45,487 bases of DNA from Natronococcus sp. A-GB1 (GTDB lineage Archaea > Halobacteriota > Halobacteria > Halobacteriales > Natrialbaceae), in contig NZ_JARUKW010000025.1 of NCBI RefSeq assembly GCF_029688845.1, forward strand, positions 1-45,487. Direction: 5' to 3'. The notes under the pieces are model-generated. The model ran no database searches, was not told the DNA's origin, and worked only from the letters and a program-made list of their open reading frames with translations. The stretch's first letter is position 1. Each line of letters opens with the position of its first letter. Below, in pieces: positions 1 to 45,487 of the stretch. Position numbers and translations under genes: made by a program.

Positions 1-171
1 TTTCGGCCGAACAACTATGAGTCTTTCTTTAGGTCCCGAATATCTAAAATTGAAGCATCGTATACGAACCAGGATGAGATGCACCGGAAGCAAAACTCGG
101 TTGAGGAAGTGCCGTCCGTTCCCACCTGGTTGGTAGATTCTTCCAATAAGCAGTGTTCAGGATACGTCTGA
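1..171 (+). CDS. C-terminal end of a truncated gene, possibly a sulfatase
   Basis: An open frame runs from the first base to a TGA at 169-171 and gives 56 residues with ordinary coding character. It includes PSVPTWLVDSSN and ends in SGYV. Haloarchaeal sulfatase/alkaline-phosphatase superfamily proteins often end in a similar P-x-W-L-x-D...L-GY-(V/I) tail, and sulfatases are common beside glycan clusters, so this is a tentative match. The start and catalytic part lie outside the window. The GC content is lower than in most genes here. The call rests only on the tail and on context, and another secreted or glycan-related protein is possible. Confidence 0.4.
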   Translation, partial: FRPNNYESFFRSRISKIEASYTNQDEMHRKQNSVEEVPSVPTWLVDSSNKQCSGYV

Positions 172-404
172 GTGATACAAGATTAATATTGTTTCTTACA
201 GAAGTTATTAGTGTAGGAACGAGTAGAGTGTATACTGTCGGGGTGTCGGTGCCTGTTCAGGCGACCCGCCCCGACTACCCTGTCAGGTAGGTCCGAAAGC
301 GAGGGATCGCGGTCAATCCCTCGCCCTCGGGCACCAACACTGCGATAGGCGTGCCGACTCGGCGACACCGGGCTTTGGTCGGACTTCTACAGGCGGAGCA
401 GGCC
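172..404. other. Non-coding stretch left of the IS, with a hairpin
   Basis: No convincing gene is visible. The first part is AT-rich. A perfect inverted repeat of 9-base arms (299-307 and 316-324, arm GCGAGGGAT) with an 8-base loop could be an IS200/IS605-type end or a terminator. The boundary between flank and insertion sequence cannot be fixed without an empty-site comparison. Confidence 0.4.
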
Positions 405-409
405 GAGTG

Positions 410-430
410 CCTCGGGGCTTGACCCCGAGG
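410..430. repeat. Left-end hairpin of the IS200/IS605 element
   Basis: Arms CCTCGGGG (410-417) and CCCCGAGG (423-430) flank the 5-base loop CTTGA. In this IS family TnpA recognises subterminal hairpins like this as single-stranded DNA. The same arms occur at the right end. Confidence 0.7.
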
Positions 431-692
431 GTGAAGGCCGTACGCTCCGTTAAACGTGTTCCGTCCGCTCGATGTACTGCTCAATCGTGCCGGTCGAAAC
501 GTCACTTGCCGTCCCCACGTAGTACGATTCCTTCCAAAACCCACCGCCCCACAGGTACTTCTCCAAGAACAATTCGTATTGTTCCCACATTTCCCGTGCC
601 GTGATACTCTTAACCGTTCGTACAATCTCACTCGGTGCGTGCTTCGGGTGGGCCGAAAGGAACAGATGTACGTGGTCGGGAGAAATGTGGAG

Positions 693-749
693 TCGTTCGA
701 GAGACGGAGTCTCTCGTGATCCCGAAAATCTTCGATTCTCGGACGATGA
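693..749. repeat. Double-hairpin miniature element, copy A (in frame in tnpA)
   Basis: This 57-bp segment is absent from the expected TnpA sequence. It holds two stem-loops with 3-base loops: 698-716 (8-bp stem CGAGAGAC, loop GGA) and 722-742 (9-bp stem with one mismatch, loop TTC), 5 bases apart. Its length is a multiple of three, so the tnpA frame continues through it. It closely parallels copy D in layout and in its CGAGAGA stem. Confidence 0.75.
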
Positions 750-836
750 CAGTATCTCGTATCCGTATTCGTCGCACACGTCGCGGAAACTCGCTTCCAG
801 GGAACTCTCGATTGGTTCGAGAATCACGTGCCGGTA

Positions 837-887
837 CTAAGCGGGATCTCCGATCCCGCGAGGTACGCAAAGCTTCGCTTTGCTTGA
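837..887. repeat. Double-hairpin miniature element, copy B (stop codon in tnpA)
   Basis: This 51-bp segment splits the conserved CPK-YRH motif of tnpA. It has two perfect stem-loops with 3-base loops: 841-859 (stem GCGGGATC, loop TCC) and 867-883 (stem GCAAAGC, loop TTC), 7 bases apart. Read on the tnpA strand it starts TCA, like copies A and C on their coding strands, and ends TTAG, which contributes the in-frame stop. Confidence 0.75.
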
Positions 888-980
888 CTTCGGACACCAC
901 ACGAAGTGATAGTTGACGTTGTACACCGTGTGGTTCGACCGCTTCTCACCCATATTGAGAACACTTTACCGACACAGTCA

Positions 981-1000
981 AGTATATCTAAAGGATATAC
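981..1000 (+). promoter_or_regulatory. Likely promoter of the DUF2080-tnpB pair
   Basis: The AT-rich stretch AGTATATCTAAAGGATATAC contains TATA-like boxes and lies just upstream of the ATG at 1007. It is close to symmetric and sits between the divergent tnpA and tnpB units, so it may serve both directions. Confidence 0.45.
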
Positions 1001-1006
1001 ACAGGT

Positions 1007-1162
1007 ATGGCGAACCGCTTTGAAATCGAGGGTGAGGAAATTCTCGACGGTGAGGTCAAGCCGTTCGGGAACAGTGCCCACGTCACCGTCCCCAAACGCT
1101 GGCGAGGGGCCGACGTAAAAATCGTCCGGACCTCAGAACCCACCGAACAAGACGAAGAATGA
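1007..1162 (+). CDS. DUF2080-like small transposon-associated protein
   Basis: This 51-residue acidic protein starts MANRFEIEGEEILDG and contains GNSAHVTVPKRWRG, a short swapped-hairpin AbrB-like pattern (N-S-A-H-V-x-V-P) seen in the haloarchaeal DUF2080 transposon-encoded family. The family usually sits directly upstream of tnpB, as here. Its TGA overlaps the tnpB ATG by four bases (ATGA at 1159-1162), which implies translational coupling. Its role is unproven; binding DNA as a regulator or accessory factor of the element is a reasonable guess. It is the only intact gene of this IS. Confidence 0.75.
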   Translation: MANRFEIEGEEILDGEVKPFGNSAHVTVPKRWRGADVKIVRTSEPTEQDEE

Positions 1163-2488
1163 CCGACTCACAGGCTCTCGTCAAGACGTTGGTCTTCCAA
1201 CTCGACATCCAGAGTGACAACGAGAGCCTACTGTACGACGCTACGCTCGAAGCCCGCCGGGTGTACAACGAAACCATCCGTCTCGCCAAGCAAGGCGTGG
1301 ATTGGGACGCAATTCCCGACAGCGTGGCCGACGACGCCGACCTTGTGAAGAACACGACTCAGCGCGTCGTCGCCAAAGCACTCGGCGCGGTGGAGAACTA
1401 CTACGAGTACGACGACTTCGGCAAACCCAGTCACACCAAGGACGGCACATACCCGCTTCGTGCGAACTACGAGGAAGGGTACAACCTGTCTCTCACCGAC
1501 GACGGTGATGTGACGTTCCGAATCAGCGCGAAGCCGTACAAGCACGTCAAGGGCGTTCTTGAAGGCGACGACGCCCACCTTGACGTTCTCAAAACTGCGC
1601 TCACAGGTGACGAGTGGAAGATTGGGACTGCTGAAACCCTATTTCACAACGAGAACGCCGAGTTACACGTCAACGTCACCAATACCAAGCAGACCGTCCG
1701 AGACAAGCAGGACTCACGGACGGTTATCGGCGTGGACATGAACGAGGACAACGTGTCCCTTACCGCTCTCTCCGAAGGTGGCGTCGAGGACACGTTGGTC
1801 ATCGACTTCCAGAAATCAAGTTCGAGCGACACTGCTACTTCACGATGCGGAAGCGCGTGCAGAACGCTGGAAAGGACAGCATCCACGACACGTTGGAAGG
1901 GCGTGAGGAACGGTTTGTCCGTGACCGACTCCACAAAGTGAGCCGTCACATCGTGGAGTGGGGCCGTCAGTTCGAGAAGCCATGTATCGTCTTTGAAGAC
2001 CTCAAAGAGATGCGCGACAGTATCGACTACGGTACGCGGATGAATCGGCGCTTGCACCACCTCCCGTTCCGCGCCCTTCAGTTCTATACATCGTACAAGG
2101 CATTGTTCGTGGGGATTCCGACCGCGTGGATTGACCCTGCGTACACGAGTCAGCGGTGTCCGATGTGTGGTCACACGGAGCGTGCGAACCGCAACAAGAA
2201 GCGGTTCAAGTGTCGGTCGTGTGGGCATCAAGACCACAGTGACCGTAGTGCAAGCGTCAATATCGCTGTGCAGGGCGTGAAGAAACTCGATTGGAATGTG
2301 CCTGCTCTCAACAGCCTTCCCGTTGTTCGGAAGGTGCGACGTTCACAAGAGCGAAGCTCTTTTGCAGCCCGCAAAGTCGCTACGCGACTTTGAGACGGCG
2401 GGCATCGGGGGCTGTGGACGCCCCGTCCGTGACCCACGACACCGTTCGAGGGTATCAGACCGATGGTGTCGCGGGAGTGTCCGACTAA
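1159..2488 (+). pseudogene. tnpB: TnpB RNA-guided nuclease, frameshifted and interrupted
   Basis: The frame starts at the ATG at 1159 and reads through the RuvC-type motif VIGVDMNEDN. A one-base loss near 1809-1812 (TTCCAG where TTCCCAGAA is expected) shifts the frame. The protein then continues in the frame covering 1845-2393 with IVFEDLKEM (catalytic Glu), the zinc ribbon CPMCGH...CRSCGH and DHSDRSASVNIA (last catalytic Asp). A 56-bp insert at 2343-2398 shifts the frame again. After it the normal tail RASGAVDAPSVTH...GVSD resumes and stops at 2486-2488. Repaired, it would be a full TnpB of about 420 residues with the D-E-D triad and four-cysteine finger intact, so decay looks recent. Confidence 0.88.
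2343..2398. repeat. Double-hairpin miniature element, copy C (in tnpB 3' end)
   Basis: This 56-bp segment lies between the RKVRR and RASGAVDAP parts of tnpB. It has two stem-loops with 3-base loops: 2347-2361 (stem AAGAGC, loop GAA) and 2372-2392 (stem CAAAGTCGC, loop TAC), 10 bases apart. It starts TCA on the coding strand. Being 3n+2 long it shifts the frame, so translation ends inside it at 2391-2393. Confidence 0.75.
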
Positions 2489-2499
2489 TCCACGGGAAG

Positions 2500-2578
2500 C
2501 CTCGGGGTCGTACGGAAGATCTTCGATCTTCCGTGATAACGAGAGAGCTTTGCTCTCTCGAACCACTTGACCCCGAGG
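2500..2578. repeat. Right-end hairpin of the IS, split by an insert
   Basis: Arms CCTCGGGG (2500-2507) and CCCCGAGG (2571-2578) match the left-end hairpin but are 63 bases apart instead of 5. The intervening DNA is copy D of the double-hairpin element. In TnpB systems the right end also encodes the 3' part of the guide RNA scaffold, so this insertion probably disrupts both transposition and the guide RNA. Confidence 0.7.
2508..2563. repeat. Double-hairpin miniature element, copy D (in IS right end)
   Basis: It has two perfect 9-bp stems with 3-base loops: 2513-2533 (stem CGGAAGATC, loop TTC) and 2540-2560 (stem CGAGAGAGC, loop TTT), 6 bases apart. The flank GAACCA matches GAACGA of copy A. 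Ends are uncertain by a few bases because the native loop of the IS hairpin is inferred. Confidence 0.72.
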
Positions 2579-2713
2579 CGGTTCACTCGTGAGGAGTGGA
2601 CGCGCCTGCAGCAGGTGACCCCAACCGGTCGTGTGGCGCGGTCGGGCTCTCGATGAGCGTTCTCTCCCAGTTGCCCAAGGGCACACCTTTCCATCTTCCT
2701 TCTAATTCCAAAA

Positions 2714-2724
2714 TACTAAAATAA
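2714..2724 (+). promoter_or_regulatory. TATA box of the deacetylase lipoprotein gene
   Basis: The AT-rich run TACTAAAATAA is centred about 27 bases before the ATG at 2747, as expected for a leaderless haloarchaeal transcript. Confidence 0.5.
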
Positions 2725-2746
2725 TGCTTCTTCTAACACCTATTCA

Positions 2747-4099
2747 ATGGTGGAACGTTCGCGGTTCCGACGACAGTTTCTGGCAGCGTCCGGTGGGACG
2801 ATGGGGATGGCTCTGGCCGGTTGTATGGATCAGATCAGTTCCGGCTCTTCGGACGAGGAGGGCAACGAGTCGTCGAACGAGACTGACGGTGAGGACACCG
2901 AGACCGAAGGCACTGAGAGTGCGGACTCCGACGACGTCGACTCGCCCGAACTTACCGTCGAGACGGAGTACAACAGCCGCGAGGAGTACCGACAGCCCGG
3001 CGAGGCGTTCGTCGACTTCGAGAGCCTCGAGGAGTGGGAGCTACTGGAGGGCTCGGGTGACGCCGAGACGGACGTCGTCTTCGATGGGGACCAGAGCCTG
3101 CGGCTGACCGCCGAGGACGAGGACAACGCCGTCGTGGCGACGGAGTTCGAGGCGACGGACCTGAGCGACCGTGACGTCTCGATGGCGGTCCGGACGACGA
3201 CGCCGGCGAACATCGCCCTCGAGATCCAGCTTCGGGATATCTACGGCGGCTACGCGAGCTACATGCTGCAGTCGGTCTCCTACGGCAGCGACGAACCCGG
3301 CTGGTTCCGAACCTGCCCCGGTTTCGCCGACGAGAGCACGACCCCCGTCGAGCAGGACGCGATCGACGAACTGCGTGTCGTGGTTCACAACACCGGTGAC
3401 GAGGCCGAGGTCTGGGTCGATGATATTCGTACACACGAGAAGCCCGACCAGGGTTACGTCATCCTCTGTTGGGACGATGGGTTCGAGGACTTCTATGAGC
3501 CGGCGGGGCCGATCCACGACGAGTACGACGTCACCGCGGTCCAGGCGGCCGTTCGTCAGTGGACCCGCGATCAACGTGATGGCATCATGACGACCGACCA
3601 GCTCCTCGAGCGCCAAGAGGCCGGCGATCAGATCGTTGCCCACGGCACTCACACCGAGTTCGCCGACATGGAGCCCGACGAGCTGCGGGACTCGATCGAG
3701 ACCGATAAGAACTGGGCGGTCCAGAACGAGTTTCAGGGCGGCCATTACCTCGTGTTCCCTCACAACAACTTCAACCGGGAGGTCCTCGAGTTGGTGTCGG
3801 ACTACTATTATGCTGGTGGGTTCAACCAGGCCGGGAACGTCAACCTTACCGGCGTCACCGGCTACGATCCGCTCGTCCTCCCGCGGACGATCGGCCACGA
3901 CCTCGAGATCGCGGCACAGTGTGTCGACGCCGCTGCCGCCCACCGGCAGTGTACAATCCTGAACTTCCACGCCTTCGATCTGGACAACACGATGGACGCC
4001 GACGACTACGAGGACCTGGTCCAGTACATCGCGGAGACCGACGGCGTCGAGGCCATCGACTTCGACGACCTCTGGGCGATGCGCCGGGCAGGACACTGA
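2747..4099 (+). CDS. Tat lipoprotein with polysaccharide deacetylase (NodB) domain
   Basis: The protein has 450 residues. The N-terminus has a twin-arginine motif (FRRQFLAASGG) and a lipobox LAGC with Cys26 as the probable lipidation site, so it should be exported folded and anchored outside the membrane. An acidic Ser/Glu/Thr linker spans about residues 30-70. A jelly-roll-like carbohydrate-binding region (about 85-230, ending VWVDDIRTHE) precedes the NodB fold. Metal and catalytic motifs are WDDGFEDF (about 240) and HGTHTEF (about 298; H-x3-H type). The likely reaction is removal of N-acetyl or O-acetyl groups from an extracellular glycan, which fits the nearby glycan cluster. The substrate is unknown. 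Confidence 0.85.
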   Translation: MVERSRFRRQFLAASGGTMGMALAGCMDQISSGSSDEEGNESSNETDGEDTETEGTESADSDDVDSPELTVETEYNSREEYRQPGEAFVDFESLEEWELLEGSGDAETDVVFDGDQSLRLTAEDEDNAVVATEFEATDLSDRDVSMAVRTTTPANIALEIQLRDIYGGYASYMLQSVSYGSDEPGWFRTCPGFADESTTPVEQDAIDELRVVVHNTGDEAEVWVDDIRTHEKPDQGYVILCWDDGFEDFYEPAGPIHDEYDVTAVQAAVRQWTRDQRDGIMTTDQLLERQEAGDQIVAHGTHTEFADMEPDELRDSIETDKNWAVQNEFQGGHYLVFPHNNFNREVLELVSDYYYAGGFNQAGNVNLTGVTGYDPLVLPRTIGHDLEIAAQCVDAAAAHRQCTILNFHAFDLDNTMDADDYEDLVQYIAETDGVEAIDFDDLWAMRRAGH

Positions 4100-4268
4100 G
4101 ACGGGGCGGCTCAGAACCGACCGATCCGTCCCCGATCGACTACGAACACGAGGTGATGATCGTCGCTGGTAGACAGCGACCTGCGAGAGTCGGGTATCCG
4201 GCTATGTATGAGATAGCGCTCGAGCAGTCGGTCACCCCGATGGCCAGACGGGTGGTGAGAGCCAGTCG

Positions 4269-4721
4269 CTACTGGAGGTCCGCGTTGTCAGGATGCTCTT
4301 CATCGGGTGCCTGTAATGCGTGGCGGAGCCGGTCCACCTCGGCATCGAGTTCCTCGATTCGTTGTTCGACCCCAATGAACCGTTCGGGTATCTTGCGCTC
4401 GAGGTCGGCGACCGGGAACTGCCCGCCCTCGCAGTCAGTGTAGTACAGCGTCCCGTCGAGGGAGTGGACTTTGAGACGCTCGTGCCAGGCGAGTTTTTCC
4501 AGTCGACATGCCACGAGCGCGATCCGCGATGCGTTGGTGGCGTCCTCGGCGAGCAACGCGTCCGGAAACACCTCGGGCGTCGTCTCTACGAGTGACTCCG
4601 TGATCTCTGCGGGCGTGTACGCCAGCCCCGAACGCGCCCGGAGAAACCACTCGAGTTCCACCTCCAGCGTATCGACCCGTGTACTCCGTTCCCACCGATC
4701 CGACTCGACGTCAACTGGCAT
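4269..4721 (-). CDS. Haloarchaeal hypothetical protein with C-terminal coiled coil
   Basis: The product has 150 residues starting MPVDVESDRWER. A TTG codon five residues upstream is in frame. The ATG at 4721 is preferred because a TATA-like box (4740-4752) lies about 25 bases before it. The middle (YTPAEITESLVETTP...) looks like a small helical, possibly winged-helix domain. The stretch around VHSLDGTLYYTDCEGGQFPV resembles a beta hairpin. The last 40 residues (RIEELDAEVDRLRHAL) form a short coiled coil. No enzyme motif is visible. A regulatory or DNA-binding role is possible but not shown. Confidence 0.7.
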   Translation of the reverse strand: MPVDVESDRWERSTRVDTLEVELEWFLRARSGLAYTPAEITESLVETTPEVFPDALLAEDATNASRIALVACRLEKLAWHERLKVHSLDGTLYYTDCEGGQFPVADLERKIPERFIGVEQRIEELDAEVDRLRHALQAPDEEHPDNADLQ

Positions 4722-4739
4722 TGACCGCCCGTTCAATGC

Positions 4740-4752
4740 CGATATATATTAA
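4740..4752 (-). promoter_or_regulatory. TATA box for the minus-strand gene starting at 4721
   Basis: The AT-only core ATATATATTAAT lies about 25 bases upstream of the ATG at 4721 on the minus strand. It decides that start over the upstream TTG. Confidence 0.5.
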
Positions 4753-4850
4753 TCCTCTTCCAGTAATCGAATTAATCATCATATCCTAGTAGATAGTATG
4801 GCGAACCAACTGTGGTCACGCAGGGTGTGACCGCCCTCACAGCCGTGGTC

Positions 4851-6020
4851 TCAATCCTGTTCGTAGCTGGAGACCATCTGCTTGTCCCTCGTCGGTTTCG
4901 CGTCCGGGACCGAGCGGAGGTGTGGGTACGGAATGTTGATTCTGGCGTCCTCGAGCGCCGTTTTCACCGCCTCGAGCACCTCGTCTTCGGCCTTCCACAT
5001 CTTCTCCGTGTTGGGTCTATCGACCCAGAACCGGATTCGGAGGACGACCGACGAGTCGTCTAACTCCTCGATGCGGACCGACGGAAACGGGGTTTCCTCG
5101 ACGATCTCGAGCGAGTCGACGGCCTCCCGTGCGACCTCGCGGGCGGTTTCGAGATCGGCGTCGTAGTCGACACCGACATCGACGGCGAACCGGAGCCGGT
5201 TTTCGTTGCTGCGGTTGCGGATCGTTTGGCTGCCGACCACCTCGTTCGGGATGATGACGTGTTCGCCGTTTGGCCCGCGGATCCGGGTGTGGACGATCGT
5301 GATGTCGGTGACGATCCCCCGGTCGTCGCCGACGACGATCCAGTCACCGATCTCGAACGGCCGCGAGAACATGAGAATAAAGCCCGCGATGACCGAGCCG
5401 AGCGTTTCCTGTGCGGCGAAGCCGAGAATCACTCCGATGACGCCCGCGCCGACGAGCAGTCCCGAGATATCGAAGTTCCACAGGGTGAGAACGAACAGCA
5501 CCGCTGTGAGCAACAGCGTGAGCTGGAGGACCCGCGTGATTATCTCCCGGTCGTGGCGATCGATTCCGGGGGTGTTCGCCGAGAGCGAGTCCATCCACGA
5601 GGAGACCGCCAACCCCCCGAAATACGCCGTGATCAGCACGGCCCCGCTCGCGACCATCCGCGAGAGGGTCGGCCACATGACGGTGAGGATCTCGATCGTG
5701 TACCAGATGGGTGATTCGTACCCCCAGAGGTGAAGCACGCCGACGGTGCCACCGACCACGACGGCCAGCTGGCTGAGCCGCACGATCGCGTGGGTGAGCC
5801 GGCCGACCGGGAGATAGCCCTCGAGCGTCTCACCCCATTCACGTTCAGTTGCGTTCTCGAGTATCGCCTTCAGCCGCTGGATGCCACGCGGGAGTACCGC
5901 CAGGAGGAGCCCTGTCACGAGGAGGACCGCGACCGTCAGACCGAGGAGCTGTTCCTGGGTCGTGACGAACGGCAGGGAGGAGACCGTCTCGTCGGCGATC
6001 GTCTGACCGCTGTCGCTCAT
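4851..6020 (-). CDS. mscS: MscS-family mechanosensitive channel
   Basis: The protein has 389 residues. Hydrophobic segments lie near residues 25-44, 80-100, 112-140 and 163-183. They are followed by the pore helix (about 188-215, ISGLLVGAGVIGVILGFAAQ) with the small-residue packing typical of MscS. Next comes the beta domain with FEIGDWIVVGDDRG and HVIIPNEVV, and the alpha/beta cytosolic domain ending in a charged tail. The family forms a homo-heptamer in the cytoplasmic membrane that opens under tension and releases solutes on osmotic downshock, a relevant job in a halophile. It is transcribed alone. A second, broken MscS-like piece lies at 20290-20643. Confidence 0.93.
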   Translation of the reverse strand: MSDSGQTIADETVSSLPFVTTQEQLLGLTVAVLLVTGLLLAVLPRGIQRLKAILENATEREWGETLEGYLPVGRLTHAIVRLSQLAVVVGGTVGVLHLWGYESPIWYTIEILTVMWPTLSRMVASGAVLITAYFGGLAVSSWMDSLSANTPGIDRHDREIITRVLQLTLLLTAVLFVLTLWNFDISGLLVGAGVIGVILGFAAQETLGSVIAGFILMFSRPFEIGDWIVVGDDRGIVTDITIVHTRIRGPNGEHVIIPNEVVGSQTIRNRSNENRLRFAVDVGVDYDADLETAREVAREAVDSLEIVEETPFPSVRIEELDDSSVVLRIRFWVDRPNTEKMWKAEDEVLEAVKTALEDARINIPYPHLRSVPDAKPTRDKQMVSSYEQD

Positions 6021-6328
6021 TGGCCGCGGTAGCAGTCACAGCCCCAAACATCTACTGAAACGAAGTGACTGGGATGGCGAACACTCCCGGCGACGATCCG
6101 TGTCGCTGGGAGTGAAGAGGTGACCGCCGGCTGGCCCGTTTTCACCCGCAGCTGACGGTGGGACGGCTGGGAACCATGGGGTGGTCCGGCAGCGAGGAGT
6201 TGGCCGCGCGTCGCGGATAGTAACGGCTATATGTCGCTTTGATGATGGTGAAGCTACAGCTTGTACCCACTTTCGAAGCGAACCCTGTGCGGCGTCGACC
6301 ATCCCCATTGCGACCCCTGCCGGACGCC
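6021..6328. other. Intergenic region between divergent genes
   Basis: No gene is seen. A TATA-like GGCTATATG near 6224-6232 could drive the plus-strand gene at 6329 with a leader of about 70 bases. Confidence 0.4.
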
Positions 6329-6682
6329 ATGATCGAGCAACCACGACTGGCGGCGCTCGGCATCGCGATGATGCTTTTCGGGGTGCTCTGGATAGGTGTT
6401 TCGTACCGCTTAGGGAGCGATGCCGACTCCGAAAAGAGCAGCTCGCTCGACGACACAACAGACAGTGACCACGCTCCGGAGCCGGCTGCCGAGACGCCAT
6501 CTGAAACCGATGCCAGTGAGACCGACACCGAGACGACGGCCACCCCTACTGAGGCGGACCCAGCGGCTGAGGGCCGGTCGGTCGGGGCGGACGATGTCCC
6601 GGTTGATACCGAATCGCTGGCGGCTACTGACGACTGCGGCCCTCCGGATACGTCGGCTTCGGCCTCCGACACCAATCTTTAG
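6329..6682 (+). CDS. Small membrane protein with acidic disordered tail
   Basis: The product has 117 residues from the ATG at 6329. One hydrophobic segment (LAALGIAMMLFGVLWIGVSY, about residues 7-26) is followed by some 85 residues rich in Asp, Glu, Ser and Thr, with no predicted fold. This layout is common among haloarchaeal membrane proteins whose tail faces the salty exterior. An in-frame upstream start at 6239 would add a basic stretch unlike the rest, so I chose the ATG immediately before the membrane segment. Function unknown. Confidence 0.55.
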   Translation: MIEQPRLAALGIAMMLFGVLWIGVSYRLGSDADSEKSSSLDDTTDSDHAPEPAAETPSETDASETDTETTATPTEADPAAEGRSVGADDVPVDTESLAATDDCGPPDTSASASDTNL

Positions 6683-6857
6683 GCACGCAGCGTCCGCTTT
6701 GGCCGGGCGTGTACGATCCCCTCGAGTCTCTGTGGACGCGTTTGGCGGGTAGCGCCGAGTGGTTCCGGCCCGACCCGTCCGTTCTACGCCGGCGGACCGA
6801 CGGCAGGTCCTGTTCAAAAAGCAGTACATCTAAGATCAGCTCTCCCCACGAACCAGT

Positions 6858-8180
6858 ATGGCATTGAGAAAGTATTTATGGAAACCAATTCTTAATTATC
6901 GCCATTCTGTCATCGATAGATACACCACTATCGAGAGCTGGGAGTCTCTTTCGGAGGAAGAAATCGCCGCGCTCTCCACCAGACGACTGCAGTCGCTTCT
7001 AGATCACGCATACGAGAACGTGCCCTACTACCGGGAAGCGTTCGATGCACGACCGGCAGCGACGAACCTGACCGAGCTGCCGGTCCTCGAGAAGGGGGAC
7101 CTCCAGCAGAACTTTGAGGGGTTGAAAAGTAACGACCTCCCCTCACGTGACTGGTATAAAAACGCCACCAGCGGATCGACGGGACAGCCGACGACGTTCG
7201 TCCAAGACAGCCACTACGCGTCGTTTCGTGACGGACTGAAACTGGTGTTCGACGAATGGGGCGGACGGGACATCTCGGACCCGAAGGTCAAGGTGTGGGG
7301 GGCGCAAGACGATCTCTCTACCGGTACATCTGTGCGGACGAAGGTAGGCAACTGGCTGCGAAACCTCACCTGGATCAACGCCTATTCGATGTCCGAGGAC
7401 GATCTCCGGCGGGCTGGCAGGGTGATCAACGACGAGAAGCCGGTGACCGTACACGCGTACGTCGAGGCCGTCACGAACCTCGCCAGCTTTCTCGAAGATC
7501 ACGACCTCTCGGTTCACTCACCGGCGTCAGTAATGACAACTGCGGGAACACTTCGCCCAGAGATGCGAGCGCAGATCGAGCGCGTGTTTGACTGTCCCGT
7601 TCACAATCGGTACGGCTCACGTGAACTCGGGACCGTTGCAAGCGAGTGCCGGTACGGAACGGGACTTCACTACTGTCCAATGCTCCATCATATCGAGATT
7701 CTGGATCCGACCACTCTCGAGCCCGTCGAGCCGGGGGAAACGGGTGAGATCGTGGTTACACTGTTGACGAACTACTCAATGCCACTCATCCGGTACCGTA
7801 TCGGAGACGTTGGCTCTTTCCGTAAGGTGCAGTGTGACTGTGGCTGTCGCTGGCCACTGCTTTCGAACGTCCAGGGGCGGGTGACCGATCATTTCGTTAC
7901 GCCTGACGGTACCCTCGTTTACCCCGGCGCACTTCGGAAAGCACTGTATCACTATGACTGGATCGATCGCTTTCAAATCCACCAGACCAGTACCGAGACC
8001 GTCGTCTTCCGGCTCGTCTCGAAGCAACACTCACCGCCGGAATCGGACCTCGAGGCGATCTCGTCCCGGGCCAAAAACGTCCTCGGTACGGATGTGACAG
8101 TCGAATTTGACTTTCCGGATGAGATCGAACGCGCGGATTCGGGGAAGTACCGATATACGATCTCTGATGTTTCGGTCTAG
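6858..8180 (+). CDS. CapK/PaaK-like adenylate-forming enzyme of the glycan cluster
   Basis: The protein has 440 residues of the phenylacetate-CoA ligase/coenzyme F390 synthetase superfamily. The ATP-binding P-loop is TSGSTGQPT (residues 104-112). YGSREL (about 252-257) and PLIRYRIGDVG (about 313) are the usual nucleotide-binding motifs. The CDCGC...QGRVTD stretch matches the family's C-terminal hinge. Such CapK-type proteins are frequent in capsule and surface-glycan loci, where they are thought to activate a carboxylic acid as an adenylate for glycan decoration. The acid here is unknown. It starts the plus-strand part of the cluster and ends 57 bases before the flippase gene, which has its own promoter. 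Confidence 0.85.
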   Translation: MALRKYLWKPILNYRHSVIDRYTTIESWESLSEEEIAALSTRRLQSLLDHAYENVPYYREAFDARPAATNLTELPVLEKGDLQQNFEGLKSNDLPSRDWYKNATSGSTGQPTTFVQDSHYASFRDGLKLVFDEWGGRDISDPKVKVWGAQDDLSTGTSVRTKVGNWLRNLTWINAYSMSEDDLRRAGRVINDEKPVTVHAYVEAVTNLASFLEDHDLSVHSPASVMTTAGTLRPEMRAQIERVFDCPVHNRYGSRELGTVASECRYGTGLHYCPMLHHIEILDPTTLEPVEPGETGEIVVTLLTNYSMPLIRYRIGDVGSFRKVQCDCGCRWPLLSNVQGRVTDHFVTPDGTLVYPGALRKALYHYDWIDRFQIHQTSTETVVFRLVSKQHSPPESDLEAISSRAKNVLGTDVTVEFDFPDEIERADSGKYRYTISDVSV

Positions 8181-8202
8181 CTAATACTACCGGCGAGTCG
8201 GA

Positions 8203-8212
8203 ATATATATCT
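8203..8212 (+). promoter_or_regulatory. TATA box of the flippase gene
   Basis: ATATATATCT is centred about 30 bases before the ATG at 8238, giving a nearly leaderless transcript. It supports the ATG rather than the in-frame TTG at 8232. Confidence 0.5.
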
Positions 8213-8237
8213 AAGACACTCTCTGCAATTCTTGATA

Positions 8238-9653
8238 ATGGATCTTCTCAGATCTGGTGCCAAGCTCCTATCCGCCCGGACGTTGTCTTCGATACTCACC
8301 TTTCTTGGGCTGGCGTACTTCGCTCGGACCGTCGGTGCAACGGAGCTTGGGGTCTTCTTTATGTTTCAGGCGCTGCTGTCCTTTCTCGTCATTCCCTCGA
8401 ACCTGGGCCTGCGGTTGGCTCTCGAAAAACGGATCAGTGAATCCAGCGATAACAAATCAGCGTATCTGACGACTGGGCTACTGATGAAGGTCGCTCTCCT
8501 GGCTGGTGTCGCACTGCTGGTTCTCGCTCTCGATACGTATATCACCCAGTACCTCGGTGCGGATCTCACCCTTTATCTCATCATTGCACTCGTCTGCCGG
8601 GAGCTGGGCGAGTTGATGGTCGGAGTTATTCGTGGGGAGCTCAGAGTCGGAGAGACAGCGATCCTGCAGCTGGCATATTCGACTGGGTGGATCGGAACGG
8701 GTGTCGTGCTCACGACGATCGGGTACGGTCTTTACGGCCTCGTCTATGCCCTCATCGTCGGGTATCTCGCAAAACTTCTCTGGGCGATCCACCGACAACG
8801 AACACCGTTTGGGAAACCGAATCTCGCGCTCGGTTGGTCGCTTGCCGGCTACGGTGTCTACAGTATTATTCCGTCGATCGATGGCGAGGTTCACAACTGG
8901 ATGGATATCTTCCTGATCAGCCTCTTTATGACGCCGGCAGCTGTCGCTGCGTACGAGTTCGCCTGGCGGATCTCGGAGGTGTTCAAGGTCCTCATCAGCG
9001 CGATCAGCGAGACGATATTCCCACAGATCAGCGCCTGGGACGCAGAAGGGTCCGTTCAGCAACTCGAGGAAATGATTCCACGAGCGATCACGCCCGGACT
9101 CATCCTCGTTATTCCTGCTACAGCCGGCGCGTGGCTCCTCGGCGAGGAACTGCTGGAAATAGTTTTCGGAGCCGAATACGCCGTCGCCGGCGGCGCACTC
9201 GTGATTCTCCTCGCCGGAAAGGCCCCACGAATGATTCGAGCGGTGGTCGGAAAATGTCTTCTCGGAATCGATCGAGCGGACCGCGTCACTATCGCAGCCG
9301 TCGTCGATATCGTCGCAAACGTGGTGCTCAACATTATTCTCATACAGTTGTTCGGGCTCGCCGGCGCGGCGCTTGGAACCACGCTGTCGCTTCTCATCGG
9401 CCTCGGAGTGAGATGGTGGTTCTTATCGCAAGAGCTGACCGTCTCGGTCGAGTGGCGGTCTGCCGTCTGGTCGCTGGGCGCCAGTGGCGTTATGTTCGTC
9501 GTGCTCTGGGCCGTGCTCTCGTTCGTCGAGATCTCTGGACTCGTGTCGCTTCTTCTCGCCGTTGCCAGCGGAGCGATGATCTACTTTGCGACCCTCTCAC
9601 TGAACGATCGTCTCCGAACTGACGCTCGATCACTCTTCCAGGCGTTCCTTTGA
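8238..9653 (+). CDS. Wzx-type polysaccharide flippase
   Basis: The protein has 471 residues and is almost wholly hydrophobic, with about 12-14 membrane helices. The N-terminus (LRSGAKLLSARTLSSILTFLG) is the typical first helix of the MATE-like polysaccharide exporter family, and charged residues cluster in the loops as in RfbX/Wzx proteins. It would turn a polyprenyl-linked oligosaccharide from the inner to the outer leaflet. It follows the CapK-like gene and precedes a GT4 gene, so it belongs to the first glycan module. A second flippase gene lies at 22694-24157. Confidence 0.9.
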   Translation: MDLLRSGAKLLSARTLSSILTFLGLAYFARTVGATELGVFFMFQALLSFLVIPSNLGLRLALEKRISESSDNKSAYLTTGLLMKVALLAGVALLVLALDTYITQYLGADLTLYLIIALVCRELGELMVGVIRGELRVGETAILQLAYSTGWIGTGVVLTTIGYGLYGLVYALIVGYLAKLLWAIHRQRTPFGKPNLALGWSLAGYGVYSIIPSIDGEVHNWMDIFLISLFMTPAAVAAYEFAWRISEVFKVLISAISETIFPQISAWDAEGSVQQLEEMIPRAITPGLILVIPATAGAWLLGEELLEIVFGAEYAVAGGALVILLAGKAPRMIRAVVGKCLLGIDRADRVTIAAVVDIVANVVLNIILIQLFGLAGAALGTTLSLLIGLGVRWWFLSQELTVSVEWRSAVWSLGASGVMFVVLWAVLSFVEISGLVSLLLAVASGAMIYFATLSLNDRLRTDARSLFQAFL

Positions 9654-10085
9654 TGTGAACGAACAAAACCACACGTCGTACTCGTCCGTTCCGGGCTGTC
9701 GGTTCTGGCGGTGACACCGTACACTCACCTGGTCACCTCCGGTTTATCCGGCTGACAAGGAGCGTTCGGCCAAAGCCACACCTCCCGTCCGAATTCGGTT
9801 TTTACTCCCACAGGGGGCGGAGCCAGAGCCGTTTCGGCTGACGGTCTCATACAGCAACCCCCTCTAATTCATAGTTTCTTTCCATAATATTTTTGTATCT
9901 AAGTGATAGTGTATTATCTATTCAAACAAGATGGATATTCCTTGGTCAATAGCAGTCAACCGTATTATGGAACCGCCCCACGAACGGGGTCCGCTGTCGA
10001 CCGGGACCGACAACCACCTGTGTCACTGGCGGCTCAGCCTCCGGTCTCGAACGTCTACGAGCGGGACCGCCCGCCAGAGGAGAGC
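9654..10085. other. Intergenic region, about 430 bases
   Basis: No confident gene. An AT-rich stretch at 9868-9925 (CATAATATTTTTGTAT and following) looks like a promoter. An open frame extends upstream of 10086 to 9903, but its composition is not coding-like and it is not called. Confidence 0.4.
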
Positions 10086-10301
10086 ATGACGGACTCGATC
10101 TCCCTCGAGTGGACGCCCGCGAACGCGCCTCGACGGCGGCTCGTCTTTAGATCGCTGGATGCAGGCGGCTGGACCTGCCTCACGATGGAACAGCGGGGTG
10201 ATGGGTGGCAGCTTGCTGACCAGGAGATCGTCACCGACGTCGAGTTTGACCAGTCAGCGTCAGAAGACGGGTTTGGGATCACCGGATATCACGGACCGTA
10301 G
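10086..10301 (+). CDS. Small acidic haloarchaeal hypothetical protein
   Basis: The product has 71 residues starting MTDSISLEWTPANAPRRR. The sequence is compact and acidic with several aromatic residues (WTCL, GWQL) and ends GITGYHGP. It has coding-like codon use from the ATG at 10086 and little upstream. I recall similar short proteins in haloarchaea but no named family. It probably folds as a small beta domain. It lies 103 bases before a GT4 gene on the same strand. Confidence 0.55.
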   Translation: MTDSISLEWTPANAPRRRLVFRSLDAGGWTCLTMEQRGDGWQLADQEIVTDVEFDQSASEDGFGITGYHGP

Positions 10302-10404
10302 CCCCTCGAGTGAGTAGCTTACGCGTTCGTGTTCGTTCTCGGTCCGCGTCACGGTTGGTAATCGAAACCCGTATGCATCCGATACGTCTCTGCACGAGCG
10401 CTCC

Positions 10405-11502
10405 ATGGTGAACCACGACCGCGTCGCGCTCTTCGTTCCTGGACTGTTCGGTGGCGGAGCGGAACGGATGATGATTCATATTGCCAATCGGCTTTCAGAG
10501 GACTACACCGTCGACTTCATCGTGAATACTGTCGAGGGAGAGTACGCCGATCAGCTTCGAGACGGGATCACGGTCCACGAACTCCAAGCACCGTATCTGT
10601 TCGCCGCTGTCGGTCCCCTGGCTCGCTATCTGTGGAAGCAGCAGCCGTCCACTCTCCTCTCGACGATGGACTCCGCCAATCTGGTCTCGATCTGGGCTAA
10701 GTCTCTCGCCAGATCCGATGCGACGCTCGCGATTCGGATTCCAAACACCATGTCACAGCGGACAGCCGACTACGAGACGCTCCGGTACAAGCTGATCCCG
10801 CGGCTCGCGAGGCTGTTCTATCCGCTTGCGGACGAAATTATCGCGATCTCTGAGGGTGTCGCCGTGGATCTCGCCGAGATCACCGGACTGCCGCCTGAGG
10901 AACTCTCCGTTGTCTACAACCCGGTGGTGACCGACGAGCTGTATGACCTCGCCGCCGAACCGGCGCCACATCCGTGGCTGGCCGAGGACATCCCAGTTAT
11001 TCTGGGCGCCGGACGGCTCGTCGATCAGAAGGACTTCGACACACTGATCCGCGCACACGCACGCCTCAGCGAGCGTCGAGCCGTCCGCCTTCTCATCATC
11101 GGGAAGGGAGAAAATGAGGACTCGCTCCGGAGGCTCGCCGGCGAGCTTGGGACCGAACACTCGGTTTCGTTTCCGGGCTTCGCCAGCAACCCCTATGCAT
11201 ATATGGCCCATGCAGACGTGTTTGCGATGTCCTCTGCGTGGGAGGGGTTCGGTAACGTATTGGTCGAGGCGATGGCCTGTGAGACTCCAGTCGTTGCGAC
11301 CGACTGTGAAAGCGGACCGGCAGAGATCCTGGAGGACGGTACGTACGGCCCGCTCGTTCCGGTCGGTGATGCCGACCGCCTTGCAGGTGCGCTGGCGTAC
11401 CTCCTCGAGAACCCGACCACCGACCAGCAACTAGCCCACCGTGCGGAGGACTTCACGCTGGATTCGATCATCCCCCAGTACAGGCGCGTTTTAGGTCTCT
11501 GA
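10405..11502 (+). CDS. Glycosyltransferase family 4 (GT-B fold)
   Basis: The protein has 365 residues. The N-terminal domain opens with VALFVPGLFGGGAERM, the donor/acceptor loop of GT4 enzymes. The C-terminal domain has GAGRLVDQKDFDTLI, the sugar-nucleotide-binding start, then the E-x7-E motif EGFGNVLVE, followed by ATDCESGPAEIL. It likely adds a hexose or similar sugar from a nucleotide donor to a lipid-linked glycan at the cytoplasmic face. Its 3' end overlaps the convergent beta-propeller gene by 12 bases. Sugar specificity cannot be read from the sequence. Confidence 0.92.
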   Translation: MVNHDRVALFVPGLFGGGAERMMIHIANRLSEDYTVDFIVNTVEGEYADQLRDGITVHELQAPYLFAAVGPLARYLWKQQPSTLLSTMDSANLVSIWAKSLARSDATLAIRIPNTMSQRTADYETLRYKLIPRLARLFYPLADEIIAISEGVAVDLAEITGLPPEELSVVYNPVVTDELYDLAAEPAPHPWLAEDIPVILGAGRLVDQKDFDTLIRAHARLSERRAVRLLIIGKGENEDSLRRLAGELGTEHSVSFPGFASNPYAYMAHADVFAMSSAWEGFGNVLVEAMACETPVVATDCESGPAEILEDGTYGPLVPVGDADRLAGALAYLLENPTTDQQLAHRAEDFTLDSIIPQYRRVLGL

Positions 11503-12765
11503 GCCGAACTCCACGACGTAGGTGTTCCGGGAGCCCTCATGGGCCGAGTCTATCGAAATCGCCTCTCCGGTCCGATCCCACCGAGGGTGTAGGTCGCATC
11601 TCGTTTCCCCCTCGTACTCCAGTGGGGCTAGAAACCTGCCGAGCGTGGCCGTCTCCTCCCGTACTCGATCGTAGAGCAACAGATGCCGCTGGCGTGCGCG
11701 GTCGGGATAGGTGTCCGTCACCACCACCCGTTCGTTGGGCGAGATGCTGGGATGGCCGTCCCCATACCGGTTCAGTTCGGCATCGCCGAACGGCTCGACC
11801 GTGTGCTCGGTGACGTCTACCCGGTAGTAGCCCGTTTCACCCTCTGGCCCCTGTCCCCAGACGACGAGCGAGTCCTCGTCGAGCCAGCAGTAGTGAGAGA
11901 CGATACGGGTATCCAGCAGGAGGTCAAGCGACCCGCTTCGATCACCCAGATACAGCCTCGAGAAGCGGCCATCATCCCCCTCCCACCGGTGCATGAACAC
12001 GAACCGGGCGCCACCGGGTGCGTAGAGTGCATGGTTGACCCAGTGGGTGGCGTCAGCCATCTCTGGGCGGGGTTGATTCCTTCGCAGGCGCTCGAGATCG
12101 ACAAGCAGTTCCGACTCATCCGTTTCGAGATCGAGCCACCAGAGCCCATCTCTGGTGGGCGGCAACTCGGCGTCGAACCGCTCCGAAGGGGGGGTGTAGC
12201 CGTACTCGGGGCGGACCGCCGCGAGACGACGATAGTTGAGCGACAGCGCCTGGGATCCGTCCGGATGGACGGTCTGAATCGGGGTCGTCAGCTCGCGGAC
12301 GGGCCTCCCACTCGGCGTGACGATTCGGCTTCCGTACTCGCCGTCGACCAGATCGTTGTAGATGAGCGTCGCATCCGGTCCCGGAAGCCACTGAGTCATC
12401 GCCCCCTGTTGGTAGTTCCAAAGAGGGGTCTCGTCGATAACCGTCCGCTCACCGTCGGCGAGTACGACGATCTCTGCGGTCGACCGGTCGTCCTGTACCC
12501 GGTGGACGACCGCACGCTCGCCGCTTGGCGACCACGGTACCTTATCGAAGTAGCCGAAGAACACCTCTCCTGAAAGCGGTGGACAGTCGAACGTCTCTGC
12601 AAGCGTGCGAACGGTGGCGTCCGGATGCGCCGTCGCCTCGAACCCCCGCTCACGAAAGAGGTGGTAGTTCGATCGTTGGTAGTATCGTTTGATTCGGGAC
12701 TTGAGCGTCGGGTGCTGCTCGAGGAGCCGTGCGACCGAGCGCTCGATCGGGTTGTACGTTGCCAT
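11491..12765 (-). CDS. Beta-propeller-like protein of the glycan cluster
   Basis: The protein has 424 residues from MATYNPIERS. The ATG lies one base after the stop of the upstream GT4 gene, so the two are cotranscribed. The sequence shows repeated blades of about 45-60 residues with TolB/WD40-like patterns: WSPSGERAVVH, WLPGPDATLIYND, LYAPGGARFVFMHRW, HPSISPNERVVVTDTY and LHPRWDRTGEAISID. There is no signal peptide or membrane segment, so it appears cytosolic. It somewhat resembles the propellers of oligogalacturonate-lyase-like proteins found in surface-glycan loci, but no catalytic set is evident. It may bind or process a sugar, or organise the assembly enzymes. Confidence 0.7.
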   Translation of the reverse strand: MATYNPIERSVARLLEQHPTLKSRIKRYYQRSNYHLFRERGFEATAHPDATVRTLAETFDCPPLSGEVFFGYFDKVPWSPSGERAVVHRVQDDRSTAEIVVLADGERTVIDETPLWNYQQGAMTQWLPGPDATLIYNDLVDGEYGSRIVTPSGRPVRELTTPIQTVHPDGSQALSLNYRRLAAVRPEYGYTPPSERFDAELPPTRDGLWWLDLETDESELLVDLERLRRNQPRPEMADATHWVNHALYAPGGARFVFMHRWEGDDGRFSRLYLGDRSGSLDLLLDTRIVSHYCWLDEDSLVVWGQGPEGETGYYRVDVTEHTVEPFGDAELNRYGDGHPSISPNERVVVTDTYPDRARQRHLLLYDRVREETATLGRFLAPLEYEGETRCDLHPRWDRTGEAISIDSAHEGSRNTYVVEFGSET

Positions 12766-12766
12766 G

Positions 12767-13879
12767 TTATCTGCCGATAGCGTCTTTGTAGAGCTGCTGG
12801 TAGTTTTCCGACATCGACTTCGCACTGAGTTCGTTCTGTGCAATCTCGACCGCCGCCTGGGAGTGCGCGCCGTCCGTCTCTGCCAGCAGCGCGTCGAGCG
12901 CGGTCGCGAGTTCGGTCTCGGTTTCCAGGTGGAACATCGTTCCGGCTTCCGGATTATACTGGAGGATCTCCCTGTGTGGCCCAATATCGGACAGACACAC
13001 CGGTAAGCCGGTCGCCAGCGCCTCCATTACCGAGTTGGGGAGCCCCTCGGCTTTCGATGGGGAGAGAAAGCAGTCGGCCGCACGGAGGTACTCCTTGACG
13101 TTGTCTACCCAGCCTTCGAGTCGGACGTTGTCGTGTGAGGCAGCAATCGATTCACAGTCGTCTCTGAGCGGTCCGTCGCCGAGGAGGACGAGCGTCGACT
13201 CTGCGGCGCTGTCGCTCCGTAGAAAGCCACGAATAGCCGTCTGTGGATCCTTTCTCGGAATCAACGACCCGGTGAACACGACGACGTTGTCCGCTCGTGT
13301 AAGCCCTAGCCGTTCTCGGATTTCGTGCCGTTTAGCCGCAGACGCTGGTTGGTACTGGGTACAGTCAACCCCGTTCTGGATCGCGTCTGCGGTGATCCCA
13401 AACTCGCTGACCTGGTCGGCGATCGTCTGTGAGCAGGCGACCGTTCGGTCTAACCGGCGGTAGGTGTCGAGGTGTTTCCACGCCATCACTTTTCCCTGCA
13501 GTTCGCCGTACTTTGCCGGATAATCCTTGTGCGGATTGTTTCGGATGGTCGTGAGTCGAGTGTATCCGCGGAGAAAGTGTGCCGAGAGCGTGTCCGCTCT
13601 GATCCCCTGTGTATGGATGAGATCCGGATCGATCGTCTCGACCGCCGACCGGAGCCGAAGCGGACCGACCGTCGCACCGGCAACTCGTGAGAGGTTCAGT
13701 GACCCGAACTCGGCCTCAACGTCTTTGAACTGTTCGGCTGCTGAATCGTCCGGTTCTGGGGAGAGTGTGAGGACGAACGGATCAAACTCCGCGGAGAGAT
13801 GGTCGAGAAGGCTGTATAACTGATTCGTAGGGCCGCTTTGTCGGAGTGTTGAAACGATGTAGAGGGTGTCGATGGTCAT
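12767..13879 (-). CDS. Glycosyltransferase family 4 (GT-B fold)
   Basis: The protein has 370 residues. LYIVSTLRQSGPTNQL is the N-terminal Rossmann start and DLIHTQGIRAD is also typical. In the C-terminal domain FTGSLIPRKDPQTAI, GDGPLRDD and the E-x7-E motif EGLPNSVME follow in order. It probably transfers a sugar to the growing lipid-linked glycan in the cytoplasm. It precedes the beta-propeller gene with only one base between them. An AT-rich stretch at 13923-13950 upstream is a possible promoter. Confidence 0.92.
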   Translation of the reverse strand: MTIDTLYIVSTLRQSGPTNQLYSLLDHLSAEFDPFVLTLSPEPDDSAAEQFKDVEAEFGSLNLSRVAGATVGPLRLRSAVETIDPDLIHTQGIRADTLSAHFLRGYTRLTTIRNNPHKDYPAKYGELQGKVMAWKHLDTYRRLDRTVACSQTIADQVSEFGITADAIQNGVDCTQYQPASAAKRHEIRERLGLTRADNVVVFTGSLIPRKDPQTAIRGFLRSDSAAESTLVLLGDGPLRDDCESIAASHDNVRLEGWVDNVKEYLRAADCFLSPSKAEGLPNSVMEALATGLPVCLSDIGPHREILQYNPEAGTMFHLETETELATALDALLAETDGAHSQAAVEIAQNELSAKSMSENYQQLYKDAIGR

Positions 13880-13958
13880 AGATTGAAGTGCGAATCCACC
13901 AGTCTGCCTGTGTTGTTCCCTACAGTATAAATTAAATGTTTTATATGCGCACTGATCA

Positions 13959-14804
13959 TTATCTCAATAAGTTATTGTAAATAAAGCCTCGAACCGGTTT
14001 CGGTGCAAGTCTGACCGGAATCCGATACAGAATGTTCACTATAAATGCTAAGAACGTGATGTAGCCGGACTGTAGAAACTCGTAGTAGAGCAAAAACTCC
14101 GTTTTGGCGTACTCGAACCCTCCCCGTCGATCGTACAGCTCCGCGCCAGCCCGAGCTTTTACCAGAACCTCCGGCAGATTTGTGATGGTGTATCCGTGAT
14201 CGAGGAGGCGGATCCACAGCTCGTGATCCTGCATCGATCGTCGGTCTCCGTACCCGCCGGCGGCCAGAATAGCGCTCTTTCGGTACATGACCGTCGGATG
14301 ATTGAGGGGACAGCGGTACGCTGCTCGCTCGGCAGCCTCCTCAGAGTCCGTTGGCACGGACCGGATGCCGTCGATCTGGTCGGGATCGTCACTGAACTCG
14401 GCGATATAGCCACCCAGAACGTCCACGTTCGGGTTCTCAGTCATAAACGTCACCTGTTTTTCTAACCGTGTCGGTACCGAGATGTCGTCCGCATCCATCC
14501 GTGCAACTAACTCGTACGAACAGTGTTCGAGGCCGACCTGTAGTGCCCGTCCCAGCCCCTGGTTCTCGTCGAGTACAACGATGTTGACCGTCTCCGGGTG
14601 TTTCTGTTGCCACGTCGTGAGTACCTCGGCCAACTCCTCATCGATCGGCCCGTCTTGTACAATTACGAGCTCCGTCGGTTGTCGTGTCTGCCAGAAAATG
14701 CTCTCGATAGCGGTATCGACGTGTCCGGGTTTGTCCCCCGAATATACCGAGAGCAGCATCGATATCTCCGTCCCCGACGCATCGTTCGTATTAGGCTCGT
14801 TCAT
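13959..14804 (-). CDS. Glycosyltransferase family 2
   Basis: The protein has 281 residues of the GT-A fold. The start ISMLLSVYSGDKPGHVD and VIVQDGPID mark the nucleotide-sugar-binding part. ARMDADDIS carries the metal-binding DxD motif. QDHELWIRLLDHG contains the catalytic acid region of this family. The tail (YITFLAFIVNILYRIPV) is hydrophobic and may hold it on the membrane. Its ATG overlaps the stop of the phosphoglycosyl transferase gene (ATGA at 14801-14804), so it probably acts right after chain initiation. Confidence 0.92.
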   Translation of the reverse strand: MNEPNTNDASGTEISMLLSVYSGDKPGHVDTAIESIFWQTRQPTELVIVQDGPIDEELAEVLTTWQQKHPETVNIVVLDENQGLGRALQVGLEHCSYELVARMDADDISVPTRLEKQVTFMTENPNVDVLGGYIAEFSDDPDQIDGIRSVPTDSEEAAERAAYRCPLNHPTVMYRKSAILAAGGYGDRRSMQDHELWIRLLDHGYTITNLPEVLVKARAGAELYDRRGGFEYAKTEFLLYYEFLQSGYITFLAFIVNILYRIPVRLAPKPVRGFIYNNLLR

Positions 14805-16261
14805 TGCTCAGTTGAGTCAGTTTGCTCGTTTGATGATAGACTCGATTCGTCCTGTGGATCCTGGCCGGTGAGCAGGTCACAGCTATCGGTAGCGACCTGC
14901 CACAGTTGAAGTGCAACAATACGGAGATCGAACCACATTGATTGCTTTTCGATATACTCTAGATCGCACTGGAGCTTTTCCTCCGCATCGGTGCTATCGA
15001 TATCGCGGATCTGGGCCAGTCCTGTGAGACCGGGGGTTACGGCCCACCGTTTCGACCAGCAATCGATGTCTTCCCGCAGTAGTCGTTCCTCTTCGGTCCA
15101 CACCGGTCGCGGGCCAACGACGCTCATCTCTCCCGTCAGGATTGATAACAACTGCGGTATTTCATCGAGGTGTGTTTTCCGGAGCACGTGACCGACAGGA
15201 GTAATCCGGTCCCGACAGCAGCCCGGGTTCGCATCTTCGCTCTCCGGCAGCATCGACCGAAACTTCCAGACCGAAAACGTGCCGCCCAGTCGTGCTGTTC
15301 GTCGCTGTCCATAGAGGAGCGGACCGGGGGAGTCGAGCTTGATTGCGACAGCGATGAGCACCAGGAGTGGTGCTGTAACTACCAACGCTAGCGTAGCAAA
15401 GACCAGATCGAACAGTCGCTTTGCCAGCCGACCGTACCACGGCCAGGGCTGCAAATCCACCCGCAAGAACTCTCCAGTAGCGTTCTCGGTGGTAAGAACC
15501 TGTGTTGCGAGTGAGTCGCGGACCAGCGCGTTCACATTCTGCTCGCGGCATATCCGTAACGTTCCGAACCGCTCTGTCCGATCGTAACGCTCGAAGGCGA
15601 GCACGACAGTATCGATATCGGACTCCCGTAGAACGTATGGAAACTGCGAAAGTCCCCCAACGCGTTCGGTTCCGGAGATTCCCTCGAGTCGGTTCGTTGT
15701 TCGAACTCCACCGTCGGTCACGACAGGGGTCGTTGGATCAGATGTTTCTTCTTCCGAGTGGGTCATCTCAACCGATTGATCGACGAGCGCGGGGGAAAGG
15801 AATCCGACCGGGGCGGTCGGTGCGGACTGGATCGCTGCTCTGATGTGCCCGGGGTTGTTGCCGATCACCAGCACTCGGTGGTCTCCGGCGTAACGCCGAC
15901 ACACTACGTACCACACAGGTAGCGATAGGAATAGAAGAGTCCCGGTTACAGCCGTTGTTAGTACTCCCGGTGCAGTCGCGATTCCTACCGTACTAAGCCC
16001 CAACAGTGTGATACAGGCGATTCCAAGTTGCTTTCCGGTTTGCTGGAGTACCGTCACCACTGAACGTGGCTGCGGTGTATAGAGGGGCGCAAGCGACAGA
16101 CCTACAACAACGCTAATCAGTGTGATGGAGGGAAGAGTGGCTGTCCCGGGGACGGAAAACGTCGGACTCGTTCCTAGAGAGCTACCGAGGAACCCTGCCC
16201 CGAATGCAAGCAGCACTGTCCCCCCTACTGCTGCTCCGCGATATTTCCACCCGAATACCAT
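14801..16261 (-). CDS. Polyprenyl glycosylphosphotransferase (WbaP/WcaJ-like)
   Basis: The protein has 486 residues. Four or five membrane helices occupy about residues 10-125 and a degenerate nucleotide-binding-like region about 130-260. The catalytic bacterial sugar transferase domain begins at about 285 with LFDLVFATLALVVTAPLLV. Its motifs are WKFRSM, THLDEIPQLLSILTGEMS and VVGPRPVW. The enzyme transfers a sugar-1-phosphate to a polyprenyl phosphate and so starts glycan assembly. It is the only initiating transferase in the window, although there are two flippase/polymerase sets. A TATA-like box (16284-16296) lies about 28 bases before its ATG and likely drives it with the GT2 gene. Confidence 0.93.
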   Translation of the reverse strand: MVFGWKYRGAAVGGTVLLAFGAGFLGSSLGTSPTFSVPGTATLPSITLISVVVGLSLAPLYTPQPRSVVTVLQQTGKQLGIACITLLGLSTVGIATAPGVLTTAVTGTLLFLSLPVWYVVCRRYAGDHRVLVIGNNPGHIRAAIQSAPTAPVGFLSPALVDQSVEMTHSEEETSDPTTPVVTDGGVRTTNRLEGISGTERVGGLSQFPYVLRESDIDTVVLAFERYDRTERFGTLRICREQNVNALVRDSLATQVLTTENATGEFLRVDLQPWPWYGRLAKRLFDLVFATLALVVTAPLLVLIAVAIKLDSPGPLLYGQRRTARLGGTFSVWKFRSMLPESEDANPGCCRDRITPVGHVLRKTHLDEIPQLLSILTGEMSVVGPRPVWTEEERLLREDIDCWSKRWAVTPGLTGLAQIRDIDSTDAEEKLQCDLEYIEKQSMWFDLRIVALQLWQVATDSCDLLTGQDPQDESSLSSNEQTDSTEQ

Positions 16262-16536
16262 TCAATGTGTTTCCTCTGCAAAGGATCATATTAAAGCTTG
16301 TGAGATAGTTGTGGATGATAGAAATCGGCTCTATACAACAAGAAACCATGAGCGGTGTGGCTCTGCTACGTACTCGAGGAACATGTCGCGCTCCCCCTCG
16401 AATATGGTGTCACCGAATCTACCGGTCATGGGCTCGATGCTACCGTGCCCACTGCCCTATTCCTTCGTCTGACCGAGTTAGAACGCACACAGTTGCCTCC
16501 GGGACGTCGTCTCAGCTCTCCGTCTCAACCGCAAAA
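16262..16536. other. Intergenic region with a possible gene scrap on the plus strand
   Basis: It contains the promoter of the phosphoglycosyl transferase gene. On the plus strand 16355-16535 reads as a coding-like stretch (YVLEEHVALPLEYGVTES...) with GC-rich third positions but no recognised family. It could be a decayed gene or chance. Confidence 0.3.
16284..16296 (-). promoter_or_regulatory. TATA box of the phosphoglycosyl transferase operon
   Basis: On the minus strand CTTTAATATGATC lies about 28 bases before the ATG at 16261. Confidence 0.45.
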
Positions 16537-17784
16537 TCATCCATCGGTTCCGGACAGCCCCTCTGTCAGTAAATAGCCGACGATCAGTGCATTGAGGACC
16601 GACGGCGCTTCGTAGCCGACAATCATATGCGATTCCATAAGTTGGATTACAAGGAAGCCGACGGCCAGTGCAACAAGCCCGGGGTCGAGCTCCGGACGAC
16701 GGAGATACTCAATAAGGCTTCCGACAACGACACCGACATAGGCCGTAAGTCCGACGAGTCCACTGATCAGCCCCATTCGAAGGTAAGAGTTGTGAACACT
16801 ATCGCCAGCAAAACGCTCACTTTCGTAATACGGTGCGATCATCTCTGCTGAGTCACCCAGCCCGTGACCTATAACTGGACGCTCAGCGATTGCCTGCGTA
16901 GCAGCGTCCCAAAGCAACGGGCGGGCACTAAAAACGTACTCTGCTCCCCCGCTGTAGAGCCAAATCACGACCGAGAGGAGACTCGCTAGTGCAACTGTCG
17001 CACTTCCGATAGCTCCGACAAGTAACCGTCGACCGCCGATTCGGTATGCGCACAGTAGTCCGGCAGCGAGAAGGGTTGCTGCCCAGGTCACCCGACTCTG
17101 TGTCCAGAACAGACCAATCCCATTGATGCCAGCCAGAACAGCGAAAAACGAGCCTCTAGAGGATTGAAAACGAACCACGGATGCAATAAAGCCGACAAAG
17201 AGGATTCGAGCGAGGATATTCGGGTTTTCAGTTATTGAGAGAAGATGAGAAAGTTCCCAGCCGTTGTACGAGACTGTAGCTGTCGTCCCATAATGAACAG
17301 TTGGAGCGAGGCTTGGAAGGGCAAACGCAGAGAGCCACAGTGGAATCGTCACAACCACGAGAAGTGCGGACACGGCTGCAGCCACCCCTAAAAACCACTT
17401 GAGCGGGATAATCCGAGGAAGAACGAACAGGTTCATCGAGACGATTACGATGGCGGCGATTCCAGAGATAATGTTGGTCGGACTTTGATAATTTCCGCTC
17501 AAAATATGCACGACATAGAGGGCACCGATTATCGCGATTGCCACAGTGGCATACCGTGGTGGCGGGTCCTGGCGAAGCCAATCAAACCAGCCGTGGAGTG
17601 AAAGAAGCCAAAGACTGGCTAGACCAAGTACACCGTACATCCCGATCACGAGGAGTGACCCGAACCGGCCGGGAACTATCTGAGACTGAGTAAGTATCGA
17701 TGCCAGAATCGCTCCAAACAGTAGCCAACCCACCCATTCGGGAGGAGTCTCGATTTGATTGTGGCGGGAAGAAGACACAGCCAC
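16537..17784 (-). CDS. O-antigen ligase/polymerase-like membrane protein (Wzy)
   Basis: The protein has 415 residues with about ten membrane helices and a long hydrophilic loop near residues 280-335 (SARPLLWDAATQAIAERP, GHGLGDSAEMIAPYYE, VHNSYLR). The G-H-G-x-G...H-N-x-x-L pattern is characteristic of the Wzy_C/O-antigen ligase family. It would polymerise or ligate flipped oligosaccharides outside the membrane. The start is a GTG at 17784, with a CTTGATAATC box about 27 bases upstream. It is the partner of the first flippase, although on the opposite strand. Confidence 0.88.
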   Translation of the reverse strand: MAVSSSRHNQIETPPEWVGWLLFGAILASILTQSQIVPGRFGSLLVIGMYGVLGLASLWLLSLHGWFDWLRQDPPPRYATVAIAIIGALYVVHILSGNYQSPTNIISGIAAIVIVSMNLFVLPRIIPLKWFLGVAAAVSALLVVVTIPLWLSAFALPSLAPTVHYGTTATVSYNGWELSHLLSITENPNILARILFVGFIASVVRFQSSRGSFFAVLAGINGIGLFWTQSRVTWAATLLAAGLLCAYRIGGRRLLVGAIGSATVALASLLSVVIWLYSGGAEYVFSARPLLWDAATQAIAERPVIGHGLGDSAEMIAPYYESERFAGDSVHNSYLRMGLISGLVGLTAYVGVVVGSLIEYLRRPELDPGLVALAVGFLVIQLMESHMIVGYEAPSVLNALIVGYLLTEGLSGTDG

Positions 17785-18484
17785 CAGTCAGCCACCAGTG
17801 ATTATCAAGGATTCGGTTTTCACAACTGATCGCAGAAATGTTAGATGAAGCACTGATTAATGTGTTATTAGTGCTGGATCATGAGTCGATTTCTGTGCGT
17901 TCTAGCCGAACCAAATTAATTTTAGGTATTGTACCACCGTCTGGTTCAGCACCTCGTCGGCAGGTGTTTGCCTATTGAGCAGCTGATGCGGTCTTTGAGG
18001 TCGTATCAGTGATCGTGTCTGCTGTTAGCCAGACAAAAGTATCCGGTTCCAGGCCACGTCATGAGAGCGTTCAACGCCTAATTCAGCGAGAGTCGGTGGC
18101 GTCTCGCGAAGCGAACGACCGATCTGATGGATCGGACGGCGACCGTCCCGATGGGTGTCGCCGCCCGCTCGTTCCCCCGGGATTCTTCTACATTCGACCG
18201 TCGCTCTCGCTGAGTAGGTCTGTGAGCAATCTGGCCACTTACTCAACGACCTGTTCACTTCTCAAACTGGCTCATCTATACGGTGTCACTCGATCAAATA
18301 TCTGTTCCGCAGAGTACTCTCCCTGCATAGGATCCACACAGACCAGGTACTGATTCTTCACTAACCAATGACCGAAATAAATAAACAACATCTCTCTCAT
18401 TAGTATTGGTATGTCGATTGGACAGACTATCTGCGACTTACATCTTGCCACGAAAAGTCAACCAAATAATCGGGGAGAGAGCTG
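17785..18484. other. Intergenic region upstream of glmS, with IS remains
   Basis: About 700 bases without an intact gene. It holds a transposase tail (17902-18009), a 10-base inverted repeat TCAGCGAGAG (18083-18092) / CTCTCGCTGA (18204-18213) of unknown meaning, and an AT-rich segment (18366-18405). ACCAAATAAT at 18461-18470 is a possible glmS promoter element. Confidence 0.45.
17902..18009 (-). pseudogene. C-terminal scrap of a DDE integrase-type transposase
   Basis: The minus strand reads RPQRPHQLLNRQTPADEVLN and ends FG-stop at 17902. The R-P-H-Q-x-L-x-x-x-T-P-A-(D/E) pattern is typical of the C-terminal part of integrase-core transposases (IS481/IS3-like, rve_3). An in-frame stop lies just upstream, so only about 35 residues remain. 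GTGCTGGATCATG near 17871 may be what is left of the IS end. Confidence 0.65.
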
Positions 18485-20272
18485 ATGTGTGGGATTATCG
18501 GTTACACGGGTGCTGGAAACACGCTTGATATTCTATTAACGGGACTCGACGGGTTGGAGTACCGGGGGTACGACTCGGCGGGCGTCGCCCTCGCGGCGGA
18601 CCCGATAGCCGTCACCAAACGCGAGGGCGACGTCGCGACGCTTGAGTCGGCCCTCCCCGCGGCGGGCCTCGACGGGGTGGCCGGCCTCGGCCACACCCGC
18701 TGGAGCACCCACGGACCGCCCGCCGACGAGAACGCCCATCCCCACACCGACTGCGAGGGCCGCGTCGCGGTCGTCCACAACGGGATCATCGAAAACTACC
18801 AGACGCTTCGGGACGAGCTCGCCGCGCGCGGCCACGAGTTCACCAGCGAGACCGACACCGAGGTTATTCCCCACCTGATCGAGGAGCGTCTCGCGGCGGG
18901 CGCGGACCGCAAGACGGCGTTTCGCCAGGTCGTCGACCGCCTCGAGGGGAGTTACGCCGTCGCGGCGGTGTTCGAGGATACCGACACCATCTACGCGGCA
19001 CGCCACGAGTCGCCGCTGGTCGTCGGCCTCGGCGACGAGGGGAACTACCTCGCGAGTGACGTCCCCGCGTTCATCGAGTACACCGACCGCGTGATCTACC
19101 TCGCGGACGGCGAGTTCGCGACGCTGACGCCCGACAGCGTCACCGTCACCGACGCGTCGGGGAGCGTCGTAGAGCCGACGGTCGACGAGGTCGCCTGGGA
19201 GCCCGAGGACGCCGGCAAGGGCAGCTACGATCACTACATGAAAAAGGAGATTCACGAACAGCCCCGTGCGATCCGGAACTGCCTGCGGGGCCGGGTCGAC
19301 GCCGCCGCGGGTCGCCTCACCCTCGAGGAGCTGGCCGATCTCGAGGCGCCCAGCCGGGTCCAGCTCGTCGCCTGCGGGACCTCATATCACGCCGCCCGCT
19401 ACGGGGCACGGCTGTTGCGCGAACACGACGTCCCGGCCCAGGCGTTTCTCGCCAGCGAGTACCGTGCAGAGACCGTCCCGGTTGGCGGCGAGACGCTCGT
19501 CATCGGTGTCACCCAGAGCGGCGAGACCGCCGACACGATGCGGGCGCTCCGGGAGGCGAACAGCGCCGGCGCGGTGACGCTGGCACTGACCAATACCGTC
19601 GGGAGCTCGGCTGCCCGCGAGTGCGATCACGTCTGTTACATCCGAGCCGGCCCCGAGATCGGTGTCGCGGCGACGAAGACGTTCGCGAGTCAGCAGGTCG
19701 CGTTGGCCCTAGTTACCGGCACGCTGGTCGATACCCCCGACCCGGCGTTGCTTGATGCCCTGGCCGGGCTGCCCGCCCAGATCCAGACCGTCCTCGACGA
19801 GTCCCAGGCGCGGGCGATCGCCGACGCGTACGTCGACGCCGACGCCTACTTCTTCATCGGCCGGGAGTACACCGCTCCGGTCGCCCTCGAGGGCGCCCTG
19901 AAGATGAAGGAGATTTCGTACAAACACGCCGAGGGGTTCGCTGCCGGCGAGCTCAAACACGGCCCGTTGGCGCTGGTCACCGAACGAACGCCGGTGTTCG
20001 CACTGTTGACCGCGGGCTCGCGTCTGGAGAAGACCCTGGGCAACGTCAGGGAGGTCCAGGCCCGGGGTGCCCCCGTCATCGCGGTCACCGACGTCCCCGA
20101 TCGGGTTCGTCACTCGGCCGACCACGTCCTCGAGGTACCCTCCACGCATCCCCATCTGACGCCGATTCTGGCCAACATCCAGCTGCAGCTGGCGTCGTAT
20201 TGGATCGCGAACCGCCTGGAGCGCTCGATCGACAAACCACGAAACCTCGCAAAGAGCGTCACGGTCGAGTAA
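18485..20272 (+). CDS. glmS: Glutamine--fructose-6-phosphate aminotransferase (isomerizing)
   Basis: The protein has 595 residues, full length for GlmS. The N-terminal glutamine amidotransferase domain starts MCGIIGYTG with the nucleophile Cys2, and has HTRWSTHG and HNGIIENY. Two SIS domains follow: VACGTSYHAARYG and TQSGETADT in the first, YFFIGREYTAPVALEGALK in the second. The C-terminus ends NLAKSVTVE, as in the family. It makes glucosamine-6-phosphate from fructose-6-phosphate and glutamine, the entry to UDP-GlcNAc. Its place between the two glycan modules suggests a dedicated amino-sugar supply. GC content is clearly higher than in the adjacent gene at 16537-17784. Confidence 0.97.
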   Translation: MCGIIGYTGAGNTLDILLTGLDGLEYRGYDSAGVALAADPIAVTKREGDVATLESALPAAGLDGVAGLGHTRWSTHGPPADENAHPHTDCEGRVAVVHNGIIENYQTLRDELAARGHEFTSETDTEVIPHLIEERLAAGADRKTAFRQVVDRLEGSYAVAAVFEDTDTIYAARHESPLVVGLGDEGNYLASDVPAFIEYTDRVIYLADGEFATLTPDSVTVTDASGSVVEPTVDEVAWEPEDAGKGSYDHYMKKEIHEQPRAIRNCLRGRVDAAAGRLTLEELADLEAPSRVQLVACGTSYHAARYGARLLREHDVPAQAFLASEYRAETVPVGGETLVIGVTQSGETADTMRALREANSAGAVTLALTNTVGSSAARECDHVCYIRAGPEIGVAATKTFASQQVALALVTGTLVDTPDPALLDALAGLPAQIQTVLDESQARAIADAYVDADAYFFIGREYTAPVALEGALKMKEISYKHAEGFAAGELKHGPLALVTERTPVFALLTAGSRLEKTLGNVREVQARGAPVIAVTDVPDRVRHSADHVLEVPSTHPHLTPILANIQLQLASYWIANRLERSIDKPRNLAKSVTVE

Positions 20273-20289
20273 CCGGCCGGTACCGAGCA

Positions 20290-20643
20290 GTGAGGATCAT
20301 CTGTGTGAATCGTCGTTACGAGGCAGTGAAACGGATCGTTCTCGAGGTGTGTGCCGACACGCCGATGATTCAGGAGACGCCCCAACCACGGGTGTTGTTT
20401 ACCGAGTTCGGCGACTCCGCGCTCGTTTTTGAGGTTCAGGCTTACGTGGCCCATCCGCTAACTGAGAACCGAGCAATCGATCAACTCAACCGCCGACTCT
20501 CTGACCGATTCGCCGCAGCGGGGGGTCACGATCCCGTTCCCCCAGCGTGAACTGTCCCTTCTCGAGCCCGTCGAAGACACCGGTCGGTCTCCGGGGAGCC
20601 GTGACTCGGAACCGACCGAACCGCCGTCCGATCTCGACCCTGA
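20290..20643 (+). pseudogene. C-terminal fragment of an MscS-like channel, frameshifted
   Basis: The plus-strand frame reads YEAVKRIVLEVCADTPMIQE, then PRVLFTEFGDSALVFEVQAY, the usual alpha/beta C-terminal domain of MscS channels. An extra G near 20519-20525 breaks the frame, which otherwise stops at 20548-20550. In the next frame the family's end VTIPFPQRELSLLEP continues into an acidic tail to a stop near 20650. No pore or membrane part remains upstream, where glmS ends 17 bases before. It is a truncated, frameshifted remnant and not closely similar to the MscS at 4851-6020. Confidence 0.75.
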
Positions 20644-20686
20644 CAGATGAGACGGAGTACTGTCCCTATGTGGTGATCCAACTGTG

Positions 20687-20839
20687 CTACTCGAACCACT
20701 CGGTGTACTCATCACAGGATTCACACGTTGCCTGAGTCACCCACTCGTTGCCCCGCTCATGTTCGCTCGGAGAGACTCGCACCAAATTCATCTCAGTCGA
20801 GTTACACTCAGGACACTGCGGCGGTATCGATTTGCTCAT
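20687..20839 (-). CDS. 50-residue zinc-ribbon protein, copy 1
   Basis: A minus-strand ORF of 50 residues starts MSKSIPPQCPECNSTEM and ends CDEYTEWFE. Two pairs of cysteines (CPEC at about 9-12, CESC at about 40-43) can hold one zinc, as in the small zinc-finger proteins of haloarchaea. A strong TATA-like stretch (20857-20870) lies about 26 bases before the ATG, which supports a leaderless gene. A paralogue at 21512-21664 keeps the CP-x-CN start, the H-(E/D)-RG motif and the EYTEWF ending. Function unknown; RNA, DNA or protein binding is possible. Confidence 0.72.
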   Translation of the reverse strand: MSKSIPPQCPECNSTEMNLVRVSPSEHERGNEWVTQATCESCDEYTEWFE

Positions 20840-21511
20840 GCGAGTTGCATTTTCTGTATTAATATAAATAACTGGTCATAGCAAACATACCACGATTACC
20901 GTTACAACGATCACGATGCTGCTTGGAACCATTGTATACCGTAGAGGTCGAAAAGCGAGTCGACTCTTCGGCTATCGTCGCCGACAGGAGTGACCGGGGC
21001 AAGTGAGTTGTACGGACGAACGGAATCGACTACCCTCGTTGCGACTTCTACTTCCGGCAGAGATGTGCTACGTGACAAAGGCGTGTCCACCCAAGCAGCT
21101 GACCGGATGAGCTGGGTGTACGCACCCGCGTGCGGTTTCGGGCTGTCGTCACCGCCTCCCACAAACGGGACGACCGTCCGTAGGAGTCGACTGCCGGCGC
21201 CCATTCGGCCGAGACCGAAGGCGTCTGCTGGAAACTAGGTAGTGAACGGCGATACTCTCCGGGAGCGTATTTTGCAGAGCCGGTCTCGCTGTGTTTCGGT
21301 GGTGGGATTGGGGAACAAAGCCGACTGATTCGAACGGTCGCAGGACCCCACCCCTCGTTGCTGTCGCGGCCCGCGAGCGGAGCACGGGTCCGGCTGTTCA
21401 GCCGGGCACCGACCGACCGTGGTCGGAGCCACAGCCGAGAGCGAGGAGAGCCGGCTCGCCGAGCTGATCACCAGTCGTTTCCGTTGGCTGCACTCCGAAG
21501 TGGGGGCTTGG
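20840..21511. other. Spacer between the two zinc-ribbon genes
   Basis: It contains the promoter of copy 1 and no confident gene. A short basic frame around 20915-20990 (MLLGTIVYRRGRK...) and a coding-like run near 21419-21512 (ESRLAELITSRFRWLHSEVG) may be decayed genes, but neither has a clear start or family. Confidence 0.35.
20857..20870 (-). promoter_or_regulatory. TATA box of zinc-ribbon copy 1
   Basis: The all-AT run TATTTATATTAATA on the minus strand is centred about 26 bases before the ATG at 20839. Confidence 0.6.
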
Positions 21512-21664
21512 TCATCCGAACCATTCGGTGTACTCATTGCACCCCTGGCAGCTGACATGAGTTGCCCAGTCGGGACCCCGGTCGTGCTCTCCTGGAGCAA
21601 CTTTTGTCACCTGGACGTCCAAAGAGTTACACTGAGGACACTGGGTGGGAATCGGCTGGCCCAT
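21512..21664 (-). CDS. 50-residue zinc-ribbon protein, copy 2
   Basis: A minus-strand ORF of 50 residues starts MGQPIPTQCPQCNSLDV and ends CNEYTEWFG. Cysteine pairs CPQC and CQGC are in the same places as in copy 1, and the lengths are identical. A box CAGGTATATGAG (21688-21699) lies about 27 bases upstream. Identity to copy 1 is moderate and concentrated around the cysteines, RG and EYTEWF, so these are paralogues, not a recent duplication. The conserved acidic-aromatic C-terminus may be a binding site. Confidence 0.72.
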   Translation of the reverse strand: MGQPIPTQCPQCNSLDVQVTKVAPGEHDRGPDWATHVSCQGCNEYTEWFG

Positions 21665-21858
21665 TCTCTCTTCCTGTTCGTGCCCACTCATATACCTGTA
21701 TCGGTCGGGCGGCTACACGGAAGGCTATCACGGCTCCGATCCGGTAGTATCGGGTCTGGCGGACCGTCTCAGCCGTCTTTCCGCACGTCGTGACCATCAG
21801 ATTTCATGGCTACCGAAAGAGTCAGGCCCATTGGCACGATAGCCGTCAGTACTCCGTA

Positions 21859-22707
21859 ATGCCGAGTCTTGCCTCAGTCGCTCGCTATGCCGATGCCGGT
21901 GGGTTATCATTAGTTGCAGCACGGATGGTCGAGAAGGCGGTCTTCGAGGGGCCGCTCTCGCTCACACCGCTCGAACGAGCGTACTGGGCGGCCGCGCCGC
22001 GCTACTATCGGGCGCTCAGCACCGAGGCGGAGCGGTACCCACGCGACGTCGAGCCCTTCGCACTCGCGTGGGTCGATCCCACTCACATCAGTCGCTTCAC
22101 CAAGCGACCGTACCCGTTCTGGCTCGGTATCAAACACCGGTTCGGAACCGTTCGAGACGGAACGTGGGACCGCCGGGACGAGCCCCCGATCGAGCCGACG
22201 TACGACGGCACACCGCCGGAGCTCTACCTTGCGGATCGGTTCGAGGACACGGTGTTGCACCGCTCCCTTCGCGACCGGTTCTGTCATGGGATCCCATGGG
22301 ACGAGACAGAGTTCGTCACCACAGCCACCCGTATCGTTTCGAACGGCGGCACAGTCTGGAACGGGTGTCAGAACGAAGCCGATATCGAGGCCACCTGTGC
22401 CGGTCTCGACCAGCTGTATGAGTCGATGCGAACGCAGGGTTGTCTGTCATACCGTCAGCTCCTCCGACGCCGCGACGCCCTTTCCGTGGATTTCCTCAAG
22501 TGTCTCGAAAACGAGATCGTCGTCGACATCGGACGGGACGGGAGCCTCCTCTTCGTCGACGGCCGACACCGGCTCTCGATTGCGAAACTGCTCGGGCTCG
22601 ATCGGGTGCCGATCGCCGTTCTCGTGCGCCACGAGGAGTGGATGCAGTCCCAGGATCCCGGTGTTGCCCGGCAGATCACCGGGCATCCTGACCTCACCGA
22701 CCGATAA
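21859..22707 (+). CDS. Haloarchaeal protein with ParB-like DGRHR motif
   Basis: The protein has 282 residues from MPSLASVARYADAGG. An in-frame GTG at 21790 would add 23 residues of different composition. The first half is helical and rich in Arg and Tyr. The C-terminal third has VVDIGRDGSLLFVDGRHRLS and AKLLGLDRVPIAVLVRHEEW. The D-G-x-H-R-L-x-x-A-x-x-L-G-x-x-x-(V/I)-P arrangement is that of ParB/sulfiredoxin-like domains, some of which bind or hydrolyse nucleotides. I have the impression that similar proteins recur beside haloarchaeal glycan genes, with unknown role. Its 3' end overlaps the convergent flippase gene by 14 bases. Confidence 0.7.
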   Translation: MPSLASVARYADAGGLSLVAARMVEKAVFEGPLSLTPLERAYWAAAPRYYRALSTEAERYPRDVEPFALAWVDPTHISRFTKRPYPFWLGIKHRFGTVRDGTWDRRDEPPIEPTYDGTPPELYLADRFEDTVLHRSLRDRFCHGIPWDETEFVTTATRIVSNGGTVWNGCQNEADIEATCAGLDQLYESMRTQGCLSYRQLLRRRDALSVDFLKCLENEIVVDIGRDGSLLFVDGRHRLSIAKLLGLDRVPIAVLVRHEEWMQSQDPGVARQITGHPDLTDR

Positions 22708-24157
22708 CCGTCCGAACGTGCTGTCTCTCGACGAACCCCAGCACGTAGCTGAGTGCGAGCCAGATCGCCACCCCGAGACCGACCACGCCGAGCAGTGAGA
22801 GCAGGCCGGCGATCGAACCACTGAGGATGGCGACGACCAGAGCCATAGCGGCCGTGATCGCGACGATCTGCCCGAGATCCCGCCCGATCCGCCGCCAGCT
22901 GAGCGTGAGTTCGAGATGCATGATATAGACGTTGAGCAGTGCGTACACGCCGTAGGCGATCACCGTCGAGATCGCCGCCCCGATGATCCCGATCGTCGGA
23001 ATCAACAGGAGGTTCAGGACGAAGTTACCGATCGCGACACCACCCTTTGCGTAGGCTCGCAGCGTTGCCTGGCCGAGATAGTCCAACCCGCTACTCGTCA
23101 CGTAGGTCACCGTCTGTGCCACCAGAAACAGCGAGAGCACCTGGAGAACGGGTACCGCACCGGTGTACTCGGTTCCGAACACCAGCTCGATCGTCGGTCC
23201 GGCGACGAGAATCAGCCCCGCCGTCGCCGGAACGTACACCAGGAGCATCCCGGTGAGGGCGTCCTCGTAGAGGCGAGCAGCCCGGCTGACGTTGCCCTGC
23301 TCGTACTGCTCTTTGTACCGCGGCGAGATCGCAAACCCCAGCGAACTCGCCGGGAACTTCGCGAACTTGACGAGCTGTTTGCTGATCGTGTAGTAACTCA
23401 CGAAGACGGGCGTGAGAAAGAACCCGACCAGGATGATGTCGACCCGTTTGATGAGGATGTCGCCGCTGGCCGTCAGCGAGAGCGGCATCGCGTACTCGAA
23501 GAGTCGGCGCCGAAGTCCGTCCTCGATTCGTGTGCGCTCGTACGCACGGTACTGGCGATACGTGAACGCAGCACCGAGGAGTCCGGCAACGAGCCCACCG
23601 AGTACGTAGCCGAAAAACGCGCCGATCGGACCGTATCCCAGTGTCGCCAACGCGATCGCGACGATCGACTTCAGCACGGCGTCGGTGACCATCACCATCG
23701 CACTCAGTCTGATCTGTTTGAACCCCTGCAGGACGCGACGTGTGTATTTCACCGTCGTACTGCCGACGAGAAAGACGGTCCCGAGGAGGAGAAACGGTTC
23801 GAGACCGGGCTCGCCCAGAAACGTCGTGAGCTCGGCGGCAAAGAACAGGAGTACGCCGGAGATGATCGCTAGCGGCACGGCCGTATACAGGATCGAGCTC
23901 TCGATAATATGGGGAACCTGACCGGCGTTTCGTTCGTCGTACTCCGTCAGGTACCGTGCCGCGGATCGCCCGAAGCCGAGGCTACTAAGCAGGGTCCCAA
24001 CGGCCAGAATCGAGAGCGCGAAGTACAACAGGCCGTAGCTCTCGGGGTCGAGCAGCCGTGCCAGGACGATGATGAGGATCCCGCCCGAGACGATATCGGC
24101 CGCCTTTGCGACCGCTTCCATCCGAAAGCCGGCAGCGATCTTCTCTTCGAGCGTCAT
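22694..24157 (-). CDS. Wzx-type polysaccharide flippase, second copy
   Basis: The protein has 487 residues with about 14 membrane helices. The start MTLEEKIAAGFRMEAVAKAA, followed by IVSGGILIIVLARLLDPESYG, is typical of RfbX/Wzx flippases. Positively charged and Arg/Tyr-rich loops (YRQYRAYERTRIEDGLRRR) lie between helices. It should move lipid-linked oligosaccharide across the membrane for the second module. Its ATG lies 40 bases after the ligase/polymerase stop, in the same transcription direction. It differs clearly from the flippase at 8238, so the two probably handle different glycans. Confidence 0.9.
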   Translation of the reverse strand: MTLEEKIAAGFRMEAVAKAADIVSGGILIIVLARLLDPESYGLLYFALSILAVGTLLSSLGFGRSAARYLTEYDERNAGQVPHIIESSILYTAVPLAIISGVLLFFAAELTTFLGEPGLEPFLLLGTVFLVGSTTVKYTRRVLQGFKQIRLSAMVMVTDAVLKSIVAIALATLGYGPIGAFFGYVLGGLVAGLLGAAFTYRQYRAYERTRIEDGLRRRLFEYAMPLSLTASGDILIKRVDIILVGFFLTPVFVSYYTISKQLVKFAKFPASSLGFAISPRYKEQYEQGNVSRAARLYEDALTGMLLVYVPATAGLILVAGPTIELVFGTEYTGAVPVLQVLSLFLVAQTVTYVTSSGLDYLGQATLRAYAKGGVAIGNFVLNLLLIPTIGIIGAAISTVIAYGVYALLNVYIMHLELTLSWRRIGRDLGQIVAITAAMALVVAILSGSIAGLLSLLGVVGLGVAIWLALSYVLGFVERQHVRTVIGR

Positions 24158-24197
24158 TGTTTCAGCGTTGGTGCGGTGGGTGGGGTCTCGGTCATGG

Positions 24198-25433
24198 TCA
24201 CTGAGCCAGCCGGGTTCGAAGCCGGCCTGCGGTCTCGGTCACCCGAACCGGAGCCGACGAATCGACGACCAACAACAGTGCTGTGCTGGCAAAGAGCATC
24301 CGGTTCGTGGAGATGTCGCCGGTAATCATCGCGTTGGCGAGCAAGTAGAGGTAGAGCGATACCGTTGTGCCGACGAGCACCGGGTCGGTGTCTGCGTTGA
24401 GCGCCACCCACAGACACCATGCGGAGAACGCCAGGAAAAGCACCACCCCGACTAACCCAGCCTCGACGCCGACCTCGAGGACGATGTTGTGAGGGTAGTA
24501 GCGTTCGTCCTCGCCGGAGTAGAGAACGGGAAAGCTCCCGATCCCGTGGCCGATCAGCGGCTGGTCGAGCCAGTACCGGACGGCGCTGGTGAACAGATCG
24601 ACACGCGCCGCACCGCTGACCTCCTCGTCCCAACGGAACAACCGCAGCATCCGTTCGACCGTCGTCCCTGCGGTCACAACGAGGACGCCGAACCCGACGA
24701 TCGAGCTGGCGGCCGCGGCCACGAGCTGTGAGCGACTCACCGAGATATCGAGTTGAAGATACAGCCAGCCGGCAAACACGACGAGCGCTCCGACGAGGGC
24801 GACCAACGGGCCCCGCGCTCCCGTCTGAAACATCGCAACCACCATTACGAACACGCTGCCGGCGAGTACGGCCCGCACCACTCGGCGATCGGTCATGACG
24901 AGGAAGTACGCCGCGAGGATGATGCCCACGCCGATCGGGCGGGAGCTGAGGATGTAGTTGACGTCCAGATACGGCGAGTTGCCGTAGCCCAGAATAGCAA
25001 GGGTGTAGAGGGTGTCGATCGTGACGAGTCCACCGAAAACGAGGGCGACAAGATAGAACCGGGGGAGTCGGTCGCGGCGGCCACCGAAGTAGAGCGCACA
25101 GCCGACGAACAGCAGCGAGATCACCGTGACCAGCCGCAACGCCTTCCAGTCGGCGTACGCGGTGCTACTGCTCCAAAGGATCGTCAGCGCGTAGTAGGCC
25201 GCGAACGCCCCGAACAGTGCGATCGCAGCGACCGTCTGTCGACGGATCGGCCGTGTCGCGACATGCCAGACGGTATAAATGCCGATAACCACCAGCAACA
25301 GGTAGTTGGGGTCGATCGGAGAGACGGCCACTACCGGCTCGAAGTAGATCGACGTCGCGTAGATCGAGTAGTAGATCAGCAGCGCGAAGATGATTTCCAT
25401 CCCATAAGATCGCCAGCGCATAAAATCCGTCAT
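24198..25433 (-). CDS. O-antigen ligase/polymerase-like membrane protein, second copy
   Basis: The protein has 411 residues and about 11 membrane helices. The large loop carries DLFTSAVRYWLDQPLIGHGI, then SFPVLYSGEDERYYPHNIVL, matching the G-H-G-x-G...H-N pattern of the Wzy_C ligase/polymerase family. It would act on the outer face, joining or transferring glycan units. It starts at an ATG (25433) with a GTATTTTAAC box (25456-25465) about 27 bases upstream. It sits in one direction with the second flippase. Confidence 0.88.
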   Translation of the reverse strand: MTDFMRWRSYGMEIIFALLIYYSIYATSIYFEPVVAVSPIDPNYLLLVVIGIYTVWHVATRPIRRQTVAAIALFGAFAAYYALTILWSSSTAYADWKALRLVTVISLLFVGCALYFGGRRDRLPRFYLVALVFGGLVTIDTLYTLAILGYGNSPYLDVNYILSSRPIGVGIILAAYFLVMTDRRVVRAVLAGSVFVMVVAMFQTGARGPLVALVGALVVFAGWLYLQLDISVSRSQLVAAAASSIVGFGVLVVTAGTTVERMLRLFRWDEEVSGAARVDLFTSAVRYWLDQPLIGHGIGSFPVLYSGEDERYYPHNIVLEVGVEAGLVGVVLFLAFSAWCLWVALNADTDPVLVGTTVSLYLYLLANAMITGDISTNRMLFASTALLLVVDSSAPVRVTETAGRLRTRLAQ

Positions 25434-25455
25434 TACACATCAGATACGCCGAGGT

Positions 25456-25465
25456 GTTAAAATAC
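25456..25465 (-). promoter_or_regulatory. TATA box of the second ligase/polymerase gene
   Basis: GTATTTTAAC on the minus strand is centred about 27 bases before the ATG at 25433. Confidence 0.5.
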
Positions 25466-25600
25466 CTGTTCATTTTTGTCTGATAAAGGTTCGGCGTAGC
25501 CGACATCGAACCACGCCATCCGGAGGCCTACGACCGTCACCGGCGCTCTGTCGGCCGGATCTCCTACGGCGACAGCCGCCCGGTCCCGTCGGTTGGTCGC

Positions 25601-26494
25601 TCAGCGCCCCTTCAGTTTCCACCGGAGGCGACCGGCGAAGAGACTGAGTTTGCCGACGTACGAGAGGAGGTAGAACAGGGCGAGAGTCTGACCGGAGACG
25701 GGTCTCGAGAGACGCCGTCGGAAGTTCCCGGGGTGGGGTGGCAGGACGTTCTTTGGGTGGTACCACGGTCGGCTGTCGGCGGCCGCACCGGGGAGGCGGG
25801 CCAGTTGTTCCTGGCCTGCACCGACCCGGAGGCGCTTTTTCGTATAGTCGGCGAGCGTGGTTCGTGTCGGATGGTACACCACGAGATCGGAAGCGAAGTG
25901 TTGGTCGTAGCCCGCCCGAGCAACGCGCTGGCCGAACTCCAGATCGCCACTCGAGGTAAGCCGTGGGTCGAACGGGCCGACGTCCGCAACGAGAGCACGT
26001 GTCACCGCCAGACAGCAGGTCGGAGCGAAGTTCTGGGTGTCCAGATAAAACTCGACGGGAAACCCGAAGGCCCGGTCGTATTTCGCTACTAGCGTCGGTT
26101 CCGAGCACGGACAGTAGAGTCGGACCCGGCAGCCGAGATACTCGGCGCCGGTCCGCTCGAACGTGGCGACCAACTCCGCCAGCCAGGTTGTAGGCACGCT
26201 CATATCGGCATCGAGGAACGCCAGAATCTCGCCCGACGAACGCTCGATTCCGGTGTTTCGTGCGGCGTACGAGCTCTGGACCTCCCGTTCGTCGACCACG
26301 TACCCGTTGTCGACCTCGGCGAGCCGGTCACGGGCGACGGCACGGGTCGCATCGGACGAGGCGTTGTCGACGACGATGATCTCGAAGGCGTCCGTGGAGA
26401 GCGTTTGATCCCGCAGTGAGGAGAGCGTCGTTTCGATCCCGTCGGGGTCGTTGTAGACGGGGACGATGACCGAGACCAGACAGTCGTCACTCAT
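25601..26494 (-). CDS. Glycosyltransferase family 2
   Basis: The protein has 297 residues from MSDDCLVSVIVPVYND. An upstream in-frame TTG is less likely. The GT-A motifs are SVIVPVYNDPDGIETTL, IIVVDNASSD and the metal-binding ILAFLDADMSVP. VTRALVADVGPFDPRL and SGDLEFGQRVARAGY give the second half of the active site. The C-terminal 40 residues are hydrophobic and basic, a likely membrane contact. It probably extends the lipid-linked glycan of module two. About 140 bases separate it from the next GT2 gene. Confidence 0.92.
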   Translation of the reverse strand: MSDDCLVSVIVPVYNDPDGIETTLSSLRDQTLSTDAFEIIVVDNASSDATRAVARDRLAEVDNGYVVDEREVQSSYAARNTGIERSSGEILAFLDADMSVPTTWLAELVATFERTGAEYLGCRVRLYCPCSEPTLVAKYDRAFGFPVEFYLDTQNFAPTCCLAVTRALVADVGPFDPRLTSSGDLEFGQRVARAGYDQHFASDLVVYHPTRTTLADYTKKRLRVGAGQEQLARLPGAAADSRPWYHPKNVLPPHPGNFRRRLSRPVSGQTLALFYLLSYVGKLSLFAGRLRWKLKGR

Positions 26495-26636
26495 ACCGTT
26501 TTGCGGACATGCCACGTACAAAACTGTAGTGAGTTTTCGCCGAGGTCGCCGCCACCGCGTTGCTGACCAAGGGCGCCACCACGAACTTCGCTGGGTCCGT
26601 CGTCTCCCCTACTAGGTGATCGGGCCGCGGGCCACG

Positions 26637-27542
26637 CTACGACCAGAGGGCACGTCGGAGCCGCGAGAGTGCGGGCGCCGGCAGCAGTCGTGCTGCTGCC
26701 CCGACGGAAGGCCACCGCACGAGGCTCCGGGCGAGATACGGATACTTCCGCACCGACCGTGCGTTGTGGTATTTCATCCCGAGTGATTTGTACTGGTGGG
26801 CCGTCGCCCGCCGTCGGTCGAGGTAGCCGAGTTCGGCGAACCGATCAGCGTGCTTCTTTCGGAGCAGTCCCAACGCGCGTTTGTAGCGCTGGACCTGACT
26901 GCTCATCTGCTCTGTACCGTTGGTGTCGGTCCACTCGACGGTATGTAGGGGATCGTAGCCAACGTGGGTGTGTTGACAGAGCCGGATCCAGAGCTCCCAG
27001 TCCTGGAGCCCCGGCATCCCCTCGTCGAACCCGCCGACGGCGTCGAACAGCGCCGCATCGATCGCCGGACTCGAGGTCGTCCCGATGACGTTGTAGAGAA
27101 GGATCGTTCGGGAGAGATCGCCGCCCCCATCGCCAAAGATCTTGTATTTCTCATTGCCAGCGCTGTCGACCGCAACACGTGCGGAGTAGACCAACCCGGT
27201 CCGCTCATCGAGCGTGGCGAGCTGGCGTTCGACCTTCCGTCGGCGCCACCGGTCGTCGTCGTCGAGAAACATCAGAACGTCCCCCTCGGCAGCGTCCGCT
27301 CCGACGTTGCGCGCGTGGCACGCGCCGCCATCCGCGGTCTCGAGGCAGGTCGTCTCGATCGCCAACGAGTCGAGGTACTCACGAACGTCGGTGTAGTCGA
27401 CGGTCGACCCGTTATCGACGACGAGCAGTTCAGCGACAGGGTGTGTCTGGTTTGCAACGCTCTCTGCTGCCCGCCGTAACCGACCCGGTCGGTTGTACGT
27501 CGGAATAATGACCGACACCTCCTGTGACTCTTTCCGCGACAC
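26637..27542 (-). CDS. Glycosyltransferase family 2
   Basis: The protein has 301 residues. SVIIPTYNRPGRLRRAAESV, LLVVDNGSTVDY and the acidic cluster VLMFLDDDDRWRR are the GT-A nucleotide-binding and DxD motifs. GFDEGMPGLQDWELWIRLCQ holds the likely catalytic base region (ED/DWE-W-R-L). The start is a GTG at 27542; no ATG is available nearby. A box CATATAATCT (27570-27580 region) lies about 33 bases upstream. It looks like an inverting transferase of the second module, with unknown sugar. Confidence 0.92.
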   Translation of the reverse strand: MSRKESQEVSVIIPTYNRPGRLRRAAESVANQTHPVAELLVVDNGSTVDYTDVREYLDSLAIETTCLETADGGACHARNVGADAAEGDVLMFLDDDDRWRRRKVERQLATLDERTGLVYSARVAVDSAGNEKYKIFGDGGGDLSRTILLYNVIGTTSSPAIDAALFDAVGGFDEGMPGLQDWELWIRLCQHTHVGYDPLHTVEWTDTNGTEQMSSQVQRYKRALGLLRKKHADRFAELGYLDRRRATAHQYKSLGMKYHNARSVRKYPYLARSLVRWPSVGAAARLLPAPALSRLRRALWS

Positions 27543-27810
27543 GGTTTCACTTCCAGACTCCGTCTAATAAGATTATATGTTTCTAAGAGATGTTGAGAAG
27601 GGTAAAGCGCAGACTATTGGGTAACATGAAAAGTATAATAAGCCAATAGCCGGTCGCTTGGTCGACATACGGTGTACTACGGCCGGTGTCGGACGGTGCC
27701 GGTCGCGAGCCACCCGCTTTGCCTTCGGCGGAGGTACCGACGGCGCCCCCGGTCAACGGTACGCGACGGGACCGACTCGGGTCGAGATCTGGTGGCACAC
27801 TGGAGCCGAG

Positions 27811-28938
27811 TCACGATCGAACTAGTTGCCGCAAGCGGTCGGTGACGGCCGTTACGGTCCGGTGCCACTCGTAGGTTGAAGCCCGCGAGGGTCGATCGGC
27901 AGTCGGTACCGAGAGTTGATCCCGGATTGCGGCCGCGAAGGCGGGAACGTCACCGACGGGAGCGACGGCACCGGCGCCGTCGACGATCGGGCGGAGCTGT
28001 TCGAGGTCCGAACAGACGACACGGGTGCCGGAGGCCATCGCTTCGAGTACCGTCCGTGGAACGCCCTCCGCCCGGCTTGGTAACACGAGAACGTCCGCCG
28101 AGCGGTAGACACGCGGCATCTCGTCGTACGGGACGTGGCCGAGGAATACGACGTCCTGGCCCGCTGTGTCGCCAGCTTGGCGTTCGAGTCGGCCGCGCAA
28201 CGGACCGTCACCACAGAGATAGAGCGTCGCCTCCGGGTGGCTCTCGCGGACGGTGGCCATCGCCTTGAGGGCGTCCTCTGGTCGCTTGCCCTCGACCAGT
28301 CGACCGACGAACAGGATAACGGGGCCCGTCGCCTCGAGCAGCGTGCTCTCGGGACCCGTCGGGCTGAATCGGTCGGTGTCGACCCCGTTCGAGACGACGG
28401 CAACGGGTGTGGTAACGCCGATTCCACGGAGGTGTCGCTTCTCGACGTCCGTATAACAGAAGACGAGATCGGCTCGGTTGAACGTCCAGCGCCCGATCGT
28501 CCGGAGGTACCACTCGAACAGCCGTTTTGAGGCCGTCTGGGAGTACAGCCCGTGGTTCGTGATCGCCAGTGGTGGCCCACCAACTAGCCGTTTTAGCGCC
28601 GCCAGATTCGTCGAGAAGTACAGATGTGAGTGAGCGTGCACGACGTCGAACGCCGCAGCCGTCCGGAGGTGCTGTGCGACGCCGGTCGAGATCTCGTTGC
28701 CCAGAACGGCGACCGAGGGGTCGTACCGAACGACCGTATACCCACACCGTTTCTCGAGATGTGGTGCGGTGGGATCGTGCCGTACCGTCAGGACCGTGAC
28801 GTCATGGCCCAGTGCCGCCTGATCCCGACTCAACGCATGGACGTGGTAGGCGCCCCCACCCTTCACGTCGGGATAGATGGTCTGTGCGACCCGAAGGATC
28901 CGGAGGGAGTCGCTCGAGCGAGGAGACTCAGCTGGCAT
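27811..28938 (-). CDS. Glycosyltransferase family 4 (GT-B fold)
   Basis: The protein has 375 residues from the ATG at 28938; an adjacent GTG is one codon earlier. RVAQTIYPDVKGGGAYHVHA is the glycine-rich N-terminal loop. VVHAHSHLYFS and VVSNGVDTDRFSP follow, then FVGRLVEGKRPEDALKA, GDGPLRGRLE and the E-x7-E motif EGVPRTVLE. It is a retaining cytoplasmic glycosyltransferase, the most upstream gene of the second minus-strand module. About 270 bases separate it from the next gene, so it may be a separate transcript. Confidence 0.93.
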   Translation of the reverse strand: MPAESPRSSDSLRILRVAQTIYPDVKGGGAYHVHALSRDQAALGHDVTVLTVRHDPTAPHLEKRCGYTVVRYDPSVAVLGNEISTGVAQHLRTAAAFDVVHAHSHLYFSTNLAALKRLVGGPPLAITNHGLYSQTASKRLFEWYLRTIGRWTFNRADLVFCYTDVEKRHLRGIGVTTPVAVVSNGVDTDRFSPTGPESTLLEATGPVILFVGRLVEGKRPEDALKAMATVRESHPEATLYLCGDGPLRGRLERQAGDTAGQDVVFLGHVPYDEMPRVYRSADVLVLPSRAEGVPRTVLEAMASGTRVVCSDLEQLRPIVDGAGAVAPVGDVPAFAAAIRDQLSVPTADRPSRASTYEWHRTVTAVTDRLRQLVRS

Positions 28939-30129
28939 CACAGTGCTCGCATCGTCGGTAGCTCAGGGACCGTCTCGGCATGGACTCTCCGATCTGAGAC
29001 GAACTTTAGCATTCTCTCTGAAAAGGCTAGCGAAGTGACCTCTTCTGTGGCGTGGGAGCTCACTCCGGGACACAAGGGGGTCCGACGGACCGTTGTACAA
29101 GGATGGAGTAAGCAAGTGACGCGCGTTCCCCTCACCCAACCGGCGTGATATCCACGCTGTGGTCGGTGTGAGTAGCGAGCGGGTGAGACATCGGCGAGAC
29201 GCCAGGGTCGGACGGCCCAACGCACTCTTCGCGTGGCAACGAACCCGACTTCTGGTCGCACTCCTCGTGCTTGCCTACCCGCGCGTGTCCCTCGAGAGAA
29301 CCCCACTCATGACCGCGACACCGACAAGAAACGCGAGAAGACAACCTATGCCGATTCGAGCGTTGCGGACTCGTCTGCGGCGATGGATCGCAGCGAAGAC
29401 ACACTCGAGTTGCTCGCGAACGATGACCTACTGTGCTGGCGGGATCTCGTAGTGGTGTCGTGTTCCGTCGGCTCGCTGTGGTCGGTTCTCGTCGGTCCTG
29501 CTCGATGCAGTGGGGCACTCAACTTGCCGTCCAACGGTTTCGAACACCCGCCCGGTCTGTCGGTGGCGCCGCCGGAGCCCTGCCTCGAGGGAGCCCGAGT
29601 CTCGATATCGGGGCTCGTGCCGACGGCCGTTTCGGACTCGAGTTGACGGTGGGTCCGTCGGTACACCGTCTGAAGCTGCATCCGCGCTTTTCGAGCACTC
29701 GCTTCCGGTTGACCGAGCGGGAGGGGCGGTCGGCGTCCTGTGAGCCGCGATGACATACAACTGGTTTTAGCAGACATAGATAACTGTTTCCTTCAGGTAG
29801 GCCCACTGGCAGGGGTATGCTCCTGAGTGCGGGTGTACTCGGCGATGGAAAGCGAAGCGCGATGAGTGACTTGGACGACCAACGCGGCGGCGGTCGTGTG
29901 ACCGAACCGATAACGTCGACAGACAGCAACACGGTCGGCGTCACTGCCAGTTGTAAAGTCCGGGTTTCGCACCGAGATCTCGAGACAGGGCCTCTCTCAC
30001 TGAACCTCGTGGTGCCCAGTGGTGGAATTCCGGCTACGCCGCTGGCCGCCGTCCCCGACCGCACTGGACCGAGCGACTGGCTTTCCGAACGACAGCCACC
30101 CAGTTCACAGCGGTAGCCGAGGGCGTCCG
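28939..30129. other. Gene-poor region, about 1.2 kb
   Basis: No confident gene. A hydrophobic run near 29229-29330 (RTRLLVALLVLAYPRVSLER) may be the end of a decayed membrane protein. One weak ORF at 29817-30116 is listed separately. The rest has no ORF with clear coding composition on either strand. Confidence 0.45.
29817..30116 (+). CDS. Weak hypothetical ORF
   Basis: The frame gives 99 residues, with an internal ATG at residue 16 (MSDLDDQRGGG). Composition is partly acidic (TEPITSTDSNTVG), but the last 30 residues look random and no family is recognised. An AT-rich stretch lies 30-40 bases upstream. It may be spurious. It is listed because the surrounding 1.2 kb is otherwise empty. Confidence 0.25.
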   Translation: MLLSAGVLGDGKRSAMSDLDDQRGGGRVTEPITSTDSNTVGVTASCKVRVSHRDLETGPLSLNLVVPSGGIPATPLAAVPDRTGPSDWLSERQPPSSQR

Positions 30130-30951
30130 TCAGACCAGTAGCGCGACCGCTCCGCCCCCGACGATCGCCACCCCACCCAGTCCGAAACAGACCGCCGAGA
30201 AGGGGACTCGCTCGACGAGGCGCATGAGCGTCGCGATCGTCACGTAGCCGACGGCGGCGCTTACGACGAGGGCCGTGATCGCCGGGCCGAGCTCGATCCC
30301 CGGAAGCCCGCCGGCTCCCACCATCGTGAGTGCGGCCGCGCCCAGACTCGCCGGAATCGAGAGGAGAAACGAGAGCCGGAAGGCACTGGGTGGCTCGTAG
30401 CTTCGGAACAGGAGCACGCTCGTCGTGACGCCGGAGCGGGAGATCCCCGGCAGGATCGCAACCCCTTGGGTCGCCCCAACCAGCATCGAATCCAGGAGGG
30501 TCGGCCGCTCACGACCCCCCATCGACACTGATTCTGCCGAGCGCTGGAGCAAGCCCGTGAGTATCAACAGCACGCCGATCGCGGCGATGAAGACGCCACC
30601 GGACACCTGGCCGGCCAGATCGACCGCAAAGATGTACAGCGGGATGCCGACGATACCGGTCATCAGACACGCAACGAGGATGTAGGAGGTGATCGCGTTC
30701 TCGCCGGTGTACGCCGTCCCAGGCTGCCAGTCGGGGAGCGTCCGGAAGACGGTCATGATGTCGTCCCGGTAGTACGTGGCCGCGGAGATCGTCGTCCCCA
30801 CCTGGAAGAACAATGCGAGCTGGACTGCGATCTCGGGATCGACCTGCAGTATCGTCAGCACCATCGATAGATTCCCCTGGCTCGAGACCGGCAGCCACTC
30901 GACGATTCCCTGGACGATGCCGGCGATGATCGCGATAAGATAGTCAAGCAT
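30130..30951 (-). CDS. uppP: Undecaprenyl/polyprenyl-diphosphate phosphatase (UppP/BacA)
   Basis: The protein has 273 residues with about eight membrane helices. The ATG at 30951 (MLDYLIAIIAGIVQG) is chosen over in-frame codons up to 31101, because the family starts here and a TATA-like box (30981-31000) precedes it. Signature motifs are EWLPVSSQGN (residues 18-27) and LPGISRSG (about 170). The histidine usual in bacterial SS-x-GH is Asn here, as in many archaeal homologues. It removes a phosphate from polyprenyl diphosphate to recycle the glycan carrier, which fits the two glycan modules. Confidence 0.92.
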   Translation of the reverse strand: MLDYLIAIIAGIVQGIVEWLPVSSQGNLSMVLTILQVDPEIAVQLALFFQVGTTISAATYYRDDIMTVFRTLPDWQPGTAYTGENAITSYILVACLMTGIVGIPLYIFAVDLAGQVSGGVFIAAIGVLLILTGLLQRSAESVSMGGRERPTLLDSMLVGATQGVAILPGISRSGVTTSVLLFRSYEPPSAFRLSFLLSIPASLGAAALTMVGAGGLPGIELGPAITALVVSAAVGYVTIATLMRLVERVPFSAVCFGLGGVAIVGGGAVALLV

Positions 30952-31160
30952 TGCTACGTGTTGTCGCTCCGTTTCGACTGGGAGTATATTTGTATTTACA
31001 TCCCGACTGACGATCGGATCACCCGCAGCTCGGTCAGTGGTGCTTGCGCTTCCGATGCATCGACGCGCATACTCAGCGCATCTCGTCGTCACTCGAGTCA
31101 ATTATGAGGACAGTATGATTGCGAAAGAAGATTTTTGAGGGAGTACGCGAAACGCTGGGT

Positions 31161-31505
31161 ATGGTCAACGAGCGCGAGTCCCAAGGCGACGACACTGGCG
31201 TCGAAATTCTGGCGGACGAGGGCGACTCCGGGCAGTTCGGGGAAACGATGGAGTACCTCGACCAACGACAGGAGGCGACCGAGGCGGCGGAGCAAATCGA
31301 TCGCCTGATCGCAGTCCTCCGGATGAGGGGACTCGTCTCGAAAGCCGAGGCCGAGTACATCAAGACCGGGCAGCTGGACAAGGAGGCGTTCTTCGACGAT
31401 ATCACGTTCGAGGAGATGGAGCCCTTCCTGCTCGAGATGAAAGAACAAGGAAAGTACACGGAGGACGACATCGGCCAATGGAAAGGGTTTCTGGGAGCCG
31501 AATAG
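31161..31505 (+). CDS. Small acidic haloarchaeal protein
   Basis: The product has 114 residues from the ATG at 31161. It is very acidic and mostly helical (EYLDQRQEATEAAEQIDRLI, MEPFLLEMKEQGKYTEDD). There is no signal peptide, membrane segment or cysteine. The last part resembles short helical pairs that mediate protein contacts. I do not recognise a named family. Codon use is typical of the genome, so it is very likely real. Confidence 0.75.
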   Translation: MVNERESQGDDTGVEILADEGDSGQFGETMEYLDQRQEATEAAEQIDRLIAVLRMRGLVSKAEAEYIKTGQLDKEAFFDDITFEEMEPFLLEMKEQGKYTEDDIGQWKGFLGAE

Positions 31506-31892
31506 GTTCACCGAGCGGTCAGTGGCCCGGAACGACATAGCTCAGGCCATGACTCGACTGCACCGTGTCGGCGCGCTCCCGTCCTGACACTCCGGCCCGA
31601 CGGAGCCTGACTCCCCTCGGAGGGGCGAACTTCTACGACGCACTGCCCCGGTTTCGACGGCGGTCGTGAGTTGACCCCGTCAGGAGGAATCGAATCCAAT
31701 GCGATGCCGGCGTGTCTATTCGTTCACAGAGCCGCCGCCCGCTGGCGATGGGGCCGATCACCTTCCGTCCGTCGACGGACAGCGTTCGAAGCGGGAACTT
31801 CTTTCTAATACGGATTTGCTATTCATACAGTGGAATTAGTATCCCAAAAGTATATATTACGTCTCCTAAAACGATAGGAAAGTGACGACACC
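31506..31892. other. Intergenic region, about 390 bases
   Basis: No gene is seen. The right part is AT-rich and contains a TATA-like box GTATATATTA (31850-31859), which suits the gene beginning at 31893. Confidence 0.45.
31850..31859 (+). promoter_or_regulatory. TATA box of the membrane protein/HTTM operon
   Basis: GTATATATTA would place transcription start near 31881, about 12 bases before the TTG start at 31893. Confidence 0.5.
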
Positions 31893-32543
31893 TTGGTAGC
31901 TGTCCTCTCCGAGGGAGCGCGACTCCTCTTTCCGGTGGTGTACGTACTGTTTTTCCTGGGCACGCTCGGGATCCTCGCGCTTGCTCGCCGCCGATACGCT
32001 CGAGAGGTCTGGCTCGCGGGGTTCTTTACGACGCTGCTGGCGGTCACGCTGGTGGGCATGCCGCTGTTGCCGGTCGTCGACATGCATAAGTTCGCCCAGC
32101 CGTCCGAGGAGGAAGAAACCTACTACGAGATTCGGATGGTTGACGCGTCGGGCGAGGAGCTCAGGTTCGACGACCGTGCGACGCCGCCGGTGACGGGGAC
32201 GCGAACGTCGACGGTCGGCGGGCAACTAGCCGACGAGTACACCGACGACCAGCGCCTCGAGATGGGTGAGTTCTACCTCGAAAACGCCAGGGAACACCGC
32301 CAGACGGTTGAGGCCGGCGAGCGGTCGGTGACCGACCGGCTCCAGCCGCCGCGGTATGTCGACGACCGGGCCTGGACCGCCGCCGAACTCGAGGAGTACG
32401 AGGCGTTCGAGGCGATCCGGATCTACGAGCACACGGTGGTTTACAGCGACGACAACACGGCGATCGACTCGACCGAGGAGCGACCCCGGGTGACGATCGA
32501 TCCGACCGACGGCACGGTTACCGAACACGAGGAGAGCCGATGA
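31893..32543 (+). CDS. Membrane-anchored partner of the HTTM protein
   Basis: The protein has 216 residues with a TTG start; no ATG is available before residue 56. Two hydrophobic segments (ARLLFPVVYVLFFLGTLGIL, about 9-30; LAGFFTTLLAVTLVGMPLLP, about 41-60) are followed by an acidic soluble domain with DMHKFAQPSEEEETYYEIRM and EYEAFEAIRIYEHTVVY. Its stop overlaps the next ATG by four bases (ATGA at 32540-32543), so the two proteins are made together and may act as a pair. Function unknown. Confidence 0.75.
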   Translation: MVAVLSEGARLLFPVVYVLFFLGTLGILALARRRYAREVWLAGFFTTLLAVTLVGMPLLPVVDMHKFAQPSEEEETYYEIRMVDASGEELRFDDRATPPVTGTRTSTVGGQLADEYTDDQRLEMGEFYLENAREHRQTVEAGERSVTDRLQPPRYVDDRAWTAAELEEYEAFEAIRIYEHTVVYSDDNTAIDSTEERPRVTIDPTDGTVTEHEESR

Positions 32544-33772
32544 GCGCGTTCGTCAACTACGTCGCCGACGACGGCCGCGCCTCGCCGCTCAACCTCGCCG
32601 TCGTCCGCGTGTTGCTCGGGACGTACGTCATCTGGCGTGTGCTCTCACTCGAGTGGGCGGCCTACGGCGAGTGGCCGGACTTCCACGTCGACGAGACGAT
32701 CGGCTTTCTCCACCAGGATCTCTTCTTCGCGCTGTTGCCCTACCAGCAGTGGGTCGTTGCCGGGTTACTACTCTCGTTTATCGTCGGCTACCGGACCCGC
32801 TGGACCGGTGGCCTCGCGAGTCTCCTGTTGATGCATATGCTGTCGGTCAAGGCAACGATCTACCTTGCGGGGACTGTCGAGTCGCTGTTCGTCTGTGCGT
32901 ATCTGCTTCTCCTCTTTGCGTTGTTCGCCGAGGACGACCCGCTGTCGGTCGACGGCTTTCGCCGGACGGACGAGCGCTCGCTCACGGAGCTGAACGCCGT
33001 CCTGACCGAGGGGACCGACCGGGTTTACCGGCTGCGTGCGCTCAAGTGGGGGCTACTCGCGGTCGCGATCATCTACGTCGGGTCGGCCTGGGGGAAGGCG
33101 CTGAACGGCCCGCTCGAGATCTGGCTCTCGGGTGCCGAACTCCAGCGGGACATCCTCTTTTATGGCGAGCTGACCGGTATCGACCGAGCGCTCGGCGCCC
33201 CGCTCGTCGAACACGAGTGGCTCGCCTGGGTCGGGTTCGTCGGGACCGCGCTGGTTCAGGTCTCGCTGTTCGCTGCCGTCGTGCTCGGCGTCTCGGTGAC
33301 GCTTCCGATCCTCGGGATACTCGGCTTTCACGTCTCGGTGATCCTCACGCTGGGGCTGTACTTCATCGACATGCTCCTCGTCCTCTCGCTGTTTGCCGCC
33401 TGGGACGGGGCCTACCGGCGGCTTGTTTCGGCCACCGACGAGCCGGTTCGGGTGGGCTACGACGACCACTGGTCGGGCTGTGTGCGGGCGCTCGTCGTCC
33501 TGGCTCATCTCGACGTCACCGACTCGGTGGAGTTCGTCCCACAGTCGGATGCGCCGCCAGCCCTGACGGACCGGGAGAAGGGACTAGTGCTCGTTCGGGA
33601 CGGAACGGGCTACCGTGGCTACGAGGCGGGTCGCCAGCTGCTGAGCCAGTTTCGGTTGTGTGCCCCACTGGCGGTCGCGATGGCGATACCGCCAGTCAGA
33701 GCGCTGGGAACGCGACTCTATGCGGCGGCGGTCCCCGCCCGGACTCGCTCCCTCGGCAGCGAGACCGACTGA
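32540..33772 (+). CDS. HTTM-domain membrane protein fused to a DUF393 (DCC-like) domain
   Basis: The protein has 410 residues. Residues 1-295 are an HTTM (gamma-carboxylase-like) membrane domain: NLAVVRVLLGTYVIWRVLS, FFALLPYQQWVVAGLLLSF and IYVGSAWGKALNGP are characteristic. Residues 300-410 match the DCC/DUF393 thioredoxin-like family in pattern: VGYDDHWSGCVRAL, VEFVPQSD, VLVRDGTGYRGYEAGRQLLS and the C-terminal hydrophobic PPVRALGTRLYA. The usual D-x-x-C-x-x-C motif has lost its first cysteine, so redox activity is doubtful. Such fusions may modify or sense periplasmic proteins; the substrate is unknown. It is coupled to the upstream membrane protein. Confidence 0.82.
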   Translation: MSAFVNYVADDGRASPLNLAVVRVLLGTYVIWRVLSLEWAAYGEWPDFHVDETIGFLHQDLFFALLPYQQWVVAGLLLSFIVGYRTRWTGGLASLLLMHMLSVKATIYLAGTVESLFVCAYLLLLFALFAEDDPLSVDGFRRTDERSLTELNAVLTEGTDRVYRLRALKWGLLAVAIIYVGSAWGKALNGPLEIWLSGAELQRDILFYGELTGIDRALGAPLVEHEWLAWVGFVGTALVQVSLFAAVVLGVSVTLPILGILGFHVSVILTLGLYFIDMLLVLSLFAAWDGAYRRLVSATDEPVRVGYDDHWSGCVRALVVLAHLDVTDSVEFVPQSDAPPALTDREKGLVLVRDGTGYRGYEAGRQLLSQFRLCAPLAVAMAIPPVRALGTRLYAAAVPARTRSLGSETD

Positions 33773-34306
33773 CGTTCCCGGATACGCCAGTCGGGGCCTG
33801 GACTCGGTCCTGTACGTATGAGGCGGATATAGGCCGCCCAAATCAGGTGGAGGCGACGCATCAGGTCCCGTCTCGTCGGCGAAACCCGGCGAACGCCGCG
33901 AGGGACGCGGGCTCGTCGCTGCTCCGACCGGCAAGGAACGTGTTCGTTGCGGCCGACCACTACGGCGACCGACCGACTGGAGCGTCGCCGATCGCTCGGG
34001 TTCTCGGAGATCCGTGCAGGAGGCCAGCACTGGGGACTCGAGGCGCCGACGGGTGACATGCGTTCGAGAACACCCCCGTGGGCGAGCACCACTGCCAGTG
34101 CCGCCGACGGCGTATGAGAGGACGAGGGCGCGTTGCTAAAGCGGGTGCGGGCGCCCTCTCTGGGTCTTCCCATCAGCAGCCGGCCAACCGAGAGCCGCTC
34201 CGATGAGCGCTCACGACCGGGAATCTGCCTGCCGGGCATAAAGGCACTGGTCGGTCCGTCAGACGTACATCTATTTATATCATCTCGATATCTCTCCGGT
34301 TGGAAT
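33773..34306. other. Intergenic region, about 530 bases
   Basis: No confident gene. Long frames on both strands here are by-products of GC-rich composition. The right end has a promoter-like AT run at 34271-34280. Confidence 0.45.
34271..34280 (+). promoter_or_regulatory. TATA box of the 155-residue acidic lipoprotein gene
   Basis: CTATTTATAT is centred about 30 bases before the ATG at 34307, and supports that start. Confidence 0.55.
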
Positions 34307-34774
34307 ATGTCAGAGAACTCGTTAAATCGACGACGATTTGTAACGATCGCTGGAACCGGTGCTGCAGTCGCCCTCGCCGGGTGTGGCGATGAGGAGGAAG
34401 AGGAGCCGGAGGACGACCCTGACGAGAACGGTCTCGACGAGAACGGTGACGACGACCTCGAGGAGGATGACGATCTCGCGGAGGACGACGAGGACGACCT
34501 CGATGACGACGAAGACGATGACCTCGACGAGAACGGCGACGACGAGGACGAAGAGGAGGATGACGAGCTCGACGACGAGGACGAGGAGCTCGATGACGAG
34601 GACGAGGAGAATGGGCTCGAGGAGGACGACGAGCTCGACGAGAACGGCGACGATGACCTCGAAGACGACGAGGACGAAGCCCTCGACGAGAACGGCGACG
34701 ATGACCTCGAAGACGACGAGGACGAAGCCCTCGACGAGAACGGCGACGACGCCTTCGACGACGAGGACGAATAA
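34307..34774 (+). CDS. Tat lipoprotein consisting almost only of acidic repeats
   Basis: The protein has 155 residues. The twin-arginine signal LNRRRFVTIAG and the lipobox LAGC (Cys26) are clear. Everything after Cys26 is Asp, Glu, Asn, Gly and Leu with no folded domain. It includes a perfect 16-residue repeat DENGDDDLEDDEDEAL in two tandem copies and a third partial copy. There is no other domain, so it is effectively a surface-tethered polyanion. Possible roles are cation or water retention, charge shielding or spacing of the envelope; this is inference. The related but longer lipoprotein at 36062-37441 has a folded C-terminus. Confidence 0.8.
   Translation: MSENSLNRRRFVTIAGTGAAVALAGCGDEEEEEPEDDPDENGLDENGDDDLEEDDDLAEDDEDDLDDDEDDDLDENGDDEDEEEDDELDDEDEELDDEDEENGLEEDDELDENGDDDLEDDEDEALDENGDDDLEDDEDEALDENGDDAFDDEDE
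34637..34774. repeat. 48-bp tandem repeat in the acidic lipoprotein gene
   Basis: Units at 34637-34684 and 34685-34732 appear identical in sequence, and a diverged partial unit runs 34733-34774. The unit is 16 codons, so copy changes keep the frame. Identity at the DNA level points to recent slippage or unequal crossover. Confidence 0.8.
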
Positions 34775-36061
34775 CCACTAGAGCCCCCCTCACTGTACGG
34801 CCGCCGTGTTAGGGGGCCACGCGGCTGCAGATTTCTGACGGTGTAACCAGGAAGCTTCTTGAGTCGAGACGGGAGTCGGTCCAGCCAGAGCGACCACTGG
34901 AGAGCAGCGCCCCGCTCACCACACAACGAGTTATCCCGACGAACAGACCGCGGACCCGAGGAGTGGCTGGCGAGTGCGCTCTCTGCGGTGGTTCGTCATG
35001 CCCAGTTGCGAGCGGGCCGAGACACAACGCAGCGGCTGATCAACCGAGGCGGTGTCGGGTCGAACACGGCGGTATCGGGTCGTCGACACTCTCGCTCAGT
35101 ATTGCAGCGATGGGATGAGGGAAGGAAGCGCGCAGTGGATCGGTCCATCGCACGCCACCCGTATCTTTCAGCCCCAGTCGTTTAAAATTCACTATTTCTC
35201 ACAAGGATGGTGCGGGCACCGCGACACTCGGGGTGAACCAGACAAGGGAGTGGCGCCGGGGGACGGCCAGGTGTGGGGAGGTCGTCGACGCCGTTCCACC
35301 CGACGAGAGCCCGGTCGTCGGCCCGGTCCGCTCGAGCCGGCCCGGCACGGCCGACTTGGTGGGTGAACTGCACTCGAGCAGTTACTTCTCGAGACCGGTC
35401 GCTGTCGTGGGTCGAGCAATCGGAACCTCATCGGCGCTGTCATCGACGACGTTATTCGTGTCGATCGTCGACCGTTCAACTGGACGGGGATGGGCTCCTA
35501 TCCGATCTCCCGTCCAGGCTGCCGCCTCTCCGGGTGGTAGCGTTTTCAGCAAGCGATCAGTATCTGTAGTGGCATCTCGATCGTACAGACGACCGACCAT
35601 TCCGCGGTTCGTAGGGCAATTCCGATCTGCCCCGGCGTCTTCGTTTGGCCCGGCGTTTGAACCCTCACAGGAGTTGGAAGCCAGTTCGCCGTGGTCCAGC
35701 CCGGTGGGCGTCTTTCTGTCTCCCGATCGGACTTGGCTTTCAATCCGGGCTCCGTCTAGGTAGCACCGTTTGAGGAACGAGGCAGATTGTGATGTTGGCT
35801 TGAAGCGGAAGCTGACAGAGCTACTTAAAGAGTCTTACGCAGCGGGTTTAAAGAACGTCAGGGAGGTGAAAAGCAATGAGGTCCGTCGGTGCGGGTATGA
35901 CTGACTCCTAGATCGGCCGTTGATGGTGTAGTGTTCTCTATTAAATACGAATTTGCTTGACTGTGCCTTTGAACTCTAAATTCAAAATGGCATCAGCAAT
36001 ACGAATGTCTCCCAATACGCTTTGGGACTAGGATTATCGGACAGTACGATAGATATGAGTT
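34775..36061. other. Gene-poor region, about 1.3 kb
   Basis: No confident gene. Two 15-base direct repeats GGCGGTRTCGGGTCG lie at 35048-35062 and 35068-35082. A minus-strand frame near 35382-35600 (ending PTTATGLEK) is weakly coding-like. A short plus-strand frame at 35770-35904, with TTG start, reads LKRKLTELLKESYAAGLKNV and may be the tail of a decayed gene. None has a recognised family. Confidence 0.4.
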
Positions 36062-37441
36062 ATGCACAGACGAACTATTCTAACCGGGTCTGGTGCTGTG
36101 GTTTCTGCAACTCTTGCCGGGTGCTCTCAATCACCTGCTGACGATGAGTCGGACGCTGAGGAAACAGGTGATGACGAAGATAACGAGTCTGCCGACGATT
36201 CTGGAGGGGGACTCGAGAGTGATGAGGAAGATGAGGAAGAGTCAGATGACGAATCTGCAGCTGAAGAAGAGGAACCCGAAGAATCTGGAGAGGACGAGGA
36301 ACAACCCCAGGAGGTAGAAGAAGACGAACCCGAAGAAGATGAGCCCGAGGAAGGAGACGAGAGAGAAGAAGACGACGAGGAGCCCGCTTCCGAGGAAGGG
36401 GGTGAAGACTCTGAGGAACAACTGGAAGAGTCTGAGACCGAAGAAGATGAGGACGCTGCGTCAGAGAACCAAGAGGAAGAACCCGACGAGACAGAAGACG
36501 AGGAGTCGGAAACGGAGGACCCAACCGAAGAACCTGAAGAGCCCGAGGAGGAGCCAGAGGACCAAGACGAAGAACCCGAAGAGGCGTCCGAACCAGAAGA
36601 GCAGGACGAAGAAGACGAGGAACCTGAAGAAACAGGCGACGGAGAGGAGGCCCAAGACGAAGAGTCCGAAGAGGCGTCCGAACCAGAAGCCCAGGACGAA
36701 GGAGACGAGGACTCTGAAGAGACGGACGAGGAAGAGGAGCCCCAAGACGGGGAGGAAGCAGACGAGGGAGAGGAGACCCAAGACGAGGAGGAATCAGAAG
36801 AGGAGACCGAGTCGGAAGACCAGGACGAAGAAGACGAGGAGCCTGAAGAAACAGACGACGAAGAGGAGACCCAAGACGAGGAGGAATCAGAAGAGGAGTC
36901 CGAGTCGGAAGAACAGGACGAAGAAGACGAGGAACCTGAAGAGGATAGTGACGAGAGTGGGGACGACAGTGATGAGGACACGGATGAGGACGGGGCGGAT
37001 GACTCCGATGAGGGCGAGGAAGGAGACACGGGCTCGGATGAAGACGGCGACGAGGAGAGCGAGGACGACGACTCCGCTGAAGAGACCGGTAATGGAGTCT
37101 CGCCCGAAGACATGGAGGGACAGATCCAGTACGCCGATGCGGAGGACGAGGAGGTGCTTGAGGTTACCGACCACGGGATAGAGTGGGCCGATTCCGATGT
37201 ACAAAACGATTGTCTGATTAACTATTCGCTTGAAAATGTGTCCGACTCCCAAGAGATGAATGTTCACTACGCAGGGGAACTGCTGGATGAAAACGGCGGA
37301 GTGGTTAGTAACATGGATGATATGGTGTTTTTGGAGCCTGGTGAGGCTTCAAGTGGCCATCTTGAAGCATACGGATGCGATGAGGCAGCTGATTACCGGA
37401 TTTCGCTCAGCATCGCCCACCGCAGTGACGTATCCGGTTAG
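36062..37441 (+). CDS. Tat lipoprotein with a 300-residue acidic repeat region and a C-terminal beta domain
   Basis: The protein has 459 residues. A twin-arginine signal (HRRTILTGSG) is followed by a lipobox LAGC with Cys21. Residues about 27-340 are overwhelmingly Glu and Asp with Ser, Pro and Gln, as degenerate repeats of about 31 residues (for example EETQDEEESEEE...EEPEETDDE). Residues about 345-459 form a different, balanced domain: NDCLINYSLENVSDSQEMNV, VVSNMDDMVFLEPGEASSGH and ADYRISLSIAH. The order resembles FxLYD-type immunoglobulin-like beta domains that describe a ligand-exposed surface. It is probably anchored outside the cell, with the acidic arm as a long stalk. Exact function unknown. 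Confidence 0.82.
   Translation: MHRRTILTGSGAVVSATLAGCSQSPADDESDAEETGDDEDNESADDSGGGLESDEEDEEESDDESAAEEEEPEESGEDEEQPQEVEEDEPEEDEPEEGDEREEDDEEPASEEGGEDSEEQLEESETEEDEDAASENQEEEPDETEDEESETEDPTEEPEEPEEEPEDQDEEPEEASEPEEQDEEDEEPEETGDGEEAQDEESEEASEPEAQDEGDEDSEETDEEEEPQDGEEADEGEETQDEEESEEETESEDQDEEDEEPEETDDEEETQDEEESEEESESEEQDEEDEEPEEDSDESGDDSDEDTDEDGADDSDEGEEGDTGSDEDGDEESEDDDSAEETGNGVSPEDMEGQIQYADAEDEEVLEVTDHGIEWADSDVQNDCLINYSLENVSDSQEMNVHYAGELLDENGGVVSNMDDMVFLEPGEASSGHLEAYGCDEAADYRISLSIAHRSDVSG
36772..36946. repeat. Imperfect 93-bp tandem repeats in the acidic lipoprotein gene
   Basis: Two neighbouring copies share long identical runs, such as GAGACCCAAGACGAGGAGGA, and encode near-identical 31-residue acidic units. 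More diverged units extend upstream to about 36590. The lengths are multiples of three. Confidence 0.6.
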
Positions 37442-38804
37442 AACGAATCTGACCGATACGACTAATGGGGTTACTTATCGGATTACCGAGAGCACCCGTG
37501 TGCTTTCAATTCAACACACGCTCAGATACCCACTCATGTTCTCCACTGCGTGAGATCACCTCTGTCCACTCGATACATGCCTACGGACTGCGGTTTCGCT
37601 ATCCGTCTGTGTATGACAATTGCAGGACCTGAACAGAGGAGATGACAGGCAAGTAACCTATACACTGTGGCTGACTGATAGGCGATCAGACGTGTCGGAG
37701 GCGGCAATTGGTGCAGGAAGTGTCACGGGAGACACGTCGCTACCTCCGACGTCCCCCGACTTTCTGCTTACACTACTAATAATTTCCCAATATAGAATAC
37801 TAGCAACAAATCACCAGTCCGCCGACGGGCTACGCGCCGATCGAGTGGCGAAGACCAGTTCGTGGCTGAGGGCGTCGACCATGTCGTGGCACTCGTTGAT
37901 CACGTCGAGCCCACCGTCCTCGTCGTCGACGCAGAACACGTTATGATGCCCGCCTACTGGGTTGCTCTCGACATGTCAGACTCGAACTCGAGATTCGCTC
38001 CGACACCGGTGTCCCGCTGCTCTAGGCGGCCGTCGTCGATGAGCCGACCGAGACGCTCGGAAACTCGCTCTGTCTGACGCTCGACTCAGGTGGTCCGGCC
38101 GAGAGCTGAGCGTCACCGCTGTGGACCGAACCGTCGGGACGAACGCTCAAGGCCGACCACCTGTGCGAGCGCTGTACTGAACGGATCGAAGCGCACCACC
38201 CGTCTCGCGGCGTTGCTCAACACTCGCTCGGGGAGTGGGCTTCCTAGTTCCTCCACCCCGCATGCAAAGTGAAAACACACCTTCAACTCCTCTCCGAAAG
38301 GCCGACGTCGTCGGTGTCTGATCGCGGCCGTCTGACCGAGAGTAACGCCGTCGAGACCGACGGGTGTCCGTCCCCCGGCTGCTCGAAGTCAGTACTGGTG
38401 GTGGTACAACAACCAACCAGACCCCCTACAAAGAGGGCCACACGCCGTCGAATGCCGGGGAATGCGAAGGCCAGAGGGTGAGTATGGCCTTCGTGACGTC
38501 CACGAGATCGCGTCGGTGTGAGGTTGGTGGGTAGGGAGACCAACCTGTCATGTCCTGAAGGGATCAGGCAGGCCAGTAGTACTCCCCAAGGGTGCTAATG
38601 GGATAGTCGGATCTACCAGCCATGTAGCCATCTCAGTCTCACTGACTACTACGTTACTATAGCATGAATGGAGGAGCATATCGGTGCAGATCACGGTTTT
38701 TTGATGGTCTCGCCAGTATCACCTTCTTCCCGACCGCCTCTCGAGCAGGAGAGGAACGGACACGGGAGGTGACTGAGCTGAGTGTAGACGGTATTGATAT
38801 CGTC
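37442..38804. other. Decayed, gene-poor region, about 1.36 kb
   Basis: No intact gene. Possible remnants are a minus-strand frame near 37823-37995 (NVFCVDDEDGGLDVINECHD) and a plus-strand frame near 38105-38247 (KADHLCERCTERIEAHHP, then stop), neither with a start. A run of stem-loops at 38465-38566 is listed separately. Frames at 38657-38888 on both strands are uncertain. Confidence 0.4.
38465..38566. repeat. Cluster of three stem-loops
   Basis: Arms CGAAGGCC (38465-38472) and GGCCTTCG (38486-38493) are perfect. So are AGGTTGGT (38521-38528) and ACCAACCT (38539-38546). A smaller CCTG/CAGG stem lies near 38552-38566. The spacing and perfect pairing could mark an IS200-type end, a small structured RNA or a terminator. 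I recognise no known RNA family. Confidence 0.45.
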
Positions 38805-39068
38805 TCAGTCCGATTCACCCTTGATTTCACCCGACTTCTCGGAGGGAGGACTGTCGTCCGTCTGCGCGGCATGTGTCCCATAGGGTAAGAGTCGGCAGAA
38901 GTCAGAGATAACGGCGAGCGGGAGTAGAGCGATTATGATGGCGTACGTAATGCCGAGCAAGAGGATCCCCAACCTACGTTGAGCTAAGAACTCACGGGAT
39001 ATGAAAGAATGGCGGGCGGCATCGGTCAACTTTACTGTTTCTTGGAACATGGCCCCTTCCTTGCTCAT
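38805..39068 (-). CDS. Small single-span membrane protein
   Basis: The product has 87 residues starting MSKEGAMFQETVKL. A hydrophobic segment RLGILLLGITYAIIIALLPL (about 32-51) is followed by an acidic tail ending DDSPPSEKSGEIKGESD, the haloarchaeal pattern. A TATA-like ATAAATAC, flanked by CTACT/AGTAG, lies about 35 bases upstream (39100-39117). A frame on the plus strand overlaps its 3' end but looks weaker. Function unknown; a small helper subunit or a decayed gene are both possible. Confidence 0.5.
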   Translation of the reverse strand: MSKEGAMFQETVKLTDAARHSFISREFLAQRRLGILLLGITYAIIIALLPLAVISDFCRLLPYGTHAAQTDDSPPSEKSGEIKGESD

Positions 39069-39420
39069 TGTCGACCCTCACCACTGCACAGGTGAGCTAT
39101 CTACTATAAATACAGTAGTTTTAGGTCCCTACACACAGTCCCTTGGTACGGTGTCCCAACCCTCCCGAACGCGGACGAGACTCCCGCGAGCGCCCGGTTA
39201 CAGTGCTCAGTGAGAACGACCCGGAGGCTGAGGGGGACGGGCTGGGTTCACGGGGACTGGTGACTCTGTACTGTCGGCACACGGCGGTTGATCTCATGGG
39301 TATCAAACGGTTTGGCGGGGGTATGGCTTTCCCAGGCGCAGGGGAACAGACAGGGGGAAAGCCGATGGTCAGAGAGAGTACTCCAACGGTACCCCACCCC
39401 CTCAGCCCATCGCGACCACC
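39069..39420. other. Intergenic region, about 350 bases
   Basis: It holds the promoter of the small minus-strand gene (39100-39117). There is no other confident gene. Confidence 0.4.
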
Positions 39421-39594
39421 GATGTGGACCGGAACTGGTGATGTCGGGACCACTTTCTCTGCGACACGACCGAGCACGTAGCGCTCGAAGCCCGTCTTGT
39501 CGCGGGTCCCCATCACGATTCGATCGAGATGGTTTCCCAAGCGTACGTACTGAAGCGCTTCTGACCGCCGTGCACCGATTTCGGTCTCGACCGG
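39421..39594 (-). pseudogene. C-terminal remnant of a universal stress protein (UspA)
   Basis: The minus strand reads YVRLGNHLDRIVMGTRDKTG, then FERYVLGRVAEKVVPTSPVP. This is the ATP-binding G-T-x-(G/D)-(R/K)-x-G-x-x-R-x-x-L-G-x-V-A-x-x-V motif and last strand of the Usp family. The Gly after M-G-T is replaced and the beginning of the protein is missing or scrambled. Upstream sequence does not continue the fold. It is a truncated pseudogene about 58 residues long. Confidence 0.7.
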
Positions 39595-39749
39595 GTACGA
39601 ACGTATTCGTCCGAAACCTGCCGAGCGGCTACTTGAGGACGAACTCGAATTCAATGCCGCAAGATACGAACTACGGTTGGAGTGCGGAAGCGGTTCAGCA
39701 AGGAGCACACCTCCTGAACGAATTCTGCTCGCATGGAGCGTGCGCAGGG

Positions 39750-39866
39750 TCACTGAGTCCGATCACTCATGTTGCCTTGACTGAGAGCTCCGAGACCGAT
39801 AGCAACACCAGCAGCGACAACGATCCCCCAAAGCCCAATGAGCACGGTTCGGCGAGTTACTCTCAT
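39750..39866 (-). CDS. 38-residue single-span peptide with a twin-arginine start
   Basis: The frame encodes MRVTRRTVLIGLWGIVVAAG, then VAIGLGALSQGN and an acidic/Gln end. One hydrophobic helix follows an RR motif, so it resembles an isolated Tat signal or a tiny membrane protein. It is compact, with a clear ATG and stop. It could be a genuine small protein or what is left of a lipoprotein gene. It lies just downstream of a weak minus-strand frame (39890-40093). Confidence 0.45.
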   Translation of the reverse strand: MRVTRRTVLIGLWGIVVAAGVAIGLGALSQGNMSDRTQ

Positions 39867-39889
39867 TTCGTTCCCATTATCATTTCGTC

Positions 39890-40093
39890 TCACTGTGTCC
39901 TGGAAGTAACCGGGCTGTCCTCGCTCAACTGGACGAACAGCCTGGCCATCTCCTTGACGCAGGCACCGACGATATCGGCAGGCCTGCGACTGTCCGCGAG
40001 ACAGGGTCGAACACCTAATGGCCGCAGTTCGTCTGTGCGGCTACGGCCCGCTGTACGTACTGACGCCACTCGCTCGGAGGAGCGAGCGATCAC
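39890..40093 (-). CDS. Weak hypothetical ORF
   Basis: The frame gives 67 residues whose last 30 (DIVGACVKEMARLFVQLSED) look like real protein, with good third-position GC. The first half is Arg-rich and less convincing. It may be the tail of a truncated gene. It ends 23 bases upstream of the 38-residue ORF on the same strand. Confidence 0.3.
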   Translation of the reverse strand: MIARSSERVASVRTAGRSRTDELRPLGVRPCLADSRRPADIVGACVKEMARLFVQLSEDSPVTSRTQ

Positions 40094-40318
40094 TGCCAGT
40101 GGTCTGGGGTCGGTGCTCGACAGGCGTCGCGTCGATCAGGTCACCAAATCTACCCATCTACCTCTATACTAGTAAACATCTCACATAAATCTAGTGTGAC
40201 TTTGAGTTAAGTGCGGATGCGCATTTGATATTTCGATGATGTGTATCTCTCTACGGCGACTGCCGCCGAACTAGGGGAGTGCCCTACTCAGACGGACAGC
40301 CGTGATACCTCGTCCAGG
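40094..40318. other. Intergenic region
   Basis: No gene is seen. An AT-rich stretch (40158-40240) may contain a promoter for the plus-strand frame at 40319. Confidence 0.35.
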
Positions 40319-40798
40319 ATGCGGACGGGTAGCTCACCCTCGTTACGGCCGATTGGGGATGAGTTGTTCCTGTGGAAAGACTCCTCTGCGACCGCCGTCG
40401 ACCGGCTCGATGCCCTCGCAGTTCGTGACCGCATCGAGTCCCGATCGGCGGCCCTCGAGGGCCAGGCCAGCAGCGAGATTCCGACCGGAACAACGACGGG
40501 AGACGTCCGTGTCGTAGCCAGTATGGCACACACCGTCGGTGAGCTTCGAAACGCAATCAGGGAAGCGGTCGGTCGGTTTGAACGGGAGGGCTCGCCAGCG
40601 TTCACGAAAGAGGCCCTCGCCGCAGTCTGTGATACGGTGGGGTATGAAGACCCTATTGCGGGAGTGTTATTGGCCCACAGGATCAACCATGCAGAGCCAT
40701 GGCTACCGAAGCGACGTTTACACTTCCGCCGGATGAGTTCCCATTGGGGTGCGTGTTCGAACGATTTCCGGAGGTGTCTATCCATCTGGAGCAGGTGA
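40319..40798 (+). pseudogene. Truncated haloarchaeal gene with a short helical domain
   Basis: The frame runs 40319-40798. The part from an internal ATG at 40523 (MAHTVGELRNAIREAV, then FTKEALAAVCDTVGY) resembles haloarchaeal proteins with an F-T-K-E-x-L-A-x-(I/V)-C-x-x-V-G-Y helical motif. After GYEDPI the sequence loses coding character and the frame overlaps the start of the next gene by 100 bases. I read it as a gene cut off at its 3' side. The upstream part (DRLDALAVRDRIESRSAALE) has normal codon use and may be a separate piece. Confidence 0.4.
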
Positions 40799-41358
40799 TT
40801 CCCGCAGGTGAGGTGGTGGTTCCCTACTTCTGGGTGAAAGGAACCACAGCAGAAGTCATCGAAGATGAATTCACCGGCCAACCGGGTCTACAGTCCATAC
40901 GACAGATGGACGCCGTTCAAGAGCAGCGTCTGTTGCGCGCCGAGTGGGAACAGGCCTATTCGGGCATAATGCAGGCGCTGATAGATTCGGCGGTCGTCCT
41001 GATCAACGGTAACGGCACCAACGAGCAGTGGACGTTTGAGATTCGTGGCAACGATCGAAGCGAGATCGCTGACTTCCATCAACGGTGTCAGCAGTTAGAT
41101 GTCCAGTTCGAACTCACGGCGCTTCACGCGCTGACCCCGCTTAATTCCGCGACCGAAAAGGCACTGACTGAAACCCAACAGGAGGCATTGATGCTCGCGT
41201 ACAAGCACGGATACTATCGGACACCACGCGAAATCACCTTGGAAGAACTCGCTGTCGAACTCGGCATCACCCAACAGGCTGTTGCGTCCCGACTCCGGCG
41301 CGGAATCAATCAAATCCTCGGAGAGACACTGCACGAATTAGAGCCGAAGAACGAGTGA
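40699..41358 (+). CDS. Bat-like transcription regulator with C-terminal HTH (HTH_10)
   Basis: The protein has 219 residues. The N-terminal two thirds (ATFTLPPDEFPLGCVFERFP, through VLINGNGTNEQWTFEIRGND) is the GAF-HTH-associated domain of bacterio-opsin-activator-like proteins. The C-terminus TETQQEALMLAYKHGYYRTP, followed by ITLEELAVELGITQQAVASR, is the HTH_10 DNA-binding domain. Such proteins regulate transcription in response to undefined signals. It has no PAS or GAF sensor in front. Sixty-six bases later a DUF7344-like gene follows in the same direction, probably in one operon. Confidence 0.9.
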   Translation: MATEATFTLPPDEFPLGCVFERFPEVSIHLEQVIPAGEVVVPYFWVKGTTAEVIEDEFTGQPGLQSIRQMDAVQEQRLLRAEWEQAYSGIMQALIDSAVVLINGNGTNEQWTFEIRGNDRSEIADFHQRCQQLDVQFELTALHALTPLNSATEKALTETQQEALMLAYKHGYYRTPREITLEELAVELGITQQAVASRLRRGINQILGETLHELEPKNE

Positions 41359-41424
41359 GCACGTATAAGCGCATTGAATGCGAAAAACCAAGTCTCAACC
41401 CGGCCCGTCATCTGATCTTCAGTA

Positions 41425-41775
41425 ATGAGCGACGACTTCGATCTCGTACTCGACCTCTGTCAAGACAAACATCGGCGCATCATCCTCGGGGTACTCGCCA
41501 CGGAACGACGGCCGTTGACACTCAACGACCTCACGAAGACGGTGCTCAAACACAACCATCAGATGCCACTGACGGAAATCTCCGAGGAAGCGCTCACACC
41601 CATTCGCGTATCGATGCATCACCAGCACATCCCTCGGTTAACAGCGGCAGAGATCATCAGGTACGATCCGAAGCGCCGGCTTGTTGAACCGACAGCAGAG
41701 TTTGAGCGAGTTGAACCCTATCTTTCAGTGATCCTCGAAGCGGATCCCGATCTGGAACCGCCCGTCGATCTATGA
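41425..41775 (+). CDS. DUF7344-like winged-helix protein
   Basis: The protein has 116 residues. DLVLDLCQDKHRRIILGVLA is the typical first helix pair, and LTLNDLTKTVLKHNHQMPLT is the following segment. HHQHIPRLTAAEIIRYDPKR gives the wing with the characteristic H-x-H-I-P-x-L. Members of this haloarchaeal family are small winged-helix proteins, often alone or next to other regulators, and presumably bind DNA. It sits downstream of the Bat-like gene, so the two may control a shared target. Confidence 0.85.
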   Translation: MSDDFDLVLDLCQDKHRRIILGVLATERRPLTLNDLTKTVLKHNHQMPLTEISEEALTPIRVSMHHQHIPRLTAAEIIRYDPKRRLVEPTAEFERVEPYLSVILEADPDLEPPVDL

Positions 41776-41919
41776 CTGCTGAACCCACTCTCGCTATTCA
41801 GTAGGCTTCTCTTGACCGCTATCGGAGGAATTGATCGCGGTACCGTTCCCCACTTGCCCTGTCCCTATCGTTCGCCGGGTAGTCCCAGCGGGGGATACCG
41901 AACCGTGCTTCGACACAGC

Positions 41920-42024
41920 CGCCACCTGCTCGCGGTCGAGCTGTGCCCGGACAGCCGCATCCAGAGTGTGATGAGCGACGAGGCCGTGTTCTTCTTGCCG
42001 GAGGACGGGAAGAACACAGGGTGA
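41920..42024 (+). pseudogene. Internal scrap of an Orc1/Cdc6 gene
   Basis: The plus strand reads HLLAVELCPDSRIQSVMSDE, then AVFFLPEDG, and stops at 42022-42024. The full gene has LLEVDLRLDSRVESAMSDEA and VCFPPYDG at the matching place (about residues 187-216). Only about 30 residues of similarity are left. It lies upstream of the truncated N-terminal copy, so the pieces are out of order. Confidence 0.7.
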
Positions 42025-42183
42025 GAGTCCCGGACCGGTAGCGGACGGTGTCGGTACCCATTGCACAGGAAGGGCAAGGCGAGCCCGGGAACCGTGGTCT
42101 GACAGCGTTGGGTACTGGCCGACGTTTCGTCGGGACCGCCGTCACTCCCGGGCGGCCGCTGGCCACCCGCGTCACCGACGCGT

Positions 42184-42201
42184 GCGATACGTTCATTACT
42201 G
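42184..42201 (+). promoter_or_regulatory. Conserved 18-base block before the truncated orc1 gene
   Basis: GCGATACGTTCATTACTG recurs as GCGATACGTTCATTGCTG at 43654-43671, in both cases 47-49 bases before the ATG. It may be a promoter, operator or a remnant of the duplicated unit. I did not recognise a standard ORB element. Confidence 0.45.
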
Positions 42202-42232
42202 TCACACGGCTACCACTAGCACCTGCGATCGT

Positions 42233-42727
42233 ATGAGCAAGTACGACGACCTCTTCGAGGCGACGGCGCCCGACGACAGCCCCTTCGCCGACAAGGCCGC
42301 CCCCGATCCCCTCGCCGACCCCCCGACGATCCACGCCCGCGACGACCAGGAACGCGAGCTGGCGACGATCTTGAACGGCGTCCAGGAGGGGTATCTCCCG
42401 CCGACGGTCTCGATCTACGGCCCGCCGAGCACCGGCAAGACCCTGACCACGAGGCGGGCCTGTCGGGAGTTCGCCGTCCGGACCGAGTCGATCGCCGTCG
42501 AGTACGTCAACCTCAAGGAGTGTCGCACGCTGTTCAGCGTGGCCAACGAGATCCTCGTCGAGCTCACCGGCACGAAACGGAAGGCCTACGAGGGGTTGAA
42601 CGGTGTTTTCGAGGCGATCTGGACCGCCCTCGAGGCCTCTCCCGAGTGGACAGTGCTCGTCCTCGACGAGATCGACCACGTCCGACACGATTCGAACGAC
42701 GATCCCAACGAGTTCTCTGCTAGGTAA
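42233..42727 (+). pseudogene. orc1/cdc6: Truncated Orc1/Cdc6 (N-terminal third only)
   Basis: The product has 164 residues from MSKYDDLFEATAPDD. It is nearly identical in layout to the full gene at 43701 up to DPNEF (Walker B VLVLDEIDHV), then stops with SAR. The Walker A motif reads GPPSTGKT, where the full copy has GPPGTGKT. The AAA+ domain is therefore cut before sensor 1 and the winged helix is absent, so it cannot be a working initiator. It could still make a short dominant fragment, but a decaying duplicate is likelier. Confidence 0.85.
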
Positions 42728-42834
42728 CCATCCCGAAGGAAACGCGCCCGCAGGCATGGCTCTCGGTTCGGCGGTCGAATCGTCGTCCGCCGCGCTGCCG
42801 AACTGTTTTACCCGTAGCGCTCGTTCGGCTACTT
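42728..42834. other. Short spacer before the toxin-antitoxin pair
   Basis: No gene is seen. It includes the region where a promoter for the PIN-toxin pair should lie, for example GTTTTACCC near 42805-42813. Confidence 0.35.
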
Positions 42835-42990
42835 ATGGGAGTGTATGCCGACGACGTGGCCGAATTCGCCCGCTCGGACGACGCCGGCGATGACGACCGC
42901 GAGCCACTCGGCGAGCGGCTTCGCGGACTGGCATCCGAACTCGACGTCGATTCCGTCGACGAAGTTCGGGGCCTTCGTGAACGGCGATGA
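42835..42990 (+). CDS. Probable antitoxin partner of the PIN toxin
   Basis: The product has 51 residues, MGVYADDVAEFARSDDAGDD followed by REPLGERLRGLASELDVDSV and an Arg end. It is acidic in front and helical at the back. Its TGA overlaps the next ATG by four bases (ATGA at 42987-42990), the typical arrangement of an antitoxin-toxin pair. I see no ribbon-helix-helix or AbrB DNA-binding motif, so it may only neutralise the toxin by binding it. Too small to be certain, but the position argues strongly. Confidence 0.6.
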   Translation: MGVYADDVAEFARSDDAGDDDREPLGERLRGLASELDVDSVDEVRGLRERR

Positions 42991-43379
42991 GGCTGTTTCT
43001 CGATACGAACCTCTTTGTCGCTGCCGTCACCGATGAACCGGAGACTGGGGAGCTCGCAGCCGAGCTACTGAACACCGATCACAACTTGTTGACGTCGACG
43101 CTCAATCTGATGGAGCTGCGGACCGTCCTGACGAAAAAACAGCGTCTCGAACTATCCCGGGCGAACGCCATTCAGACGGAGATTACGCGGGACGTCTCCG
43201 TTGTCATCCCCGACGCCTCCGATATGATGGACGCAAACCGCCTCCAAAAGGAGACGTTACTGTATCCGCTCGATTGCCTGATTCTCGCGTGTGCACAGGG
43301 ACACGATGCTGACCTCGTTTCCTTCGATTCCGAACTCCAAGCGGCTGGCGCCGTGTCCCCCGCAGACCGTATCGACTAA
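42987..43379 (+). CDS. vapC: PIN-domain toxin (VapC-like ribonuclease)
   Basis: The protein has 130 residues. MRLFLDTNLFVAAVTDEP has the first catalytic Asp (D6). LTSTLNLMELRTVLTKKQRL supplies the conserved Glu. LLYPLDCLILACAQGHDADL gives the downstream Asp residues, and LVSFDSELQAAG holds the last. The fold is that of VapC PIN nucleases, which cut RNA. It follows the 51-residue partner with a four-base overlap. It lies between a truncated and a full orc1/cdc6 gene, and may stabilise the region. Confidence 0.87.
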   Translation: MRLFLDTNLFVAAVTDEPETGELAAELLNTDHNLLTSTLNLMELRTVLTKKQRLELSRANAIQTEITRDVSVVIPDASDMMDANRLQKETLLYPLDCLILACAQGHDADLVSFDSELQAAGAVSPADRID

Positions 43380-43700
43380 TCGCCCCTGCTGCTGATCGGA
43401 GACCATCGCTTGTAGGACGGCGCTTCGGTCCGACGATCGCGTCTTCTCTGCCCCTGCACCCGATGCCGACTCCGATCTGGACTGCCGAGGCCTGTTCGAA
43501 GTACGATACCGGCAGCGACAATCACAGAAGCCGCGCTCGTAGCGGCGTTTGCGGACCACTCCGCAGGAGAGCCCGCGACGACCGCTGATGGACGCTTCCC
43601 GCGAAGCTACCCCTGAAGTAACCGGTTCTACGATCCAGGCGGGCCAACGGGCGGGCGATACGTTCATTGCTGACACCCCACTACCACCGATACTCGCGGT
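43380..43700. other. Intergenic region before orc1/cdc6, about 320 bases
   Basis: No gene is seen. Origins often lie next to orc1/cdc6 in haloarchaea, but I see no clear ORB repeats or extended AT-rich unwinding element here. The 18-base block shared with 42184-42201 lies at 43654-43671. Confidence 0.45.
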
Positions 43701-44921
43701 ATGAGCAAGTACGACGACCTCTTCGACGCCACTGCACCTGACGACAGCCCCTTTGCCGACAAGGCCGCCCTCGACCCCCTCGCCGACCCGCCGACGATCC
43801 ACGCCCGCGACGACCAGGAACGCGAGCTGGCGACGATTCTCAACGGCGTTCAGGAGGGGTATCTCCCGCCGACAGTGTCGATCTACGGCCCGCCGGGCAC
43901 CGGCAAGACGCTGACCACGCGACGCGTCTGTCGGGAGTTCGCCGCCCGGCACGATCGTGTCGCCGTCGAGTACGTGAATCTCAAGGAGTGCCAGACGCTG
44001 TTCAGCGCGGCCAACGAGATCCTGGCCGCAGTCGGCGGGGAGAAACAGGGCGCCTACGCGGGGCTGGATGGCGTCTTCGAGGCGATCTGGGACGCCCTCG
44101 AGGCCTACCCCGAGTGGACCGTCCTTCTCCTCGACGAGATCGACCACGTCCAGTACGACGCGAACTACGACCCCAGCGACTTCTTCTATCGATTACTGCG
44201 CGGCGAGGGCCGCCTCCAGCGGGGAATCGACCTCTCGGTGTGGCTTGTCAGTAACGAGTTACTCGAGGTCGACCTTCGACTAGATAGCCGCGTCGAGAGC
44301 GCGATGAGCGACGAGGCCGTCTGCTTTCCGCCCTACGACGGGGAGGAATTGGAGGCGATCCTCGAGCCCCGCCTCGAACGGGCCTTTCGGGAGGGAGCGG
44401 TGCCCGACGGCGTACTCGCCGACGGCGTCCGCGAGGCCGCCCGGCGGTGGGGCGACGCCCGGAAGGCGCTCACCCTGTTTCGCCAGGCCGGCGAGTACGC
44501 CGCCGACGATGGCCGTCAGCGGCTGACGACCGAGTGTCTCGAGGCAACCCTCGAGACGACCGAGCGGGCGGCGATCATCGACAGGTTATGTAACCTGCCG
44601 GCCAACCACTTCGTGGTGCTGACCGGCATCACCGCCTGGAACGACGCGACCGGTCTCAAACAGCCCGTCTCGACAGGCGAGATTTACGACTACCTCCACC
44701 AGGACGGCTACCCCGAGGAGCTTCAGCTCGGGACGCGCACGATCCAGACCCTCGTCACCGACCTCGAGACGATGGGCCTCGTCGAGACCTGGATCGACTC
44801 CCGTGGTGACAGTGGTCGGGTCAAGCAGATCGAAACGACGTTCGAACCGCGCTGGGTCCGCGAGGCGATAGACCCGTACGCCGCCGATTCAACGTATCTG
44901 GACACCGTTTTCGAGCGGTAG
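43701..44921 (+). CDS. orc1/cdc6: Orc1/Cdc6-family replication initiator
   Basis: The protein has 406 residues, full length for the family. The N-terminal AAA+ domain has Walker A GPPGTGKT (residues 63-70), Walker B VLLLDEIDHV (141-150), a sensor 1 region WLVSNELLE (about 183) and AAA lid motifs. The C-terminal winged helix begins about residue 300 (LTGITAWND) and ends EPRWVREAIDPYA. It would bind origin DNA and load the replicative helicase. It may instead be one of the many accessory Orc paralogues typical of haloarchaeal plasmids and integrated elements. Two broken copies lie upstream. Confidence 0.93.
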   Translation: MSKYDDLFDATAPDDSPFADKAALDPLADPPTIHARDDQERELATILNGVQEGYLPPTVSIYGPPGTGKTLTTRRVCREFAARHDRVAVEYVNLKECQTLFSAANEILAAVGGEKQGAYAGLDGVFEAIWDALEAYPEWTVLLLDEIDHVQYDANYDPSDFFYRLLRGEGRLQRGIDLSVWLVSNELLEVDLRLDSRVESAMSDEAVCFPPYDGEELEAILEPRLERAFREGAVPDGVLADGVREAARRWGDARKALTLFRQAGEYAADDGRQRLTTECLEATLETTERAAIIDRLCNLPANHFVVLTGITAWNDATGLKQPVSTGEIYDYLHQDGYPEELQLGTRTIQTLVTDLETMGLVETWIDSRGDSGRVKQIETTFEPRWVREAIDPYAADSTYLDTVFER

Positions 44922-45017
44922 CCGTCCGTGAATCCGGTCGACAGGGGCTGAAATGACACCTCATACGTTTCATATGCGGGCCGGCATCGGAACGGAACCG
45001 GTTTCGCTGCGCTTCCC

Positions 45018-45026
45018 GGCAATTTA
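45018..45026 (+). promoter_or_regulatory. TATA-like box upstream of the terminal small-gene pair
   Basis: AATTTATAC is about 40 bases before a GTG at 45063 and about 120 bases before the ATG at 45145. It suggests either a short first ORF or a long leader. Confidence 0.4.
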
Positions 45027-45062
45027 TACCGGAAGGTCCCCAACGCCTCCACAGCAGTCGTC

Positions 45063-45182
45063 GTGCCAACACATCACGAGAGCGGTAAACTGCCGGCCGA
45101 CACCGGTCAGGTGCCCGAGGTGGTATCGACGACGCGCACCCAGTATGAGAACCGAAACCGATTTCGAGCCAAGCCGCACTGA
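45063..45182 (+). CDS. Possible 39-residue leader ORF
   Basis: The frame starts with GTG and encodes HHESGKLPADTGQVPEVVST, then TRTQYENRN. Composition is haloarchaeal in type, but the frame overlaps the beginning of the next gene by 38 bases in another frame. It may be a small protein, an upstream ORF, or chance. I recognise no family. Confidence 0.3.
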   Translation: MPTHHESGKLPADTGQVPEVVSTTRTQYENRNRFRAKPH

Positions 45183-45411
45183 CCGCGAGCAGATCCTCGA
45201 GATCCTCGCCGAAACGATCGACGAGATGCAGGAGCGGATCGATCCCCCGGCGGCCGACTCGCCCGAGGAGCAAGAGCTTCAGATCAAGTGGATCCGCGCG
45301 CAGGGGTATCTCGCCGGTCAGTACCGCAAGCTGTTGAAAGATGAGGACCTCGATGTCCTCGAAGAGGAGGTCGATCTGCTCAAGACGGTCTCCGGCCTCG
45401 AGAAGCGATGA
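45145..45411 (+). CDS. Small helical acidic protein
   Basis: The protein has 88 residues from MRTETDFEPSRTDREQILEI. It is helical and charged throughout (ILAETIDEMQERIDPPAADS, IKWIRAQGYLAGQYRKLLKD), with a short coiled coil at the end (EEEVDLLKTV). Its TGA overlaps the next ATG (ATGA at 45408-45411), so it is translationally coupled to the gene that runs off the window. No named family is recognised. Confidence 0.75.
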   Translation: MRTETDFEPSRTDREQILEILAETIDEMQERIDPPAADSPEEQELQIKWIRAQGYLAGQYRKLLKDEDLDVLEEEVDLLKTVSGLEKR

Positions 45412-45487
45412 CCAAACGCCGACTCGAACGCGATCTCGAGACGCTCGGCGACGAGGTGCTCGCCGAGCTTGATCCAATAGAACGCAA
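45408..45487 (+). CDS. Start of a gene running off the window
   Basis: Only the first 26 codons are visible: MTKRRLERDLETLGDEVLAE, then LDPIER. The ATG overlaps the stop of the preceding gene. The start is acidic, Leu-rich and helical. Family cannot be told from this fragment. Confidence 0.6.
   Translation, partial: MTKRRLERDLETLGDEVLAELDPIER

What the first reader, a model, noticed from the sequence alone, without database searches (positions are those of the whole stretch)
693..2563. A family of 51-57-bp double-hairpin elements inserted four times in one IS
Four segments (693-749, 837-887, 2343-2398, 2508-2563) each hold two stem-loops with exactly three-base loops, 5-10 bases apart. Stem sequences differ (for example GCGGGATC, CGGAAGATC, CAAAGTCGC, CGAGAGAC) but pairing is kept. 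All loops are closed by a C-G pair, and each copy has one loop reading TTC (or GAA on the other strand). Each interrupts known IS sequence, so they look like mobile inserts, comparable in idea to Rickettsia palindromic elements or REP pairs. I know of no described haloarchaeal family with this layout. A single mechanism, such as copying by a single-strand transposase, would explain the compensatory stems.
Basis: partly seen in the sequence, partly recalled or inferred. Interest (0 to 1): 0.85.

Follow-up and report, generated by a model that had tools for sequence, protein, structure and literature searches.

The report
Jumping double-hairpin DNA in salt-loving archaea
Four 51-58-letter DNA inserts in this transposon belong to families of tiny mobile elements, each folding into two small hairpins, that occur in nearly every haloarchaeal genome examined and whose way of moving is unknown.

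Summary
Four double hairpins interrupt one IS200/IS605 element: E1 693-746, E2 837-887, E3 2341-2396, E4 2508-2565. Homologous IS copies elsewhere show each site both empty and filled. The joins are clean, with no target duplication and no loss of host DNA. E1 and E4 belong to one sequence family (A), E2 and E3 to two others. Family A (TCGTTCGA-stem-NNN-stem-TCGTGATGACGA-stem-NNN-stem-TCGAACCA, mostly 54-66 nt) is in 56/61 genomes of the host's family and 137/145 of the class Halobacteria. Stems are 97.7% paired, and nearly all differences between copies are two-sided; loops vary freely but favour RRA/TYY. Insertions prefer CGNNG|C; many lie in near-terminal palindromes of IS605/PATE elements. 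Copies identical including loops sit in diverged flanks within one genome, which indicates recent spread. The closest described elements are the SMR-A repeats of Haloquadratum (~110 bp, mobilisation 'enigmatic'); composite four-hairpin copies here are 109-115 bp. Best guess: non-autonomous elements moved as single-stranded hairpins by a trans-acting HUH-type nuclease. Y1 itself is doubtful, since genomes with recent identical copies can lack detectable Y1. Mobility is well supported; the enzyme is inferred.

The parts
386..2586 (.). Host IS200/IS605 element (tnpA + tnpB, divergent), from LE TCTACAGGCGG to RE GGTTCAC
   Evidence: LE/RE match PATE-like copies in the same genome; Y1_Tnp and TnpB TNB domains
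450..954 (-). tnpA (Y1, PF01797), interrupted by E2 (in-phase TAG) and E1 (in-frame, 18 residues, no stop); the only Y1 hit in this genome assembly
1159..2393 (+). tnpB, frameshifted near 1815-1845 and interrupted near its 3' end by E3
409..430 (.). LE near-terminal palindrome GCCTCGGGG-CTTGA-CCCCGAGG, empty at the site homologous to E4
2499..2579 (.). RE near-terminal palindrome GCCTCGGGG | E4 | CTTGA CCCCGAGGC
693..746 (-). E1: family-A double hairpin, 54 nt, in frame in tnpA; same site filled in L094 and L122, empty in L099, L172, L180, L218, L238
837..887 (.). E2: double hairpin of the GAGGTAC-linker family, 51 nt; same site filled in L218 and L238, empty in L094, L099, L122, L172, L176
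2341..2396 (+). E3: double hairpin GTTCAC...GAGAC, 56 nt, in tnpB 3' end; empty in L090, L175, L218; L092 carries a family-A element 4 nt away
2508..2565 (+). E4: family-A double hairpin, 58 nt, at the stem/loop joint of the RE palindrome; empty in L218, different element in L094

Best explanation
E1-E4 are copies of non-autonomous mobile double-hairpin elements of haloarchaea. Shown: clean insertion without target duplication, a preferred target CGNNG|C for family A, presence across the class, copies identical in diverged flanks within genomes, covarying stems and variable loops. Inferred: the unit is recognised and moved as single-stranded DNA folded into two C-NNN-G hairpins, by an HUH-type (IS200/605-like or other) nuclease supplied in trans that cuts at the short conserved ends and joins the element 3' of a short target. 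Inferred: paired stems are kept because one arm is recopied from the other by template switching, because only folding copies are mobilised, or both. Many copies lie in loops of IS605/PATE terminal palindromes, where they may do little harm. Rough odds: mobile element 0.95; DNA-hairpin route by an HUH enzyme 0.45; IS200/605 TnpA in particular 0.3.
For: Empty and filled homologues of all four sites and an empty homologue for 95 of 197 family-A copies, e.g. L228 against L247 at 97.9% over 97 nt. Junction G|C in 180 of 197 copies; in 101 unique sites C at -5 78%, G at -4 81%, G at -1 94%, C at +1 93%. 56/61 genomes of the family, 137/145 of the class, 79 of 80 named records Halobacteria. Paired cells 99.5%, 51 double-sided changes against 13.1 shuffled, 2 one-sided; 199 compensatory against 38 one-sided changes at homologous sites. 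Length steps of 2 nt: 54, 56, 58, 60, 62. Identical E in diverged flanks in one genome. Loops: 76% GNA/TNC and 88% RRA/TYY; GNA loops closed by C-G are known to make very stable DNA mini-hairpins (own knowledge). DNA folds of E2, E3, E4 z = -4.4, -3.5, -5.8. About 9-fold higher density near intact Y1 genes than in a sample of the own genome (different genomes, rough).
Against: Element counts correlate only weakly with Y1 counts (Spearman 0.27, p 0.036), and 11 of the 13 genomes without Y1 hits carry copies. G082 and G069 have identical copies in diverged flanks but no PF01797 hit. No excision intermediate or enzyme was observed. Non-PATE flanks are not more palindromic than shuffled ones, so a general preference for hairpin loops is not shown. 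Gene conversion between host repeats could mimic part of the within-genome identity. E1 as folded DNA is hardly better than shuffles (z -1.1).
Confidence: 0.6

Rival explanations
1. RNA route: the element is transcribed, folds as RNA and is reverse-transcribed into the target, as has been suggested for yeast mitochondrial GC clusters.
For: G.T over A.C among stem mismatches, 21 against 8 in unique hairpins, p 0.024, slightly favours one strand acting as RNA; the 3' end reads ACCA; PMC4478555 proposes an RNA route for hairpin clusters.
Against: The G.T bias is weak and could be mutational; the ends are near inverted repeats (TCGT../..ACCA or ACGA), so CCA may be chance; no poly-A tail, no target duplication; reverse transcriptases were not surveyed.
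Confidence: 0.12
2. Not mobile on their own: inherited parts of IS/PATE copies, homogenised by gene conversion and lost by hairpin-mediated precise deletion, so that empty sites are losses.
For: E1 and E2 sites are shared by IS copies of other genomes; several identical copies lie in related host repeats.
Against: Different families occupy nearly the same site (E3 against L092); copies in many unrelated contexts; family-specific target; nested element-in-element copies with the host linker on both sides; empty state is common and exact.
Confidence: 0.08
3. A dedicated unknown integrase or recombinase (not HUH) recognises the folded element, analogous to integron attC recognition.
For: Variable stems with conserved fold; copies with recent spread in genomes without detectable Y1.
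Against: No candidate gene identified; no duplicated core at the two ends.
Confidence: 0.2
4. Functional RNA or terminator hairpins kept by selection at their places.
For: A few conserved sites, e.g. GGCTGTG|E|CCACACAGCC in four genera; paired stems.
Against: Presence/absence at homologous sites; insertions inside transposase genes; loops and stems turn over freely; no Rfam match.
Confidence: 0.05

Closest known systems
SMR-A small mobile repeats of Haloquadratum walsbyi (HqIRS42, HqIRS43, HqIRS55; PMC3119063)
   Same: Non-coding, terminal inverted repeats unlike those of transposons, no target duplication, insert in near-terminal palindromes of IS605-type elements and PATEs.
   Different: SMR-A are ~110 bp and commonly >95% alike within a type; these are mostly 54-66 nt with highly variable paired stems and occur class-wide. 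Composite 109-115 bp copies suggest SMR-A could be composites; their sequences were not on hand.
PATEs (palindrome-associated transposable elements; PMC3119063)
   Same: Short, palindromic, no target duplication, tied to IS605 elements.
   Different: PATEs keep IS605 ends and have no terminal inverted repeats; here PATEs are hosts, and the elements sit inside their palindromes.
REPINs / REP doublets with RAYT (PMC3116915)
   Same: Two inverted palindromic units as the mobile unit, compensatory changes, proposed single-stranded mobilisation in trans.
   Different: No cognate Y1 in every genome with copies; separate triloop hairpins with variable stems; insertion within genes.
Double-hairpin elements of fungal mitochondria (Paquin et al. 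2000, cited in PMC4478555) and GC clusters of yeast mtDNA
   Same: Two hairpins, mobile; in GC42 changes are concentrated in the loops.
   Different: Mitochondrial; no sequence comparison made; no known IS605 link.
Rickettsia palindromic elements (from own knowledge)
   Same: In-frame insertion inside a protein gene (E1 in TnpA).
   Different: RPEs are longer and recur in frame in many housekeeping genes; here in-frame insertion is not the rule.

Membership tests
SMR-A | No target duplication | tested here: met
SMR-A | Terminal inverted repeats unrelated to known transposons | tested here: inconclusive
   8-nt imperfect inverted ends TCGTTCGA/TCGAACCA seen; relation to all transposons not searched
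SMR-A | Integration in near-terminal palindromes of IS605/PATE | tested here: met
   E4 and 4 other strong copies in the own genome; not exclusive
SMR-A | Length about 110 bp | tested here: not met
   53-68 nt in all 226 copies counted; only composites reach 109-115
SMR-A | Sequence homology to HqIRS42/43/55 | not testable with these tools
   Their sequences are in supplements not readable here; family A does occur in Haloquadratum at 54-56 nt
REPIN | Cognate RAYT (Y1) in the genome with units beside it | tested here: not met
   Only 7 of 38 intact Y1 loci carry an element nearby; 11 genomes have copies and no Y1 hit
REPIN | Two inverted palindromic units with conserved tags | tested here: met
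PATE | No terminal inverted repeats, IS605-derived ends | tested here: not met
   Inverted ends present; IS605 ends lie outside the element
Double-hairpin elements (mitochondrial) | Two hairpins inserted as a unit | tested here: met
   working likeness only, no homology tested
IS200/605-mobilised element | Short specific target on one side, no duplication | tested here: met
   CGNNG|C
IS200/605-mobilised element | Dependence on a Y1 TnpA | tested here: inconclusive

The most novel reading that the evidence does not exclude
Haloarchaea carry several class-wide families of minimal mobile DNA defined by fold (two C-NNN-G hairpins) more than by sequence, which diversify while staying paired, nest in one another to form larger SMR-A-like repeats, and move by a nuclease or integrase not yet identified and not an IS200/605 Y1 enzyme.
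Probability: 0.3. Interest if true: 0.82.

Novelty: new variant of a known kind. Interest (0 to 1): 0.63.

Why it matters
It would account for a large, so far unnamed part of haloarchaeal repeats, may explain the enigmatic SMR-A elements, and gives a clear system (fixed ends, fixed target, empty sites, many copies) to ask how hairpin DNA moves and how stems stay paired. It also affects gene calling: elements of 54 or 60 nt can sit in frame inside proteins, as E1 does in TnpA.

Tried and rejected
Chance hairpins: rejected. Known RNA family: no Rfam match in window 1-4000 at E<=1, and in 16 element-bearing loci only two tRNAs. General preference for hairpin loops as targets: not shown once PATE-like sites are removed. 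Insertion in a GC-GNA-GC mini-hairpin: 15 of 101 unique sites against 0.6% background, but this is confounded by the CGNNG preference and by host repeats, so not claimed. Hairpin inversion as the main source of loop change: only 4 exact flips among 71 same-stem pairs, though 3-base changes outnumber 2-base ones 21 to 4; suggestive only. Viral spread: 2 family-A viral contigs, 0 for the E2 pattern. Interrupted ~110-bp palindromes in Haloquadratum J07HQW1 with one PATE-like pattern: none found. Papers holding the consensus words: none relevant. Model R2 cross-hits family A (E4 at 2.9e-7), so its 59/61 count overstates the E3 family proper.

Full report
Check of the observation. The four segments are real. 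All eight hairpins have 3-nt loops closed by C-G. E1's second stem has one mismatch. Comparison with homologous IS copies gives exact limits: E1 693-746, E2 837-887, E3 2341-2396, E4 2508-2565. In 399 kb of the same genome a strict double C-NNN-G hairpin occurs 7 times against 0 in ten Markov controls; among single hairpins with stems of 8 or more, 3-nt loops stand out (57 against 22.2 expected; closing C-G 32 against 8.2).

The host. 386-2586 is an IS200/IS605 element with a Y1 tnpA on the minus strand (450-954) and tnpB on the plus strand. Its ends match short PATE-like copies in the same genome. E2 brings an in-phase TAG into tnpA; E1 adds 18 residues in frame without a stop. E3 lies at the end of tnpB, which is also frameshifted upstream. 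E4 lies at the stem/loop joint of the RE palindrome, GCCTCGGGG|E4|CTTGACCCCGAGGC; the LE palindrome of the same IS (409-430) is empty. From general knowledge of TnpB systems this region should lie in the omega-RNA scaffold; that was not tested. This tnpA is the only Y1 hit in the genome assembly.

Empty sites. All four sites exist filled and empty in IS copies of other genomes. E1: window, L094, L122 filled; L099, L172, L180, L218, L238 empty. E2: window, L218, L238 filled; five empty. E3: window filled; in L092 a family-A element sits 4 nt away; L090, L175, L218 empty. E4: window and L094 filled with different elements; L218 empty. Class-wide, 95 of 197 family-A copies have an empty homologue in the DNA held, with clean joins, no target duplication and no loss.

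The families. A covariance model from seven copies finds family A in the own genome (E1, E4 and about ten others), in 56 of 61 genomes of the family and in 137 of 145 genomes of the class, 55 of 58 genera. Two viral contigs matched. E3 belongs to a second family (GTTCAC..CAGCCC..GAC; model R2); R2 also picks up family A, so its 59/61 is an upper bound. E2 belongs to a third (TAAGCGGGANC..GAGGTNC). De novo clustering by linker shows further sets, and some elements are inserted in the linkers of others (L276, L277, L389-L391).

Structure and change. In 197 distinct family-A elements 97.7% of 3577 stem pairs are Watson-Crick. In 24 elements of 54 nt, 99.5% of cells pair; 51 cells are changed on both sides against 13.1 in shuffles, and 2 on one side. 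At homologous sites 199 compensatory changes stand against 38 one-sided. Lengths step by two. The near absence of intermediates fits either recopying of one arm from the other or strong selection; this was not separated. Loops vary even between homologous copies of E1 (GGA, GAT, ACA on one strand), but 88% of 3-nt loops are RRA or TYY and 76% GNA or TNC. A strand bias among mismatches (G.T 21, A.C 8; p 0.024) is weak.

Target. Over 101 unique sites the joint reads C(78%)G(81%)NNG(94%)|C(93%)G(64%). PATE palindromes contain CGGGG|C, so their frequent use follows in part from this target. E2 read on the other strand fits CGAAG|T; the E3 family uses C|G. Outside PATE-like sites flanks are not unusually palindromic.

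Mobility. Identical elements, loops included, lie in clearly diverged flanks of one genome: L181/L334 and L336/L337 in G082, three copies in G013, four in G092, and near-identical ones in Haloquadratum. As loops turn over quickly between species, this points to recent spread; conversion between host repeats remains possible for some.

Who moves them. Y1 genes are the natural suspects: two subterminal hairpins, a short target on one side, no duplication, and a roughly 9-fold density near intact Y1 genes (11 in 125 kb against 4 in 399 kb, different genomes, so rough). But 11 of 13 genomes of the family sample without Y1 hits carry copies, G049 the most with 16-19; the correlation is weak; and G082 and G069, with identical copies, have no Y1 hit. 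Copies may outlive their enzyme, so this is not decisive.

Known relatives. SMR-A repeats of Haloquadratum share lack of duplication, inverted ends and the PATE/IS605 palindrome target; their mobilisation is called enigmatic (PMC3119063). Family A occurs in Haloquadratum at 54-56 nt, shorter than the 80-bp element called exceedingly short there. Abutting or nested double elements of 109-115 bp suggest that SMR-A may be such composites; this is inference, as the SMR-A sequences could not be read. REPINs (PMC3116915) and mitochondrial double-hairpin elements (cited in PMC4478555) work alike in outline, but membership tests fail (REPIN) or were not possible.

Verdict. It is not a single family and not wholly without precedent, but its class-wide spread, fold-first conservation, fixed target and clean insertion appear undescribed in the papers I could search; subscription journals and ISfinder were not searchable.

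Noticed in passing
L093, L214, L263 and others; flanks: Another class-wide haloarchaeal repeat (AAAGCCCC..variable arm..GACTCGCTG CGCTCCTCG..complementary arm..GGCCCCTTTCAGTCCCACCC) with long compensatory arms is a frequent host of family A; no Rfam match in the loci scanned.
   Followed up: partly
L276, L277, L389, L390, L391: Double hairpins inserted into the linker of other double hairpins, giving four-hairpin units of about 109-115 bp in several cases.
   Followed up: partly
L064, L069, L074, L110, L125: Family A at the same conserved site GGCTGTG|E|CCACACAGCC in four genera, empty in L257; possibly an old insertion or a hot spot.
   Followed up: partly
window 1815-1845: tnpB carries a frameshift independent of the inserts.
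   Followed up: no
L122, L218, L191: A further shared family-A site in tnpA (CTCGGGGCGTG|E|CTTCGGGTG) in Natrinema, Haloquadratum and G015.
   Followed up: no
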